A DNA stretch of 64,000 nucleotides from Sandaracinus amylolyticus (lineage in GTDB: Bacteria > Myxococcota_A > Polyangia > Polyangiales > Sandaracinaceae): the NCBI RefSeq assembly GCF_000737325.1, contig NZ_CP011125.1, forward strand, positions 9,362,001 through 9,426,000, given 5' to 3'. Below, piece after piece: positions 1 through 64,000 of the stretch (its first letter is position 1; each line of letters opens with the position of its first letter). A program made the translations under genes and the position numbers. The notes under the pieces were generated by a model, which searched no databases, was not told where the DNA came from, and was given only the letters and a program-made list of their open reading frames with translations.

Positions 1-459
1 GCGCACCGCGCGCTCCTGCTCCTCGGTGTCCGCGATCTGATCGCGCAGCAGCACGCGGAACAGCATCGCGTCGATCCAGCGCAGGGCGTTCCGCGTCTCG
101 CCGACGCCGTACGTCGTCTGCACCACGAGGCGCCGCACGCCGTGCGCGCGCATCGCCGCGATCACGTTCGCGGTGCCCACCGAGCGCACGTCGATCGGCG
201 TCCCCGCACTGCCGCGCAGGCGCACCATCACCGCGTTCTCGCGGATCCCGAGCGTCACGATCACGGCGTCGTGCCCCGCGACCGCGCGCTCGACGTCCTC
301 GGCGCGCGTCGCGTCGCCGACCACGACGTGCAGCCCGGGCCGCGCCTCGAGCAGCTCGGGCTTGCGCACGAACGCCGTCACCTCGTGCCCCGCGCGCAGC
401 AGCGCATCGACCGCCGCACGACCCGAGCCGCCCGTCGCGCCCAACACCAGCACCTTCAT
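1..459 (-). CDS. NmrA-like NAD(P)H-binding oxidoreductase (3' end outside window)
   Basis: Translating the complement gives 153 codons without a stop, beginning MKVLVLGATGGSGRAAVDAL, so the C-terminus lies beyond the left edge. Residues 7-13 form the GxxGGxG dinucleotide-binding loop of Rossmann-fold NmrA/atypical SDR proteins, preceded by a hydrophobic beta strand. The later VVGDATRAEDVERA stretch fits the NmrA pattern in which an acidic loop follows the third strand. An AGGAGG ribosome site lies about five bases before the ATG. The gene is divergent from the AraC-type regulator, so that regulator may control it. These proteins are usually redox-sensing regulators or reductases of quinones and flavonoid-like compounds; the substrate cannot be told from this fragment. 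Confidence 0.85.
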   Translation of the reverse strand, partial: MKVLVLGATGGSGRAAVDALLRAGHEVTAFVRKPELLEARPGLHVVVGDATRAEDVERAVAGHDAVIVTLGIRENAVMVRLRGSAGTPIDVRSVGTANVIAAMRAHGVRRLVVQTTYGVGETRNALRWIDAMLFRVLLRDQIADTEEQERAVR

Positions 460-582
460 CTCGTCCTCCTCGCGACGTCCGTCGCATCGACACGGAGAAC
501 CTGGGCCGATGGCGCGATCCCCGCCTTGACCGCGCGTCCACACGAGATGCTCGTTCGTCCACCTTCGCGCATGCTCGTGCGC

Positions 583-1527
583 ATGAAGGTCCGCGACGTG
601 TTCGCGCCGATCGATCCGCTCGGCGACGCGCTCGGGTTCCTGCGCATGAGCGGCGTGTTCTGCTGCCGCTCCGAGCTCACCGCGTCGTGGGGGCTCGCGC
701 TGCCCGCGATCGACGAGACGCTCAGCTTCCACGTCGTGACCGCGGGCGGCGGATGGCTCGAGCTCGAGGGCGAGCCGCCGCTGCGCCTCGAGGCGGGCGA
801 TCTCGCGCTCGTACCGCACGATCGTGGTCATCGCCTGGTGAGCGAGCCGGGCGCGCGCGCGTTCCGCATCGACGAGCTGCCGCACGAAGAGGTGCGCGAG
901 CGCTACGCGTACCTCGTACACGGCACGGGCGGCGCGCCGACGAGCCTCGTGTGCGGCTCGGTGCGGTTCGAGCACGAGAGCGCGCGTGTGCTGGTCGAGC
1001 TGCTCCCGCGCGTGATCCACGTGCGCGCGTCGAGCGCGCCGGAGCACGAGTGGATGCGCACCACGCTCGAGCTGCTCGCGAACGAAGCGAAGGCGATGCG
1101 CCCCGGCGGCGAGACGATGCTCGCGCGGCTCGCGGACCTGCTCGTCGTGCACGCGATCCGCGAGTGGATGGAGCGCGCGCCGCGCGAGCAGCAGGGATGG
1201 ATCGCGGGGCTGCGCGATCCGCAGATCGGGCGCGCGCTCGCGCTGGTGCATCGCGAGCCGTCGCGCCCGTGGACGCTCGAGGCGCTGGCGCGCGCGGTGG
1301 GCATGTCGCGCTCGGCGTTCGCGGCGCGGTTCACCGAGCTGCTCGGCGAGCCGGCGATGACGTACGTCGCGCGGTGGCGGATGCAGATCGCGCACGGAAT
1401 GCTGGCGCGCGATCGCGCGGGGCTGGGCGAGGTCGCGGGCAAGCTGGGGTACTCGTCGGAGGCCGCGTTCAGCCGCGCGTTCAAGAGCTACGTGGGAGTG
1501 TCGCCGGGCGCGATCAAGCGCGGCTGA
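583..1527 (+). CDS. AraC-family transcriptional regulator with cupin sensor domain
   Basis: The 314-residue protein has an N-terminal cupin-like domain (about residues 1-190; GGGWLELEGEPPLRLEAGD is the typical cupin strand pair) of the AraC_binding/Cupin_6 type. Two helix-turn-helix units follow at the C-terminus (about 228-314). The second carries the AraC signature GYSSEAAFSRAFKSYVGVSP. The frame stays open far upstream to position 142, but that extension is Arg/His-rich shadow sequence over the divergent gene. Starts at 547 (ATG), 571 (ATG) and 583 (ATG) are possible; 583 gives the usual domain border. It probably binds the intergenic region shared with the NmrA-like gene and responds to a small ligand of that enzyme. 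Confidence 0.88.
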   Translation: MKVRDVFAPIDPLGDALGFLRMSGVFCCRSELTASWGLALPAIDETLSFHVVTAGGGWLELEGEPPLRLEAGDLALVPHDRGHRLVSEPGARAFRIDELPHEEVRERYAYLVHGTGGAPTSLVCGSVRFEHESARVLVELLPRVIHVRASSAPEHEWMRTTLELLANEAKAMRPGGETMLARLADLLVVHAIREWMERAPREQQGWIAGLRDPQIGRALALVHREPSRPWTLEALARAVGMSRSAFAARFTELLGEPAMTYVARWRMQIAHGMLARDRAGLGEVAGKLGYSSEAAFSRAFKSYVGVSPGAIKRG

Positions 1528-1697
1528 GAGACGACGACGCCGCGTGAGCGCGACGAGCAGCTCGTGTGGGCGCACCGCGCGTGCTCCGACGGCGTGACGC
1601 CGATGCACATCGTGAACGGATGGCCCGCCGCGCGGTCCTCACGCATGCACGAGCGCGCGCGTGATCACGTGGCACGAGCGCTGCTGAGCGCGCTGAC

Positions 1698-2195
1698 GTG
1701 CACACGCTCTTCGCTCGTGCGTGCGGCCTCGCGGCCGCGCTGCTCGTCCTCGTGATCACGCCGCGGGCGCGCGCCGAGATCGCGCGACCGCACCTCGAAC
1801 CGAGCCCACACCTCGCGCTCGCGCCGCTCGACCCGACCCCGATCGTCGCGACCGCGGTGATCGGCGGGGCGCTGCTGCTCGGCGGCTACGCGACGACGCT
1901 CGTCGCGACGTGGGACGCGTACGACGACGACTGCCCGCTCGCCTCGCGGCACCCCGGCTGCGAAGGCCCCGCACCGGGCGCGCTCGGCTGGTCGCTGCTC
2001 CCGATCATCGGCCCGTGGGCGATGCTCTCCGAGCCCGGCGTCGAGCCCGCGCTCGCGATCGGCATGGGCGTGATGCAGCTCGCGGGCGCCGCGACGCTCG
2101 CGATCGGACTGCCGTTCTCGATCACCCGACGCACGCACGTCGCCGCAGTCGCGGACGGCACAGCCGCGCGCCTCGTCGTGCGCGGCACGTTCTGA
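1698..2195 (+). CDS. Small exported or inner-membrane protein of unknown function
   Basis: A 165-residue protein starting at a GTG. The N-terminus looks like a signal peptide (hydrophobic AAALLVLVI core, then an ARA cleavage-like site at about 24-26). Two further hydrophobic stretches follow: IVATAVIGGALLLGGY near residue 50, and the region around 120-140. Between them is a short loop with two cysteines (DDDCPL and PGCEG) that could form a disulfide outside the cytoplasm. I do not recognise a family. It stands alone between the regulator and a repeat-rich gap. Confidence 0.65.
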   Translation: MHTLFARACGLAAALLVLVITPRARAEIARPHLEPSPHLALAPLDPTPIVATAVIGGALLLGGYATTLVATWDAYDDDCPLASRHPGCEGPAPGALGWSLLPIIGPWAMLSEPGVEPALAIGMGVMQLAGAATLAIGLPFSITRRTHVAAVADGTAARLVVRGTF

Positions 2196-2717
2196 TCCCT
2201 CGTGCGCCGACTCATCGAGCGAACCACAGAGCGCCGCAAAGCGCCGCAGGGCGGAGAAGGCCAATCGACCGACATGCGACATACGCGCAGCGCGCGCCCT
2301 CTGCCGCTCTCTGCTCTGCGGTGAATCGGGGCGAGGCCGAAGGCGAGCCCGAACGAACAGGGCGAGGCCGAAAGGCGAGCCCGAGCCCGGTTCGTGCGAT
2401 CCCGCTCCGCGGGACCGCGCGAACCGCCACCCCACCCAAAGAGAGCGCGCGTTCCCCCATGCGTGCCGACGCCTGACCAGCAGGGCGCGTGGCACCGCGT
2501 CCGAGCGATTCCGCAGCGCCCTCCCAAAGGCACGCGGCTCGTGTCCGGTCCTCGCGTCGCGCGCGCGAAGGCGCGCGCCGCGAGGACGACCCCGCGTCCC
2601 GACGTCTCACCGGCTCCCGAGCACGAAGGCGCCAGGACTAGCGAGGACGCGGTGCCACGCGCCCCCGCCGAAGCCTCACAGTCCGCCCACTCCGATGAGC
2701 GCCGAAGAGCCGAAGCC
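2196..2717. repeat. Gene-free gap with two kinds of short direct repeats
   Basis: No credible gene is seen here. Near 2328-2384 a 24-25 bp unit (gggcgaggccgaaggcgagc and a few more bases) occurs twice, 32 bp apart. At 2667-2693 there is a near copy (one mismatch) of the sequence at 2709-2735, which itself overlaps the last codons and stop of the DUF1552 gene. The gap thus holds a small duplication of that gene's 3' end. It may also act as the transcription end for the minus-strand operon. Confidence 0.55.
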
Positions 2718-4145
2718 TCACAATCCGCCCACTCCCCCGTGCTGAAGATCCGAGTCCCCCGCGAACCCGAACGAGTCCACATCGACTCCGAACATCCGAA
2801 GGATCGACGTATACAGATCGCCAGTCGTCCGATCCGGCCGAGCGAGGTGCCGGCCCGGCGTCAGCGCACCACCAGCGCGCCCCGCGAGCACGACCGGCAG
2901 GTCTTGCGTCGAGTGCGCGCCACCGTTGCCGAACTCCGAGATCCACAGCACCACGCTGTTGTCGAGCAGCGTGCTCCCGTCGGGCTCGATCACCGACTTC
3001 ATGCGCTCGAGCAGATACGACACCTGCGTCGCGTAGAACGTGAATCCCGCGATCAGATTGGCATTCTCGTTCGGCGCACCGCCGGTGTCGCCGTGCACCT
3101 GAGCGTGCCAGTCCGCGATCGCGCTGCCCGGCAGCGCGCGCGCGCCCGCGCCGATCAGCTCGCTCGGCATCGGGGCCTGGAGGAACTCGAACGACGGGCC
3201 GTGGTAGTCGGCGTCGTGGATCGACGCGACGCGCGTCACGTTGCACGTCAATGCCGTGACCATCACGTCGATCTGCGCGCGCCAGTGCAGATCGGAGCGC
3301 CCCGCGCTCGGATATCCCGGCGGGAGCGAGAGCGTCGGATCGTCGCAGGTGATCGCCGGCGCGCCGAGCGACGCCTCGAGCTCCGCGAGCCGCTCCGCGT
3401 GCGCCTCGAGCCGCGCGCGATCCGCCGCGCTCACCCGACGCGCGAGCGCCGAGTACGAGCCGCCCAGCGCGTCGAGCACACGGCCGCGCTGTCCGCGCAG
3501 TCGCTCGCGCAGCGTCGTCGGCGCGCCGCTCGAGCCCGCGAGGAATTCGTCGAACACCCGCACCGGATCGCCGATCAGCCGCGCCTCGGCGCGCGCGCCG
3601 TTCGGCTGCGCGCTGTTCTCCGGCGCGACCCGGTAGTACATGCGGTTCTCGCCCGCGTTCGTGCCGTTCACCGCGAGGTTGAGCGGCAGCGGCGAGCCGA
3701 TGCGATCCGCGAGGTGGTGATCGATCGAGGGCCCGACGCACAGCGTCGCCTGCGCGACCTCGCTGCGGGATCCCTCGGGCAAGAGCCGCCCGTCGCTGGT
3801 CGCCGACGACGTGCAGAGGTGCGCGTTGAGCAGCGTGTGCCCCGGCGCGTTGTGCCCGTTCGAGAGGTGATAGCGCGGCATCAAGTTGTCGATGCCCGAG
3901 ACCACGACGAGATCGTCGCGATGCGGCGCGAGCGGCATCAGGAGCTCGGACAGCTCGAGCGCCTCGCCCGCGCGCACCGGCGGCGTCCAGCGCGGCAGCA
4001 GCGTGCCCTGCCCGGTCGTGATCACGACGAAGCGCGTCGGCATCGTCCCCGCGCGCGCGGTCCGCGGCATCAGCGACTCGAGCAGCGGGAGCGCGAGCGC
4101 GACGCCCGCACCGCGCAGCACCTGACGTCGGGAGAAGCGATTCAC
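2718..4145 (-). CDS. DUF1552 family exported protein
   Basis: 475 residues. A GTG start is chosen because it overlaps the upstream gene's TGA as GTGA and has AGGAGG seven bases before it. The N-terminus NRFSRRQVLRGAGVALALPL is a twin-arginine signal, so the protein is probably exported folded. The body matches DUF1552: RFVVITTGQGTLLPRW, then SGIDN, and the C-terminal VVLWISEFGNGGAHS. The DUF1501/DUF1552 families are distantly like alkaline-phosphatase/sulfatase-fold proteins, but their reaction is unknown. The family is nearly always encoded beside DUF1592/DUF1588 proteins, as here. Function can only be given as part of an exported complex with the haem-motif partner upstream. Confidence 0.88.
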   Translation of the reverse strand: MNRFSRRQVLRGAGVALALPLLESLMPRTARAGTMPTRFVVITTGQGTLLPRWTPPVRAGEALELSELLMPLAPHRDDLVVVSGIDNLMPRYHLSNGHNAPGHTLLNAHLCTSSATSDGRLLPEGSRSEVAQATLCVGPSIDHHLADRIGSPLPLNLAVNGTNAGENRMYYRVAPENSAQPNGARAEARLIGDPVRVFDEFLAGSSGAPTTLRERLRGQRGRVLDALGGSYSALARRVSAADRARLEAHAERLAELEASLGAPAITCDDPTLSLPPGYPSAGRSDLHWRAQIDVMVTALTCNVTRVASIHDADYHGPSFEFLQAPMPSELIGAGARALPGSAIADWHAQVHGDTGGAPNENANLIAGFTFYATQVSYLLERMKSVIEPDGSTLLDNSVVLWISEFGNGGAHSTQDLPVVLAGRAGGALTPGRHLARPDRTTGDLYTSILRMFGVDVDSFGFAGDSDLQHGGVGGL

Positions 4146-5770
4146 GGCGAGACCTCCTGCGCGCGGCGCTCGACGAACGAGGGATGCGTCGCGAGCGACT
4201 CGAAGAGCACCGGCATCGCGCGACCGCTGCCGACGAACGCGTCGCCGAGATCGCCGACGCTGCACGTGAGATCCGCGCGCACCTCGCGGCCGAGCGCGTA
4301 CTCGGTCCACTGCTGCGCGAAGCAGCGCGACGCGTCGTCGCTCGCGACGAGCAGCGCGAAGAGCTCGCTCGCGCCGTCGAAGGTGCCGCTCGCGTCGCCG
4401 CCCGCCGCGATCTCGCCGACGTCGTCGATCGCGCGCCCACCGAGCTCGCTGCGGAAGCGACCGAGCCCGTCGTACGCCTCGAGCCCGAAGCCCACGGGAT
4501 CGAGGAGCGTATGGCAGCCCATGCAGCGCGAGCTCGCGATGCGCGCCTCGTAGCGCTCGCGCGCGGTCGCGGTCGCGGGCAGCGAAGGCTCGCTCTCCTG
4601 CGCGTCGACGGGCGGCGGCGGCATGTTCGTGCAGAGGAGGCGCGTGCGGATCAGCTTGCCGCGCAGGATCGGCGACGACTGCTCGCCGTGCGACGCAGCG
4701 GCGAGCACCAGCGGATGCGTGAGCACACCGACGCGGGTGCCCGGCATCGTCACGCGTCGGAAGTCGCCGGGCCCGCTGCTCTCGCGCGGAAGTCCGTAGA
4801 ATTCCTCGAGCACCGCGTCGACGTGGGCGACGTCGGAGGTGAGCAGCGTCGCGAATCCGTCGTCGGCGTCCCACGCCTCGTCGACGAGGCGGCGCAGCTC
4901 TTCGTCGAGCGCGGCGCGCACCTCGGCGGAGTGGCTGGTGGGGAGCGTCGCGATGCCGAGCCACTCGCGCACGAAGCGCTGGAACGTGGCGCGGGCGCGG
5001 GGGTCGGCGGTGATGCGCGCGCCTTCTTCGCGCATGCCCTCGGGCGTCGTGAGCAGACCCGACTCCGCGGCCTCGCGGAGCACGTCGTCGGGCGGCGCGC
5101 CGAGGTACGTGTACGCGAGGCGCTGCGCGCGCTCGTGCGCGTCGAGCGACCACGTCTCGGTGTCGGCGCGCGACTCGACGACGTAGAGGAAGCGCGGCTC
5201 CTGGAGCAGCGCGATGAGCGCGACCGCGAGCGCTTCGCGCGGCGGAAGACCATCGCCGCTCGCCGCGACCGCGAGCGCGACGAGGCGCTCGACCTCCTCG
5301 CTCTCCGGCGGGCGTCGATACGCGACCGTGGCCCACGGCGCGATCGTGGCGCGCGCGCACTCGGCGATCGCGATGCCCGCGCAGTCGGGCAGCGTGGGCT
5401 CGACCGCGATCGCGGTCTCTTCGGCCGCCTCGAGCAGCGCGCGCGCTTCGGTCTCGCCCACCCGATGCGCGGCCGCGAACGTCGAGTACGCGTAGCCGGT
5501 CGACGGCGCGGGCAGGAGATCGATCACCTCGGGCGCGGCGTCGCCGAACATCGCGCGCAGCGTCTCCTGGTGCTCGCGCGGCGTGAGGCGCCGCATCGGC
5601 ACCTCGGCCTCGCGCGGCGCGTCCTCGCACGCAGGGGGACGTGTGGGCCCGCCTGGATCGCGCATCTGTCCGCGTGGACCCGCGGCCCCGTCGCCGAGGC
5701 TCCCGATGCACCCGCTCAGCAGCGCGATCGCTGGAATCGAGAGCGCTGGATTCGGGCGGAAGAGCGTCAT
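4142..5770 (-). CDS. DUF1592/DUF1588/DUF1585 exported protein with one haem motif
   Basis: 542 residues beginning with a lipoprotein-like signal (IPAIALLSGCIG). In order: a DUF1587-like part (LTPREHQETLRAMFGD), DUF1595 (about 120-200), DUF1592 (about 200-310), DUF1588 (RVGVLTHPLVLAAASHGEQ, then a CMGCH haem c-type motif followed by LLDPVGFGLEAYD) and DUF1585 at the C-terminus (CSVGDLGDAF with SGRAMPVLFESLATHPSF). This is the complete planctomycete/myxobacterial arrangement. The single CxxCH suggests one covalent haem outside the cytoplasm. Its stop overlaps the DUF1552 start by four bases, so the two are made together. The substrate is unknown; a role in extracellular redox or polymer breakdown is often suggested but unproven. 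Confidence 0.88.
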   Translation of the reverse strand: MTLFRPNPALSIPAIALLSGCIGSLGDGAAGPRGQMRDPGGPTRPPACEDAPREAEVPMRRLTPREHQETLRAMFGDAAPEVIDLLPAPSTGYAYSTFAAAHRVGETEARALLEAAEETAIAVEPTLPDCAGIAIAECARATIAPWATVAYRRPPESEEVERLVALAVAASGDGLPPREALAVALIALLQEPRFLYVVESRADTETWSLDAHERAQRLAYTYLGAPPDDVLREAAESGLLTTPEGMREEGARITADPRARATFQRFVREWLGIATLPTSHSAEVRAALDEELRRLVDEAWDADDGFATLLTSDVAHVDAVLEEFYGLPRESSGPGDFRRVTMPGTRVGVLTHPLVLAAASHGEQSSPILRGKLIRTRLLCTNMPPPPVDAQESEPSLPATATARERYEARIASSRCMGCHTLLDPVGFGLEAYDGLGRFRSELGGRAIDDVGEIAAGGDASGTFDGASELFALLVASDDASRCFAQQWTEYALGREVRADLTCSVGDLGDAFVGSGRAMPVLFESLATHPSFVERRAQEVSP

Positions 5771-5844
5771 GTCGCGTCGGTACCGCGACCGTGGCGAAAC
5801 GGCTCACGGCGCGATCACCGCGCGCACGTTCAGGTCGGGGATGG

Positions 5845-6633
5845 TCAGCGAGGGCGACCGGTGAGATAGAGCGCGTTGCCTTCGACGCCCGACTGCCACT
5901 CGTATCCCTCGCCGCCCGGCACCGCGCGCGTGATCGCGAGGAGCTCGTCGGGCGTGTAGGCGCGCATCGCCGAGACGGTGCCGTCCCACGCGACGAGCAT
6001 CGGGATCAGGGGCACGACGTACGTGAGCGCGAGGCGCGACGCGCGCACCGGGCGCACCAGCGGCACGAGGAAGAGCGAGCCGACGAAGAGCATCAGCATG
6101 TTGAGGCTCATCGCGATCGGCGCGAAGACGACCGGCAGCTTGCGCAGCGCGGGCGACGCGGCGACGTCGAAGAACGCGACGGGCTCGCCGCTGCGCACGA
6201 TCGCCGCGAGCAGCGCGGCGATCGCGTCGGGCGGGAAGTGATGGAGCGCGCCCCACATCGTGCGGACACCCGTGAGCTCGGCCGGCACCTGCAGCGCGTC
6301 GACCGGGCTCTCGCGATAGGTCAGCGCCGCGTCGTTGCGCGACGCGACGCGCGCGCGTCCCGCTTCGTTGGGATATCGATCGGTCAGCACCATCTCGATG
6401 CCCGCGTCGCGCAGCGCGCCGTGCGCGTAGAGCGCGCCGCCGCCGCCGCCCGAGCACACGTCGATCACGCGAGAGCGCTTCGTCTCGGCGAGCAGCGCGC
6501 GCAGCCGTGGGACGACGCCGCGATAGAACCCGACACGCTCGAACCCGAGGTCGAGCAGGTCGGTGCCTCCGTCGCGGATGACCGCGGGCATCCACGGGAG
6601 ATCCTCGAGCTCGACGAGGTGCATGCGTCGCAT
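5845..6633 (-). CDS. Class I SAM-dependent methyltransferase
   Basis: 262 residues. The SAM-binding motif I appears as VIDVCSGGGGG near residues 55-66, followed by an acidic motif II region (MVLTDRYP) and a TMWGALHHF segment resembling the post-II/motif III region. The C-terminal half has two strongly hydrophobic stretches (near SLNMLMLFVGSLFLVPLV and TYVVPLIPMLVAW), so the enzyme may sit on the membrane or act on a lipid-like substrate. ATGs at 6633 and 6624 are both possible and neither has a clear ribosome site. Neighbours on both sides are on the same strand but do not reveal the substrate. Confidence 0.75.
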   Translation of the reverse strand: MRRMHLVELEDLPWMPAVIRDGGTDLLDLGFERVGFYRGVVPRLRALLAETKRSRVIDVCSGGGGGALYAHGALRDAGIEMVLTDRYPNEAGRARVASRNDAALTYRESPVDALQVPAELTGVRTMWGALHHFPPDAIAALLAAIVRSGEPVAFFDVAASPALRKLPVVFAPIAMSLNMLMLFVGSLFLVPLVRPVRASRLALTYVVPLIPMLVAWDGTVSAMRAYTPDELLAITRAVPGGEGYEWQSGVEGNALYLTGRPR

Positions 6634-6685
6634 GCCGCGAAGGCTGTGGTCAGACGCGCGTGCGCTTCAAGCGCGGGCGCGCGGA

Positions 6686-8143
6686 TCAGAGCCCGATGAT
6701 GCTCACCCCACCCGGCACGCGCACCGGGTGCGAGATCATCCACGACCACGCGCCGATGATCACCATCGGCGCGTGGTCCGGCCGCACCCAGCGACGCGCG
6801 ACCGTCGCGACCTCCTCCGCCGTGACGCGCTCGATGCGCGCGCTCGTCGCGAGGATCGCCTCGGGCGCATCACCCACCATGAACGCGACCGCGAGCGTGT
6901 ACGCGGAGCCCCACGCCGAGTCGAACCTCCCGGCGCGCCGCGCGAGCTCCACGTTGCGCGCGAGCGAGAGCTCTTCGGCCGTGATGCGGCTCGCGTCGGA
7001 GAGGCGCTCGAGCTCGGCGACGACGTTCGACGCGGCATCGCCGACCGTCGCCACGGGCACGACCATCTGGATCTCGAGCAGCGTGTGGTCGACCTCGTCG
7101 ATCACACGCGCGGCGACGCCGTACGTGTCGCCGCGCTGCTCGCGGAAGCGCAGGTTGATCGCCGCGCTGAACATCCCGCCCGCGAGGCGCGCGAGCACGC
7201 AGAACGCCGCGTAGTCCTCGTGGTCGCGCGGTGGACCGCGCTCGACGAGGCGCAGCACGGCGCGCGGATCGTCGTCGGTCGGATAGATGCGGAGGCGCGG
7301 GTCCGGCGTCGGGAACGCGGGCGCCTGCAGCGCCGCGCGGGGCGGCGTGCTCGGCGGCGCGACGAGCGCGTCCCATCGCGCGCGGATGCGAGACTCGAGA
7401 TCGGCGGGATCGAAGTCACCGACGACGATCAGCGCGGTCGACTCCGGCCGCAGGAATTGCGCGACGCGCGCGCGGACGCGCGCGAGCGTCAGCGGCTCGA
7501 CGCGCGCCGCGAGGATGCGCGACGCGGCCACGCGCGCATCGCCCTCGCCGTAGAGGCGCGTGAAGAGCTCCTCCGACGCGGGCGGGTGCGAGCGCCGCCG
7601 CCGCTGACCGGTCTCGAAGCGCGCGTGCTCGAGCAGCGCCGCGCGCGAGCGCTCGATCTCGGCGTCGTCGAAGCCGCGACCCTCGACGAGCTGCGCGAAG
7701 CGCTCGAGCACACGATCGATCTCCGTCGGGACCACGCCCGACGACACGAAGAGCCCGCGTCCCGTCGCGCGCGCCGCGACGACGTGATCGTCGCGCGAGA
7801 CCTCGCCGAGCGCGCGCGGCAGCCCCGCGCCGAGCGCACGCTCGACGAGCGCATCGATCGCCGCGGTCGCATCGTCGGTGCGTCCGTGCGCGCCGCGCCC
7901 GACGAGGATCGTGTACACGACCGGCGCGTCGTGACGCGGCACGAGCTGCACGGTGATGCCCGACGCGAGCGTGATCGTGCGGATCTCGGGCAGCGTGGGG
8001 ACCTGCGCGGCCCACGCGCTGGTGTCGTCCGGCGCGGCGAGCGCGGGCGTCGCCGAGATCGGCGACACCGGAGGAGGCAGCGGCGCGCGCGAGGTGCCGC
8101 AGCCGGCGAGCGCGAGGGCGACGAGCAGCGCGAGACGCGTCAC
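6686..8143 (-). CDS. M16-family lipoprotein lacking the zinc motif
   Basis: 485 residues from a GTG that overlaps the upstream peptidase gene's TGA as GTGA. The start is a lipoprotein signal (LLVALALAGC, Cys at about residue 14). The body has M16 folds: GITVQLVPRHDAPVVYTILV in the N-terminal part and TALIVVGDFDPADLESRI as the usual lobe junction. It lacks the HxxEH zinc motif that its partner carries. In the MPP/PqqF-like two-subunit M16 peptidases one subunit is catalytic and the other helps bind substrate; here this would be the non-catalytic one. Whether it is held at the inner or outer membrane cannot be told. Confidence 0.85.
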   Translation of the reverse strand: MTRLALLVALALAGCGTSRAPLPPPVSPISATPALAAPDDTSAWAAQVPTLPEIRTITLASGITVQLVPRHDAPVVYTILVGRGAHGRTDDATAAIDALVERALGAGLPRALGEVSRDDHVVAARATGRGLFVSSGVVPTEIDRVLERFAQLVEGRGFDDAEIERSRAALLEHARFETGQRRRRSHPPASEELFTRLYGEGDARVAASRILAARVEPLTLARVRARVAQFLRPESTALIVVGDFDPADLESRIRARWDALVAPPSTPPRAALQAPAFPTPDPRLRIYPTDDDPRAVLRLVERGPPRDHEDYAAFCVLARLAGGMFSAAINLRFREQRGDTYGVAARVIDEVDHTLLEIQMVVPVATVGDAASNVVAELERLSDASRITAEELSLARNVELARRAGRFDSAWGSAYTLAVAFMVGDAPEAILATSARIERVTAEEVATVARRWVRPDHAPMVIIGAWSWMISHPVRVPGGVSIIGL

Positions 8144-9570
8144 GGCCGCACCTCGCCGTCGACGAGCGTCAGCTCGCTGATGATGCGCCCTTCGATCGGC
8201 GCCTCGCGGCGGCTCGCGATCGACACGACGAGCCGGCGTCCCGCCGGCAACCACTCGCGCGCAGCGTCGCGCGTGGCGTCGGCCGTCACCGCGCGATAGC
8301 GCTCGAGGTTCGCGCCGACGTCGAAGTACCCGCCGGGAAACGCGGGCATCCGCTGTCCGAGGCGCTGCGCGCGCTGGAGCGAGTCGTCGAGCCGCATGAT
8401 CTCGCCCTCGACGAAGCTCGTGCGCCAGCGATCGAGCACCCGCGCGTCCATCGGCGTCTCGCGCATGGTCGCGAGCTCCGCGTCGAGCGCCTCGAGCGAC
8501 GCGAGCGTGCCCTGGCCGCGCGGCACCGTGACGACGACCTCGAACGTCGAGCACAACGCGCCGCTGTCCTGCCGCACGTCGACCGAGAGCGCTCCGCCGG
8601 CGACACGGATGCGCTCCTCGAGCCGGTGCTCGAGCTCGCTCGCGACGAAGTCGAGCGCGGCGTCCGAGGCCGTGCCCCACGGAGGCGAGGGCCAGATCAC
8701 GTAGAGCAGATCGTCGGCCCGCTGCGCCTCGGCGAGCACGCGGCGCTCGCCGTCGAAGCGCACCGGCGGCGGCACCTCGATCGGCGGCGGCGTCGCGGCG
8801 CCCGCGGGACGCAGCGGCGCGAAATAGCGCTCGATCCATGCCCGCGTCGGGTCGGGATCGAACCCGCCGGACACGACGAGCGTGATGCGCGCCGGGACGT
8901 AGTGGCGCTGGAAGAACGAGTGCACGTGCGTCGCGCGGATCGCCTGCACGTCGTCTCGCCGCTCGAGCGCGCGCGAGTACGGATGGCCCGCCGGATAGAG
9001 CAGGCCGAGCACGAGATCCCAGACCGCTTCGCGGCCCCAGGTCCGCAGCTCGCGCTCGCGATCGACGACTCGACGCTGCTGCTCGACCGCCGCGTCGTCG
9101 ACGGCGTCCATGCCGTGCGCGAGCCGCTCGGCCTCGAGCCACAGCACGCGCTCGAGCGCGCCGCGCGGCACGACCTCGTAGTAGCGCGTGAAGTCGTCGC
9201 TGGTCTCGCCGTTGTGCTCGATGGCGCCCCAAGCATCGAGCCGCGACGACACGTCGCCCGGCGCCGCCGCGGTGCCGCGGAAGAGCAGGTGCTCCGTCAG
9301 GTGCGCGAGCCCGGTCCAGCCGTCGGGCTGATCGCGTCGCCCGACGTCGACCGAGACGAGCACCGTCACGGTGTCGCGCCCCGGCAGCGGATCGAGCACG
9401 ACGTGCAGCCCGTTCGACAGCTCGTAGCGAACGGTCGAGGGCAGCGATTGCGCGCGCACGACGGCGTGAGCGCCGGCGATCGCGACGAACGCGAACAGCG
9501 CGAGCGCGAGATCACCAAAGCGGACGCGCGTGCGTGACGCGCGCGCTGGAACGAGCACGGTGGGCCCCAT
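8140..9570 (-). CDS. M16 zinc peptidase, catalytic subunit, exported
   Basis: 476 residues. The start at 9570 gives a signal peptide (about 1-41, ending in VVRAQS); the frame stays open upstream but that part lacks coding character. The inverted zinc motif is HLTEH at residues 90-94, with the downstream glutamate supplied from the VEQQRRVVDRERE segment (about 162-174). ELSNGLHVVLDP and the late SGGFDPDPTRAW match M16 lobe borders. It is translationally coupled to the motif-less M16 lipoprotein that follows. The likely role is degradation or processing of peptides in the periplasm as a heterodimer. Confidence 0.9.
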   Translation of the reverse strand: MGPTVLVPARASRTRVRFGDLALALFAFVAIAGAHAVVRAQSLPSTVRYELSNGLHVVLDPLPGRDTVTVLVSVDVGRRDQPDGWTGLAHLTEHLLFRGTAAAPGDVSSRLDAWGAIEHNGETSDDFTRYYEVVPRGALERVLWLEAERLAHGMDAVDDAAVEQQRRVVDRERELRTWGREAVWDLVLGLLYPAGHPYSRALERRDDVQAIRATHVHSFFQRHYVPARITLVVSGGFDPDPTRAWIERYFAPLRPAGAATPPPIEVPPPVRFDGERRVLAEAQRADDLLYVIWPSPPWGTASDAALDFVASELEHRLEERIRVAGGALSVDVRQDSGALCSTFEVVVTVPRGQGTLASLEALDAELATMRETPMDARVLDRWRTSFVEGEIMRLDDSLQRAQRLGQRMPAFPGGYFDVGANLERYRAVTADATRDAAREWLPAGRRLVVSIASRREAPIEGRIISELTLVDGEVRP

Positions 9571-9588
9571 GGGGCGCAGGTATAGAGC

Positions 9589-9632
9589 AGAGCTCGCGAT
9601 CGAGCCGCTGGTGGCGCTCGATCGCGAGCTCT
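9589..9632 (-). terminator. Perfect 17-bp hairpin at the end of the FG-GAP gene
   Basis: The arms at 9589-9605 and 9616-9632 are exact reverse complements with a 10-base loop. The hairpin lies just after the stop of the minus-strand FG-GAP lipoprotein gene and before the next gene on that strand. There is no strong U tract, as is common in very GC-rich genomes, so termination activity is inferred from place and stem strength. Confidence 0.6.
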
Positions 9633-9638
9633 CGGGCT

Positions 9639-11939
9639 TCACTCGAGACAGTCGGCGACGTCGCGCGCCGAATTGTTCGCCTCGCGGCACTCCGCGATCG
9701 TGCGCGCGTCATCCGCGGTCGCCTCGAACACGCCGTCCGCGGGCACCGGCGCGGTGCAGCTCACGGTCGTGCACACGCCGGGCGCCACCGGCTCGGTCGT
9801 GCGCAGGTCGCAGAGCCGCGTGCGCGCTCCGTCGTCGCCGATCTGATCGAAGACGACCTGGATGCCGGTGTCGAGGAACACCGGACCGCGGTTGCACAAC
9901 GTCGCGCGCATGTCGGTGCTGCCGTCGGTCACGCTGCACAGCGCGGTGATCGACTGGATCGTGAGGTCGGGCCCAGCGCTGCGCGCGCCTTCGCCCTGCA
10001 CGTTCTGACGGAAGTTGTTGAGCTCGTCGTCGGCCCAGTTCGCGCGCATCTCGCTGGTGCGCGGGATCGTTCCGTCCTCCTCGACGTTGGTCACGTGATA
10101 GCCGTGCTGGTTCCAGATCGTGCGCGACGAGGGCCAGCGATCGCTCCCATCGCGATACACGCGGATGCCGGCGACGCAGTCGCGATGCTGCGCGCGGCAC
10201 ACGTTGCCGTCGCCGGGCGTGCCCGCGATCGCCGCGACGCAGCCGTAGGTCGTGCCGCACTCTGCATCGGTGGTGCAGCGGCAGAGGCCCTCGTCGCACG
10301 CGCCCGACACGCAGTCCGCGTCGCTCTCGCAGCCGACACCGGCGAACAGCGGATCGACCGCGGGGCAGTACCCGGGGTTGCACGACGCGCTCGCGCCCAT
10401 GATCACCTCGGCCGATCCGTCGGCGTCCGAGTCGACGACGATCGGGTTCTCGGTCCACGTCCACGAGAAGCGCGCCTGCGAGAACACGACGTCGCCGGTC
10501 GTACCGTCGTACACGCGCACGAAGCACTCGTCGCCGTACACCACCTCGGCGCGTGCGTCGTTGTTGAAGTCGAAGACCGACGAGCCGGTGCGCTGGCTCG
10601 TGCTGTCCTGCGAGGGCTGGCTCCAGAGGCGGCCGTCGTCCTCGGCGAGATCGAACACCTCGTAGCTGTCGCCGAACGCGACGCCGATCTCGCGCACGCC
10701 GTCACCGTCGAAGTCGGCGATCGTCGGCGGCCCGCCGTTGCCCTCGGAGAGGCGGTCGTACTCGACGATCAGCCCGCCCGCGAGGGTGCGCACCGAGACC
10801 TCGCCGTACATCACGGTGACGACCTCGGGGCGTCCCGGCGCGTCGCCGCGCACGGCCGGGAAGTCGCCGAGATCGGCGACCGCGGTGAACCCCGCGCGCA
10901 CGGTCGTCGAGAATCCGCTCTCGATCGCGAAGGTGCGCGTCGTCGCGTCGAACTCCCACGTGGCGTTGCCCGCGACAGCCTCGACGCGGCCGTCGTCGTC
11001 GAAGTCGCCGACCGGCACCGGCGTGCCGTTGCCGATGTGCACCCAGCCCGGCAGCGTCGTCACGCGCACGCCGTTCGAGTCCCACACCGCGCCTTCGTAG
11101 AGCACCTCGGGCCGCGCGTCGTCGTCGAGATCGTAGAGCGAGACCGCGCCCCACTGGCACTGCGTCGAGCCCCAGGTGTCGGGCTCGCCGCTCTCGAGGG
11201 TGGTGCGCCACGCGACGCTCAGCGATCCATCGGTCGCGACGCGGAACGCGGCGAGACCGCCTTCGATCGCGGCCGCGACGATCTCGGGGCGACCGTCGAG
11301 ATCGAGATCGCCGATCGCCGGCGTGACCGGCGAGTCGAGCACGACGTCGGTCGAGACCGCCTGCGAGACACACGTCGCGCCGTCGAGCACGCGCAGCACG
11401 CCGCCCGAGGTGCAGCCGCGCGGCGTGCCGTCGGTGTACGCGTAGTCCGCGACGTACACGATGCTCGGGCGCGAGGGCGAGCCGATCCCGAGGTTCGCGA
11501 CGAGCGGCGTGCCGAGCGCGCGGATCGCCTCCGGGCGCGGATCGCCGGCGGGCGCGGTCTCGAACGCGCACTGGATCTGCGGGCGCACCGGGCCCGAGCT
11601 CTCGGGGCGCGTGCACGTCTCGTCGTGCTCGCCCGGACCGAACGGGACGCAGCGTCCGTCGACGCAGCGCGCGTCCCCGGCGCACGTTCCTTCGTCGCAC
11701 GGCGGGCCGCTCGCATCGCCGCCCGGCGTGTGCGCGTCGGCCTCGATCGCGCCGTCGTGCCCGTCGTTCGTGCCGCCGTCCCCCGGCGCGACGCACTCGC
11801 CCTCGATGCACGCAGCGCCTCCGCTGCAGTCGGCGGCCGTCGCGCAGGCGCGCGCACCTCCGCCGCTCGAGCACTCGCACCCTGCGAGCACGAGCGCGAC
11901 GAGCAGGAACGATCCGAACGAGAGACCACGATCGAGCAT
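9639..11939 (-). CDS. FG-GAP/VCBS beta-propeller lipoprotein
   Basis: 766 residues. Lipobox LVLAGC with Cys21, then a Cys-rich segment (CATAADCSGGAACIEGECV) and an Ala/Gly/Asp-rich linker. The central region has repeated calcium-binding FG-GAP motifs: DLDLDGRPEIV, DFDDDGRVEAV, DFDGDGVREIG, DFNNDARAEVV and DSDADGSAEVI. A second Cys-rich insert (about 535-585) precedes RRIWNQHGYHVTNV, and a CARDB-like beta domain with paired cysteines ends the protein. GAGGT precedes the ATG. It is probably anchored at the cell surface, where the propeller would bind proteins or sugars. A paralogue lies at 28872-31337. The ligand is unknown. Confidence 0.85.
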   Translation of the reverse strand: MLDRGLSFGSFLLVALVLAGCECSSGGGARACATAADCSGGAACIEGECVAPGDGGTNDGHDGAIEADAHTPGGDASGPPCDEGTCAGDARCVDGRCVPFGPGEHDETCTRPESSGPVRPQIQCAFETAPAGDPRPEAIRALGTPLVANLGIGSPSRPSIVYVADYAYTDGTPRGCTSGGVLRVLDGATCVSQAVSTDVVLDSPVTPAIGDLDLDGRPEIVAAAIEGGLAAFRVATDGSLSVAWRTTLESGEPDTWGSTQCQWGAVSLYDLDDDARPEVLYEGAVWDSNGVRVTTLPGWVHIGNGTPVPVGDFDDDGRVEAVAGNATWEFDATTRTFAIESGFSTTVRAGFTAVADLGDFPAVRGDAPGRPEVVTVMYGEVSVRTLAGGLIVEYDRLSEGNGGPPTIADFDGDGVREIGVAFGDSYEVFDLAEDDGRLWSQPSQDSTSQRTGSSVFDFNNDARAEVVYGDECFVRVYDGTTGDVVFSQARFSWTWTENPIVVDSDADGSAEVIMGASASCNPGYCPAVDPLFAGVGCESDADCVSGACDEGLCRCTTDAECGTTYGCVAAIAGTPGDGNVCRAQHRDCVAGIRVYRDGSDRWPSSRTIWNQHGYHVTNVEEDGTIPRTSEMRANWADDELNNFRQNVQGEGARSAGPDLTIQSITALCSVTDGSTDMRATLCNRGPVFLDTGIQVVFDQIGDDGARTRLCDLRTTEPVAPGVCTTVSCTAPVPADGVFEATADDARTIAECREANNSARDVADCLE

Positions 11940-12137
11940 CCAGACCTCGAGAGCAGAAAGGGCGAGCGCCGCGCGAGGCGCGCGGGCGCACGTGGGTGAC
12001 GCGCCTGCATCGGCGCGTGGGTCGCACCTCGTCGGGTGCGCGCGCGATCAGCGCGAGGAGCGCGATCGCGACGGTGCGCGGGATTGGACGGGGCGAGACG
12101 TTTCCGTCATGCCTCTCCGCCAAGGAGAGAGACGACC

Positions 12138-12623
12138 ATGACGATCCAGATCGGCGACCGCATCCCCGACGCGACCCTCATGTACATGACGGCCGACGGA
12201 CCGAAGCCGCTCGCGACGCACGAGGTGTTCGCAGGAAAGAAAGTCGTGCTCTTCGGGGTGCCCGGCGCGTTCACGCCGACGTGCTCGGCGCAGCACCTCC
12301 CCGGCTACGTCGATCGCCACGGCGAGCTCGTCGCGAAGGGCATCGACACCGTCGCGTGCATGGCCGTGAACGACGCGTTCGTGATGAGCGCGTGGGGCAA
12401 GGCCCAAGAGGTCGACGGCAAGGTGCTGATGCTCGCCGACGGCAACGCGGAGCTCACGAAGAAGCTCGGCCTCGAGCTCGACGCATCGGGCTTCGGCATG
12501 GGCACGCGCACGCGGCGTTTCGCGCTGTACGCGGAGGACGGCGTGGTGAAGGCGCTCGAGATCGAGCCCGGCCGCGGGCTCACGGTGTCGAGCGCCGAGA
12601 CGATGTGCTCGAAGATCGGATGA
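12138..12623 (+). CDS. Peroxiredoxin, Prx5 type
   Basis: 161 residues beginning MTIQIGDRIPDATL, with AAGGAGAGA as ribosome site. The active-site motif PGAFTPTCS places the peroxidatic cysteine at residue 49, and Thr46 of the PxxxTxxC signature is present. The HLPGYVDRH continuation is typical of the Prx5/PrxII group. It reduces hydrogen peroxide and alkyl hydroperoxides using thioredoxin- or glutaredoxin-type donors in the cytoplasm. Two further cysteines (in VACMAV and ETMCSK) could serve as resolving residues, but the canonical position cannot be settled by eye. The next gene begins within a dozen bases and is likely cotranscribed. Confidence 0.93.
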   Translation: MTIQIGDRIPDATLMYMTADGPKPLATHEVFAGKKVVLFGVPGAFTPTCSAQHLPGYVDRHGELVAKGIDTVACMAVNDAFVMSAWGKAQEVDGKVLMLADGNAELTKKLGLELDASGFGMGTRTRRFALYAEDGVVKALEIEPGRGLTVSSAETMCSKIG

Positions 12624-12633
12624 GGTGAGGTCG

Positions 12634-13470
12634 ATGTTCGCCGACGTCGTGCTGGCGCGCCGCATCGAAGCGGCGGAATCGGGGCTGACCCGCGAGGTCG
12701 CGGAAGCGGTGCGGGCGCACGGGACACGCGAAGTGCTCCTGCGTGCGCTCGGTGGGCTCGGCGTCGGCGTGTGGATCGGGGGATCGCCGTTCGACAAGGT
12801 GATCGGCTGGGGCTTCGGCGACGCGGAGGCCGAGGACGCGGCGCTGCGCGGGTTCGAGGACGCGGTGCGATCACGCGAGGGCGCAGTGCAGCTCGAGCTC
12901 TCGACGCTCGCCGATCTGTCGCGCGCGGACGCGCTGATCGCGCGCGGCTACACGCTGGTCGGAGCGGAGAACGTGCTCGGGATGCGGCTCGATCGCGCGT
13001 CGCTCGCGCCGCCGGCGATCGAGGTGCGGCGCGCGCGGGACGACGAGGGCGACGCGTGGATCGACACCGTGGTGAACGGCTTCGAGCACCCCGACGGCGC
13101 GCACGTCGCGGCGCACGAGGCGTTCCCGCGCGACGCGCTGGTGCAGGTGTTCCACGACATCGCGGGCGCGCAGGGCTACCGGCGTTATCTCGCGATGCGC
13201 GAGGGCGCGATCGCGGGAGGCGCGAGCCTGCGCGTGCATCGCGACGAAAACGGCGCGATCGCCCAGCTCGCGGGCGCGGCGACGTTGCCGGCGCATCGCC
13301 GCCGCGGCGTGCAGAGCGCGCTGCTCCGCGCGCGACTGCGCGACGCGGCCGAGGCGGGCTGCGACCTCGCGGTCGTGACGACCCAACCCGGCTCGCGCTC
13401 GCAGCACAACGCGCAGAACGCCGGCTTCGCGCTGCTCTACACGCGCCTCGTGCTGGTGCGCGGCGCCTGA
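12634..13470 (+). CDS. GNAT-family N-acetyltransferase
   Basis: 278 residues from the ATG at 12634; a GTG at 12625 in the same frame is also possible. The C-terminal half holds the acetyl-CoA motif A of GNAT enzymes, LAGAATLPAHRRRGVQSALL (about residues 210-230), with RRRGVQ as the pyrophosphate loop. It is followed by the late strand-helix SQHNAQNAGFALLYTRLV. The N-terminal half looks like a divergent GNAT-like or linker domain (IGWGFG, ARGYTLVGAENVLG). The acceptor substrate is unknown. It converges on the lipoxygenase-like gene with three bases between their stops. Confidence 0.85.
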   Translation: MFADVVLARRIEAAESGLTREVAEAVRAHGTREVLLRALGGLGVGVWIGGSPFDKVIGWGFGDAEAEDAALRGFEDAVRSREGAVQLELSTLADLSRADALIARGYTLVGAENVLGMRLDRASLAPPAIEVRRARDDEGDAWIDTVVNGFEHPDGAHVAAHEAFPRDALVQVFHDIAGAQGYRRYLAMREGAIAGGASLRVHRDENGAIAQLAGAATLPAHRRRGVQSALLRARLRDAAEAGCDLAVVTTQPGSRSQHNAQNAGFALLYTRLVLVRGA

Positions 13471-13473
13471 CTT

Positions 13474-14967
13474 TTAGTACTGGATGCTCGCGGCGATCTC
13501 GCCGAGCGGGATGAAGCGCTTGATGCCGCGCGACGGGAGATCCGCGTCGACGCGGCGCAGGCGCTCGATGAACTCGTTGTGCACGGCGCGCAGCGCGTCG
13601 GTGCCGAAGTCGTACTCGGTGTCGATCAGCTTCGTGACCGTGGTCGGCGCGAAGAACATGCGGTGCGCGAGGTGCGACTTGAACAGGTCGATGCGCCGCG
13701 AGAGCTTGCCGCGATCCACCGCGCTCCCGGCGCGCGCGACCGGCGGCGGCACGCGCAGGCGGAAGCACTTCCACTCGACGGGGATGTCGGTCGCGAAGTC
13801 GTGGTGATCGGTCGAGTGCACGACCGTCACGTCCCAGAGCATCACCGCGAGCGCGAACGCGAGCTTCTCGCGCGTGCGCTGCTTCCCGGCCGCGTCGACG
13901 TGCCGGTACGGCAGCTCGGGGAACGACTCGATCCACACGCGGATCCAGCGCGCCCACTCCTCGCAGTACGACATCTCGTCGTCGTCCATCGCGCCGACGA
14001 CCTGCTGCGTGAGCCAGTGGAACGGGCCGAAATAGGACTCGAGAAAACGTCCGTAGTCCGTCGGAGGCAGCCCGAGCGAGGCAATCGAGTCGGCATATCG
14101 GTAGCCGGGATATGCGGCATTGTCTCGAATGCCCTTGTATCCGGCGATGAAGAACGACATCAGCCCATCACTCGCGCGGGCGGTGAACGGGTCGTAGATC
14201 GTGTGTCGGAATTCGCTGATCACCGACGCGGGCGACTGCAGCACTGCATTGTCGAGCACGAGCGAGAACCGCAGGTGCGGGTGCAGCAGCTGGAAGAGCA
14301 GGTGATCGGTCGGGATCGAGCCCTTCGTGATCGCGTTGATCGTGTCGTACGGGAAGTGGACGTTGGGGTGCTCGGTGAAGAGCGTCCCGTAGCTGCAGCC
14401 CTGCAGGACGAAGTACTTCGCGAGCTCCCACGACGCGCCGTCACCGGGGCGCAGCACGAGCTCGGTCTCGCCGATCGCGACCGCCTCGACGACGAACGTG
14501 GGGCTCGTCGGGCCCTCGCGACGCAGCAGCGTGATCGTCGGCGCGACGTACATGCCCTCGTACGGATCGACTCTCGCGATCGGCGTGAAGTCGATCTTGT
14601 AGCGGAGCGCGCCGTCGCTGGGATCCAGGCCGAATTTCGCGTGATCCGGCGGATCGAGCGGCGCGAGGAAACGCGAGTAGAGCCCGCGTGTGAGCGCGCT
14701 CGCCAGCGCGTCGTCGGGGATCTCGGGGAGCTCGCGGAACCCGAGCGCCTTCACCAGCGCGGCGGGCCCGCACACGAACAGGTCGCGCATGTAGCGCAGG
14801 CCGATGTGCAGCTGGAAGTCGAGGACCTCCTGCCACGGGAGGTGCAACACCTCGGGCGCGGTGCCGAGGGGCTCGGTGGGCGAGGGCTGTGGCCAAGGGC
14901 CCTTGCGCGAGTAGAGGAACTTCTTCTTGGGGACATTTCCGATACGACCCGCGTTCTGGAGGAACAT
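13474..14967 (-). CDS. Divergent lipoxygenase-like protein with altered metal ligands
   Basis: 497 residues from the ATG at 14967, which follows AGGGGAGA; a GTG six codons upstream is possible. Lipoxygenase landmarks are seen in order: W-x-LAK (WELAKYFVLQG, from residue 180), an H-x3-H pair at 200 and 204, DHLLFQLLHPHLRFSLVLDN (the H-P-x-x-K-L-L-x-P-H-x-R-F segment of the family), a late HSTDHHDF at 384-390 and a C-terminal IAASIQY. In known lipoxygenases the first pair is H-x4-H, the late pair is His/Asn four apart and the last residue is Ile. Here these are H-x3-H, His384/His388 and Tyr497. The fold call is fairly safe; iron binding and fatty-acid oxygenation are uncertain. Confidence 0.65.
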   Translation of the reverse strand: MFLQNAGRIGNVPKKKFLYSRKGPWPQPSPTEPLGTAPEVLHLPWQEVLDFQLHIGLRYMRDLFVCGPAALVKALGFRELPEIPDDALASALTRGLYSRFLAPLDPPDHAKFGLDPSDGALRYKIDFTPIARVDPYEGMYVAPTITLLRREGPTSPTFVVEAVAIGETELVLRPGDGASWELAKYFVLQGCSYGTLFTEHPNVHFPYDTINAITKGSIPTDHLLFQLLHPHLRFSLVLDNAVLQSPASVISEFRHTIYDPFTARASDGLMSFFIAGYKGIRDNAAYPGYRYADSIASLGLPPTDYGRFLESYFGPFHWLTQQVVGAMDDDEMSYCEEWARWIRVWIESFPELPYRHVDAAGKQRTREKLAFALAVMLWDVTVVHSTDHHDFATDIPVEWKCFRLRVPPPVARAGSAVDRGKLSRRIDLFKSHLAHRMFFAPTTVTKLIDTEYDFGTDALRAVHNEFIERLRRVDADLPSRGIKRFIPLGEIAASIQY

Positions 14968-15101
14968 TCTCCCCTGATGGTGCACCCATTCGCGGGTCGG
15001 CGAGAACGGTGGATTTTCGGTACGGAGATGACGGCTCGTTTGCCTAGCACGTCAATCGCCCGATCAGCGCGCGTACGCGCGGTGTACTCTGCGCCGCGAA
15101 G

Positions 15102-15677
15102 ATGCTGAAACAAGCGCGCGGCAAAGCCAGCCTCGTCCTCCACATGCGCAATTACGCGGTGCAGACCTACGGTCAGCAGGCGTGGAGCACGGTGGTCGAG
15201 CGCGCCAGTCGTGAGGATCGAGAGGTGCTGTCCGGCATGCTGCTCGCGGGCGGGTGGGTGCCGATCGGCGTGGTCAATCGGGCGGTCACCACGCTGCTCG
15301 CCGAGCACCGCACGCGCGACGACGAGATGCGGAAGCTCTCGGCGTTCATCGCCGACAACGATCTCGGCACCGTCTACAAGATGGCGCTGCGCTTCGGGTC
15401 GCCCGAGTTCCTGCTCTCGCGCACCGGCTCGCTGTGGAATCGCTACTTCGACAGCGGCACGTTGACGCCGAAGGACATGGGGCCGCGTCACTGGCGCCTG
15501 ACGCTCGACGCGCCGGTGGGCGACGACGTCGCGCCCAACCAGCTCTTCTGCGGGCCCGGATGCCCGGCGTGGATCGAGATGGGCCTGCGTCTGACCGGCG
15601 CGACGAACGCGTCGGTGCGGCACACGGAGTGTCGCTACTCGAACGGCTCGAGCTGCTCGTACGTCGTGACGTGGTGA
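15102..15677 (+). CDS. DUF2378/V4R-like myxobacterial protein
   Basis: 191 residues, no signal peptide. The C-terminal part resembles the Myxococcus paralogous family TIGR02265/DUF2378 and the related V4R/haem-NO-binding folds: LWNRYFDSGTLT, then CGPGCPAWIEMGLRLTGA and a terminal HTECRYSNGSSCSYVVTW with paired cysteines. Such domains bind small molecules or metals, and many copies occur in myxobacteria without known function. The gene is divergent from the lipoxygenase-like gene (134 bases between starts), so they may share regulation; this is only positional. Confidence 0.6.
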   Translation: MLKQARGKASLVLHMRNYAVQTYGQQAWSTVVERASREDREVLSGMLLAGGWVPIGVVNRAVTTLLAEHRTRDDEMRKLSAFIADNDLGTVYKMALRFGSPEFLLSRTGSLWNRYFDSGTLTPKDMGPRHWRLTLDAPVGDDVAPNQLFCGPGCPAWIEMGLRLTGATNASVRHTECRYSNGSSCSYVVTW

Positions 15678-15827
15678 TCGTCGCGCGCGTGTCGGGGACA
15701 TCCTCGACGAACGCGCGCGCAGTGCGGCACGAGGCCTCACCCCCGGCGGCGAGAACGCATGTTCCCACGCGAGGATCTTCGCCAGTCCGGCGAGAGCGCG
15801 CGTTATGCTGCCGCCGGGAGGGATGGG

Positions 15828-17111
15828 ATGACGAAACCGCTGCTCGAGCTCCTCGAGCGCGCGTCGCTGGACGCGCTCGCCGAGCGATTCCGCTCCGACG
15901 AGGAGACGAACCTACCGGCGCTGTTCCCACTCGAGACGCTGGCGCTGTTGCGCGCCATCTCGAACGAGGCGCCCCTGGACACGCTCGACGCGGACGACGT
16001 CGAGCGTCCGGTCGTCGTCGTCGTGCACGGCATCCTCGGAGGGCACCTCGCGGAGCGCAGCGATCCGAGCGCGCGCATCTGGTGCCACGCGGGGCGCACC
16101 GTGACCGGCAGCGTCGCGCGTCGGCTCGCGCTCGCGGACGCATCGTGGGCGCGGCCGCACGAGGAGTCGGACGTGGTGCCCGAGCGCGCGCCGCTCTATC
16201 TCGCGTACGGCCCGGCGATCACCGCGTGGCAGCTCTGCGGCATGCACGTCGAGACGATCACGTACGACTGGCGGCGCGACGTGCGCGACGAGGCGCGTCG
16301 GTTCGGCGATCAGGTGCGCGCGCTGCGCGCGAAGCACGGCCGTCCGATGATCCTCGTGGCGCACTCGATGGGCGGGCTCGTCGCGAGCGCGTGGGCGCAG
16401 CGGAGCGACGCCGATCTCGACGCGTTCTCGCGCGTGGCGTTCGTCGCGGTGCCGCTCGGCGGCAGCTTCGACGCGGTCGCGGCCCACCTGGGCGAGCCGT
16501 GGCTGATGCACGCGCTCGGCGCAGCGTCGATCGACGAGACGTTCGACGACGTGCGCGCGATGGCGTCGTCGTGGCCGGGTCTCGTGCAGCTCTTCCCGCA
16601 CGGGGCGGTGCTCGACGCGCACCTGGTCGACGACGAGACGTGCTGGGAGCCGGGGCGCGCGCCGCGCGCGTTGCTGCGGACGATGCGCGACGCGCTGCAC
16701 GACACGCTCTTCGACAGCCCGCTCGTGCAGCGCGCGGTGCGCTTCTACTCGAGCTGGTATCCGACCAAGACGGGCGTGGAGCGCGCGTCGAACGGACGCC
16801 TGCGCATCGGGGGCTACGGCGCGGGCGACTTCGTCGTGCCGCTCGCTTCGCTGCGCGCGGGCGGCGACGCGCCGACGCTCCGCACGACGGTGTGGCACCC
16901 GCAGACCGTGGTCGATCCCGTGGTGATCGCGAAGGTGCTCTCGTGGGGCTACGACAGCGCGGCCGCGCTGGTGGGCGCCGCCGTCGACGAGCAGGCGAGC
17001 GCGACGCCCGAGGAAGTCACGCCCGATCACGACGCGCGCTTCGCGTCGATGCGACCGCCGCAGCTGGACGCGCCCGCGACCGCCGCGGACGAGGCGATCC
17101 TCACGCGCTGA
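15828..17111 (+). CDS. Alpha/beta hydrolase, LCAT/lipase-like
   Basis: 427 residues from an ATG preceded by GGGAGGGATGGG. The strand-loop VVVVVHGILGG (about residue 62) supplies the oxyanion hole, and LVAHSMGGLVASA is the nucleophile elbow (GxSxG-like, Ser near 177). The wide spacing between these, with a WCHAGRT insert, fits the lecithin-cholesterol acyltransferase-like group. No signal peptide is seen, so it is probably cytoplasmic. The catalytic acid and histidine cannot be fixed by eye; a late WHPQTVVD is a candidate for the histidine region. The stop abuts the stop of the converging phosphatase gene in a TGATCA palindrome. Confidence 0.8.
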   Translation: MTKPLLELLERASLDALAERFRSDEETNLPALFPLETLALLRAISNEAPLDTLDADDVERPVVVVVHGILGGHLAERSDPSARIWCHAGRTVTGSVARRLALADASWARPHEESDVVPERAPLYLAYGPAITAWQLCGMHVETITYDWRRDVRDEARRFGDQVRALRAKHGRPMILVAHSMGGLVASAWAQRSDADLDAFSRVAFVAVPLGGSFDAVAAHLGEPWLMHALGAASIDETFDDVRAMASSWPGLVQLFPHGAVLDAHLVDDETCWEPGRAPRALLRTMRDALHDTLFDSPLVQRAVRFYSSWYPTKTGVERASNGRLRIGGYGAGDFVVPLASLRAGGDAPTLRTTVWHPQTVVDPVVIAKVLSWGYDSAAALVGAAVDEQASATPEEVTPDHDARFASMRPPQLDAPATAADEAILTR

Positions 17112-18224
17112 TCACGCGCGGCGGATCACGATCGCCGAGACGTCGTCACGCAGTGCGCCCGAAGGCAGGCGCACTGCGTCGACGAGCGCCCACCCGAGCG
17201 CATCCCCGCCTTCGCGCACGCAGCGCGCGAGCACGCTCTCCGGCGCATCGAGGCCGTCGCTCGCGACGAGCAGCGACGGCCCTCCGCCGGCGAACGGAGC
17301 GACCACGGCGCGCCCCGATCCGACGAGCGGCTTGCGCCGCTGCGTCGCGGTGAGCTCGTCGATGCGATCGGGCCCGACGATCCACGCGCGCGAGTCCCCG
17401 GCGCTCGCGCCGCGACACGTCAGCGCGGTCGCACCGAGCTCGACATCGATCACGACCGCGGTCGCCTCGCCGGACGCGACCGACGCGAGCGCTGCGTCGG
17501 CGCGCGCGATCGCCGTCGCGGGGTCCTCGCGATCGAGGGCGATGCGTGCGACGCGAAGCGCGGCGCTCGCGCCGTGCGCCGTCCCTCCCGCTCCATCGGA
17601 GAGCGCGAGGCGCACACGATCGCTCTCGATCGCGACCTCCACGCGATCCTCGTCGCGCGACGTGGGCGCCTCGACGACGTCGATCATCCACGGGCCGCAC
17701 CACGCACGACGCCAGCGCACCGCGTCGAAGTTCCATCGCGCAGCGAGCGCGGCGCCGCACTCGACGCACTCGAGCTCACCGTCCTTCGTCACCTGGCGCG
17801 CGCCGCACGCGACGCAGCGTCGCATCTCGAACGCGTGCGCGAACGCGCTCGGCCGCGCGATCCCCGCGCGATCGAGGGCCTCCGCGAGCGCGCTCCAGCA
17901 CCCGGCCTCGGGGCAGTAGCCGGTCGAGAGGTTCGTCGCGGACACGACGCGCGATCCGCTCACCTCGAGCTCACCCGCGGCGAGCACCGGGCGGCCTCCG
18001 GCGCACGCGACGTGCTCGCTCGAGCGATCCGCGATGCGCAGGACGCCGTCGAGATCGACGACGTAGGTCGTGGTCACGACGCCGCGACGATCGAGCGTGC
18101 GCGCGACGCGCTCGAGCGCTTCGCCGCTCGTGATCGCTGCGCCCGCGGGCTCGGTGCGCGCGTGCGCCGCGATCTCGGGCGGGCCGACGTACCGGTGGAC
18201 GCGGTGCAGCGATCGCTCGCTCAC
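17112..18224 (-). CDS. PP2C-like phosphatase with N-terminal zinc-ribbon region
   Basis: 370 residues from a GTG that overlaps the preceding lipoprotein's TGA. The C-terminal half has PP2C landmarks in order: LALSDGAGGTAHGASAA (the DGxxG metal site), GASAGDSRAWIV (the GDSR strand) and LLVASDGLD. The N-terminal half has CPEAGCW and a CxxC...CxxC zinc-ribbon-like unit (CVACGAR and CVECGAA about 18 residues apart). Enzymes of this family remove phosphate from Ser/Thr in proteins using Mn or Mg. The zinc ribbon may be a targeting or regulatory part. The coupled gene encodes an AgmX-type lipoprotein. Confidence 0.8.
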   Translation of the reverse strand: MSERSLHRVHRYVGPPEIAAHARTEPAGAAITSGEALERVARTLDRRGVVTTTYVVDLDGVLRIADRSSEHVACAGGRPVLAAGELEVSGSRVVSATNLSTGYCPEAGCWSALAEALDRAGIARPSAFAHAFEMRRCVACGARQVTKDGELECVECGAALAARWNFDAVRWRRAWCGPWMIDVVEAPTSRDEDRVEVAIESDRVRLALSDGAGGTAHGASAALRVARIALDREDPATAIARADAALASVASGEATAVVIDVELGATALTCRGASAGDSRAWIVGPDRIDELTATQRRKPLVGSGRAVVAPFAGGGPSLLVASDGLDAPESVLARCVREGGDALGWALVDAVRLPSGALRDDVSAIVIRRA

Positions 18225-18892
18225 GGCACCGGCACCGCGGTGCAGAGACCCTCGCGACATCGGGCGACCGCGGTCACGGCGGGGACGTTGCCCGCGCACG
18301 TCGCGACCGCGCTCAGCTGGCGGTAGCGCGCCTGCGCGGTGTCCCGGACGGCCTCGCGCACCGAGACCGGCTCACCGCACACGCCGCTCACCATCACGCA
18401 CTCGCGGTCCTCGCTGCAGTCGCGCTCGACGTCGATCGGCGCGCTCGCGAAGCGCCACGCGACCACGATCGACGCCGCGGACGAACCCTGCACCGGCATC
18501 GCGAGGACGCGCTCGCGAAGGCACGCGAGCACGGTCGAGCTCGCGAGCTCGTCGCGCACCACCCGCACGTCGCGCACGCGATCGTCGGCGACGTCGATCG
18601 CGAGCTCCATCACCCCCTCGGGGCTCGGCACCTGCGCGTAGCAGACCGATGCGTGCTGGCGCGCGCGCTCGACGAGCTCCTCTGCGCCCGGCAGCGCGCC
18701 GGTGACCGCGAAGGGTCGCTCCGTGCGCACGATCGATCGCGCCGTCGGGCCCGGGATCGGTGGGCCGTGCGGCGGCGGCGTGTCGGCCACCGGCACCGGT
18801 ACTGGCGGCTCGGGCGGCGGCGCGGTGTCGCGCGCGCCGCACGCGCCCGCGAGGACGATCGCGATCCCGAGCACGCCCGTGCGCCACGTCAT
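18221..18892 (-). CDS. Lipoprotein with AgmX/PglI-like C-terminal domain
   Basis: 223 residues. Lipobox GACG near residue 18 and a Pro-rich linker (PPPEPPVPVPV). A folded domain follows with CYAQVPSPEGVMELAIDV and a later LACLRERVL, the pattern of TonB-C-like AgmX/PglI domains common in myxobacteria. A short C-terminal Cys-containing tail (DCSEDRECVMVSGVCG) is also found in many secreted proteins of this group. It probably sits in a membrane facing the periplasm. It is coupled to the PP2C-like gene by a GTGA overlap. Confidence 0.75.
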   Translation of the reverse strand: MTWRTGVLGIAIVLAGACGARDTAPPPEPPVPVPVADTPPPHGPPIPGPTARSIVRTERPFAVTGALPGAEELVERARQHASVCYAQVPSPEGVMELAIDVADDRVRDVRVVRDELASSTVLACLRERVLAMPVQGSSAASIVVAWRFASAPIDVERDCSEDRECVMVSGVCGEPVSVREAVRDTAQARYRQLSAVATCAGNVPAVTAVARCREGLCTAVPVP

Positions 18893-18914
18893 GCGCGCGA
18901 GCGTACTCGACCTC

Positions 18915-19973
18915 TCAGTCGTCGTCGCAGCGCTCTCCGCCGTCGCGACACGGGCCCCACACGCCGAGCACGCACGTCGAGTGACATCCGCGACCGCACC
19001 CGCGACGCAGATCCTCGTCGATGCGCCCGTCGCAGTCGTCGTCGCGCGCGTTGCACTCCTCGTCGCGACGGTCGACGCGCCCGTCGCACTCGCCCCAGCG
19101 ACCGAGGAGGCACGTCTGCACGCCGGGCACGCACACGTCGTCGCCGCCGGGGCAGGCGCGGGTGCGCGCGATCACGCACTCGCAGTCCTCGTCCACGCGA
19201 CCATCGCAGTCCTCGTCGCGCGCGCCGTCGCAGATCTCGCCGCCGCGCGGGGTGCACTGCGCGCACGTGTCGTCGCAGTCCCCGGCGCGCGAGACGTAGC
19301 CCGCAGGGACCTCGCAGCTCGAGCGACTTCGCGCGTCGTCGCCCCAGCCGTCGCCGTCGACGTCCGCGTAGCTCGTCACCGCGCGGCACGAGGGGCCCGC
19401 GTCGACGCGAGGCGCGGGCGCGCCGCCGTCGTCGCGCATCGAGGGCACGCCTGCGTCGGGCGTCTGGCGCGGGACCGCGACACAGCGACCCTCCGAGCAC
19501 GTCTGCCCCGCTGCGCACGAGAGCACGCCGAGGCACGACGCCTCGAAGTGCAGGGCGACGACGCGCGTGCGCCCCGCCTCGAACGCAGGCGCCGCGCGGA
19601 TGCGCGCGACCGCGCGCTCGTTCGCGTCGAGCGCCTCGAGCGCGATGTCGACCGGGCGCGATGCGTCGCCGTGCATCGGCACGATCACCGCGCGCAGCGG
19701 CCACGCGTCCTCGTTCGTCTGGTGCGTCTCGTCGAGCTCCGACGTGTCGCCGTCGTGCCCGCCGGTGACCTGGAGGCGCACCGACGCGCTGCGCTCGCGG
19801 ACGTCTGGATCCGCGGTGACCACGACGAGCAGGCTCGTCGTGCTCTCGCCGCATCCCGCGAGCGCCACGAGCATCGCGACGAGACTCGCTGGACCGACGC
19901 GCCGTCGAGCTCGGTCTCGCACCCTCGCGCGCTGCGCTCCATCGCAGCGCTGCTTCGTCTCGCAGCGTCGCAT
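18915..19973 (-). CDS. MopE-type Cys/Asp-rich lipoprotein
   Basis: 352 residues from the ATG at 19973, chosen because GGAGGACG precedes it and because it gives a signal ending LVALAGCGES. After a beta-rich region (SVRLQVTGG) come Asp/Cys-rich MopE-type metal-binding units: DVDGDGWGDDARS, GDCDDTCAQC with DEDCDGRVDED, and ARDDDCDGRIDED, separated by cysteine-paired spacers. The motif is named after the copper-binding surface protein MopE of Methylococcus. Copper binding is not shown for this subgroup, and calcium is as likely. The product is probably a surface protein. Confidence 0.8.
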   Translation of the reverse strand: MRRCETKQRCDGAQRARVRDRARRRVGPASLVAMLVALAGCGESTTSLLVVVTADPDVRERSASVRLQVTGGHDGDTSELDETHQTNEDAWPLRAVIVPMHGDASRPVDIALEALDANERAVARIRAAPAFEAGRTRVVALHFEASCLGVLSCAAGQTCSEGRCVAVPRQTPDAGVPSMRDDGGAPAPRVDAGPSCRAVTSYADVDGDGWGDDARSRSSCEVPAGYVSRAGDCDDTCAQCTPRGGEICDGARDEDCDGRVDEDCECVIARTRACPGGDDVCVPGVQTCLLGRWGECDGRVDRRDEECNARDDDCDGRIDEDLRRGCGRGCHSTCVLGVWGPCRDGGERCDDD

Positions 19974-20103
19974 CGTCCTCCGTCCTCGCCCCACGGTCGG
20001 GACCTCCGACGCTCTTCCAGCACGACGCGCGCCACTCGCCATTCCAGTAGGGGAGCGTTGTTTCCGTTGTGGTGGGTATTGCCGCTCAGGTAGAACCGTA
20101 CTC

Positions 20104-20739
20104 ATGCTCAAGAGCGTCCGAGTGCCCACGCCGATGGAGCCGCCGTTCGCGCAGGCCGAGCAGTACGTCGGAGCGATGTTCTCGCGGATGCAGCGCGAGC
20201 CGGAGAACGGCTCGGTGCGCATCGGCGGCGAGCGCTACGTCCTGATGCGCTGCGAGAGCCTCTACCTGAGTTGGTTCGACGCGCTCGAAGAGACCTTCGG
20301 CGCCGAGACCGCGCGCGCGTTCGTCTACAACACCGCACGCGAGATCGGCCGCAGCGATGCGCGCGCGTTCGTCGCGCGGCTCGGTGGCGAGGAGGGCGTC
20401 GATCGCCTCGCCGCGGGGCCCGTGCACTTCGCGCACGCGGGCTGGGCGATCGTCGAGATCCTCGAGGACAGCGCGCCCGCGCCGAACGACTCGTACTTCC
20501 TGCACTACCTGCACCCGAACACGTTCGAGACCGAGGTGCTCGCGTCGCAGAAGCGCCGCACCGCGGACACCGCGTGCTTGTTCAGCGCGGGCTACTCGGC
20601 GGGCTGGTGCAGCGAGGCGTTCCAGATCGACGTGCACGGCCGCGAGCTCCGTTGTCTGGCGCGCGGCGACGAGCGTTGTGAGTTCATCATGGCGCCGTCG
20701 AGCCAGCTCGACGCGCACCAGCACCGCCTCGCACGATGA
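20104..20739 (+). CDS. V4R/XylR_N-like ligand-sensing protein
   Basis: 211 residues from the ATG at 20104. ACLFSAGYSAGWCSEAFQID followed by LRCLARGDERCEFIM is the V4R (4-vinyl reductase) signature with its paired cysteines. The preceding region (AFVYNTAREIGRSDARAF) resembles the XylR_N domain that binds small aromatic or lipid-like molecules. No output domain is attached, so it is a stand-alone sensor or scaffold. It overlaps the next gene by ATGA, and a large membrane kinase follows; together these could form one signalling unit. Distinct from the related-looking protein at 15102. Confidence 0.75.
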   Translation: MLKSVRVPTPMEPPFAQAEQYVGAMFSRMQREPENGSVRIGGERYVLMRCESLYLSWFDALEETFGAETARAFVYNTAREIGRSDARAFVARLGGEEGVDRLAAGPVHFAHAGWAIVEILEDSAPAPNDSYFLHYLHPNTFETEVLASQKRRTADTACLFSAGYSAGWCSEAFQIDVHGRELRCLARGDERCEFIMAPSSQLDAHQHRLAR

Positions 20740-21008
20740 GCGGCTTCGCGCAGCGCACGCTGCCGCAGGGCGTGCAGCTCGGGAAGATCTCGCGCGAGGT
20801 GTTCGACGCGCTCGCGCGCTTCACGTCGTTCCCGTGGCCGGTGATGCAGGCGCAGTGTCGCCGCGAGGAGCTCGATCCCACGGCGCTCACGAAGAGCGAC
20901 GTGGAGCGGCTCCTGCCGCACCTCGCGACGGCGGTCGCGCGGTTCACCAGCCCCGAGAAGGGCGAGCAGGTCGCGGAGGCGCTGCGGGCGATCGTGAACG
21001 CGTCGTGA
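20736..21008 (+). CDS. Small protein coupled to the V4R gene
   Basis: 90 residues, mostly helical by composition (SREVFDALARF, LLPHLATAVARF, GEQVAEALRAIV). The start codon overlaps the V4R stop as ATGA, so the two are probably made in equal amounts. I do not recognise a family. It lacks a signal peptide, membrane segment or metal motif. Its position suggests a partner of the V4R sensor or an adaptor to the kinase that starts 56 bases later. Confidence 0.65.
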   Translation: MSGFAQRTLPQGVQLGKISREVFDALARFTSFPWPVMQAQCRREELDPTALTKSDVERLLPHLATAVARFTSPEKGEQVAEALRAIVNAS

Positions 21009-21064
21009 TCCCGCCGCGTTGAGCCAGCGCTCGCGTTGCTTAGCTGCCTCTTCGGAGGCCGCCG

Positions 21065-24000
21065 ATGCGCGCGCAGGCCACGCTCGTCCGCCCGCTCGCG
21101 GGGGTGCCCGCGCTCGCGGTGGACCTGCCGCGCGTCGCGCGCGCGATCGGCGTGATCGTCGCGCTGGTCGGCACCGCGATGCTCGCCTCGTGGTGGGCGC
21201 GCGCACCGCTCGGACCGCGCGCGCATCCCGCGATGATGCCGACCACCGCGCTCGCGGCCGCGCTCGCCGGCGCATCGCTCGCGCTGCGCGCGGCGTCGGG
21301 CCCGAGCGGGACGACGCGGGTCGTGATCTCGCGCGTGCTCGCGCTCGCCGTGACCGCGATCGGTGCGCTCACGCTCGCGCAGTACCTGCTCGGGATCGAT
21401 CTCGCGCTCGAGCGCATCGCGTGCTTCGGGCGCGCGGCGGGATCGCTGCTGCCGGGACCGAACACCGCGCTCGCGTTCACGGCGCTCGGCATCGCCCTGC
21501 TCGCGATCGAGCCGCGCCGATCGGTCGGGACGCGCGTCGCCGCGGTGGCGGCCGCGATCGGCGCGGTCATCGCGCTCACCGCGTTCTACGGCCACGTGTA
21601 CGGCGCGGCCGCGCTCCACGAAGCGACGCGCTCGCTGCGCACGACGGGCATGAGCGTGCTCACCGCGATCGCGCTGCTCGCGCTCTCGGTCGGCGTGGTG
21701 ATCGCGCGGCCTCGTCCCGGCCTCGCGCGGGTGCTCGGGGGCTCGCGCACGGCCGGTCACATGGCGCGCCGGCTCTTCGCGGCGCTCTTCGCGGTGCCGG
21801 TGCTCGGGCTGCTCGTGACGGTCGGGCACACGCGCGGGCTCTACACGCAGCTCGAGTCCGCTGCGCTCTTCGCGGTGGCCGCCACGCTGCTCGGTGCGGC
21901 GTGGATCGCGTCGACCGCGCGCGCGCTCGATCGCGCCGACGAGGCACGCGACGTCGCGGCGGCCGAGGCCGCGAAGTGGAAGCTCTTCTTCGAGCACGCG
22001 GACTGGGGCGCGGCGCTCGCGCGCCCGGACGGCACGCTCGAGCTGGTGAACGACGCGCTCGCAGCGCAGCGCGGATCCAGCGTCGACGCGCTGCGCGGGC
22101 TCGCGTTCGACGCGCTGCACACGCCCGATCATCGCGACGAGGCGCGCGCGATGCTCGAGCGGAACGCGGCGAACGGGCACGCGCGCATCGCTTCGGAGCA
22201 CGTGCGCAGCGACGGCTCGACGTTCCCGGTGCGCATCGCGGCGACGGCGCTGCGCGATCGCGCGGGGCGCCTGCTCTTCCACGCGCTGCAGGTCGACGAC
22301 GTGACCGAGGAGCGCGCGGTCGAGGCGCAGCGCGCGCGGTTCGCGAGCATGGTCGAGTCGGCCGAGGACGCGGTGGTCGCGATCACGGTCGACGGCCGGT
22401 TGACCGAGTGGAACCCGGCGGCGGAGCGGCTCTACGGCTGGAGCGCGAGCGAGATGATCGGCGAGACCTACGCGCCGCTGGTCCCGCCCGAGCTGCACGA
22501 CGACACCGAGCGCCTGTTCGCGCGGCTTCGGCGAGGTCTGCGCGTCGCGCCGTACGAGACGTTGCTGATGCACAAGGACGGCCGGCGCATCCCGGTGTCG
22601 GTCACGGTGTGGCCGGTGATCGGACGTGACGGTCGCGTGCTGATGATCTCGGCGAGCGCGCGCGACATCAGCGCGCGCAAGGAGATGGAGGACGAGCTGC
22701 GCCGCGCGTCGGAGACCGAGCGCAGGCTGCGCGACGAGCTCGAGCGAGTGACGCGCGCGAGCAGCGTGGTCGCGGAGGAGCTCGCGGCGCTTCCGGACAC
22801 CAGCCGCGCGTCGCTGCTGCACACGATCGCGCTGCAGGCGCAGCTGCTCACGTGCGCCGACGCGGTCGCGGTCGCGATCGGGAGCGATCCAGGGCAGCGC
22901 TTCGAGGACTGGGCGGTGATCGGGATCGATCCCGAGCTCGAGCGCGAGCTCGGTCGTCCCCACGCGATCGGGACGCTCGGCAGCGTCGCGGCGAGCGGCG
23001 AGATCGTGCTCACCGGCGACGTCGCGACGCACGCGGCGTTCGGCGGCCTCCGCGACGGGCCTCCGCGCCTCCACGCGCTCGCCGCGGTGCCGATCGTGCA
23101 CCGCGGTCGGCCGGTGGGCAGCCTCTTCGTCGCGAGCACGCAGAAGGGCGAGGTGTTCGCGGAGGCCGACGTGCGCGTGCTCCGGATGCTCGCGGCGCGC
23201 GTCGGACCGGCGATCGAGACCGCGCGCGCGTACGAGGCGGTGTCGCTGAAGAGCGCGTGGCTGTCCGCAGTGATCGAGCAGATGCCGGAAGGCGTCGTGC
23301 TGACGGACGAGCACGGCAGGATCGTGTCGCAGAACGAGGCCGCGCGGCGGCTCGCGCGCGATGGAGCGTCGGGCGCGGCGGCGATCGACACGCTCTACGA
23401 GATGGTCGATGCGCGCGGCGCGCCGCTGCCCGAGACCGAGCGTCCGCTCTCTCGCGCGCTGGAGCGTCACGAGAGCGCGGCGGGGATCGAGCTGGCGGTG
23501 CGCACGACGGAAGGCCGCGCGGTGCCGATCCTCGCGAGCGCGACCCCGGTGCGGGTCGGTGAGCGCGTCGTCGGCGCGGTGCTGGTGTTCCGCGACATCT
23601 CGGTCGTGAAGGAGCTCGAGCGCATGCGCGACGAGTGGTCGTCGATCATCGCGCACGACCTGCGCCAGCCGCTCAGCGTGATCTCGATGTCGACCGGGCT
23701 GTTGCGGCACGTGATCACGCTGCGACCGAGCGAGCGCAAGACGCTCGATCGCATCCAGTCGTCCACGCGCACGCTGACGCGCATGGTCGAGGATCTGCTC
23801 GACGCGTCGCGCATCGAGTCGCGACGGCTCTCGATCACGCAGCGCGAGATCGACGTCGGCGCGCTCGCGCGCGAGGTGGTGGAGCGCAACACGAACCTGC
23901 TCGCGGGGCACGAGCTGCAGCTCGTCGAGCACGGCACCGCGACGGTGCGTGGTGATGCGCAGCGGCTCGAGCAGGTGCTCGTGAACCTCATCTCGAACGC

Positions 24001-24298
24001 GCACAAATACGGCGATCCCGGCACCCCGATCCGCATCGAGGTGCTCGCGGACGCCGAGCCGAACGAGGTGGACGTGCTCGTGTCGAACCGCGGTCGCGGC
24101 ATCGCCCCCGAGGAGCTCCCGCACGTGTTCGATCGCTTCAGCCGATCGCGCGCGGCGCGCAGCAGCAAGACCGAGGGCCTCGGCCTCGGGCTCTACATCT
24201 GCCGCGGCATCGTCGAAGCGCACGGCGGCCGCATCCGCGCGGAGAGCACGCCGGGCGACACCACGACGTTCCGCATCACGCTGCCGCGCATCGCCTGA
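21065..24298 (+). CDS. Membrane PAS/GAF sensor histidine kinase
   Basis: 1077 residues. The first 295 form a multi-helix membrane sensor region (about seven or eight hydrophobic segments). Then come PAS (about 300-420), PAS (425-560, with ITVDGRLTEWNPAAERLYG), GAF (about 582-725) and a third PAS (735-850, MPEGVVLTDEHGRIVSQN). HisKA follows with His864 in IIAHDLRQPLSVISM. The HATPase domain has N box NLISNAHKYG, G1 VSNRGRGI and G2 GLGLGLYI. No receiver domain is attached, so a separate response regulator must exist elsewhere. Start at the ATG at 21065. The signal is unknown; the upstream V4R gene may supply it. Confidence 0.93.
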   Translation: MRAQATLVRPLAGVPALAVDLPRVARAIGVIVALVGTAMLASWWARAPLGPRAHPAMMPTTALAAALAGASLALRAASGPSGTTRVVISRVLALAVTAIGALTLAQYLLGIDLALERIACFGRAAGSLLPGPNTALAFTALGIALLAIEPRRSVGTRVAAVAAAIGAVIALTAFYGHVYGAAALHEATRSLRTTGMSVLTAIALLALSVGVVIARPRPGLARVLGGSRTAGHMARRLFAALFAVPVLGLLVTVGHTRGLYTQLESAALFAVAATLLGAAWIASTARALDRADEARDVAAAEAAKWKLFFEHADWGAALARPDGTLELVNDALAAQRGSSVDALRGLAFDALHTPDHRDEARAMLERNAANGHARIASEHVRSDGSTFPVRIAATALRDRAGRLLFHALQVDDVTEERAVEAQRARFASMVESAEDAVVAITVDGRLTEWNPAAERLYGWSASEMIGETYAPLVPPELHDDTERLFARLRRGLRVAPYETLLMHKDGRRIPVSVTVWPVIGRDGRVLMISASARDISARKEMEDELRRASETERRLRDELERVTRASSVVAEELAALPDTSRASLLHTIALQAQLLTCADAVAVAIGSDPGQRFEDWAVIGIDPELERELGRPHAIGTLGSVAASGEIVLTGDVATHAAFGGLRDGPPRLHALAAVPIVHRGRPVGSLFVASTQKGEVFAEADVRVLRMLAARVGPAIETARAYEAVSLKSAWLSAVIEQMPEGVVLTDEHGRIVSQNEAARRLARDGASGAAAIDTLYEMVDARGAPLPETERPLSRALERHESAAGIELAVRTTEGRAVPILASATPVRVGERVVGAVLVFRDISVVKELERMRDEWSSIIAHDLRQPLSVISMSTGLLRHVITLRPSERKTLDRIQSSTRTLTRMVEDLLDASRIESRRLSITQREIDVGALAREVVERNTNLLAGHELQLVEHGTATVRGDAQRLEQVLVNLISNAHKYGDPGTPIRIEVLADAEPNEVDVLVSNRGRGIAPEELPHVFDRFSRSRAARSSKTEGLGLGLYICRGIVEAHGGRIRAESTPGDTTTFRITLPRIA

Positions 24299-24309
24299 CC
24301 GCGCCGAGG

Positions 24310-24590
24310 ACCGGCGCGTCGAAGGCTCGAGACGCGCAGCCCGAACGCGCGCGCGCAGCCCCAAGCGGGTCGAGGACCACGCGCGCAGTCGAGCGGTCGA
24401 GAGGGGAGACGCGCAGCCCGACACGCGCGCGCAGCGCGCAACCCGCAAGCGGGTCGAGGACCCCGCGCAGTCGAGGGGTCGAGAGAGACGCGCGCAGCCC
24501 AACACGCGCGCGCAGCGCGCAACCCGCAAGCGGGTCGAAGACCCGCGCGCAGTCGAGGGGTCGAGAGGGGAGGCGCGCAGCCTCCCCCGG
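24310..24590. repeat. Three-copy tandem repeat, period about 82 bp
   Basis: Between the kinase stop and the RRM gene's stop, a GC-rich unit containing aagcgggtcgaggacc recurs with its core at 24363, 24447 and 24528 (spacings 84 and 81). A partial copy occurs at the left end. In the second and third units the core reads cccgcaagcggg, a short hairpin. The array lies between two converging genes and may act as a two-way terminator. No gene is seen in it. Confidence 0.7.
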
Positions 24591-24594
24591 CAAC

Positions 24595-25068
24595 TCAGCG
24601 TCCGCGCTCGGTCGCGACGTTCACGACGAGCGTGCGGCCCTTGAGGTCGGTGCCGTCGAGGCCCGCGATCGCGCGCGGCGCGTCCTTGCGGTCCGCCATC
24701 GTCACGAACCCGAACCCGCGCGGCGCACGGCTGTCGCGATCGCGCATCACGATGCAGTCGGCGATGCGGCCGAACTGGCCGAACACCTGCGCGAGATCGT
24801 CCTCGGTGACCTCGTCCGAGAGTCCACCGACGAAGAGGCGCGCCGGCACTGCGTTCGCCGAGCGGTCCTCGCCGCTGCCGCCGCGCTCGAGCGAGCGCAT
24901 GATGTCCTCGATCGACGGAGACGCCTCCTGCAGCTCGGCCGCGCTCTGGACCGGGATCTCGCCCGGGCCCATCTCGCGACGCTCCATGCGGCGGCGATCC
25001 TTCTCCTTCTGCTTGCGCGCCTTCTCGTCCTCGCGCTGGCGCTTCCCCTGACCGTAGCCGCGATTCAC
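24595..25068 (-). CDS. RNA-binding protein with one RRM
   Basis: 157 residues from a GTG with GGAGGCGAG upstream. The first 60 residues are highly charged (QREDEKARKQKEKDRRRMER) and probably disordered. The RRM occupies about 75-152, with RNP2 as RLFVGGLS and RNP1 as RGFGFVTM, including the stacking aromatics. Bacterial single-RRM proteins of this type bind RNA and are often induced by cold. The gene is divergent from a second RRM gene, with 433 bases between them. Confidence 0.9.
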   Translation of the reverse strand: MNRGYGQGKRQREDEKARKQKEKDRRRMERREMGPGEIPVQSAAELQEASPSIEDIMRSLERGGSGEDRSANAVPARLFVGGLSDEVTEDDLAQVFGQFGRIADCIVMRDRDSRAPRGFGFVTMADRKDAPRAIAGLDGTDLKGRTLVVNVATERGR

Positions 25069-25501
25069 GACTCGCCTCCGGGCACGTGGTTGATGGAGCG
25101 AACCGTGAGCACTGCGGTGTTGGTGGGGGTGTTCGACAAACCTGGGCCTTCTTTCCTGTGTCGGGATCCGTAGCGCGTCTGCGCGCCACGAGCGAGCAGA
25201 CGCGCCGCGCGACCGCCCATCGCTCCATCATGGAGCCCGCGCGCGCCGGGTCCAGCGATCCGACGCGCGAGGTCCAGGAGCTTGCGACGAATGGCTCTCA
25301 CGCGCATAGTCCCCCTTCGCACGTCTCTTCGGTCCTCGCCTCGCTCGGACGGATGTCACGTGCTGCGATCCCGCGCTTCCAGCAGGAAGCGGCTCACGTT
25401 CGACAGCGAACGTGCAGTCGGCCGAGGTCGCGGCGACCCCGCCGGGCTCGAGGCTCTCTCGACGGTGTCGTGCCTCTCCGAGAGCTGAATTCGAGGATTC
25501 G
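25069..25501. promoter_or_regulatory. Divergent leader region of two RRM genes
   Basis: No gene is seen in these 433 bases. Two perfect inverted repeats are present: arms gcgcgtctgc/gcagacgcgc at 25173-25205 (13-base loop) and cacgttcg/cgaacgtg at 25395-25414 (loop acag). The second lies about 90 bases before the plus-strand ATG, inside any likely 5' leader. Long structured leaders are known on cold-induced RNA-binding protein mRNAs, so a thermosensing or autoregulatory role is reasonable but unproven. Confidence 0.45.
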
Positions 25502-25909
25502 ATGAGCAACCGTCTCTACGTGGGCAATCTTTCGTTCCACACCACCGAGGACACCCTCCGCGCGACCTTCGAGGCCATCGGCGGCGTGGAGCGCGTGGAC
25601 GTCCCGATGGACCGCATGACGGGTCGCCCGCGTGGCTTCGCGTTCGTCACCATGGCGAGCGCCGAGGACGCGAAGCGCGCGATCGGTGATCTCGACGGCT
25701 CCATGCTGGACGGTCGCCCGCTCCGCGTGAACGTCGCCGAGGATCGCCCGCGTGGCGGCGGTGGCGGCGGCGGCTTCGGCGGCGGCGGCGGTGGTGGTGG
25801 CCGCGGCGGCTTCGGCGGCGGCGGCGGCGGCGGTGGTGGCCGCGGCGGCTACGGCGGCGGCGGCGGTGGCCGCGGCGGCCGTGGTGGCGGCGGCGGCGAT
25901 CGCTGGTGA
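25502..25909 (+). CDS. RRM protein with Gly/RGG-rich tail
   Basis: 135 residues. RNP2 is RLYVGNLSF at residues 4-12 and RNP1 is RGFAFVTM. The RRM ends near residue 82. The rest is a low-complexity tail of glycine runs broken by RGG, GFG and GYG, ending DRW. This is the layout of cyanobacterial Rbp and plant GRP proteins. Such tails drive RNA binding and condensation. The tail's GGC/GGT codons make the DNA itself repetitive, so its length may vary between strains or in assemblies. Ribosome site GAGG lies before the ATG. Confidence 0.93.
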   Translation: MSNRLYVGNLSFHTTEDTLRATFEAIGGVERVDVPMDRMTGRPRGFAFVTMASAEDAKRAIGDLDGSMLDGRPLRVNVAEDRPRGGGGGGGFGGGGGGGGRGGFGGGGGGGGGRGGYGGGGGGRGGRGGGGGDRW

Positions 25910-25928
25910 TCGGCTGATCGGCTGAGAT

Positions 25929-25968
25929 CGAGGCCGCGATGCGAGCGAAGGCTCGCCTCGCGGCCTCG
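25929..25968 (+). terminator. Strong hairpin after the RGG-tail RRM gene
   Basis: The stem pairs cgaggccgcga with tcgcggcctcg and, after a one-base bulge on each side, gcgagc with gctcgc, closing a gaag loop. It is followed by ttcgttcc. It begins 20 bases after the gene's stop, so it is a likely intrinsic terminator without a full U tract. Confidence 0.7.
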
Positions 25969-26094
25969 TTCGTTCCGTCGTCGCGATTCCTAGAGGAACC
26001 CTAATTCACCCTAGGAATCATTGAAGAACTGGACCGACCCCCCTCGCGCCAACTCCATGTCGCGCACCGACGGCGTGCGCGAGGAGAGGTCGAG

Positions 26095-27084
26095 ATGGGC
26101 AAGGTCGGCAGGAGGATCGCGGTTGGTGTGGGCGTGGTGGTCGGGCTCGCGGGCGCGGCGCTCGCCGGGTTCCTGGGAGCCACGCCCTACGCGCCGCCGC
26201 CCGCCGATCTGCACGTCGCGCGCACGGCCGAGCAGATCGAGCGCGGTCGGTACATCGCGGAGCACGTCGCGCACTGCACGACGTGCCACTCCGACGTCGA
26301 TCGCACGCGCTTCTCGGGCCCGGTGGTGCCGGGCACGATCGGTCGCGGTGGTCAGGCGTTCGGCGCCGCCGAGGGGCTGCCTTTCGACGCGTGGTCCGCG
26401 AACATCACGCCCGCCGCGCTCGGCGACTGGACCGACGGCGAGCTCGCGCGCGCGCTCACGGTCGGCGTCGATCGCGAGGGCGACGCGCTGATCCCGATCA
26501 TGCGCTACGAGAACTACCGCCATCTCTGCGGCGAGGACGTCGAGGCGGTGGTCGCGTGGATGCGCTCGCTCGAGCCGATCGAGAACGACGTCGCCGAGCC
26601 GCGCGTCGACTTCCCGCTGACGCTCCTGCTGCGCACCGTGCCCGACGCGGCCGAGCCCTGGGCGTGCCCCGACGCGAGCACGCCGCGCGAGGAGCGCGGC
26701 CGCTACCTGACGCGCATCGCGGGGTGCGCGGACTGCCACACGCGCCGCGAGGGCATCGAGGTGGTCGGCGAGCCCTTCGCGGGCGGCAACGAGATGCGCA
26801 TGCCGAACGGCGCGATCCATCGCACCGCGAACCTCACGCCCGATCGCGAGACCGGCATCGGCCTGTGGACCGAGGAGGGGTTCGTGAACCGCTTCCGCGC
26901 GCACCGCGGCGAGCAGCCGATCGTCGGTGAGGACGGCCGCAGCTCGCCGATGCCGTGGAGCGCGTACGCGGGCATGAGCGACGACGATCTCGCTGCGATC
27001 TACGCGTTCCTCCGCACCCAGGAGCCGGTGCGCAACGTGGTCGAGCAGTACACGCCGCCGCCCGCGCACGTCGCGACGCGCTGA
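26095..27084 (+). CDS. Diheme c-type cytochrome
   Basis: 329 residues. An N-terminal membrane anchor or uncleaved signal (about 6-28) precedes two cytochrome c domains with haem motifs CTTCH (61-65) and CADCH (211-215). Each domain ends in the usual helix (AVVAWMRSLEPI and AAIYAFLRTQEPV). This matches the membrane-bound diheme cytochromes that pass electrons in the periplasm, for example as subunits of alcohol or aldehyde dehydrogenases. No dehydrogenase is encoded next to it, so the donor is unknown. GAGGAGAGG precedes the ATG. Confidence 0.9.
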   Translation: MGKVGRRIAVGVGVVVGLAGAALAGFLGATPYAPPPADLHVARTAEQIERGRYIAEHVAHCTTCHSDVDRTRFSGPVVPGTIGRGGQAFGAAEGLPFDAWSANITPAALGDWTDGELARALTVGVDREGDALIPIMRYENYRHLCGEDVEAVVAWMRSLEPIENDVAEPRVDFPLTLLLRTVPDAAEPWACPDASTPREERGRYLTRIAGCADCHTRREGIEVVGEPFAGGNEMRMPNGAIHRTANLTPDRETGIGLWTEEGFVNRFRAHRGEQPIVGEDGRSSPMPWSAYAGMSDDDLAAIYAFLRTQEPVRNVVEQYTPPPAHVATR

Positions 27085-27088
27085 GCGC

Positions 27089-28786
27089 TCATCGCTGCGC
27101 GGCGATCGCGTCGACCTCGCTCTGCGTGAGCGCGATCGGCGCGTCGCCGCGCAGGCGCGGCGTGAGCAGCGCGACCACGGGCGCGACGAGATCGAAGTGA
27201 TCGCCCTCCGCGACGATCACGCGGAGCGGCGAGCCCGCGGGCGCGGCGGCCGCGAGCGCCCGCGCCTGCGCCGCGTTGCCGAGCTCGCCCTCGACGACGA
27301 ACGTCGGTGCCTCGAGGTCGGCGAGGAACGCGAGCGGCGAGCGCACCCAGCTCTCCTCGACCCGACGCGCGTCGTAGATCGCGCCCTGCTCGTCCGGGAA
27401 GAGCGCGTTCAGGTCGACGGTGTCCGCCATCGGCCCGAACGACACGAACGCACGCGCAGGCGCGTGCGTCTCCGCGAGCATCAGCGCGAGCGTGCCGCCG
27501 ACCGAGTGGCCCATCACCACGACGCGCTCGGGATCGACGGTCGGCAGCGCGCGCAGGTGATCGAGCGCAGCGCGCGCGTCGTCGACCTCGCCGAGGAAGA
27601 GCTCGAGTCGACCGGGATTGCCGTCCTCGCCGCGCAGCGTCGGCGCCATCACGACGATCCCCGCTTCGGCGAGCGCGAACGCGACGCTCTCCGGGCCCTC
27701 GTCGATCGAGAACCCACCGTGCAGCCAGAGCACCGCGGGCCTGCGCTCCTCGCCGCGCGCGAGCTGCGCCGCACCGCGCGAGAGATACGCGGCGAGCGGA
27801 CCGACACGCGACTCGTAGCGCACGAGCTCGAACGGCCAGTCCGCTCCCGGCGCCGGCGGCACGACGTCACTCGCGACCTCGCGCACGAGTTCGGTCGTGT
27901 GCGCGGCGCGCGCGGCGAGCAGCGTCTCGCGCGCGACCTCGAAGCCGGGCGGAGCTACGCCCGGTCCGCGCCATCGCTCGCCCGGCGTGTGCACGTCGAG
28001 CAGGAACGACGTCCAGTCGTCGTCGGGGTGCGACGTCACCAGCACGATGAGCGCGTGCCACTGCGCGCTCGCGTCGATCCACGCGAGGTAGCGCGCGCTC
28101 ACGCCGAGCGGTCCCGACGCGCGCATCCCGTGCGCGCGCGCCCAGATCTCGCGCCGCTCGTCGTCCCAGCGCACCCGCGACGGCGCGAGCTCGACCGTCT
28201 CGCGCCGCAGCCCGCCCGTGACCGCGCCCTCGAGGAACGCGCGCGCGTTCTCGGGCGTCGGCGGCGCATGCGGTCGCACCGCTGCGACGAGCACGTTCGC
28301 GCCGAATTCGGGCTGCGTCCACATCCACGTCCCCTCGGACGCGCCGACCGCGCTCATCGCGATGCCAAGCCCGGCGGCGACGGGCGAGCCCGAAGCGTCC
28401 TGCCAGCCTTCGCCGGGATCGCCGACGAGGAAGCCGAGCGTCGGATGGCGCAGCCAGCGGCGATCTCCCGCCGCGACCGGCTCGAGCGCGACGGCGTCGG
28501 GCACGAGCGACTGCACGCCGCGATAGGCGAGCCCGCTCGTGCCGCAGCACGCGAGCGCGCCGAGCCCGAGCACGATCGACGCGATGCCGAGCGCGCGACG
28601 ACCGCTCGCGATCGCGAGCGCGCCGAGCCCACCGACGAGCGCGGCGCCGAGCGCGGTGACGATCGCGGGCAACGCGCCGAAGCTCGACGCGGCGAGCGCG
28701 CCCGCGCCTCCGAGGACGATCGCGCCGACGACAACGGGAGCGAGCGGGCGACGTGGCTCGCGCGAGGGATGATCGAGGTCGTTCAT
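27089..28786 (-). CDS. Membrane-anchored alpha/beta hydrolase
   Basis: 565 residues. Three hydrophobic segments lie in the first 90 residues (VVVGAIVLGGAGALAA, IVTALGAALVGGLGALA, ALGIASIVLGLGALACC). A beta-rich middle domain follows. From about 340 there is an alpha/beta hydrolase with oxyanion strand VLWLHGGFS, nucleophile elbow VVMGHSVGGTLA (Ser near 424) and a late EGDHFD that supplies the catalytic histidine. The closest types are dienelactone-hydrolase- or acylpeptidase-like enzymes. The gene converges with the cytochrome gene (four bases apart) and diverges from the FG-GAP lipoprotein gene. Confidence 0.82.
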   Translation of the reverse strand: MNDLDHPSREPRRPLAPVVVGAIVLGGAGALAASSFGALPAIVTALGAALVGGLGALAIASGRRALGIASIVLGLGALACCGTSGLAYRGVQSLVPDAVALEPVAAGDRRWLRHPTLGFLVGDPGEGWQDASGSPVAAGLGIAMSAVGASEGTWMWTQPEFGANVLVAAVRPHAPPTPENARAFLEGAVTGGLRRETVELAPSRVRWDDERREIWARAHGMRASGPLGVSARYLAWIDASAQWHALIVLVTSHPDDDWTSFLLDVHTPGERWRGPGVAPPGFEVARETLLAARAAHTTELVREVASDVVPPAPGADWPFELVRYESRVGPLAAYLSRGAAQLARGEERRPAVLWLHGGFSIDEGPESVAFALAEAGIVVMAPTLRGEDGNPGRLELFLGEVDDARAALDHLRALPTVDPERVVVMGHSVGGTLALMLAETHAPARAFVSFGPMADTVDLNALFPDEQGAIYDARRVEESWVRSPLAFLADLEAPTFVVEGELGNAAQARALAAAAPAGSPLRVIVAEGDHFDLVAPVVALLTPRLRGDAPIALTQSEVDAIAAQR

Positions 28787-28871
28787 GGGGGCGCAACGGT
28801 GCGAGCCATCGGCGCGGCGCGCAATCGCACATCGCTGGACCTTTCGCGCAAAGGCGTGAGAGCGTGGGCGG

Positions 28872-31337
28872 ATGCTTCGCGCTTCGTCGTGGTGTGCGTG
28901 CGTGGTGCTCGCGGTGCTGCTCGTCGGCTGCGACTGCGGAGGTGGGGGCTCCGGCGCGTGCGAGAGCGCCGGTGACTGCCGTCGCGGTCAGGCGTGCATC
29001 GACGGCACGTGCGTCGCGGGGATGGACGGCGCGATCACGCCCGACGCGGGCTCGGACGCGGCGGTCGCGTGCGGCGCCGGCACGCGCGCGTGCGGCGAGG
29101 CGTGCTGCGGCGAGGGCGAGGTGTGCGGCACCGACGTCGAGTGCTGCGCGCGCGAGTCGCTCTGCGGCAGCGTGTGCTGCGACGATGGCCAGGTCTGCGA
29201 GCAGGCCGTCTGCCGCACCGCGTGCGGCGAGCGCGCGCGCTGCCACGACGAGAGCGGCGCCGAGATCTGCTGCGGCGACGGCGAGGTCTGCGCGAGCGAT
29301 CGCTGCTTCCTGCCCGACACCGAGTGCGACGACTTCATCGACTGCGAAGCCGGCGAGTACTGCGAGCCCACGCTCGGTCGATGCCTGCCGCAGCCGACCG
29401 GCGAGGAGTGCGTCGCGCGTCCGACCGGCGGCGAGGTGCGGCCCACGCTGCTCTGGCACTGGACCGGCGCGGGCGCGGCGCTGCCCGCGTACAACCAGGT
29501 GATGATGGCGCCGATGGTCGCGTCGCTGAACGACGACGACGGCGACGGCGACGCCGACGCGGACGACGTGCCCGACGTGGTGTTCAACACGTTCTGCGGC
29601 GTCGCGGGGATGGGCTGCGCGTACGGCAACTACTCGTCCGACGGAGTGCTGCGCGCGGTGAGCGGCGCCGACGGGTCGAGCGTGTTCGACGTGGTCGATC
29701 CCGCGCATCGCACGATCCCGGGCTCGCAGGTCGCGATCGGCGACATCGACGGCGACGGATGGAACGAGATCGTGACCTGCGCGTCGGACGCCGACGGCAT
29801 CGGCGGTGTGATCGCGTTCCACCACGACGGCTCGTTCTACTGGCGCTCGAGCGATGTGCGCGTGTCGTGCGCGCAGGCCGCGCCGAGCATCGCGGATCTC
29901 GACGCGGACGGAGTGCCCGAGGTGTTCGTGCGCTACACGGTGCTCGACGCGCGCAGCGGGGACGTCGAGTCGCACCACGACTGCGTCGGGACCGGCGGCT
30001 GGGCGACGAACGCGCACAACCCGTGCGACTACACGACCGCGGCCGACCTCGACGGCGACGGCGATCTCGAGATCGTCGGCGGCAACGCGGCGTATCGCGC
30101 CGACGGGAGCGTGCTCTACGACCGCACCGCCGAGTTCAACGACGGATATCCGGCGATCGGCGATCTCGATCGAAACGGCACGCCGGAGATCATCGTCGTG
30201 CACTCGGCGTTCACGCCTGCGCCGTACGCGGGTGATCACTGGCTGCGCGCGCTGCGCAACGACGGCACCGACTTCTGGGCCGCGCCGGTCGACATCAACG
30301 CGGGGCTCGCGCCCGCGGCCGACGTCACCGCGGGCACCGTGGGCGGTGGGGGCCCGCCGACGATCGCGAACTTCGACGACGATCCCGACGCCGAGATCGG
30401 CGTCGCGGGCGCGTACGCATACGCGGTGTTCGAGCCCGACGGCACGCGCCGCTGGGCGTCGATCTCCGACGATCGCAGCTCGCGCAAGACGGGCTCGAGC
30501 GTGTTCGACTTCGACGGAGACGGCGTCGCGGAGGTCGTCTACAACGACCACTACTGGCTGCGCGTCTACGACGGCACCGACGGCGACGTGCGCTTCTGTC
30601 TCTGCAACACGACCGCGACGCTCTGGGAGTACCCGGTCGTCGTCGACGTCGACACCGACGGGCACGCCGAGATCGTCGTCGCATCGAACGACTACGGCAG
30701 CGGCTACACGACGTGCCCGCTGCGTCCCGAGCTCGGCGAGTGCGAGATGGCGCGCATCACCGCGGGCGAGAACGTCGGCACGCACGGCGTGCGCGTGTTC
30801 GCGAGCCCGACGCGCGACTGGGTCGGCACGCGCCGCATCTGGAACCAGCACGCCTATCACGTGACGAACGTGAGCGAGCGCGGCGAGATCCCGCGCGTCG
30901 AGCGGCGCAACTGGCAGGTGCCGGGGCTCAACGACTTCCGGCTCAACGTGCAGCCGGGCGCGACGAACCTGCCGGACCCGACGCCGATCGAGCTCGCCGT
31001 CGATCTGCGCGCGTGCGGCGCGTCGATGACGCTCTACTTCTCGGTGCGCAACGACGGATGGTCGGCGATCCCCGCGGGCGCGACGATCGCGGTGTACGCC
31101 GAGGAGGCGGGCAGCTTCGCGCTGATCACGCGGGTGACCACGACGCGCGCGCTGCTGCCCGGCGAGAGCGAGCGCTTCGGCGTGCCCTACCCGCTCGACG
31201 GTCGCGAGCCCGGCGAGACGGTGCGCTTCCGGGTGGTCGCGAACGACGACGGCGATCCGAGCGCCGAGGACGTGATCGAGTGCCGCGACGCGAACAACGT
31301 CGCGGAGACGACCGCGAGCTGCTCGATCCTGTTCTGA
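28872..31337 (+). CDS. FG-GAP/VCBS beta-propeller lipoprotein, paralogue
   Basis: 821 residues. Lipobox VLLVGC with Cys20, then a long Cys-rich stretch (about 25-175) with many CCG and CGxGEVC units. FG-GAP motifs follow: DIDGDGWNEIV, DLDADGVPEVF, DLDGDGDLEIV, DLDRNGTPEII, DFDGDGVAEVV and DVDTDGHAEIV. The RRIWNQHAYHVTNV block and a C-terminal beta domain follow, as in the protein at 9639-11939. The two are clear paralogues with different Cys-rich heads. Probable surface lipoprotein; ligand unknown. Confidence 0.85.
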   Translation: MLRASSWCACVVLAVLLVGCDCGGGGSGACESAGDCRRGQACIDGTCVAGMDGAITPDAGSDAAVACGAGTRACGEACCGEGEVCGTDVECCARESLCGSVCCDDGQVCEQAVCRTACGERARCHDESGAEICCGDGEVCASDRCFLPDTECDDFIDCEAGEYCEPTLGRCLPQPTGEECVARPTGGEVRPTLLWHWTGAGAALPAYNQVMMAPMVASLNDDDGDGDADADDVPDVVFNTFCGVAGMGCAYGNYSSDGVLRAVSGADGSSVFDVVDPAHRTIPGSQVAIGDIDGDGWNEIVTCASDADGIGGVIAFHHDGSFYWRSSDVRVSCAQAAPSIADLDADGVPEVFVRYTVLDARSGDVESHHDCVGTGGWATNAHNPCDYTTAADLDGDGDLEIVGGNAAYRADGSVLYDRTAEFNDGYPAIGDLDRNGTPEIIVVHSAFTPAPYAGDHWLRALRNDGTDFWAAPVDINAGLAPAADVTAGTVGGGGPPTIANFDDDPDAEIGVAGAYAYAVFEPDGTRRWASISDDRSSRKTGSSVFDFDGDGVAEVVYNDHYWLRVYDGTDGDVRFCLCNTTATLWEYPVVVDVDTDGHAEIVVASNDYGSGYTTCPLRPELGECEMARITAGENVGTHGVRVFASPTRDWVGTRRIWNQHAYHVTNVSERGEIPRVERRNWQVPGLNDFRLNVQPGATNLPDPTPIELAVDLRACGASMTLYFSVRNDGWSAIPAGATIAVYAEEAGSFALITRVTTTRALLPGESERFGVPYPLDGREPGETVRFRVVANDDGDPSAEDVIECRDANNVAETTASCSILF

Positions 31338-31349
31338 TCGCGCGGGAGC

Positions 31350-31660
31350 CGCTCGAGGGCCTCGAGGGGCGTTCTCTCGCCTGGAGAATGGCTCTCGAGC
31401 ACCTCGCGAGCCTTTCTCTCGCCTGGAGAACGGCTCTCGAGCACCTCGCGAGCCCTTCTCTCGCCTGGAGAACGGCTCTCGAGCAGCTCCTGAGCCCTTC
31501 TCTCGCCTGGAGAACGGCTCTCGAGCAGCTCCTGAGCCCTTCTCTCGCCTGGAGAATGGCTCTCGAGCAGCTCCTGAGCCTTTCTCTCGCCTGGAGAATG
31601 GCTCTCGAGGGTCTCGAGCGCCCTTTCTCTCGCCGAGAGAACGGTCGCCCGCGCGCTCCG
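31350..31660. repeat. Seven-copy tandem array, 42-bp period, hairpin units
   Basis: The block ttctctcgcctggaga starts at 31372, 31414, 31456, 31498, 31540 and 31582, exactly 42 bases apart. A seventh copy at 31625 has ccgaga in place of cctggaga. Within a unit, agcc-ttctc pairs with gagaa-ggct around the loop, and ggctc pairs with gagcc in the next part. The copies vary at only a few sites. The array fills the space between two converging lipoprotein genes (335 bases). A 42-base unit is 14 codons and reads open in some frames, but with no start site or coding pattern. Confidence 0.85.
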
Positions 31661-31672
31661 CGCGCCCCCGCG

Positions 31673-33844
31673 TCACGGGATCGAGAAGACGCCGCCCGAC
31701 ATCTCGAGCCAGAACAGGCGCGCCGGCGATCCACGCTGCGCGACGACGACGTCGTTGTCGCCGTCGCCGTCGAGGTCGCCGATCGCGACCGTCATGTTCG
31801 TGTTGCCCGGCGGGTCGGGCAGCAGCTCGTGCCGCTCGAGATCGAGCGGGCGCCCCTCCTGCCAGTGCAGCGGCCCGCTGCCGGCGATGAGCAGATCGCC
31901 GTCGCCGTCGCCGTCGAGATCGCCGCCCTCGAGGTCCCCGGCGTAGCCGATCGTCGTGATGCCGCGCGACGTCCAGCTCGACGTGCCGGTGTTCGTGCAC
32001 CGCGCGACGCTGCCGAGGACGCCGGAAGGCGTGAACGCGACGTCGAGATCGCCGTCGGGCTCGAGGTCGAAGACGTCGACGTCGTTCTCGCCGCCCAGGC
32101 ACACGTCGGAGCGCGCCCACGTGCCGGTGATCGATCCCGACGAGCGATAGACCCACGTGCGATCGGGCGTCGTCACGAGGATGTCGAGCGAGCCCCCGCC
32201 GTCGACGTCGACGAGCATCGGATTCGCGAGCTGCGCGCCCGCGTCCGTCGCGACCGGATGACGCTGCCACGTGCCCGAGACGCGGTGCCAGACCGCGAGA
32301 TCGTCGGCGGCGAACACGACGATCTCGACGAGGCCGTCGCCGTCGAGGTCGGCCGCGGGGACGCGGCTCGTGCCGGTGCGATCCGCGGTCGCGCCGACCG
32401 CGTGCCACGTCCACGTGCCCGCCGCGCCGCGCTCGTACCAGCCGACGCGGGAGGCGTACGTCAGCACGTCGAGGTCGCCATCGGCGTCGACGTCGACGAG
32501 CGCCGCTGCGCGCGTGTGGTCGGCCGCGCCGATCGGCTCGCGCACGAAGGTGCCGGTGCCGTCGTTGCGGAACGCGAGCGCCATCGAGGTCATCCACGCG
32601 ACGAGGTCCACGTCGCCGTCGCCGTCGATGTCTCCGGCGCGCACGCGCTGGATCTCGTCGGTCGCGACGTCGTGCGGGATCGGATCGCAGTGCACGCGAC
32701 GGATGTCGTCGTCGGCGCAGTCGAGCTTCGGGTACGGGCCGCCGCTGCACGTCGCGTCGATCGCGGAGACACCGTCTCCATCGCGATCCTCCTCGAGGCG
32801 CGCCGGTGCGGTGGTCGCGCCGGACGGCCACGCGACGCAGTCGTCCGCGAGACGATTGCAGAGCTCGGGCGCGCCCGGGTACCTCGTCGCGACGTCGTCG
32901 TCGCAGTCTCCCGGCTGCAGCGAGCGACCGGGCACGCTCGCCGCGCAGATGCGCATCCCCACGTCGCTCCCGTCGCCGAATCCGTCCGCGTCCGCGTCGA
33001 CGAAGAAGAGCCGATGCGACGCGCTGGTCGCGTCCTCGTCGATCGCGTCGTCGCAGTCGTTGTCGAGCTCGTCGCACTGATCGTCGGCGGCGCCCGGGCG
33101 CACCGACGCGGCGTCGTCGTCGCAGTCGATCGCGCCTTCGGTCGGCGCGCGCGAGGTCTGCTGCGCGCCGCAGCTGCCGCACATGCGCACCTCGGTGGAG
33201 CCCGCGAGCGCGTATCCATCGGAGTCGAGATCCGCCCAGCACGCGATGCCCGCCTGCTCGTCGACGAGATCGTCGCAGTCGTCGTCGCGCTCGTTGCAGA
33301 GCTCGGCGCCCGTCGGGTTCACCGAGGGCGCTTGATCGTCGCAGTCGTCGCCGCACACGTCGCCGTTGCAGCACGTCGCGTCGGCGAAGCGATCTCCGTC
33401 GGCGTCGCGGAACCCGAACGTGCTCGGATCGCAGTCCTCGTCGCGCCCGTCGAGGTCGCAGGCCTCGGTCGCGCCGGGGAAGCGCCGAGCGTCGGAGTCG
33501 TCGCAGTCCCCGCCACCGCATTCCATCGCGATCGCACCGTCGCCGTCGGCGTCGTCGATGATCGCGCAGTCCGTGGTGCAGGTGCGCGCGTCACCGTCGC
33601 AGATCTGTCCGTCGAGGCACGCGCCGCGCGCGGGCTCGATGCATCCACGCGCATCGGCCGACGCCGACGACGGCTGACATCGCTCGACGCCGTCGCAGAA
33701 GTCGTCGTCGTCGCACTCGTCGTCGGTGGTGCAACGTGGACCGTCGGCGAACGACGCGTCGGCGCCTGGAGCGTCGTCGTCGCCGCACGCGGTCACGGCG
33801 ACGCCGGCGAGGAGCACGAGAGCGAGGCGAAGAGCGAAGCGCAT
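31673..33844 (-). CDS. MopE/FG-GAP lipoprotein
   Basis: 723 residues from the ATG at 33844, chosen because it gives a signal and lipobox (VAVTACGDDD, Cys20). The first half carries at least four MopE metal-binding units: GDCDDSDARRFPGATEACD, DDCDDQAPSVNPTGAELCN, IDCDDDAASVRPGAADDQCD and GDCDDDVATRYPGAPELCN. The second half has about seven FG-GAP repeats (DIDGDGDVDLV, DVDADGDLDVL, DLDGDGLVEIV, DVDGGGSLDIL and so on) that should form a propeller. Such proteins are exported and bind calcium or copper. It converges on the tandem array and diverges from the MYXO-CTERM gene. Confidence 0.87.
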   Translation of the reverse strand: MRFALRLALVLLAGVAVTACGDDDAPGADASFADGPRCTTDDECDDDDFCDGVERCQPSSASADARGCIEPARGACLDGQICDGDARTCTTDCAIIDDADGDGAIAMECGGGDCDDSDARRFPGATEACDLDGRDEDCDPSTFGFRDADGDRFADATCCNGDVCGDDCDDQAPSVNPTGAELCNERDDDCDDLVDEQAGIACWADLDSDGYALAGSTEVRMCGSCGAQQTSRAPTEGAIDCDDDAASVRPGAADDQCDELDNDCDDAIDEDATSASHRLFFVDADADGFGDGSDVGMRICAASVPGRSLQPGDCDDDVATRYPGAPELCNRLADDCVAWPSGATTAPARLEEDRDGDGVSAIDATCSGGPYPKLDCADDDIRRVHCDPIPHDVATDEIQRVRAGDIDGDGDVDLVAWMTSMALAFRNDGTGTFVREPIGAADHTRAAALVDVDADGDLDVLTYASRVGWYERGAAGTWTWHAVGATADRTGTSRVPAADLDGDGLVEIVVFAADDLAVWHRVSGTWQRHPVATDAGAQLANPMLVDVDGGGSLDILVTTPDRTWVYRSSGSITGTWARSDVCLGGENDVDVFDLEPDGDLDVAFTPSGVLGSVARCTNTGTSSWTSRGITTIGYAGDLEGGDLDGDGDGDLLIAGSGPLHWQEGRPLDLERHELLPDPPGNTNMTVAIGDLDGDGDNDVVVAQRGSPARLFWLEMSGGVFSIP

Positions 33845-33952
33845 GTGCGCGAAGGTACCGCGACGGCGGCCCGCGGCGTGAGGTGGCACAGCGGCGCGGC
33901 GTGAGATCGCGGGAGATCTGCGCGGCACGACGCGTGCTGCACGCGGGCGTCG

Positions 33953-34924
33953 ATGCATCGCTGGACGATCGGCGCCGCGCTCGTGATCGGGACCTGGTCG
34001 ACGTGGGTGAGCGGCGCGCACGCGTCGACGGATGCCGGCGTGTGCACCGCGCCGACGATCTCACCCGTGCCCGGCGCATTGCCGGTGAACGTGCCCGGGT
34101 TCGTGATCTCCGCGCGGGGCGGCGCGACGAGCGCGGTGGAGCTGGTGCGCATCGAGGAGGACGGCACCGAGACGCCGCTCGACATCGTCGTCGAGTGGCT
34201 CGCGAACGTGACCCCGGCGATGCGGATCGTCCCGTCTGCGCCGTTCGAGGTCGGCGTGCGCTACGTGGTGCGGGTCCAGGGGTGTGTGCCGGGCAGCGGG
34301 CTCGGCGAGATCTCGTTCGAGTACGTCGCGGTCGACGCGGTGCCGGTCCCGGCGACGCTCGGCACGGTGCAGATCTCGCCGCTGCGACGGATCGAGAGCG
34401 ACGTCGGCGAGCCGTTCTTCTTCGTCGACACGACGCTCGTGCCCGACACCGACTTCGCGCCGTGGCTCGGGCTCTACGCGATCGACTTCGTCGCCGAGAG
34501 CGAGCTCGGGACGACGCCGTCGACGCCTCGTCTCGCGACCGCGACGAGGGGCCTTCTCGAGCGCTTCGCGATCGCGTGTGAGGGCGCGGACCCGACGTTC
34601 GCGCGCGTCGCTCCGGGCGCGATGACCGTGCGGGTGCGCGCGACCTCGTTCTTCGACGAGACCGACGTCGTCGAGGCGTCCGCGAGCACCACGACCGCGT
34701 GCGACGAGTCGATCGACGTGACACCGCCGGGCGTGGTGCTGCACGACGCGGCGGTCGGGCTCGGGCTCGACGCGGGGGTCGCGGCGGCCGAGGGCGGTGC
34801 GGCGGGCTCGTGCGCGTGCCGTGCGACGAGCGGTTCGCGCCCGGGTACGTCGTTCGCCGCGACGTGGCTCGTGCTCGGCATCGCGATCGTGCTGCGACGC
34901 GAACGGGCATACTCGCGCGCGTGA
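33953..34924 (+). CDS. Secreted protein with MYXO-CTERM-like anchor
   Basis: 323 residues. Signal peptide about 1-24 (ending GAHAS), then two Ig-like beta regions (about 35-125 and 130-250). The C-terminus has a CACR motif, a hydrophobic helix (TWLVLGIAIVL) and an arginine-rich end (RRERAYSRA). That is the layout of the MYXO-CTERM sorting signal, in which a Cys-containing motif, a helix and basic residues direct surface anchoring. The gene overlaps the next one by GTGA. Function is otherwise unknown. Confidence 0.75.
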   Translation: MHRWTIGAALVIGTWSTWVSGAHASTDAGVCTAPTISPVPGALPVNVPGFVISARGGATSAVELVRIEEDGTETPLDIVVEWLANVTPAMRIVPSAPFEVGVRYVVRVQGCVPGSGLGEISFEYVAVDAVPVPATLGTVQISPLRRIESDVGEPFFFVDTTLVPDTDFAPWLGLYAIDFVAESELGTTPSTPRLATATRGLLERFAIACEGADPTFARVAPGAMTVRVRATSFFDETDVVEASASTTTACDESIDVTPPGVVLHDAAVGLGLDAGVAAAEGGAAGSCACRATSGSRPGTSFAATWLVLGIAIVLRRERAYSRA

Positions 34925-36111
34925 CTTCGCATCGCTCGATCGCGCTCCTCGCTCTGTTCTTCCTCGCGTGCGGCGGCGACGACGACGATCGCGCGCCCGA
35001 CGCGGCGCTCGTCGACTCCGGCACCGACGCGGGCCCGCTGCCCGAGCCCGCCGCCGACTATTTCGTGGCGGGCCCTCACGTCGTCGCGAGCACGCGCGTG
35101 ACGCTCGTCGACGACGCGCGCGAGGGCCGCGCGCTGCCCGTCGAGATCTGGTACCCGGCCGTCGAGAGCGCGCGCGACGCGGCCGCCGCGGGCCATGCGA
35201 TGGCCGAGTTCGAGACCGGCACGCGCGCGACCGAGCTGGCGCGCTTGGTCTCCGAAGCGCCACCCGCGTGCCTCCGCGCTCGGACGCGATCCGCGCGCGA
35301 TGCCGAGCCGCTCGCCGACACCGCGCGGTGGCCCTTCGTCGTGTTCTCGCACTGCCACGTGTGCACGCGCTTCGACGTCGCCGAGGTGAGCGAGCGGCTC
35401 GCGAGCTTCGGCATCGCCGTCGTCGCGCCGGACCACGAGGGCAACACGCTGTGGGACGAGCTCGAGGGCGATGCCGCGCCGGTCGGCGCGGAGTTCCTCG
35501 AGGTGCGCGTCGCCGACGTGCGCTTCGTGCTCGACGCCATGCTCGAGGACACGAACGACGCGCTGCCGGACGCGCTGCGCGGCCGTTTCGACGCGGCGCG
35601 CGCGGGCGTGATGGGGCACAGCTTCGGCGCGGCCACTGCTGGTGTCGCAGCGGCGCGCGACCCGCGCTTCGTCGCAGCGATGGCGATCGCGGCGCCGATC
35701 ACCGCGCTCGGTGGCGGCGTGCGCGCGGCGGACGTGTCGACGCCGTTCCTGTTCCTCCTGGCGCGCGAGGACAACAGCATCACCGAGGTCGGCAATCGGC
35801 TCATCCGCGGGGACCACTCGCGTCTCTCCGGTCCGAGCTGGCTCGTCGAGGTCGACGACGCGGGACACTGGTCGTTCTCCGACCACTGCGGGCTGATCGA
35901 CCTGTTCGACGCCGGATGCGGGACGGGAACGCGACAGACGATGTCGGGCGTCGAGTTCAACTACCTCGACAACTCGACCGCGCGCGACATCGCCGCCGAC
36001 GTCGCCGCTTCCTTCTTCGCGCGATGGCTCCTCGGTGACGAAGGCGCGACCACGCTCCTCGCGCGACAGCACGATTCGGGCGCAGTGACCGTCTCCGCGC
36101 GGGTCCCCTGA
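34921..36111 (+). CDS. Alpha/beta hydrolase lipoprotein, PAF-acetylhydrolase-like
   Basis: 396 residues from a GTG that overlaps the upstream stop. Lipobox LFFLACGGDDD (Cys near 17). WPFVVFSHCHVC gives the oxyanion strand and GVMGHSFGAATAG the nucleophile elbow; DDAGHWSFSD holds the catalytic histidine. The arrangement VEIWYPAVES...GHSFGA resembles the PAF-acetylhydrolase/dienelactone hydrolase group. It is likely an exported esterase, and its coupling to the MYXO-CTERM protein suggests a shared surface location. Confidence 0.85.
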   Translation: MTSHRSIALLALFFLACGGDDDDRAPDAALVDSGTDAGPLPEPAADYFVAGPHVVASTRVTLVDDAREGRALPVEIWYPAVESARDAAAAGHAMAEFETGTRATELARLVSEAPPACLRARTRSARDAEPLADTARWPFVVFSHCHVCTRFDVAEVSERLASFGIAVVAPDHEGNTLWDELEGDAAPVGAEFLEVRVADVRFVLDAMLEDTNDALPDALRGRFDAARAGVMGHSFGAATAGVAAARDPRFVAAMAIAAPITALGGGVRAADVSTPFLFLLAREDNSITEVGNRLIRGDHSRLSGPSWLVEVDDAGHWSFSDHCGLIDLFDAGCGTGTRQTMSGVEFNYLDNSTARDIAADVAASFFARWLLGDEGATTLLARQHDSGAVTVSARVP

Positions 36112-36189
36112 AGAGCGATTGTCGCGTGTGATGCGGGTCTATCTGCACGCCCGGAGGTTCGCAGTCGATACGCGTCCTCCGGAGGAAGC

Positions 36190-37203
36190 GTGTCGTATTC
36201 GCAGAGAGCCGAACGACTCTGGAATTCGCAGCACGACGGCGATGCGCGCCAGTCTAGGGACGATGTCTCGCCGCATCCCGTCACGTTCCTGGTCGGGGCC
36301 GAGCGCTCGGGCACCACGCTCACGCGCTTGATGCTCGACGGTCACCCCGAGCTCGCGTTCCGCTACGAATTCGAGCTCGCCGTCGATCTCGTGCCGCCCG
36401 GCGAGGGATGGCCCGATCTCGACGTCTATTACGAATATCTGCGCACGTATCGATTCGTCGATCCGCCGCCGCACATCGATCGTTCGCTCGACTATCCGTC
36501 GCTCGTGCGCTCGTTCCTCGAGCAGAAGCGGCGCGCGGATCGGAAGCCGCGGGTGGGCGCGGTCGTGCATCGCAATTTCGATCGACTGCTGCGCATCTGG
36601 CCGGACGCGCGCTTCGTGCACATCGTGCGAGATCCGCGCGACGTCGCGCGCTCGTGCGTCGGGATGGGGTGGGCCGGTCACGCGTGGAGCGGCGTCGCGC
36701 CCTGGATCGAGGCCGAGCAGCTCTGGGAGCGGGTGCGCGCGTCGCTTCCTCGCCAGCGATGGATCACCGTGCGCTACGAGGATCTGGTCCACGATCCGAA
36801 GCGCGAGCTCGGGCGCATCTGTCGGCTCGTGGAGATCGACTTCGACGACGCGATGCTCGAGTACCCGAGCCGCTCGACCTACCGCGCGCCGAGCCCGTCG
36901 TTCACCGAGCAGTGGCGGAAGAAGCTCACGCCGCGCGATGTGCAGCTCGTCGAGTCACGGGTGCACGACATGCTCGCGCCGCGCGGGTACGCCCTCAGCG
37001 GGCTGCCGCGCATCGAGCCCTCGCCGCTCGAGCGCGCCGCGCTTCGCGCGCGGTGTCGAGCGGGGCGCGCACGCCACGCGGCGCGATCGCTCGGCGTGCG
37101 CCTGTGGGTCGAGCGCGCGGTCGCGCATCGTGGCGGGCCGCGGGCGTGGCGCGAGCACGTGCAGCGCCGGGTGGACGCCGCGATCAACGCGCAGCTCGCG
37201 TGA
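36190..37203 (+). CDS. Sulfotransferase family protein
   Basis: 337 residues. The start is a GTG after GGAGGA; this ribosome site forms a palindrome with the preceding cctcc, so it may be partly hidden in the mRNA. The 5'-phosphosulfate loop is VGAERSGTTLTRLML (about 35-49) and the 3'-phosphate motif is HIVRDPRDVARS. WITVRYEDLVHDP matches the third conserved block of PAPS-dependent sulfotransferases. It moves sulfate from PAPS to an unknown acceptor such as a sugar, lipid or tyrosine. It is not linked to an obvious polysaccharide locus. Confidence 0.88.
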   Translation: MSYSQRAERLWNSQHDGDARQSRDDVSPHPVTFLVGAERSGTTLTRLMLDGHPELAFRYEFELAVDLVPPGEGWPDLDVYYEYLRTYRFVDPPPHIDRSLDYPSLVRSFLEQKRRADRKPRVGAVVHRNFDRLLRIWPDARFVHIVRDPRDVARSCVGMGWAGHAWSGVAPWIEAEQLWERVRASLPRQRWITVRYEDLVHDPKRELGRICRLVEIDFDDAMLEYPSRSTYRAPSPSFTEQWRKKLTPRDVQLVESRVHDMLAPRGYALSGLPRIEPSPLERAALRARCRAGRARHAARSLGVRLWVERAVAHRGGPRAWREHVQRRVDAAINAQLA

Positions 37204-37251
37204 GAACGCTCCCGCACCGGGGAGCCTCGATCCTCGGTACCATCGTGGCCG

Positions 37252-39057
37252 ATGGGCGACGACGAGGCTCCCGATCTCACGGAGGCCGGCGGTCACGACC
37301 TGCGTCTGTCGGCCGCCGAGATCTCCGATCCTCAATTCCAAGCGCGCTACGAGCTCGACTCGCTGCTCGGCTCGGGCGGCATGGGCGAGGTGTCGCTGGT
37401 GCGCGATCGGCGCCTCCAGCGCGAGATCGCGCTCAAGGTGCTGCGCGCCTCCGCGGCCGCCGATCCCGAGCTGCGCAAGCGCTTCCAGCGCGAGGCGCTC
37501 CTCCAGGCGCGCCTCGATCACCCGGCGATCGTTCCGGTCTACGACTACGAGAGCACCGACGATCGCCTGTACTTCACGATGAAGCGCGTCCGCGGTCGCA
37601 CGCTGCGCGACGTGATCGACGCGATCGCGGAGGGCGACGAGGCGACGCGCGCCGAGTGGGGGCGCGGGCGCTTGCTCTCCGCGTTCGTGCAGGTGTGCCG
37701 CGCGATCGACTACGCGCACGCCCACGGCGTGCTGCACCGCGACCTGAAGCCGCAGAACGTGATGCTCGGCGGGTTCGGCGAGGTGCACGTGATCGACTGG
37801 GGGATCGCGAAGCACCTCGACCGCGCGAGCAGCGACGCCGACGGAACGCTCGCGACGATCGAGGGCGAGTCGCTCGGCACGATCGGCTACATGGCGCCCG
37901 AGCAGATCGTCGGCGACGACGTGACGCCCGCGACCGACGTGTTCTCGCTCGGCGCGATCGTCTTCGAGGTGCTCGGCGGAGGGCCGCTGGTGCCACCGGG
38001 ATCGCGGAGCGAGCGCGCGACCGCGACGTTGAAGGGCGTCGAGCTCCGGGTGCGCGAGCGCGCGCGCGAGCTCGAGATGCCGCCCGAGCTCGAGGCCGTC
38101 GTGCTGCGCGCGACGATGCGCGAGCCGCGCGCTCGATACGGCAGCGCGCGCGAGCTGGCCGAGGCGGTGCAGCGCTACCTGGACGGCGATCGCGATGCCG
38201 AGCGACGGCGCGAGCTCGCCGACGAGTGCGTGCGCAAGGCCGAGCGCATGCTGGCGATCCAGGACGAGCGCGCACGCGCGATCGTGCGGCCCGCGGCGGT
38301 GAAGGAGCTGGCGCGCGCGCTGGCGCTCGACCCCTCGCACGACGTCGCGAGCGCGCTGCTCGGCCGCTCACTGCTCGAGCCGCCCGCCGAGGTGCCCGCG
38401 GAGGCACGCGCGGTGCTCGAGCGCACGCAGGAGGAGTCGGAGCGCGAGGCCGCGCGCACCGGCACGTTCCGCTATCTGCTCTGGCTCTCGTTCGCGCCGT
38501 GGTACGCGGCGATGGGCGTGCGCGACTGGGTGACCTTCACGATCATCGTCGCGCTCACCGCCGCGAGCGCGCTGCTGATGGGCCTGGTGTGGAAGGGCAA
38601 ATTGCCCACGAAAGCGGGGCTTCTCGCGTTCGTGACGAGCACCACCACGCTCGCGATGTTCTCGCGCGCGTTCAGCCCGCTCGTGATCGTCGCGTCGCTC
38701 GCGGCGACGAACGTGATGTTCTTCTCGGGCTACGTCGCGCCGCGCGAGCGACGCGCGATCGTCCTCTTCACGTGCCTCGCGATCATGGCGCCCTACGCGC
38801 TCGAGATGATCGGCGCGATGCCCGCGTCGTTCACCATCACCGACGAGACGATCGTGATCGTGCCCTGGCTGCTCGGGTACCACCCCACGGGCACGCTCGT
38901 GTTCATGATCGCGATGACGCTCACCGCGACCGCGGTGCCCGCGCTCGCCGCAGGTCGCGTGCGCGACGCGCTGACGAAGGCGCAGGAGCGGCTGGCGATC
39001 ACCGCGTGGCAGCTCGGCGAGCTGGTGCCGAAGCGGAAGGACGAGCGTGGCGAGTGA
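37252..39057 (+). CDS. Ser/Thr protein kinase with C-terminal membrane domain
   Basis: 601 residues. The kinase domain (about 33-320) has a Gly-rich loop LGSGGMGEV, Lys62 in ALKVLRA, the catalytic HRDLKPQN (162-169), a DWG in place of DFG at 182-184 and YMAPEQ. A helical linker rich in Arg and Glu follows to about 405. Then come roughly five hydrophobic segments (about 405-570; WLSFAPWYAAM, FTIIVALTAASALLMG, LVIVASLAATNVMF and others), and a basic tail. In most Pkn-type kinases an outer sensor follows one membrane helix; here the membrane block is large. DWG is common in bacterial Pkn kinases and does not argue against activity. Confidence 0.92.
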   Translation: MGDDEAPDLTEAGGHDLRLSAAEISDPQFQARYELDSLLGSGGMGEVSLVRDRRLQREIALKVLRASAAADPELRKRFQREALLQARLDHPAIVPVYDYESTDDRLYFTMKRVRGRTLRDVIDAIAEGDEATRAEWGRGRLLSAFVQVCRAIDYAHAHGVLHRDLKPQNVMLGGFGEVHVIDWGIAKHLDRASSDADGTLATIEGESLGTIGYMAPEQIVGDDVTPATDVFSLGAIVFEVLGGGPLVPPGSRSERATATLKGVELRVRERARELEMPPELEAVVLRATMREPRARYGSARELAEAVQRYLDGDRDAERRRELADECVRKAERMLAIQDERARAIVRPAAVKELARALALDPSHDVASALLGRSLLEPPAEVPAEARAVLERTQEESEREAARTGTFRYLLWLSFAPWYAAMGVRDWVTFTIIVALTAASALLMGLVWKGKLPTKAGLLAFVTSTTTLAMFSRAFSPLVIVASLAATNVMFFSGYVAPRERRAIVLFTCLAIMAPYALEMIGAMPASFTITDETIVIVPWLLGYHPTGTLVFMIAMTLTATAVPALAAGRVRDALTKAQERLAITAWQLGELVPKRKDERGE

Positions 39058-39101
39058 TGCGCGCGGTCGACCGAGCTCCGACCGGGCGATAGGATCAGAG
39101 C

Positions 39102-40391
39102 GTGCTGTCCGAGCTGCGGGTCGCCGGGTTCAAGAGCTACGGGGCCGAGCAGCGTCTCGTGCTCGCCCCGCTCACCGTCCTCATCGGCGCGAACGCGTCG
39201 GGCAAGAGCAACCTCATCGAGGCGATGCAGCTCCTCGCCTGGCTCGCACGCTCGCACCGGCTCGGCGACCTCGGCCACGCTCTTCGCGAGAAGGAGCTTC
39301 TCGTGCGGGGCCGCGTGCAGGATCTCGCCGCGGAACGTGACGTGACGCTCGGATGCACCGTCGACGATCTCGAGCTCGAGCTCGTGCTGCGGCTCGGCGC
39401 CGGTGCGGCGCGCGTCGTCGAAGAGGAGCTTCGCGCGAGTGAGTCGTCCTCGAAGCTGCCGTACTACCGGGTGGAGCGCGCCGCACCGGAGCACGGCAGC
39501 GAGCTCGTGGTCGCCTACAACAACTTCGCGAAGGGCCGCAACAAGCCGCAGATCACGTGCGTCGATCAGCAGGCCGTGTTCACGCAGCTCCTCACGCCGG
39601 CGCGCTTCGATGCGACGCACGTGAGCTCACAGGCGAAGATCCCGGCTGCGTGCGAGAAGGTCTCCAGGGCGCTGGGGGGGATGGTGTTCCTCGATCCGCA
39701 GCCGCGCGCGATGCGCGAGTACAGCTATCTGGACGAGACGACGCTCTACCCCAATGGCTCGAACGTGTCTGCGGTTCTCGCGGACCTTTGTCTCGCGCAA
39801 GGTCGGGCTGACGAAGTGCTCGAGTTCGTTCGCGCTCTTCCCGAGCAGGACATCCGCCTCGTCGAGTTCCTGCAGGGGCCGCGGAACGACGTGATGGTCG
39901 TGCTCGTGGAGAGCTTCGGCGGCGCCGAGCGGCGCGTCGATGCGACGCTGCTCTCGGATGGAACGCTCCGGGTGCTGGCGGTCGCCGCGGCGGTCCTCTC
40001 TGTCGCGGCAGGCTCCGTCGTGGTGATCGAGGAGATCGACAACGGAGTGCACCCCAGCAGAGCCGGCGTGTTGATGGATGCGCTCCACCGAGCGGCGAGC
40101 GCTCGAGGAGTCCAGCTCCTGGTGACGACGCACAACCCGGCGCTGCTCGACGCCGTACCTGCGGGTGCGATCGGCGACACGGTCGCGTGCTACCGCGATC
40201 CCGAGTCGGGCGAGAGCCGATTGCAGCGCCTCTCCGAGTTGGACGATTTCGTCGCGCTGACCGCGCGTGGTCCGCTCGGGATGCTCGCCACGAGCGGCGC
40301 GCTCGATCGGTTCCTGAAGCACCGGCGCACGGCGGAAGAGCGCGAGAAGCAGGGGCAGCAGGTCCTACAGCTCTTCCGTTCGTCGCGATGA
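39102..40391 (+). CDS. SMC/ABC-like AAA ATPase (AAA_21 type)
   Basis: 429 residues from a GTG with AGGA upstream. It begins LRVAGFKSYG, as in SMC, RecF and OLD-type ATPases. Walker A is GANASGKSN (29-37). Walker B is VVVIEEIDNG with E310, E311 and D313, followed by a TTHNP switch region near 345. The middle lacks coiled coil or zinc hook, unlike true SMC proteins. No nuclease domain is fused; the coupled gene encodes a PIN-like protein instead. Such stand-alone ATPases with a small nuclease partner are frequent in anti-phage systems. No known system with exactly this pairing comes to mind. Confidence 0.85.
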   Translation: MLSELRVAGFKSYGAEQRLVLAPLTVLIGANASGKSNLIEAMQLLAWLARSHRLGDLGHALREKELLVRGRVQDLAAERDVTLGCTVDDLELELVLRLGAGAARVVEEELRASESSSKLPYYRVERAAPEHGSELVVAYNNFAKGRNKPQITCVDQQAVFTQLLTPARFDATHVSSQAKIPAACEKVSRALGGMVFLDPQPRAMREYSYLDETTLYPNGSNVSAVLADLCLAQGRADEVLEFVRALPEQDIRLVEFLQGPRNDVMVVLVESFGGAERRVDATLLSDGTLRVLAVAAAVLSVAAGSVVVIEEIDNGVHPSRAGVLMDALHRAASARGVQLLVTTHNPALLDAVPAGAIGDTVACYRDPESGESRLQRLSELDDFVALTARGPLGMLATSGALDRFLKHRRTAEEREKQGQQVLQLFRSSR

Positions 40392-40840
40392 TCGTCTGCA
40401 TCGTCGACACGTCGGTCTTCTGTGAGCTCCTGAACGTCCCAGGGCTCGCCTCGCACGACAGCTTGGTCGTGGACGAATTCGAAGCGAAGCAGAGCGAAGG
40501 GCATCAGTTCGTGCTCCCGCTCGCGGCGATCATCGAGACGGGGAATCACATCGCGCACGTACCGGACGGTGCGCAGCGTCGCTCGGCTGCAGAGCGGTTC
40601 GCGAAGGTCGTGATCGATTCCATCGACGGCAAGACGCCGTTCGCGCCAGCGTCGCAGATGCCGAGCATCGATGACGTCCGAGTCTGGATCGCGCACTTCG
40701 TCGACGACGCCACGCGCGGAATGGGCATCGCGGATCGCAGCATCATCAGCCTGTGGGAGACGCTCCGGCGACAGCACCCGAAAGGCCGCGTCTACATCTG
40801 GTCGCTCGACGAGCACCTCTCGTCGTACGACACGGAGTAG
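40388..40840 (+). CDS. PIN-domain-like protein coupled to the ATPase
   Basis: 150 residues; its ATG overlaps the ATPase stop as ATGA. It begins MIVCIVDTSVFCELLNV with Asp7 in the usual first PIN strand. Further acids sit at Glu50 (LAAIIETGNH), Asp117 (IADRSIISLW) and Asp141 (WSLDEHLSSYD). This matches the four-acid metal site of VapC-like ribonucleases. No antitoxin-like gene is adjacent, so the ATPase rather than a DNA-binding antitoxin may hold it in check. Target RNA or DNA unknown. Confidence 0.7.
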   Translation: MIVCIVDTSVFCELLNVPGLASHDSLVVDEFEAKQSEGHQFVLPLAAIIETGNHIAHVPDGAQRRSAAERFAKVVIDSIDGKTPFAPASQMPSIDDVRVWIAHFVDDATRGMGIADRSIISLWETLRRQHPKGRVYIWSLDEHLSSYDTE

Positions 40841-40847
40841 CTCCGGC

Positions 40848-42176
40848 TCACTCGTCGTCGACGTCGCTCGCCTTGATGGCGTAGCGCTTCATCAGGCGCT
40901 GCACGTAGCGGCGGTTGGTCCCGATCGATCGCGCGGCGCCGCTGACGCTGCCGCCGCTCTTCGTGAGCGCGCGCTCGAGGTACGCGCGCGTGAAGAGCTC
41001 TTCCATCTTCTCCTGCGCCTCGGTCAGGGGCAGATCGAGGATCGCGGGATCGAAGGGCGACGACGCGGGCGCGCTGCTCGGGTAGATGGGCTTGGGCGCC
41101 CCGAGGCTCTCGACCGCGCCGAGCAACGCGGCGCGCTCCACCGCGTTCCGCAGCTCGCGCACGTTGCCCGGCCACGCCCGCGATGCGAGCCGCGCGACGA
41201 ACTCCGGCGGCGGCTGCGCGCCGCGCCCGAGCCGCTGCCAGAAGTGCGCGATCAGCATCGGCACGTCCTCCCCGCGCGCGCGCAGCGGAGGCAGGTGCAC
41301 CGGGACCACCGCGAGGCGGAAGTAGAGATCCTCGCGGAAGCGCCCGCGGTTCACCTCGGCCGCGAGCTCGCGGTGCGTCGCCGCGACCACGCGCACGTCC
41401 ACGCTGCGCCAGCGGTTCTCGCCGACGCGCTGCACCTGTCGGCTCTCGAGCGCGCGCAGCAGCTTCGGCTGCAGATCGAGCGGCAGCTCCCCGATCTCGT
41501 CGAGGAAGAGCGTCCCTCCGTGCGCAGCCTCGAACACGCCGAGGCGATCGCGCACCGCGCCCGAGAACGCGCCGCGCACGTGCCCGAAGAGCTCGCTCTC
41601 GACGAGGCTCGGCGCGACCGAGCCGCAGTCGAACGTGACGAACGGCTGATCCGCGCGCGGCGACGCCGCGTGGATCGCCTCGGCCACGAGCTCCTTGCCG
41701 GTGCCGGTCTCGCCCTGGATCAGCACCGTCGCGTCGCTCGGCGAGACGCGCTCGAGCAGCGCGAACACGCGCCGCATCTCGACGCTGGTGCCGAGCAGCG
41801 CGCCGAAGCGCGTCTTCTCCGAGAGCGCGATGTGCACCGGCTGCTCGATCGGGATCGCGCGGATCGCGGTGTTGCCGACCTGCACGAGCGAGCCCGGCGC
41901 GAGGATCGCGGAGAGGATGCGCACCCCCTGCACGAACGTGCCGTTGGTCGATCCGAGGTCGTCGACGCGCACCTCGTGCTGGCGCAGCGTCACCTGGAAG
42001 TGGCGGCGCGACACCGAGGGGTCGCTCAGCACGAGATCGTTGTCGCGCGCCGCGCCGACCCGCAGCACGCCGCTCTCGGCGACCGCTTCCTTGCCGAGGT
42101 CGGCGCCGCTCACCACCGAGAGGCGCAGGCCGGGGAGCTCGAGCTTCGCCGCGAGCCGTTCGACGATCTGAGTCAC
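40848..42176 (-). CDS. FHA-domain sigma54-dependent activator
   Basis: 442 residues from a GTG. The N-terminal FHA domain (about 35-108) has [21 protein letters not shown] and DLGSTNGTF, the phosphothreonine-binding residues. The AAA+ domain has Walker A GETGTGKE (155-162) and FLDEIGE (224-230). The sigma54 contact loop reads GAFSGA (202-207) instead of GAFTGA. A Fis-type helix-turn-helix ends the protein ([18 protein letters not shown]). It is activated by binding phosphorylated partners made by Ser/Thr kinases, such as the nearby membrane kinase, but that link is only positional. Confidence 0.93.
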
Positions 42177-42221
42177 TGCGCGCTCAGGGTATCAGCGCCG
42201 CGCGCTACGATGGGAGCGTCG

Positions 42222-43019
42222 ATGCAGCGCGCGATCGTGGTGTGTCTGGTGATCGCGGCGGGGTGCGCATCCGCGCCTCCGCCGACCGCCGCGGTGCCGG
42301 CGCGCGGCGGCCCCGCGTCGACGCTGATCGAGCGATGGGTCGAGCTCGCGCGCGGCGAGGACGAGCTCGTCGTGGACCTCGCGAGCGAGTGGGTCGCGGC
42401 GAACGTGCGCGACCCGCGCATCGCCTCGCTCGACCCGAGCGGCACCGACGTCGCGAGCGGTGCGCCGCGCATCGCGCTCGTCACCGCGCAGATCGACCTC
42501 GTCGCGAGCGTGCTCGCGCTCGGGCTCGCCCATGCGCACGACGAGACTCTCGTCGCGCTGGGGCGCCGGCTCGAGGCCCTCGATCCGATCCACGACGACG
42601 CCGGCTTCGTCACGGTGCTCGACGCGCTGGGCGAGGTCGCGGACGACCCGCGCTCGCATGCGGCGGTCGAGCGTCTGCCCGAGACGTGGCCCGAGGGCTC
42701 GTCGCGCCGTCCTTCGCGCGACGAGCTGGGGCGCGCGGCGGTGTGGCTCGCGCTGCGGTGGCTGGGACTGTGGGACGACCCACGGATGCGCGGCGTCGAT
42801 CGCAGCGGGGTGTGTATCAGCGGCAATCCTTGGGCGTTCTACGTCTGGACGCCGGCGTCGACGGTCGCGTTCGCGATCGGGATGGGCGCCGAGCCGCGCG
42901 TGGTGCTCGATCTCGTCCACGACCGCCTGGTCGCGATGATCGCGCTGGCGCGATCGCTCCCGGCGCCCCCGGACGACGGTGTCACGGCCGATGTCCCCGT
43001 CGAGGTGTCCCTCCATTGA
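42222..43019 (+). CDS. Putative lipoprotein of unknown function
   Basis: 265 residues from the ATG at 42222. Lipobox VIAAGC (Cys15), then an Ala/Pro-rich linker and a helical body with no motif I recognise (ARGEDELVVDLASEWVA, VLALGLAHAHDETLVALG). It is divergent from the FHA-sigma54 activator with 45 bases between starts, so that activator may control it. The frame is open far upstream over the activator gene, which is shadow sequence. The stop lies inside the loop of an inverted repeat (43008-43050). Confidence 0.7.
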   Translation: MQRAIVVCLVIAAGCASAPPPTAAVPARGGPASTLIERWVELARGEDELVVDLASEWVAANVRDPRIASLDPSGTDVASGAPRIALVTAQIDLVASVLALGLAHAHDETLVALGRRLEALDPIHDDAGFVTVLDALGEVADDPRSHAAVERLPETWPEGSSRRPSRDELGRAAVWLALRWLGLWDDPRMRGVDRSGVCISGNPWAFYVWTPASTVAFAIGMGAEPRVVLDLVHDRLVAMIALARSLPAPPDDGVTADVPVEVSLH

Positions 43020-43063
43020 GTTTTTTTCGCCGAGAGTCCCAATGGAGGGACCGTCGATTGGGA
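43008..43063. promoter_or_regulatory. Competing inverted repeats at the lipoprotein stop
   Basis: Arm tccctccattg (43008-43018) is the exact complement of caatggaggga (43040-43050), with a T7 run (43021-43027) in the loop. The overlapping tcccaat (43037-43043) can instead pair with attggga (43057-43063). The two stems cannot form together, as in attenuators. The part from 43064 up to the tandem array shows nothing else. Confidence 0.45.
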
Positions 43064-43079
43064 CATCGCACCGCGAAGA

Positions 43080-43352
43080 GCCCTTCTCTCGCTCGGCGAA
43101 CGGGCTCTGCGGCGGGGAGTGCCGTTCGCTCGCCCGGCGACAGCCCCTTCCGCGTGGAGAAGCCGCTGGAACGCTCGGCGAACGCCTGCTCTCCGCCGGG
43201 GATCCCGTTCGCACGCCCGGCGAACGCCTTCTCCCGGCGCACGATCCCTTCGCGCGCCCGGCGAACGCTCTCTCCCGCCGGAGATCCCGTTCGCACGCCC
43301 GGCGAACGCCTTCTGCGGTCGCGGCGCCCGCTCGCTCGCGCGGCGCACGGCG
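43080..43352. repeat. Seven-copy tandem array, 41-42 bp period
   Basis: The core cgcccggcgaacg or a near copy has its cgg at 43094, 43135, 43176, 43218, 43259, 43300 and, weaker, 43341: spacings of 41 or 42. In the best copies cgttcg pairs with cgaacg around a cacgcccgg loop. Copies differ more from each other than in the array at 31350-31660, but the period and hairpin core are alike. No gene is seen between 43020 and 43426. Confidence 0.75.
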
Positions 43353-43426
43353 TCGCCGAAGATTCTGCGCGCGTCGTGTCGGGACGCGCCAACCTCGTTC
43401 GTCGTTCCTGCGAAGGAGAGACGACG

Positions 43427-43813
43427 ATGAACACGTTCTGGAACACGCTCGCGGTCGAGGACCTGGAGCGCTCGCGCGCCTTCTACACCGGCATCGGCTT
43501 CGAGGTGCGCGACATGCCGGGCGGCGCGCCGGGCATCAGCGTGCACGCCGCGGGCGGCATGGTGTGTCTCTTCCGGCGCGAGGTCTTCGCGTCGATGATC
43601 CCCGGCGAGCTCTGCGACGCGAAGCGCGCGCAGGAGATCATCCAGAGCATCTCGACCGAGACCCGCGGCGGCGTCGACGAGCTCGTCGCGCGCGTCGAGA
43701 AGGCGGGCGGTCGCGTGCTCGGCAAGCCCGGCGCGCAGCCCTGGGGCTACGTCGCGGGGTTCGCGGATCCCGACGGTCACGTCTGGTCGGTGCTCACGTT
43801 CGCGAGCGCGTGA
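43427..43813 (+). CDS. VOC/glyoxalase-family protein
   Basis: 128 residues from an ATG after GAAGGAGAG. It has one vicinal-oxygen-chelate fold: LAVEDLERSRAFYTGIGFEV at the start and GFADPDGHVWSVLTF at the end. The first half's usual metal histidine is replaced (NTLAVED). This group of small DUF-like VOC proteins includes fosfomycin- and bleomycin-resistance relatives and many of unknown function; the substrate cannot be assigned. It lies just after the tandem array, which may affect its leader. Confidence 0.87.
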   Translation: MNTFWNTLAVEDLERSRAFYTGIGFEVRDMPGGAPGISVHAAGGMVCLFRREVFASMIPGELCDAKRAQEIIQSISTETRGGVDELVARVEKAGGRVLGKPGAQPWGYVAGFADPDGHVWSVLTFASA

Positions 43814-43847
43814 AATAGCGCGGCGCCCAGCGCGCGTAAGGACGCGC

Positions 43848-44033
43848 ATGAGCGCCGACGGAACATCGAGCCCGCCCGCGACGCCGGCGGATCCCCGCGA
43901 CGAGATCGCCGTCTTGCTCGCCCGCCTCCGCGCCGAGCACCACATCGAGGACGCCCGCGACGCGCGCCGCGTCCGCGTCGCGAGCCTCCTCGGCGAGCTG
44001 TTCCTGTCGTTCGGGTGGTGGATGTGGCCGTGA
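43848..44033 (+). CDS. Small hypothetical protein
   Basis: 61 residues: a Pro/Ala-rich start, a helix (EIAVLLARLRAEHHIED) and a hydrophobic Trp-rich end (GELFLSFGWWMWP). There is a weak AAGGACG ribosome site. No family is recognised. It is supported by codon pattern and by its position after the VOC gene. Confidence 0.45.
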   Translation: MSADGTSSPPATPADPRDEIAVLLARLRAEHHIEDARDARRVRVASLLGELFLSFGWWMWP

Positions 44034-44063
44034 CGGGCACGCGCGCTCGGCGCGTGGCGCGCT

Positions 44064-46910
44064 TCACCGGTCCTGCTTCTTCAGCCCGAACGCGCTGATC
44101 GCGAGCAGGATCGGGATGGTGCACGCGAGCACGAAGAGGTCGTGCGTCATCAGGCGCGGATCGAGCCCCTTCGTGTACGCGCCGACGCTCGAGTGCATGT
44201 AGTACGTCGTCGGCCAGATCGTCCCGATCAGCCGCGCGCCGCCCTCGAGCGTCGAGACCGGCTGGAGCAGGCCGGCGAATTGGATCGTGGGCTGGATCGT
44301 GAGGATCGCGGTGATGAACACCGCGGCGACCTGGGTCTTCGTGAACGTCGACGTGACCATTCCGACGCCGGTCGTCACCACGACGTAGAGGAACGTGCAG
44401 AGCGTGAGGACGAGGAAGCTGCCTTTGATCGAGACGCCGAACACGATCGCCGCGAGCCCCACGAGGATGAAGTAGTTGATCATCCCGATCGCGACGTAGG
44501 GAATCTGTTTCCCCAGCAGGTACTCGATTCGTCTCGTCGGCGTGACGTAGAAGTTGATGATCGAGCCGAGCTCCTTCTCGCGCACGATGCTGACGGTCAT
44601 CAGGATCGCCGGGATCAGGATCAGCAGCAGCGCCGGCACGCTGGGCACGATCGAGTAGATGCTCTCGAACGTCGGGTTGTACATGTAGCGGCCCTCGATC
44701 GACGCGGTGAACCGCGGCGGAGGAGCGCGCATCACGCCCGCCTGGTGCTGCAACATCGTCCGGTGCACGCCGCGCACGTACTGGGCGATCGTCTCGGCGC
44801 GGTAGGGCATCGCGCCGTCGACTCGGACGAGGACCTCGGGCTCGGCGCCGCGCCGCACGTCTCGGCCGAACCCCGGAGGGATCTCCACCACGAACGAGAC
44901 GTCGCCGGACTCGAGCCGGTCGAGGCCGACGTCCTCGGAGGAGACGGGCGGCGTCGTCGTGAAGTACTCGCTCGCACCGGCGAGCTCCTCGAGATACGCG
45001 CGGCTCTCGGGTGTCTGGTCGCGATCGAGCGTCGAATAACGAATGTCCTCGACGTCGGTGGTGATGCCGAATCCGAACACGAGCATCAGCAGCGCCGAGC
45101 CGACGAACGCGAATGCCAGTCGCACGGGGTCGCGGCGGATCTGGATCGTCTCGTTGCGAGAGTAGGCGAGCATCCGACGGACCGGGAGCGGGACCCACGA
45201 CTTGCGCGCCGGCGCTGATTGCGACTGCGGTGCTGATTCCGACTGCGCTGTGGCCGGCGCGGAGCGTGATTCCGCGGTCCCTGCGGGCGCTTCCGGCGCG
45301 CTGCGGTCGGCCGTGACCGCGATCGCGTCCTCCATGTACCCGATGAACGCGTCCTCGAGGCCGGTCGCGCCGCGCTCCTCGATCAGCTTCTCCGGCGCGT
45401 CACACGCGAGGACGCGCCCTGCGTGCATGAGCGAGATGCGATCGCAGTGCATCCCTTCGTTCATGAAGTGCGTCGTCACGAAGATCGTGACTCCGTCCTT
45501 GCGCGACAGCTCGACCAAGAGCTCCCAGAAGCTGTCGCGCGCGACGGGATCGACGCCGGACGTCGGCTCGTCGAGGATCAGCAGCTTCGGCTCGTGCAGC
45601 ACCGCGACGGCGAGCGACAGCCGCTGTCGCAGCCCCATCGGGAGATTGCGCGTCAGCGCATCGAGGTGCGGCGCGAGGCCGAATCGCTCGACGAGATCGT
45701 CGATTCGCGCCTTCGCCGCGTCGTCGGGCAGGTGATAGAGGCGCGCGTCGAGGATCAGATTCTGCCGGACGGTCAGCTCTTCGTAGAGCGAGAACGCCTG
45801 CGTCATGTAACCGAGGTTGTGCCGGACCTCCATGCTCCCGGCTTCCACGGAGCTGCCGAACACCGTCGCAGTCCCCTCGGTCGGCGGAAGGAGGCCAGTC
45901 AACATCTTCATCGTCGTCGACTTGCCGCAGCCGTTCGACCCGAGGAAGCCGAAGATCTCGCCGCGCTCGATCGTCAGCGTGACGTGATCGACGGCGGTGA
46001 AGCTCCCGAAGCGGCACGTGAGCCCGTTCGCCTCGATCGCGACCTCTCGCGCGCCGGCGGGGCGCGGCGGGATCACGAGCTTCGTGTGCCCCATGCGCTT
46101 CGACTCGGGCAGGAGCGCGATGAAGCACTGCTCGAGATCGGTCGTGCCCGTCCGCTGCATCAGCTCGCCGGGACTGCCCGCGGCGAGCACGCGCCCCGCG
46201 TCGATCGCGAAGATCCAGTCCCACCTCTGCGCCTCGTCCATGTACGCCGTCGAGATGACGACGCTCATCTGCGGTCGGCCGGCGCGGATGTCGTCGATCA
46301 GCGTCCAGAACTGGCGCCTCGAGAGAGGATCGACGCCCGTCGTGGGCTCGTCGAGGATCAGGAGATCGGGATCGTGGACCAGCGCGCCGCAGAGACCGAC
46401 CTTCTGCTTCATGCCCCCGGAGAGCTTTCCTGCGGGCCGATCACGGAACGGCGCGAGCCCCGTGGCCTCGAGCAGCTCCGCGATGCGCCCCTTCCGCTCG
46501 TCGGCGGCGAGCCCGAACAGCTGCGCCATGAAGTCGACGTTGTCGTAGACGCTCAGCTCCAGATAGAGGTTCTTCCCCAGGCCCTGCGGCATGTACGCGA
46601 TGCGCGGACCGGCGGAGCGTCGATGGGCGGCCGAGGCGATGTCGCCGCCGAGCACCGTCACCTTGCCCTCCTGGAGGCGCTTGGAGCCGGCGATCAGCGC
46701 GAGCAGCGTGGACTTGCCGACTCCGTCCGGCCCCACGACGCCGACCATCAGGCCGCTCGGGATCTCCATCGAGATGTGATCGAGCGCGACGACTCCGCCG
46801 TATCGGTGCGTGACGTCCTCGACGATCACGACTGGCCCGACGGCGGTCGCCCCTGCGGTCTCGATGCTCGTGCTCACACGTCCGCTCGTCCGTTGGCCAC
46901 GAGGCTCCAT
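44064..46910 (-). CDS. RbbA-like double-ATPase/permease fusion of an efflux system
   Basis: 948 residues. First ATPase domain (about 25-260): Walker A GPDGVGKST, signature LSGGMKQKV, Walker B LLILDEPTTGVDP. Second (about 300-530): Walker A GSNGCGKST, Walker B LLILDEPTSGVDP; its signature is degenerate (LPMGLRQRL). A Ser/Pro/Ala linker leads to an ABC2-type membrane domain (about 600-948) with a large outer loop and five further membrane segments. The layout equals E. coli RbbA/YhiH. It is the last gene of the operon with an outer-membrane factor, HlyD adaptor and second permease. It probably drives export of drugs or toxic compounds. The ATG at 46910 lacks a strong ribosome site. Confidence 0.92.
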   Translation of the reverse strand: MEPRGQRTSGRVSTSIETAGATAVGPVVIVEDVTHRYGGVVALDHISMEIPSGLMVGVVGPDGVGKSTLLALIAGSKRLQEGKVTVLGGDIASAAHRRSAGPRIAYMPQGLGKNLYLELSVYDNVDFMAQLFGLAADERKGRIAELLEATGLAPFRDRPAGKLSGGMKQKVGLCGALVHDPDLLILDEPTTGVDPLSRRQFWTLIDDIRAGRPQMSVVISTAYMDEAQRWDWIFAIDAGRVLAAGSPGELMQRTGTTDLEQCFIALLPESKRMGHTKLVIPPRPAGAREVAIEANGLTCRFGSFTAVDHVTLTIERGEIFGFLGSNGCGKSTTMKMLTGLLPPTEGTATVFGSSVEAGSMEVRHNLGYMTQAFSLYEELTVRQNLILDARLYHLPDDAAKARIDDLVERFGLAPHLDALTRNLPMGLRQRLSLAVAVLHEPKLLILDEPTSGVDPVARDSFWELLVELSRKDGVTIFVTTHFMNEGMHCDRISLMHAGRVLACDAPEKLIEERGATGLEDAFIGYMEDAIAVTADRSAPEAPAGTAESRSAPATAQSESAPQSQSAPARKSWVPLPVRRMLAYSRNETIQIRRDPVRLAFAFVGSALLMLVFGFGITTDVEDIRYSTLDRDQTPESRAYLEELAGASEYFTTTPPVSSEDVGLDRLESGDVSFVVEIPPGFGRDVRRGAEPEVLVRVDGAMPYRAETIAQYVRGVHRTMLQHQAGVMRAPPPRFTASIEGRYMYNPTFESIYSIVPSVPALLLILIPAILMTVSIVREKELGSIINFYVTPTRRIEYLLGKQIPYVAIGMINYFILVGLAAIVFGVSIKGSFLVLTLCTFLYVVVTTGVGMVTSTFTKTQVAAVFITAILTIQPTIQFAGLLQPVSTLEGGARLIGTIWPTTYYMHSSVGAYTKGLDPRLMTHDLFVLACTIPILLAISAFGLKKQDR

Positions 46911-46946
46911 CGAGCAGATAGGAACGTGAGCCGGCGAGAAGAGCGC

Positions 46947-48071
46947 CTATTTCGTGACGGCGATCGACTTCCGGAATCGCCGCACGCTGTACACGAAGAA
47001 CGCGAGCCCGACGCCCGCGACGACTGCGAAGTTCGGCCACACCGCGCCGAGCCCGCCACCGCGATAGACGATCACCTGCGAGAAGCTGACGAAGTGCCTC
47101 GTCGGCAGGAGATAGGTCATCGCCTGCAGCCAGTCCGGCTGGCTCTCCACCGGAGTCGAGCCTCCCGAGAGCAGCTGCAGCACGACGACGACGAGGACGA
47201 TCAGCAGCGCGAATTGCGCCATCGAGCGCGAGATGGTGCCGAGGAAGAGGCCGAGCGCCGTCGCGAAGAACAGATACAGCGCGACGCCGACGAACCACAG
47301 CAGGTGCGACCCCGCGAACGGCACGTCGAGCACGGCCTCGACGACGACGAAGAGCGACATCGCCGTCGCGATCAGGATGACGAGCGCGTTGGCCCACACC
47401 TTTCCCATCGCGATCTCGAACGCGCTCAGCGGCATGACGAGCAGGTGCTCGAGCGTGCCGTGCTCTCGCTCGCGGATCACGGCCGCCCCCGTCAGGACGA
47501 TCGTCAGCAGCGTCAATTGATTGATGATCGCGACGACGCTCGTGAACCACGCAGACTCGCTGTTCGGATTGAAGAGCTTCCGAACGATGAGCTCGACCGG
47601 CTCTTCCGCGCTTCCCTCGCTGCGCAGCATGAAGCTGGAAATGCGATCATCGATGATGTTGCGGATGTAGCCGGAGCCGATCCCCGCCTGCTGCATCGCC
47701 GTCGCGTCGATGTTGAGCTGGATCTCCGGATGTCGTCCTGCCCGGAGGTCCCGCTCGAAGCGCGGCGGGATCGTGACGACGAACATGAACCGCCCTTCGT
47801 CCATCGCGTCGGTGACCTCGTCGGCGCGGATCTCGACGGGACGCTGGAACCGGGGCGGATAGAACGCATTGAGCAGCTCGTTCGACAGCGCGGAGTCGTC
47901 CTCGTCGACGAACGCGATCGACGCGTTGTTGACCTCGTTCGAGGTGCCAGTCGCCTGCGAATAGACGGTCCACGTGAACGCGTACACGACGAAGAGCACG
48001 AGCACCGCGTCGCCGAGCAGGCTGCGCAGCTCCTTGATCCCGAGCCAGGCGATGTTCTGCAGCGAGCGCAA
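46947..48071 (-). CDS. ABC-2 type permease, YhhJ-like
   Basis: 374 residues. The start is a TTG at 48071, preceded by CGGGAG; no ATG or GTG in this frame lies between the previous stop and TTG, so the rare start is forced. One membrane helix at 20-37, a periplasmic domain (about 45-170, with IPPRFERDLRAGRHPEI), then five membrane segments and a basic end. IREREHGTLEHLLVMPLS is the typical ABC-2 coupling loop. It forms a heterodimer with the RbbA-like membrane domain or supplies a second half. Gap to the upstream HlyD stop is 18 bases. Confidence 0.9.
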   Translation of the reverse strand: MRSLQNIAWLGIKELRSLLGDAVLVLFVVYAFTWTVYSQATGTSNEVNNASIAFVDEDDSALSNELLNAFYPPRFQRPVEIRADEVTDAMDEGRFMFVVTIPPRFERDLRAGRHPEIQLNIDATAMQQAGIGSGYIRNIIDDRISSFMLRSEGSAEEPVELIVRKLFNPNSESAWFTSVVAIINQLTLLTIVLTGAAVIREREHGTLEHLLVMPLSAFEIAMGKVWANALVILIATAMSLFVVVEAVLDVPFAGSHLLWFVGVALYLFFATALGLFLGTISRSMAQFALLIVLVVVVLQLLSGGSTPVESQPDWLQAMTYLLPTRHFVSFSQVIVYRGGGLGAVWPNFAVVAGVGLAFFVYSVRRFRKSIAVTK

Positions 48072-48089
48072 CGATCTCCCGTTCGTCGC

Positions 48090-49151
48090 TCATTTCGCGG
48101 TCGCGGGGCGGGTGTCCGACTCGCGCGGGGCCAGCAGATTCCGCTGCAGGAATTCGGGCCACACCGCATCGTCGCGCAGCCGCACGTAGCCGACGCCGCG
48201 CACGCCGGTCTTGATCTGCTCCGTGTAGTCGACGACGAGCTCGCGGGGCACCTGGATCTTCACGCGGAACATCAGCTGCTCTCGCTCCGACGCGGTCTCG
48301 ACCTCGCGCGGAGTGAACTGCGCCTCCGGCGACACGAAGCTCACGTAGCCGGGCGCGACGCGGTCGGGTGCGTAGTCGAGCCTCACCCGCGCCTCGGCGC
48401 CGATCTGGACCTCGGCGGCCTGGTTCGCCGGCAGGAAGATCTCCATGTAGACGTCCTCGAGGTTGACCAGCGTCAGCACCGCGCCGCCTGCGCCGAGCAC
48501 CTCGCCGGGCTCCGCGAGGCGGTAGAGCACGCGGCCCAGCACCGGCGAGGTGAGCGTCGCGTCGTCGATGCGTGATTGGATGACTGCGACGTTCGCGTCG
48601 GCGACCTGGACCTGCTGCTCGGCGACCCGCAGGTTCGCGTGCGCCTCGGCGAGCCCCGCGCGGGCCACCCTCAGCGCCGTCGTGCGGACGTCGAGCTCGC
48701 GCTGCGATCCCGCGCGCTCCGCGACGAGGTTCTGGGAGCGCTCGACCTCGATGCGCGCGAGCTCGATCTCGCTGTTCCGCCTTGCGATCTCCGCGCTCGC
48801 GACCGCCTGCTGCTCGTGCGCCGCCGCGAGGCTCTCGCGCGCCTCGGCCAGCTCCTGCTCGAGCGTGACGGTGTCCATCAGCGCGAGCACCTGACCGCGC
48901 CGCACGAGCTCGCCCTCTTCGACGAGGACCGTGCGGACCCGGAGCGGCAATCGCGTCGCGACGTCGACCTCGCGGCTCTCGATCCGGCCGTTGCCCGACG
49001 CGATGCCCTCGGGGAGCGCGTCCGCGCGCGAGCGCCAGTATCGAACGGCGAAGAACCCGCCCACGAGCACGACCGCGAGGACCGCGAGCGCCCACCTCCG
49101 AGCCTTCTTCTCTCGGAGCTTCGCCTTCATCGTCTGGAGCCTGGATGTCAT
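48090..49151 (-). CDS. HlyD-family periplasmic adaptor
   Basis: 353 residues; the ATG at 49151 overlaps the outer-membrane factor's stop as ATGA. One N-terminal membrane helix (about 18-34). Then a lipoyl-like strand (RIESREVDVATRLPLRV, VEEGELVRRGQVLA), a coiled-coil hairpin (about 90-180), the second lipoyl half (DDATLTSPVLGRVLYRLAEPG) and a beta-barrel part. This matches YhiI-type adaptors of RbbA/YhhJ systems. It joins the inner-membrane transporter to the outer-membrane channel. Confidence 0.93.
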   Translation of the reverse strand: MTSRLQTMKAKLREKKARRWALAVLAVVLVGGFFAVRYWRSRADALPEGIASGNGRIESREVDVATRLPLRVRTVLVEEGELVRRGQVLALMDTVTLEQELAEARESLAAAHEQQAVASAEIARRNSEIELARIEVERSQNLVAERAGSQRELDVRTTALRVARAGLAEAHANLRVAEQQVQVADANVAVIQSRIDDATLTSPVLGRVLYRLAEPGEVLGAGGAVLTLVNLEDVYMEIFLPANQAAEVQIGAEARVRLDYAPDRVAPGYVSFVSPEAQFTPREVETASEREQLMFRVKIQVPRELVVDYTEQIKTGVRGVGYVRLRDDAVWPEFLQRNLLAPRESDTRPATAK

Positions 49152-50728
49152 GGCCAGTCCGCGCCTCCGCCGGCGCGGCTCCGCGCGGGCCGTTCGGTCG
49201 GGCGCGCGTCCGGCGCCCGCTCCGTGTCGCGCGCCGGCCTCTCCGGAGTGGCACCCTCCTCGCGCGCGATCTCCCACCCTCCGCCCAGCGCTTTGTAGAG
49301 CGCGATCGCGTTCGTCGTATTCGTCGAGAGCGACTCCGTGAGTCGATTCTGCGCTTCGAGGAGGACTCGCGTCGTGTCGACGACACGCATGAAGTCCGTC
49401 GCGCCCTCGCGATATTGGATGAGCGCCAGGTTCACCGCGAGCTCGGCTGCGGTGACGGCGCTCGTCGAGAATTGAACCGCTTCTCCCGAGAGCAGGAATC
49501 CCACGATGCCGTCCTCGACCTCCTGCGCCGCGACGAGCACGGTGCGCGCGTACTCGAGCAGCGATTGCGCATATCGCGCGTCCTGCACCTCGATGTTCTC
49601 GAGGATCTGCGGGTAGTTGAGGAGTGGCCACAAGAGGCTCCCGCCGAACGAATAGAGCAGCGTGCCGGGGCCGAAGACGCGACCGAGCGCGGGCTCCGCG
49701 CCCGCGCCGACGACCGCCGACGTCCCGAGGAAGCCCGTGAGCGAGAAGCTCGGATAGAGATCGGCAGTCGCCTCTCCGACCCGATTGCACTGCGCGATCG
49801 CGCGCAGCTCGGCAGCGCGGATGTCGGGGCGACGACGGAGCAATTCGGCCGGGACTCCGACTGCCACGCTCTGCGGCGCGCTCGGGATGCCGCGGGACTC
49901 TGCGAGGAGTGGCTCGACATATCCACGCGGGCGTCCGAGCAGCGTGCTGAGCGCATTCAGAGCCTGCTGGTGTCCGACGCGTAGCCCCGGGATGGTCGCG
50001 CGCGTAGTCTCCAGCAGCGTGGTCGCCTGGGCGACGTCGAGCTCGGACGTCGCGCCGTGTCGGAAGCGAGCGCTCGCGATCTCCTGCGCTTGTTGCTGCA
50101 GCGTGGCGTTCGCCTCGGCTTGCTCGATCAGCCGCTCGAACGTGCGCACGAGCACGTAGGAGCGAGCGATCTCCGCGTTCAGCGAGACGATCGCGTCTTG
50201 GTAGTCGGCGACCTGCGCGAGGAAGTCGGCGCGCGCCGCGCGCACGCCGCGTCGCTGCCGACCCCAGAGATCGAGCTCCCAGGTCGCGTCGAACCCGAAG
50301 AGGTACTGGCCGTAGATGTTGGTCCCTCCGGACCTCGTGATCCCCGCGACGGAGCCGCTCGCGACCGGGCTCGGGTTGCGGGGGAACATCTCCGCGATCG
50401 CGACGCCGACCTGGGCCCGCGACTCCTCGATGCGCAGGCGTGCGATCTGGAGCGAGAGATCCTGTCGATAGGCGAGGTCGATCAGCCGATCGAGCGCCGG
50501 ATCCTCGAAGCTCGTCCACCACGCGACGTCGACGGTCGCGTTCGTCGAGAGCCTCGGATCGCCCGACTCGGTCCAGCTCGATGCGAGCGGGACCTCGGGC
50601 CGCGCGTACTCGGGCCCGACCATGCACCCGCTGACGAGCATCCACACCACGAGGACGGCGCGTTTCGCGTCGCGGTCCGCGTGCTTCGCCGTCGGAGGAG
50701 CCACTGGTCTGGTCCCATGATCGCGCAC
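49148..50728 (-). CDS. NodT/TolC-type outer-membrane efflux lipoprotein
   Basis: 526 residues if the GTG at 50728 is used; a second in-frame GTG (Val9) is possible. Lipobox MLVSGC (Cys35), followed by MVGPEYARPEV, a typical NodT start. Two long halves of coiled coil carry IAEMFPRNPSP, LDLWGRQRRGVRAARADF and, in the second half, ATADLYPSFSLTGFLG and WPLLNYPQ. A C-terminal tail is rich in Arg, Pro and Glu. It begins the operon. Upstream (around 50795-50807) is an imperfect inverted repeat cggtacttaaaccg that could be an operator; no regulator gene is adjacent. Confidence 0.93.
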   Translation of the reverse strand: MRDHGTRPVAPPTAKHADRDAKRAVLVVWMLVSGCMVGPEYARPEVPLASSWTESGDPRLSTNATVDVAWWTSFEDPALDRLIDLAYRQDLSLQIARLRIEESRAQVGVAIAEMFPRNPSPVASGSVAGITRSGGTNIYGQYLFGFDATWELDLWGRQRRGVRAARADFLAQVADYQDAIVSLNAEIARSYVLVRTFERLIEQAEANATLQQQAQEIASARFRHGATSELDVAQATTLLETTRATIPGLRVGHQQALNALSTLLGRPRGYVEPLLAESRGIPSAPQSVAVGVPAELLRRRPDIRAAELRAIAQCNRVGEATADLYPSFSLTGFLGTSAVVGAGAEPALGRVFGPGTLLYSFGGSLLWPLLNYPQILENIEVQDARYAQSLLEYARTVLVAAQEVEDGIVGFLLSGEAVQFSTSAVTAAELAVNLALIQYREGATDFMRVVDTTRVLLEAQNRLTESLSTNTTNAIALYKALGGGWEIAREEGATPERPARDTERAPDARPTERPARSRAGGGADWP

Positions 50729-50926
50729 GGGTGGAGTCGCCCCGGTGTGGTGGACGGTCAGTCGTTCGCGCGCATCGTGGCGTGCTTCTCCTCGGTACTT
50801 AAACCGTGAAGGGAGGCCGAGTAGGTCAGCGAACCGAAGCGCCGATCCGCGGATGTGGCGCGGGCGCCGCGACCACCTCGTGGTCGGGCGCCCGCAGGTG
50901 CCGCGTGATCGAGACGAACGCGAGGG

Positions 50927-52594
50927 TCAGCGGATCGCGCGATAGCGCGTGTCGGTGACGATCGCGCTGACGAGCTCGGGGAACCGATACCCGCTCTCCG
51001 CGAACGCCTGCGCGAGCTCGGGCACCCACTCGAGCTGCTCGTCGCTCGTGAGCTCGCGGTGCAAGAGGTGCTCGGCGAGGGTGCGCGCGCTGCACGTCGC
51101 CATGCGCTCGATCGTGCCCTCCTGCTCGATCAGCGCGCGCGGCCCGACGTCGATCGCGTTCGCCTCGGTCTCGCTGCGCCACGCGACGACCTGCAGCGTG
51201 CCGAGCCACATCTCGCGCTCCATCGGGTGCGAGCTGGTGTCGCGCGTGACGTAGAACTCGTCGCAGAACGCCGAGCACGCGCCCTCGCGGCAATTCGCGC
51301 AGGTCTCGCTCCAGCGCGGGAGCTGCGCGACGTTGACGAAGCCGTAGTCGCCGTTGAAGCGCCAGCGGCCCCAGTGCGCGGCCATCGGCTCGAGCCGCTC
51401 GTGGCACGACTCGCAGCCGCAGCGCGTCGAGAGGTTCGGATCGCTCGAGCACGGATCGGTCGCGGGCGGGAGGCCTCCGCTCGGCGCCTGGAACGGCTCG
51501 CACAGGAACGCGGTGGTGAAGCGGTTCGCGCGCGCGCGATGGCTCGCGAAGCGCAGCAGATACGAGAACGTCGTGAGCACGCCCGCGTGCTCGGGGCTGC
51601 GCTCGACCGCGCGCCACTCGGTGTCGCCGAACTCGACCGCGGGCATCGTGGTCGCCATCGAGCCGTCCTCGACGACGCCCGCCGACGCGTAGCGGAAGTA
51701 GTGCGCGATCGGGCCGTTCACCTCCGACGTCGTCGTGGTGAACGCGTCGAAGTACGACGCTTCGGGGTCACGCATCACGCGCTCGAAGATCCGCAACGGC
51801 TCCTGCTCGAGCGCGCGCGCGATCGTCTGCTCGCTCCCGCCGGTGCCACCGCTCACGCACTGGCGGAGGTTGGGACCGCACCCGCAGCCCGCGTCGCGGA
51901 CGATGCCGGCGCGGCACGAGGTCGGCGCGCCCGAGGTCGTCGTGAGCCCGGTCGCTGCGGTCTGGGCGTCGAACGCGCACACGCGGATCTCGGTGTCGGG
52001 CGCCCAGTACGGACGCACGCGCACCCAGCCGTCGATGCGGCATCCGCTCGTCGCGGCTTCGCAGCGCGCGGCGTTGCGGGGCGCGGGCGCGCCGGAGACG
52101 GTGCCGCTGCGATAACCCTCGACGAGCGGCAGCGCGTGGCCCGCGGTGTCGAAGCGCGTGTGCTCGACGTCGACGCAGCTCACCTGGCCGGTGCCGCGGA
52201 ACGTCGCGGCGGCGTTGCCCGAGTAGTAGACGTTGTTCGCGCCGACGCGCTGCGCGCGCAGGTCGCGGCGGTTGTCGACGAGATCGTCGATCTCGATCAG
52301 CGACGACCAGAGGATGCCGCGGTGGTACTCGCGCATCGTCGCGAAGAAGTCGTCGCTGGTGAGCATCGCGGCGAGCACGTCGTCGGGCACGTCGTCGTGG
52401 GCGCGGACGGCCTCGTACTCGGCCTCGGTCGGGATGCGACCGCGCAGATCGAGCGAGAGCTGGCGCAAGAGCCGCAGGCGATCGGTGCGCTCGGTGGGCG
52501 CGCACTCGACGGGCGACTGCGCGCGCGCGAGCGCCGCGGTCACGAGCGAGAGCGCGAGGGTGAAGAGCACGGAGAGAACGATCGTGGTGCGCAT
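50927..52594 (-). CDS. Exported DUF1592/DUF1585-like protein with one haem motif
   Basis: 555 residues with a clear signal peptide (ending ARAQS, about 25). LLRQLSLDLRGRIPTEAEYE is a DUF1549-like start. One CESCH motif lies in the second half (CGCESCHERLEPMAAHWG), followed by a Cys-rich segment (CANCREGACSAFCDE) and a DUF1585-like end (CSARTLAEHLLHREL, and SAIVTDTRYRAIR). It differs from the protein at 4142 in domain order and Cys content. It ends a four-gene operon and lies 16 bases after the DUF1501 stop. Confidence 0.8.
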   Translation of the reverse strand: MRTTIVLSVLFTLALSLVTAALARAQSPVECAPTERTDRLRLLRQLSLDLRGRIPTEAEYEAVRAHDDVPDDVLAAMLTSDDFFATMREYHRGILWSSLIEIDDLVDNRRDLRAQRVGANNVYYSGNAAATFRGTGQVSCVDVEHTRFDTAGHALPLVEGYRSGTVSGAPAPRNAARCEAATSGCRIDGWVRVRPYWAPDTEIRVCAFDAQTAATGLTTTSGAPTSCRAGIVRDAGCGCGPNLRQCVSGGTGGSEQTIARALEQEPLRIFERVMRDPEASYFDAFTTTTSEVNGPIAHYFRYASAGVVEDGSMATTMPAVEFGDTEWRAVERSPEHAGVLTTFSYLLRFASHRARANRFTTAFLCEPFQAPSGGLPPATDPCSSDPNLSTRCGCESCHERLEPMAAHWGRWRFNGDYGFVNVAQLPRWSETCANCREGACSAFCDEFYVTRDTSSHPMEREMWLGTLQVVAWRSETEANAIDVGPRALIEQEGTIERMATCSARTLAEHLLHRELTSDEQLEWVPELAQAFAESGYRFPELVSAIVTDTRYRAIR

Positions 52595-52610
52595 GGTCGT
52601 GCCCTCTCGA

Positions 52611-53942
52611 TCAAGCGGCGGGGAAGAGGCTCGTGATCGGATCGACGCGGTAGTCGGTCGCGTCGAGGCCCGCGGCGGCGACGATCGTCGCGGCGACGTG
52701 CTCGGGCATCAGCTGCATGCCGTCGTCGGCCTGGGTGCCGCGCTCGGGATCGACGCGGATCAGGCCGAGATCGTCGGGGTTCGTCGCGCCGAACACGCCG
52801 GGGCGGAGCCCGCCGCACACCACCATCGACGCCGCGAACCAGTGATCGCGACCGCGGGTGCCGTTGAGGCGCGGGGTGCGCGAGAACTCGCTGAACGCGA
52901 TGACCGTCGTGCGCGCGAGATCGGGATCGTCCTGGCGCAGATCCTCGATCAGCGCGGACATCGCGGTGAAGCCCTCGGACAGGCGCGTGGGCTGATCGGT
53001 CGCCCAGTTCGCGTTGTGCGTGTCGTGCCCGCGCGAGAGGCGCACCATCACGCTGCGCGACAGGCCCGTCTTCACGAGCTGCGCCGCGACCGCCGCCTGC
53101 AGGCCCGCGCCGTCGGTCGCGTTCGCCGCGAAGCCGTAGCGCGTGCGCACCTGCTGCATCTCCGCGGAGTCGCCCGCGAAGTCGAAGCGCGACGCGAGGC
53201 CCTCGGACTCGAGCCGCTCCATGCGCGCGATCGAGAGGCGCTGCTCCTCGGCGGGATCGCGCCCTTCGTACGCCGCGCCGATGCACGCGCGCGAGTCCTC
53301 GCGCGCCGCCGCGAGCAGCGCCTCGATCGCGGTCGGCATACGACGCGCGGGTCCCGAGAGCATCGGCATCACCTCGCGCGGGCGATCGAGCTGCAGCGCG
53401 TTCGCCTCCTGCGCGTAGCGGTGGTTGAACGCGGGCAGACCGACCGAGACGAACGGGAGGATCGGCCCCTCGGGCCCGAGCTCGCCGCCGGTCGCGAACA
53501 CGGTGCCCAGCGAGCTGCCGCGCGGCGCGCTGCCCGCGGGCGACATGAACGTGTTCACGTACGCGCGCCCGGTCGGGTGCGCGACGGTGTTCATGTTGAT
53601 GCCGCGGAACACGGTCGTGACGTCGGCGTGCGCGCGCATAGGCGCCATCGGCGCGCCCCACAGCACGCGCGCGCCGCCGAGGTTCACCTCGACCGGCTCG
53701 CGCATCTCGGCGTCGAGCAGATCGGTGCCGAGCTGGATGCCGGGATACGTGCGCGCGGGATCGCGCGCGTCGGGCCCGAGCAGCACGTCCCAGCCGCCCT
53801 CGAAGTAACACGCGACGAGCCGGCGCCCGAGCGGGCGTGGCTGCGCGACGAGGCGCCCGATCGGGCCGAGCGCCGCACCGAACGTCGCGACCGCGCCCAT
53901 GCCGATCGCGCCGCGGAGGAGATGTCGTCGTCCGAGATGCAT
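52611..53942 (-). CDS. DUF1501 family Tat-exported protein
   Basis: 443 residues. Twin-arginine signal GRRHLLRGAIGMGAVATFG. LVACYFEGGWDVLLG near residue 43, HDTHNANW and TVIAFSEFSRTPRLNGTRGRDHW near the C-terminus are DUF1501 landmarks; the family is a distant relative of sulfatases and alkaline phosphatases. The HD..H cluster suggests a metal site. It is made with the haem-motif protein and two lipoproteins, as in planctomycetes where DUF1501 is paired with DUF1549/DUF1553 proteins. Confidence 0.9.
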   Translation of the reverse strand: MHLGRRHLLRGAIGMGAVATFGAALGPIGRLVAQPRPLGRRLVACYFEGGWDVLLGPDARDPARTYPGIQLGTDLLDAEMREPVEVNLGGARVLWGAPMAPMRAHADVTTVFRGINMNTVAHPTGRAYVNTFMSPAGSAPRGSSLGTVFATGGELGPEGPILPFVSVGLPAFNHRYAQEANALQLDRPREVMPMLSGPARRMPTAIEALLAAAREDSRACIGAAYEGRDPAEEQRLSIARMERLESEGLASRFDFAGDSAEMQQVRTRYGFAANATDGAGLQAAVAAQLVKTGLSRSVMVRLSRGHDTHNANWATDQPTRLSEGFTAMSALIEDLRQDDPDLARTTVIAFSEFSRTPRLNGTRGRDHWFAASMVVCGGLRPGVFGATNPDDLGLIRVDPERGTQADDGMQLMPEHVAATIVAAAGLDATDYRVDPITSLFPAA

Positions 53943-53953
53943 CGTCGTCTCCG

Positions 53954-54640
53954 TCAGTACGTGAGGAAGTCGGGGTGGGTCGCGAGGCCGACGCAGAGCG
54001 CTTCCCAGCGCACCGCCTCGACGTCGGCGGCGGTCGCGGTGCGGCTCACGTCGGTCGGCTCGATCGGCGCGTCGAGCAGCTCGAGCCACGGGGTCACGCG
54101 CGGATCGTCGTCGGCGATCACCTCGTGCCCGTGGAAGCGCAGGATCAGGCGGCGCAGGTTCGCGCGGCGCGCGTCGGCGTCGGGCGCGTCGACGTCGATG
54201 CCGCGCAGGATCGCGCGGGCCTCGTCGTCCACCTCGAGCGCGCGATCCGCGGTGATCGCGGCGCGGCACGTCGCGCGCGCGGCATCGCCCACCAGCGTCT
54301 CGAACGCGACCGACATCTGCCGGCCCTCTTCGGTCGTCTGGGTGTAGTCGGGACGCCCGAGCGTCGCGGCCGCGTCCTCGAAGCCCGCCCAGGTCTGCCC
54401 CGTCGCGACCTGCAGCGACGCGTGGATCTGCTGCGCCGAGAGCCGCTCGGGCGCGCGCGCCGGCGGGAGCTCGGCGGGGCCGGTCGGATCGCGATCGATG
54501 ACGTCGCCGGGATCGGGGCCGGGATCGTCGGGCCCGTCGTCGCCGGGATCGGTCCCCGGCGCGCCACACGCGCTCAGGAGCGCGATCAGGAGGTATGCGC
54601 GCCACGCATGGGTCGGCGCCGAGGTATGCGTTCTGCTCAT
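53954..54640 (-). CDS. Small lipoprotein of the DUF1501 operon
   Basis: 228 residues from an ATG that overlaps the upstream stop. Lipobox LIALLSACGAPG (Cys25), an Asp/Gly/Pro-rich linker and a helical body. SAQQIHASLQVATGQTWAG and the final ALCVGLATHPDFLTY resemble the start of DUF1587 and the end of DUF1585, so it may be a shortened DUF1592-type protein without haem motif. It lies 11 bases before the DUF1501 start. Confidence 0.75.
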   Translation of the reverse strand: MSRTHTSAPTHAWRAYLLIALLSACGAPGTDPGDDGPDDPGPDPGDVIDRDPTGPAELPPARAPERLSAQQIHASLQVATGQTWAGFEDAAATLGRPDYTQTTEEGRQMSVAFETLVGDAARATCRAAITADRALEVDDEARAILRGIDVDAPDADARRANLRRLILRFHGHEVIADDDPRVTPWLELLDAPIEPTDVSRTATAADVEAVRWEALCVGLATHPDFLTY

Positions 54641-56097
54641 GGCATCATCCCTCCCTCGATCCAGCGCTCGACGGTGCGGACCATCTCGGCGGGCGCGGGA
54701 TCCATCGGGCTCGGCGGCATCTCGCCGCGCACCATCCGCGCGAGCGCCGAGGGCGCGCGCGCGCGGAACGAGTCGTAGGTGTCGAGGCGCACGCGGCTCG
54801 GCGCGTCCTCGGCGTGACAGGAGACGCAGTGGGTCGCGACGAAGGGCGCGACGTCGCGCTCGAACGAGAGCGGCGCCGTGTCGATCACCTCGTACGCGAT
54901 CGTGCGCGTGACCTCTGCGCCGTCGATCTCCGCGCTCGCGACGAGCTCGTGCCAGCCCGCGGCGCCCATCGGGAGCTCGCCCGCGTCGAACGTGGTCGAC
55001 GCCTCGTCGGCCTCGAACACGACGCTCCCGTCGATCGTCACGCGCGTGGACTCGGCCATCGCGCTGGTCGTGATCACGAGCGCGCGCGCGCCGCTCACGC
55101 GGTCGTCGGGGACGAGACCGCTGATCGAGAGCGTGGCGTCGGTCTCGACGCGGCACAGCTCGGTGGCGGCGATCGACCATGCGGCGCCGGTCGCGTCGGC
55201 GTGGAGATCGTCGCTCGCGAGCTCGATGCGCGACCACTCGCCGTCACGATCGCGACGCGCGATCATCGTCGGCAGGCGCGCCCAGACGCGACCGCCGCCG
55301 ATCGTCACGGACGCGGGCGCGCCCTCGTCGAACACGATCTCGCTCGACGCGCTGCCTTCGATCAGGAAGAGCGACTCGTCGCTCACCGCGGCCGCGAGCG
55401 CGCCCTCGCGCACCATCGCGAGGCCCGGCGGGATCGCCTCGAGCGCGCGCAGCGCGGGCGCCGCGTCGCTCAGGTCGAGGCGCCACGCGCCCGCATCGTC
55501 GGCGAACCACAGCTCGTGGGTCGCGGTGGTGCACGCGCCGCTCGCGAGCGCGAACGGGAACTGCGGCGCGAGCGCGTCGCCCTCGACCGCATAGCGCCAG
55601 AACTGACCGCCCTCGCGCGCGTGCAGGCCGTGCTCGGTCGCGACGAAGAACGGACCGGGCACCTCGGGGTCGCCGCACAGCCAGCGCGGCGTGCCGGTCT
55701 CCGCGGGCACGTGCACGCGGCGCAGACCGCCGGGCACGGCGCGCTCGATCAGGCCGCTCGCGATCCAGGTCGCGGCGCGCGCGTCGTGCGCGACGAGGTA
55801 CGTGGGGCGCGCGGCGGGCGCGTAGGGCAGCGCCCACTCGGTGCCGTCCCGCGCGACGACGCGCAGGGCTTCGTCGCTCGCGAGCCACGCGTCGCCCTCG
55901 GGGCTCGTGTCGAGCAGCGTCTCGCCCTCGCGCAGCGCGACGCACGCGCCGTCGGGCTCGAGCGCGGGCGCGGCGGCGAGCGAGACGCGGATCGGCTCGG
56001 GGTCGGGATCGATCGGACGTGGATCGTCGCGGAGATCACCGCCGAGCTGACCGACGCAGCCGGTGGTGAGGAGCGCGAGGGCGATCGCGTGCCGCAT
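54637..56097 (-). CDS. Propeller-like lipoprotein with C-terminal cytochrome c motif
   Basis: 486 residues from the ATG at 56097; the frame is open further up but that part is shadow. Lipobox LLTTGCVG (Cys15). The middle (about 40-310) has repeated short strands such as GDAWLASDEALRVVARDG and HELWFADDAGAWRLD, suggesting a beta propeller. An Ig-like domain follows. The end is a PSCyt1-like domain with CVSCH and ERWIEGGMMP. First gene of the four-gene operon. It could feed electrons to, or sense redox for, the exported partners. Confidence 0.8.
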   Translation of the reverse strand: MRHAIALALLTTGCVGQLGGDLRDDPRPIDPDPEPIRVSLAAAPALEPDGACVALREGETLLDTSPEGDAWLASDEALRVVARDGTEWALPYAPAARPTYLVAHDARAATWIASGLIERAVPGGLRRVHVPAETGTPRWLCGDPEVPGPFFVATEHGLHAREGGQFWRYAVEGDALAPQFPFALASGACTTATHELWFADDAGAWRLDLSDAAPALRALEAIPPGLAMVREGALAAAVSDESLFLIEGSASSEIVFDEGAPASVTIGGGRVWARLPTMIARRDRDGEWSRIELASDDLHADATGAAWSIAATELCRVETDATLSISGLVPDDRVSGARALVITTSAMAESTRVTIDGSVVFEADEASTTFDAGELPMGAAGWHELVASAEIDGAEVTRTIAYEVIDTAPLSFERDVAPFVATHCVSCHAEDAPSRVRLDTYDSFRARAPSALARMVRGEMPPSPMDPAPAEMVRTVERWIEGGMMP

Positions 56098-56253
56098 GCG
56101 GGGCGCGACATCGCAAGGCGCGATCCAGGCAGGAATACGCGGAATTCGAGCCAATCCGAAGCGATGCGCGACGTGGTGGTCGCAGGCGATCGGGAGCAGC
56201 AGGCGAGGGGTGCGACCGAGCGGTCGCAGGCGACGGCGTCGTATGCTCGGCGC

Positions 56254-56940
56254 ATGAGGCGACGCGGGGCGCTCGTCGTGATCGCGATCGTGCTGATCGT
56301 CGGCGCGCTCGGCGTGGTCGTGCGCGAGGGGCTCCCGGTCGCAGCGCGCGCGACGTCGACGAGCGCCGCGAGCGCGCCCGCGTCGTCGCCCCCCGAAGCG
56401 GCGTCGGTCGCCGAGCCCGCCTCGCCGCCGACGACGACGCCGATGACGACGACGACGCCGCCGACGACGACGCAGCGCGAGGCGGAGCGAGCGCGCGAAC
56501 GTCGGGAGGTCGAGGTGGTGCGACGCGCGATCGAAGAAGCACGCCGCGCACGGATCGACGAGCTCGCGCGCACGAGCGCGCCGCCGCGCGACGAGGACGA
56601 CGCGGTGGGCCGCCTCGATCCCGAGTACGTCCGGAGCGCGGTCCGTGAGGTGCTGCCGCTCCTCGGCGAGTGTTACGAGCTCGCGCGCGATGCCGCGCAG
56701 CGTGAAGGCGAGGACGATCCCGAGGGACGTCTGGTCACGCGATTCGTGATCGGTGGCGAGCCCGGCGTCGGCGGCGTGATCGAAGAAGCCGAGGTGATGG
56801 AGGCGAGCACGCTGCGCGACGCGGTGCTCGAGGAGTGCTTCGTCGAGACGCTGCGGACGATCGAGCTCCCGGCGCCGGAGGCGGGCGGACGGGTGGAGGT
56901 GCACTACCCGTTCGCGCTGAGCCCCGAGGACGACGACTGA
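56254..56940 (+). CDS. AgmX/PglI-like C-terminal domain protein
   Basis: 228 residues. N-terminal membrane helix (LVVIAIVLIVGALGVVV), a long Ala/Ser/Pro/Thr linker (PTTTPMTTTTPPTTTQ) and a charged helix (AERARERREVEVVRRAIEE). The folded end has VREVLPLLGECYELA and VLEECFVETLRTIELP, matching TonB-C-like AgmX domains with two cysteines. Layout: inner-membrane anchor, periplasmic spacer, binding domain. It converges on the VWA gene. Confidence 0.8.
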   Translation: MRRRGALVVIAIVLIVGALGVVVREGLPVAARATSTSAASAPASSPPEAASVAEPASPPTTTPMTTTTPPTTTQREAERARERREVEVVRRAIEEARRARIDELARTSAPPRDEDDAVGRLDPEYVRSAVREVLPLLGECYELARDAAQREGEDDPEGRLVTRFVIGGEPGVGGVIEEAEVMEASTLRDAVLEECFVETLRTIELPAPEAGGRVEVHYPFALSPEDDD

Positions 56941-56968
56941 CGGGCCGGCGACGCCCCGCCGCGGACGG

Positions 56969-57002
56969 CGCGAGGGCCGGGCGCTCGGCCCGGCCCTTCG
57001 CG
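56969..57002. terminator. Two-way hairpin between converging genes
   Basis: The stem agggccgggc/gcccggccct has a five-base loop and is extended by cgcg/cgcg with one bulged base. It lies in the 72 bases between the stops of the AgmX-type and VWA genes and could serve both strands. Confidence 0.7.
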
Positions 57003-57012
57003 CGCTCGAGCA

Positions 57013-58962
57013 TCACTCGAGCACGATGTCGCCGCCCTCGGGCGGCACGACGATGTAGACCTCGCGCTCGTCGAGATCCGCGACGCCGTTGCCCACGACG
57101 ATGATCCGCGCGCGGAAGATCTGCGCGGTCTCCGCGGGCGGGCGCACGTCGTTCCAGAAGTCGACGGTGAACTCGACCTCGGTGCCCGGGATCACGCCGT
57201 AGAACGTCGTGGTGTCGCGGCTCGAGTACGTGACGCCGGGCATCGCGCCCGAGACGCCACCGGGGCCGTATCCCTCGAGCGGCACGATCGACTCGATGAA
57301 CGTCGTCGCGTCGAACTCGTCGGGGTTGCCCGCGACGTTCGTGGTGCGCGTCGAGACGTCCTGCGGCGTGCCCGAGACCACGCTGCGGATGCCCTCGATG
57401 ATCTGGTTCGCGGTCGTCGACGCCGCGCCGGTGTAGACGAGCGGCGCGCCCGCCGAGCTCACGGTGCCGGTCTGCATCGCGAGCGCGCGCAGATCCGCGC
57501 CCGCCGCCGTGCCGCCCGTGCCGGTGCCGACGTTCACGCCGATCGCGCGCGCCCCGAGATCGTTGAGCGCGGTGACCGCTTGCGCGAAGGTGTGCGCGGC
57601 GCTCGCGACCGGGCCCGCGTACGGCACGCTCCAGCTCGTGCTCGTCGTGGTGCCGTTGTGGAACGGCGCATCGGTCACGGTCACGACGATCGGCAGCGCG
57701 CCCGGTCGGAAGCACGGATAGCCGCGCCGCGCGTCGGTCTCGCCCGCGACCGGCGCGCACGTCTTGGCGGCGATCGTGCTCGTGCCGGTGCGGTCGTTCG
57801 GATAGCTCAGGCCCATGCCCGTCGCGGTGAGATAGATCGCCTCGGTGCCGCTCTCCGGGATGTCGAAGCCGCCGTTCACGCGCAGCGCGAGCGCCGCGTT
57901 CACGCGCGCGAGGTCGCCGGTGATGTCGACGTCGTGGGTGTACGGCGCGTCGTCGCGCGGCAGCGCGACCGAGCAGTAACGCGGCGCGGTGCCCGGGCAC
58001 GTCGAGCCGGTCGAGAGCGCGCCGCAGAACGCGCTCGAGGTGCAGGGCTCGACGCAGCGGTTGATGCGCGTGTCGCAGACGCTCGTCCCGCTCGCGAGCG
58101 CGCGGCAGGTCCCGTTCGACGCGCACGCGATCGGATCGCCGAACGAGTCGACGTAGTAGATCGGCTCCGCTTCCGAGGTGTTGCCGTAGGGCTCGACCGG
58201 GAAGTCGTCGTAGTGGCCCACGCCGAACTGCGCGTCGGGCACCAGGCGCGCGACCTCGGTCGCGATGCGCATGAGCGACGAGTTCACGTCGTCGATCGCG
58301 GTCTGCATCGAGCCCGTGGTGTCGATCAGGAAGTACACGTCGGCGCGCGCGATCGCGGTCCCGAAGCGCAGCGGCCGCATCTCGTGATCGCCCTCGTAGG
58401 GGAGGACCACGAAGAAGTCGCCCTCGGGGATCGTGCTCGTCGCGTCGGTCGGGCTCGTGCCCGAGCCGCGCACTTCGCCGAGATCGCTCACGCCGTCGCC
58501 GTCGCTGTCGACCCGCGTCGCGTCGGTGCCGAGCTCGCGCTCCTCGGCGTCGGTGAGGCCGTCGTTGTCGCTGTCGGCGTCGAGGAAGTCGGGCACCGTG
58601 TCGCGATCGGTGTCGCGCGGCGGGCACGCGTCGCGGCGCTCCTCGGAGTCGGGCGCGCCGTCGCCGTCGGAGTCGTCGTCCATCGCGTTCGGCGTCGTGT
58701 CTCCGTCGCTGTCGGCGCTGCCCTCGAACGCGTCGGGGATGCCGTCGCCGTCGGCGTCGGGGCCGGCGCACGGGCCGGTGGGAGCGCCGGCGTCGTCACC
58801 GGTGCCGGCATCGGTGCCGCCGCCCGCGTCGACGACGCCGGGGCCGCTGTCGCGCGTCGGACGCGATGGCGTGGGGTCGTCGCACGCGGTCGCGAGGCAC
58901 AGCGCAGCGAGCGCGACGAAGGGAACACCACGACCCTCGAGCGGGAGCAAGCGAAGTCCCAT
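57013..58962 (-). CDS. VWA-domain lipoprotein with calcium-binding repeats
   Basis: 649 residues from the ATG at 58962. Lipobox LCLATACDD (Cys26). Residues about 65-175 are thrombospondin-type-3-like calcium repeats: [20 protein letters not shown] and [16 protein letters not shown] von Willebrand A domain follows with [16 protein letters not shown] (DxTxS) and a later [12 protein letters not shown] Cys-rich insert ([19 protein letters not shown] and so on, about 270-320) interrupts the A domain. It probably binds proteins or surfaces through metal ions. It is divergent from the RCC1-repeat gene. Confidence 0.88.
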
Positions 58963-59081
58963 GCAGCCCTCCGCGGCGCGCGTCTGGAGCACGCCAGATC
59001 GACGAGGATACGTCGACTCGTGCTCCGCGGTGAACATCGCGCACGACTGTCGCCAGGTGGCGCCTGCTATCGTGCGGGCGG

Positions 59082-61013
59082 ATGTTCCGCGCAGCACCAC
59101 TGTGCACGCTCGTCGGCGCGGCGATGCTCGCGTGCGCGCCCGCGGAGCGCGCGCTCGAGTGGGAGTACGTCGTCCGCGACGCCGATCGCGCCGCGCTCGC
59201 GGTCGCGTACGAAGCGCGCGTGCTCGACGAAGGCTGCGACGACGCGACGGTGCGATGGCGCGCGCGCTGGCGCAGCGACGAGAGCGCCAGCGCGCCTCCG
59301 ATCCTCCCGCCCGGCAGCTACGGCCTCGTGGTGATCGCGCTCGACGAGACCTGTCGACCGGTCGCTGCGGCGTGTCGCGCGATCGATCTGCCACGCGCGC
59401 CCGATCAGGTCGTGCGCCTCGAGCTGCTACCCGCCGACGGCAGCGCCTGCGGGATGTGCGACGCGGGCGTGTGCCCCGAGGACGACGATCCTCTCCCCTT
59501 CGCGACCTGCGACGCGACGCGCGAGGCGGGCGCGAGCTGCAGCGACGGCCGCGACGACGACTGCGATCGCACCACCGACTGCGGCGACGCCGACTGCCAG
59601 GGCACGAGCGCGTGCGCGTGCGAAGAGGGCGGATGCGGCGAGTGCGAGCGCTGCGTCGACGGTCGCTGCATCGCGGTCTCGGACGAGGCCGCGTGCACGA
59701 CCGCGGCCGGTCCGGGTCGCTGCGTGCGCGGCGCGTGCTGCAACGGATGCGCGCTCGACGACGCGTGCGCGCCGGGCACGTCACCGGGGCTCTGCGGCGT
59801 GCCGGGCGGCGAGTGCGTCGCGTGCGGGTGCCCTTCGCTCGACGGCTGCGAGGCGGGCGCGTGCATCGAGCGCGGCAACGCGATCGAGATCGCCGCGGGG
59901 CCCGACTACACGTGCGCGCTCGAGAGCTCGGGGCGCGCGCAGTGCTGGGGCGACGGGCGCGCCGGACGCCTCGGCACCGACGCGACGACGATCGAGGAGA
60001 CGCCCGCGATCGTGCGGTGCACGAACGGATCGACGAGCTGCGAGGACTGGCGCGACCTCTCGCTCGGCACCTCGCACGCGTGCGCGATCCGCGCGAGCAG
60101 CGGGCGCGATCGCGTCGCGTGCTGGGGCGGCAACGAGCACCTGCAGCTCGGGCGCGGCGTGGTGTCGGGCACGCCGATCCCGGGGCTCGCGGGCGGTCCG
60201 TTCGGCGTGATGGACAGCATGCTGTGGGCGGTCGACGTCGCGGCGGGCGACGCGTTCACGTGCGCGATCGGACGCGACATGGCGGTGACCCCGACCGAAG
60301 GGCGCTTGTTCTGCTGGGGCTCGATCGCCGAGGGCCGCCTCGGCGTGATGGCGACCTCGGATCGCGGCAGCCCGACGATCGTGCCGGTGATGGGCGATCC
60401 CGATCTCATGGCGGTCGCGGTCGGGCGCGCGCACGGGTGCGTGCTCGCGAGCGACGGCGCGCTCTTCTGTTGGGGCTCCAACGATCACGGACAGGTCGGC
60501 ACCGGCTCGACCGACGCGACGGTCGCGGTGCCGACGCGCATCACCGGCACGTTCGCCGCGGTCGCCGCGGGCGGCGATCACACCTGCGCGCGCCGGCTCA
60601 CCGGCACGCCGGTGCGCGAGCGCGTCGAGTGCTGGGGGCGCAACGACGCGGGGCAGCTCGGGCTCGGAGATCGTGGAGATCGCAACCGTCCGGTGCCGCT
60701 CGCGGAGTTCCCCAACGGCGCGTACCCGATGGCGCTCGGCAGCGCGCACACGTGCGTGCTCGACACGATGGGGCGCCTCTCGTGCTTCGGTGACGACTCG
60801 CGTGGTCAGATCGGCGCCGCGGCGGGCGCGGACACGTCGCTGCCGATGCCGGTGCTCGTCGGGCGGACCTGGAAGTCGGTCGCCGCGGGCGGCGATCACA
60901 CGTGCGTGGTCGGGATGGGCGGCGAGATCGTCTGCTGGGGCGACAACACGACGGGCGAGTGCGGGCGCGCGCCGATGAGCGCCGCGGTCGAGCCCGGCCG
61001 CGTCTGTCTGTGA
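59082..61013 (+). CDS. RCC1-repeat lipoprotein
   Basis: 643 residues. Lipobox AAMLACAP (Cys18). A beta domain (about 25-115) is followed by a Cys-rich region (about 120-265, with [15 protein letters not shown] and [17 protein letters not shown]). Then at least six RCC1-type repeats carry the C-x-W-G signature: [60 protein letters not shown] and [12 protein letters not shown]. Each pairs with a HACAI- or HTCVL-like cysteine, so disulfides likely lock the blades. Predicted surface propeller. The next gene starts 20 bases later. Confidence 0.88.
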
Positions 61014-61032
61014 CGCGAGTACCCTCGTCGCG

Positions 61033-61890
61033 ATGACGGAGATCGTCCCGATCGCGTCGCTCCGCGAGGGCTCGGTCGCGCGGGTGCGCGGGCGCGTGCG
61101 GCGTGCGCACGAGGTGATCACGTCGTCGCTCGGGCAGCGCGCGTGCGTCTACTGGGACGTGCGACAGGGGCTCGCGAGCGCGCCCCACGCGCACGGCGCG
61201 GTCGACTTCTGGCTCGAGGACGCGAGCGGGCGCGTGCTGATCCGCGCGGCGTCGATGCGCGTGGAGGCGCGCGCGCAGCGACGCGAGGAGGTGCTCGGCC
61301 AGGTCGCGCGCGACATCGACGACGTGTCGCGGCGACAGCGCGCGGTGAAGGACGCGATCCGCCGCGGCGAGGGCGGGACGGCGAAGGCGCTCCACGCGGA
61401 GCGGCGACGCCTCGCGGAGCTCGCGACGCTGCTCTGCGCGATGCGCGCGCACGCGCGAGGACGCGTGCACGTCGGAGGCTCGCTGCAGGGCCAGGACGCG
61501 TGGATCCGCGCGCACGCCGAGACCGCGGAGAGCGGGCCCGGCGCGTCGACGCTGCGGCTCGTGATCGAGCAGTGGGAGGTCGTGCTCGAGGAGCGCGACG
61601 AGGTGGAGATCGAGGGCGAGTGCGCGCTCGAGGCCGCGCCGCCGGGCACCGGCCCGGGCGGGTACCGAGAGCGCGCGAGCTGCCTCGCGCTGCGCGCGCC
61701 CTCGGGCGGGACGCTCGAGGTGCGCGGCGTCGGCGCGACGGGCGCGGGCGAGCCGATCGCGCGGCATCCGTCGCGGCGCGCGCCCCCGGTCGTGCCCGAG
61801 CGGCCTGCGACCGATCCCGGCCGCGTGCTCACCGGCGCGGTCGCGGTGGTGGTGGGCGTGCTCGTGCTGCTCGCGTGGCTGACGCGCTGA
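61033..61890 (+). CDS. GIDE-like membrane protein
   Basis: 285 residues. The N-terminal part (VARVRGRVRRAHEVITSSLG, then RACVYWDVRQG and LEDASGRVLIRA) resembles the GIDE domain of MULAN-type membrane proteins, which in bacteria lack the RING finger. A charged helix follows (about 80-130). A single membrane helix ends the protein (LTGAVAVVVGVLVLLAWL), so it is C-terminally anchored. Role unknown; in bacteria GIDE-like proteins sit beside membrane-stress or defence genes, but no such context is seen here. The family call is tentative. Confidence 0.5.
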   Translation: MTEIVPIASLREGSVARVRGRVRRAHEVITSSLGQRACVYWDVRQGLASAPHAHGAVDFWLEDASGRVLIRAASMRVEARAQRREEVLGQVARDIDDVSRRQRAVKDAIRRGEGGTAKALHAERRRLAELATLLCAMRAHARGRVHVGGSLQGQDAWIRAHAETAESGPGASTLRLVIEQWEVVLEERDEVEIEGECALEAAPPGTGPGGYRERASCLALRAPSGGTLEVRGVGATGAGEPIARHPSRRAPPVVPERPATDPGRVLTGAVAVVVGVLVLLAWLTR

Positions 61891-61898
61891 GCGCGCGC

Positions 61899-61950
61899 GG
61901 ACGGACGAATCGGCTGCGCTCGCGCTTCTTGGAAGCCGAATCGTCCGTCC
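61899..61950 (+). terminator. Long hairpin after the GIDE-like gene
   Basis: Arms ggacggacgaatcggct (61899-61915) and agccgaatcgtccgtcc (61934-61950) pair over 17 bases with one mismatch and an 18-base loop. A third, shorter copy of the arm, cgacggacgattcgtccg, occurs at about 61961-61978 and could compete. No gene lies between 61891 and 62088. Confidence 0.6.
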
Positions 61951-62088
61951 AGCGTGCCTGCGACGGACGATTCGTCCGCACGCGCGGCGCACGTGCGCGC
62001 ACGGTCGTCGCGCGCGTGGATCGCGAGGATTTCTCGGCTCCGCGCGCTGGCGCGGGACGTGATGAGGGGCGAGGCCGAGGAGGTTCTC

Positions 62089-63672
62089 GTGATCCATCGC
62101 GCGTCGATCGTTTCGTGGCTCGCACTCTGTCTCGCCATCGCAGGGTGTCTCGCCGTGGCAGGATGCCGTGCCGGCGCGGTTCCGCCCGCCACGACGGGCG
62201 ATGCCGGCGTGGAGACCGACGGCGGCGCCGTCGATCTCGGCGACGCGGGCGAAGCGCCCTCGCCCGCCGTCCCGTTCCGCGTGAGCGCGGCGAGCCACGC
62301 GGTCGTCGTGCGTCGCAACGAGACGGCCACGCTCGAGCTCGCGATCGATCGCGACGAGGGCCACGACACGACGCTCGCGATCACGATCGACGGGCTGCCC
62401 GAGCGCGTCCTGGCGAGCGCGCCCGCGGGCGTGTCGGGCGAGAGCGCGACGATCACGTTCTCGGCCGAGGCGAGCGCCGAGCCGGGCGACGCGCCGATCA
62501 CGGTGCGCGTCGCGGACGGCGACGACGTGGTCGCGCTCGAGCTCTACGTCGTGGTCCCCGGCGATGCGGGCGCGATCGACACGAGCTTCGGCGAGGGCGG
62601 CATCGCGGTGAACGAGGAGGCCTCGTACTCGGTGGTCGGCGTCGCGAGCGACGCGCTCGGTCGCACCTACGCGATCTACGGCGCGGCCGAGGGCGATGCG
62701 GCCGCGGTGTTCGTGCGGCGCCTCGATCGGCGCGGCCAGCCCGACGCGACGTGGAACGGCGGCGCCCCGTCGCGCGTGCCGCTCCCGGCCGCGAGCGGCC
62801 TCTCGCTCGGCGGCATGATCGTCGGCGACGACGGGCGCGTGACGCTGCTGATCGGCGCGTCGATGGGCGGCACGCCGCACGCGTTCTTCGTCGCGCTCGA
62901 CGCCTCGGGCGCGCCCGACGAGGCGCGCCTCGAGGGCGGGACGCGCGAGCTCGGCGCGTACGGCGTGACGGGCCTCGATCAGGCCGGTGATCGGATCGCC
63001 GCGCTCCTCTCGACGACCGGCGAGGCCGGCTCGACGGGCGTGCTGCAGGTCTACGAGGACGTCGCGGGCGAGCCGCTGTTCACGCGCGAGCTGCCGTCGA
63101 CGACGGCGAGCGACGTGCTGATCGACGCATCGGGACGCTTCGTCGTGATCGGGTCCGACCTCGTGCTCCACGGCGGCGTCGTGGTGCGCGTGAGCCCCGA
63201 CGGATCGATCGACCAGTCGTTCGCCGCGGGGCGTCGCGTGATCACGTCGGACGGCGCGGTGCTGCTCGCGGCGGGCGGGCTGATGCACGACGGATCGGTC
63301 CTGGTCGTCGGTCGCGAGAGCGCGCCCGGGAGCCTTCATCCGTTCGCGGCGCGGCTCGACGACGCCGGCGAGCTCGTCGAGGCGTTCGGCGACGCGGCGG
63401 GGCGCATGCGCTACGACGCGATCCCGGGCACGTTCCGCGCGCTCGAGGTGGACCGCGCGACCGGCGAGGCGATCGCGGTCGGCGAGCGCGACGAGAACGC
63501 GCTCCTGATCGCCGACATCACGGGCGGCGGCGCGCTCGATCCCACGTTCGTACCGCCCGCGGCGCTGACCGGTCTGCGAGCGTCGGTCGCGGTGGCGATG
63601 ACGAGCGATCGACGCGTGCTCGTCGGCACGTCCGACGGAGAGCGCGGGCACGTCGCGCGGCTCTGGCGCTGA
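62089..63672 (+). CDS. Delta-60-repeat beta-propeller lipoprotein
   Basis: 527 residues from a GTG with GAGGAGG six bases upstream; an ATG at 62062 and others further up are open but less likely. Lipobox LAVAGC (about Cys26). A beta-sandwich domain (about 55-155) is followed by delta-60 repeats: GAIDTSFGEGGIAVNEE, RGQPDATWNGGAPSRV and DGSIDQSFAAGRRV, each followed by an ADGRxLV-like strand. Such repeats form propellers on secreted proteins. Probably surface exposed. Confidence 0.82.
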   Translation: MIHRASIVSWLALCLAIAGCLAVAGCRAGAVPPATTGDAGVETDGGAVDLGDAGEAPSPAVPFRVSAASHAVVVRRNETATLELAIDRDEGHDTTLAITIDGLPERVLASAPAGVSGESATITFSAEASAEPGDAPITVRVADGDDVVALELYVVVPGDAGAIDTSFGEGGIAVNEEASYSVVGVASDALGRTYAIYGAAEGDAAAVFVRRLDRRGQPDATWNGGAPSRVPLPAASGLSLGGMIVGDDGRVTLLIGASMGGTPHAFFVALDASGAPDEARLEGGTRELGAYGVTGLDQAGDRIAALLSTTGEAGSTGVLQVYEDVAGEPLFTRELPSTTASDVLIDASGRFVVIGSDLVLHGGVVVRVSPDGSIDQSFAAGRRVITSDGAVLLAAGGLMHDGSVLVVGRESAPGSLHPFAARLDDAGELVEAFGDAAGRMRYDAIPGTFRALEVDRATGEAIAVGERDENALLIADITGGGALDPTFVPPAALTGLRASVAVAMTSDRRVLVGTSDGERGHVARLWR

Positions 63673-63685
63673 TCGGCCGTGTTCA

Positions 63686-63727
63686 CGCGCGCGGCGCGCT
63701 CCTCGTCACGGGGGCGCGCCGCGCGCG
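63686..63727 (+). terminator. Perfect 14-bp hairpin after the delta-60 gene
   Basis: Arms cgcgcgcggcgcgc and gcgcgccgcgcgcg are exact complements with a 14-base loop, 14 bases after the stop. No U tract follows. Confidence 0.65.
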
Positions 63728-63779
63728 TTCGAGATCGACCCGGCGGCGCGCGTGATCGGCTAGGATCGCGCCGCTCCGG

Positions 63780-64000
63780 ATGGCTCGGATCGCGTCGTGG
63801 CTCCCTGCGCTCGTCGTCCTCGCGCTCGCCTCGCGTGCGCACGCGCATCCGCTCGTCGACGACGCGGAGCGACAGCTCGACGAGGCGCGCTTCGGCGCGG
63901 CGCTGACCCTCTTCGATCGCGCGGCGCAGGGCGACGATCTCGACGTCTCCGACGTGGCGCGCGTGCTCGAGGGCCGCGCGCTCGCGCTGCGCGCGTTGGG
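63780..64000 (+). CDS. Exported TPR-like protein (3' end outside window)
   Basis: The first 73 residues are visible. A signal peptide (LPALVVLALASRAHAHP, cleavage near 22) is followed by a helical pair, DDAERQLDEARFGAALTLFD and VARVLEGRALALRAL. This looks like the first TPR unit. The rest lies beyond the right edge. The ATG is placed by signal-peptide fit. Confidence 0.65.
   Translation, partial: MARIASWLPALVVLALASRAHAHPLVDDAERQLDEARFGAALTLFDRAAQGDDLDVSDVARVLEGRALALRAL

Follow-up and report, generated by a model that had tools for sequence, protein, structure and literature searches.

An ATPase-PIN gene pair of the candidate anti-phage system PDC-M07 in Sandaracinus amylolyticus and its probable guard-type role

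Two overlapping genes of Sandaracinus amylolyticus, situated in the analysed stretch of 64,000 nucleotides (hereafter the window) of its 10.3 Mb genome, encode an ABC/OLD-type ATPase and a small PIN-domain protein. Judged by the matches of both sequences, this pair is an intact member of PDC-M07, a candidate anti-phage system that has already been listed in PADLOC and is widespread; the pair is one genomic instance of it. We consider it likely that the pair acts as a guard-type (toxin-guard) defence module, probably PARIS- or PrrC-like, stand-alone and horizontally spread. This reading is drawn by analogy, mainly from the parallel embedding of PARIS in BREX and of PrrC in type I restriction-modification (R-M) operons.

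Gene pair, predicted folds and family assignment

The coordinates of the pair, of its surroundings and of the related sites discussed below are collected in Table 1.

Table 1. Features of the ATPase-PIN locus, of the corresponding site in a congener (G002) and of a second ATPase locus in the same genome; coordinates are those of the window unless another locus is named
Feature	Position	Strand	Basis or remark
Ser/Thr kinase gene	37252-39057	same strand as pair	44 bp upstream of ATPase gene
Segment absent from congener G002	39046..40847	.	blastn of window 37001-43000
ABC/OLD-type ATPase gene (PDC-M07A family), GTG start, 429 aa	39102..40391	+	PADLOC, Pfam, motifs, model
ATGA stop/start overlap coupling both genes	40388..40391	+	sequence; identical 4-bp overlap at 50/79 related loci
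PIN-domain protein gene (PDC-M07B family), ATG start, 150 aa	40388..40840	+	PADLOC, model, conserved acids
FHA/sigma-54 activator gene	40848-42176	opposite strand to pair	next gene downstream
Lipoxygenase and ALO/FAD oxidase genes in congener	L146 (G002:C1:8884500-8892500), 1820-5289	minus	occupy the pair's site
Second PDC-M07A-like ATPase, 231 bits, same genome	L025 (G000:C1:2084000-2100000), about 7000-8968	minus	

The original prediction, made from the sequence alone, had described an ATPase frame overlapped through ATGA by a frame of 150 residues; its coordinates were right, the ATGA is present and the ATPase is intact. All motifs named for the ATPase were found as described, namely Walker A GANASGKS (K35), Walker B VVVIEEIDN (E310, E311, D313) and TTHNP (H344), together with a signature-like LLSDGT (S285-G287). 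Across 40 relatives, residues K35, E310, E311, N314, S285, G287 and H344 do not vary, and D313 hardly does. As for the four acids proposed for the PIN protein, D7, E50 and D141 were correctly placed, whereas the third is D116, position 117 being occupied by R117. All four acids, thus corrected, are invariant among 63 relatives, and D7, E50 and D116 also stay unchanged in 13 sequences of greater divergence. The weaker GC bias of the pair, initially noticed by eye, was borne out by counting: GC content is 68.5% in the ATPase gene and 63.8% in the PIN gene, versus 72.4 +/- 2.8% in window genes (36 genes longer than 400 bp).

Both proteins matched the PADLOC models of PDC-M07 over nearly their full length, the ATPase with 568 bits against PDLC04393 (PDC-M07A; 1-427 of 435) and the PIN protein with 170 bits against PDLC04395 (PDC-M07B; residues 2-149), and no difference in content was found; the window copy does differ in lying outside any other defence operon. 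Sequence relatives of the ATPase in PADLOC include HEC-01A, the runner-up family with 137 bits, and AriA with 104 bits; Pfam AAA_21 was matched with 104 bits. The statement that no known system has exactly such a PIN partner is incorrect, since PADLOC already lists the pair. It also conflicts with a survey of BREX from 2026, which reports OLD-ABC ATPases with PIN endoRNases (PMC12839542). The PDC series goes back to a preprint on 'guilt-by-embedding' by Payne et al. 2024 (cited in PMC12988326), and the citing paper describes the validation of most PDCs as pending. In the literature searched we found neither a mention of PDC-M07 by name nor a published anti-phage test of the ATPase-PIN pair or of PDC-M07. 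PIN nucleases with other partners have been validated in the phage defence systems DS-3 and DS-5 (PMC13092281).

The AlphaFold2 model of the small protein, calculated with 63 relatives as input, had a mean pLDDT of 94.6. Its best matches in the PDB were all PIN proteins, with VapC20 at Z 13.8 and rmsd 2.3 over 125 residues, so that the predicted structure agrees with the PIN domain originally proposed. The curated Pfam PIN model remained below the cut-off for this protein (PIN_4, 13.4 bits vs 21.9) and its relatives scored at most 18 bits; the assignment is thus carried by the fold and not by a sequence model.

For the ATPase, the model (pLDDT 92.8) reached Z 17-20 against Rad50 and SMC heads and against the PtuA proteins of Septu and retrons; the rows of VIA-align were mostly Rad50/SMC heads, and the absence of other families there is uninformative. 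This predicted fold, and the two-gene sensor-effector layout shared with Septu and retron PtuAB, would also suit a system of the Septu kind, in which the ATPase recognises phage DNA and the PIN protein cuts phage DNA or RNA directly, leaving the host spared. We regard such a function as quite unlikely: the PIN structures closest to our model are ribonuclease toxins, and the position of the pair's relatives beside restriction enzymes parallels that of the tRNA-cutting PARIS and PrrC. As to Septu itself, its effector PtuB is an HNH nuclease, whereas the window encodes a PIN protein; the ATPase identity is ~15% in the structural alignment, and the Septu PtuA model gave 33 bits vs a cut-off of 500.

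Conservation, spread and embedding in defence operons

A profile scan of ~85,000 genomes revealed at least 402 relatives of the PIN protein. The profile was built from a tighter sequence set, the alignment of the 13 divergent sequences being too loose. The best 80 of the at least 402 loci were kept, and one of them starts at a contig end, which left 79 testable loci. The ATPase gene is located directly upstream of the PIN gene at every one of these 79 loci, and also on one viral contig, which confirms the pair as a conserved unit; the gene overlap is exactly 4 bp at 50 loci. Furthermore, ATPase and PIN distances covary, with a Mantel r of 0.88 as compared to 0.15 for the best of 500 permutations.

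The pair is present in many phyla, archaea included. In the tree of joined proteins the window pair groups with Myxococcota and Acidobacteriota rows (SH-aLRT 98) and has a long branch. Within the phylum of the window's organism, the family of the PIN protein was found in 14 of 282 genomes; a single-sequence search of 37 further genomes from the order detected the protein once, and the two congeners yielded no detection. No match occurred in phage records, and the scan of viral contigs yielded no relative with a single sequence and one with the profile, which suggests that phage carriage is rare in the collections searched. Copies of the pair were found on mobilizable and conjugative plasmids, one of them adjoining a RelE/ParE-annotated gene. 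The copy on a Photobacterium plasmid had no DNA match in E. coli genomes.

At 19 of the 79 loci the pair is inserted in another defence operon, BREX in 13 cases and type I R-M in six; these counts rest on the best 80 of at least 402 loci, i.e. on a non-random sample. The typical order of the BREX copies is BrxA-BrxB-BrxC-pair-PglX-PglZ-BrxL, with BrxB not always present, and the type I R-M copies adjoin HsdR. On two plasmids, from Vibrio and Photobacterium, the order is hsdM-hsdS-pair-hsdR with short overlaps. A sample of 118 neighbouring proteins, encoded at most 3.5 kb away from the pair, contained matches to PglX (7), BrxC (5) and type I methyltransferases (2); the comparison of proximal with distal defence genes provides a loose control, the distal genes of BREX loci being BREX as well. 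Housekeeping partners, whose predominance would by the original prediction have refuted a defence role, are not the main company of the ATPase: BREX and type I R-M genes often lie within 3.5 kb of it.

The plasmid-borne copies, including the one beside the RelE/ParE-annotated gene, bring forward an ordinary toxin-antitoxin or addiction pair as another explanation, in which a VapC-like PIN toxin and an ATPase antitoxin would serve plasmid or island maintenance with no phage sensing. The overlapping operon of two genes, the acidic active site and the predicted PIN fold, closest to VapC toxins, would be consistent with it. We nevertheless hold this explanation to be unlikely. The upstream partner is an ATPase of about 430 aa with fully conserved catalytic motifs, unlike the small DNA-binding VapB, and no VapB-like antitoxin of that type adjoins the PIN gene, which is flanked by the ATPase gene upstream and by the sigma-54 activator gene downstream. 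Sequence identity to VapC is ~15%. In addition, the nesting in BREX and type I R-M operons fits restriction-linked defence.

The locus in Sandaracinus amylolyticus

In the window, the neighbours of the pair are sulfotransferase, Ser/Thr kinase and FHA/sigma-54 activator genes; the pair stands alone, with no defence island among them. PglZ had no match in the window's genome, and the sole match to HsdR is located more than 1 Mb from the pair. Given the lack of a local defence island and of PglZ, and the distance of HsdR, guarding of restriction is not evident in this host.

Comparison with the congener G002 by blastn showed that the identity of 92-93% stops at 39045 and restarts at 40848. G002 keeps the flanking kinase (94%) and activator (96%) genes; between them it carries 3.5 kb with lipoxygenase and ALO/FAD oxidase genes, versus 1.8 kb with the pair in the window. 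The low GC of the pair and the different cargo between the same flanks fit a transfer into a variable spot. The window lacks tRNA genes, and a sigma-70-like promoter was looked for around the pair and not found, hence there is neither a clear integration site nor promoter evidence.

Close spacing to the kinase gene on the same strand might indicate a regulatory or housekeeping pair of the host, tied for example to this kinase. We find this very improbable: the congener has retained the kinase without the pair at this site, the distribution of the pair over the order and the phylum is patchy, and elsewhere its neighbours are unrelated, often being BREX or R-M genes. The upstream kinase was also considered as a defence gene by itself and rejected; it scores on PD-T4-6 models, yet many related kinases exist in the genome and in relatives. 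It should be added that positions 43088-43349 of the window hold a tandem array that repeats about every 41/82 bp, with 72-74% matches, and overlaps the end of the frame 42192-43214.

Proposed guard role, related systems and effector exchange

Under the guard function which we favour, oligomers of the ATPase would bind the PIN protein and hold it inactive. The trigger would be a product of the phage, for which an anti-restriction or DNA-mimic protein is a plausible candidate; alternatively the ATPase might sense unusual DNA in an ATP-dependent manner. Upon triggering, the ATPase would change and the PIN RNase would be freed or assembled; host tRNA or rRNA would then be cut and translation stopped, and the infected cell would die or stall before phage release. 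We infer RNA as the substrate of the PIN protein from its predicted fold. The earlier proposal that the ATPase senses an intruder and releases the PIN activity appears reasonable in view of the analogous PARIS and PrrC.

PARIS is similar in that an ABC ATPase is followed by a small nuclease gene, and the window ATPase does match AriA. The two differ in the effector, which is a Toprim protein (AriB) in PARIS and has a predicted PIN fold in the window, and AriA is not the best family for our ATPase (104 bits vs 568 bits for PDC-M07A). In Salmonella, PARIS shares its location with type I BREX (PMC11341690), and AriA holds and then releases AriB (PMC12409363). PrrC of EcoprrI resembles the pair as an ATPase-linked ribonuclease in a type I R-M operon, the pair's relatives being placed between hsdS and hsdR. 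However, PrrC combines ATPase and anticodon nuclease of the HEPN class in one protein (PMC12409363), whereas the window has two genes and a PIN protein. PrrC lies within the type IC R-M operon of EcoprrI (PMC3874165). The R-M enzyme linked to it keeps it silent, and an anti-restriction factor of the phage activates it (PMC2610378); its release occurs upon infection with phage T4 (PMC3874165, PMC2610378).

The 2026 BREX survey describes OLD-ABC ATPases with HNH, PD-(D/E)XK and PIN nucleases replacing Toprim (PMC12839542). Its modules with PIN share with the pair an OLD-type ABC ATPase and a PIN RNase, and they are found in BREX, where relatives of the pair lie between BrxC and PglX; the likeness is one of description and not locus by locus, and the window copy differs in its location outside BREX.

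The location of the pair inside BREX and type I R-M operons of other genomes suggests cell killing when those defences are blocked, and its recurrence at the BrxC-PglX and HsdS-HsdR junctions offers a testable idea, namely that restriction is watched and the cell killed upon its block by a phage. More tentatively, and with some doubt on our side, the pair may sense restriction inhibition as such, embedded copies guarding BREX and type I R-M, and stand-alone ones, the window copy among them, either guarding in trans or recognising anti-restriction proteins themselves. If this were true, PIN would be a third, independently recruited effector class at the guard position, beside Toprim and HEPN. 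The guard role, if confirmed, would point to PARIS-like guards with exchangeable nucleases.

Some observations bear on such an exchange. ATPases with PDC-M07A as the best model also occur with a different partner, one in G015 (L040) and one elsewhere in the window's genome (L025, Table 1). The gene after the L040 ATPase has weak similarity to HEC-01B and that after the L025 ATPase to DUF4276; the L025 partner is thus of another kind, perhaps Toprim-like, and L040 contains a similar pair. With these other partners at L025 and L040, the ATPase group appears able to swap effectors.

A further locus, L029 (G009:C365), belongs to a host of the same taxonomic family as the window's organism. At about 2900-4908 on the minus strand it contains a PDC-M07A ATPase followed by a truncated-looking PIN start, VVELIDTSVLLNLLG, and then by an ATPase-like frame; this is possibly a decayed pair with another module in its place.
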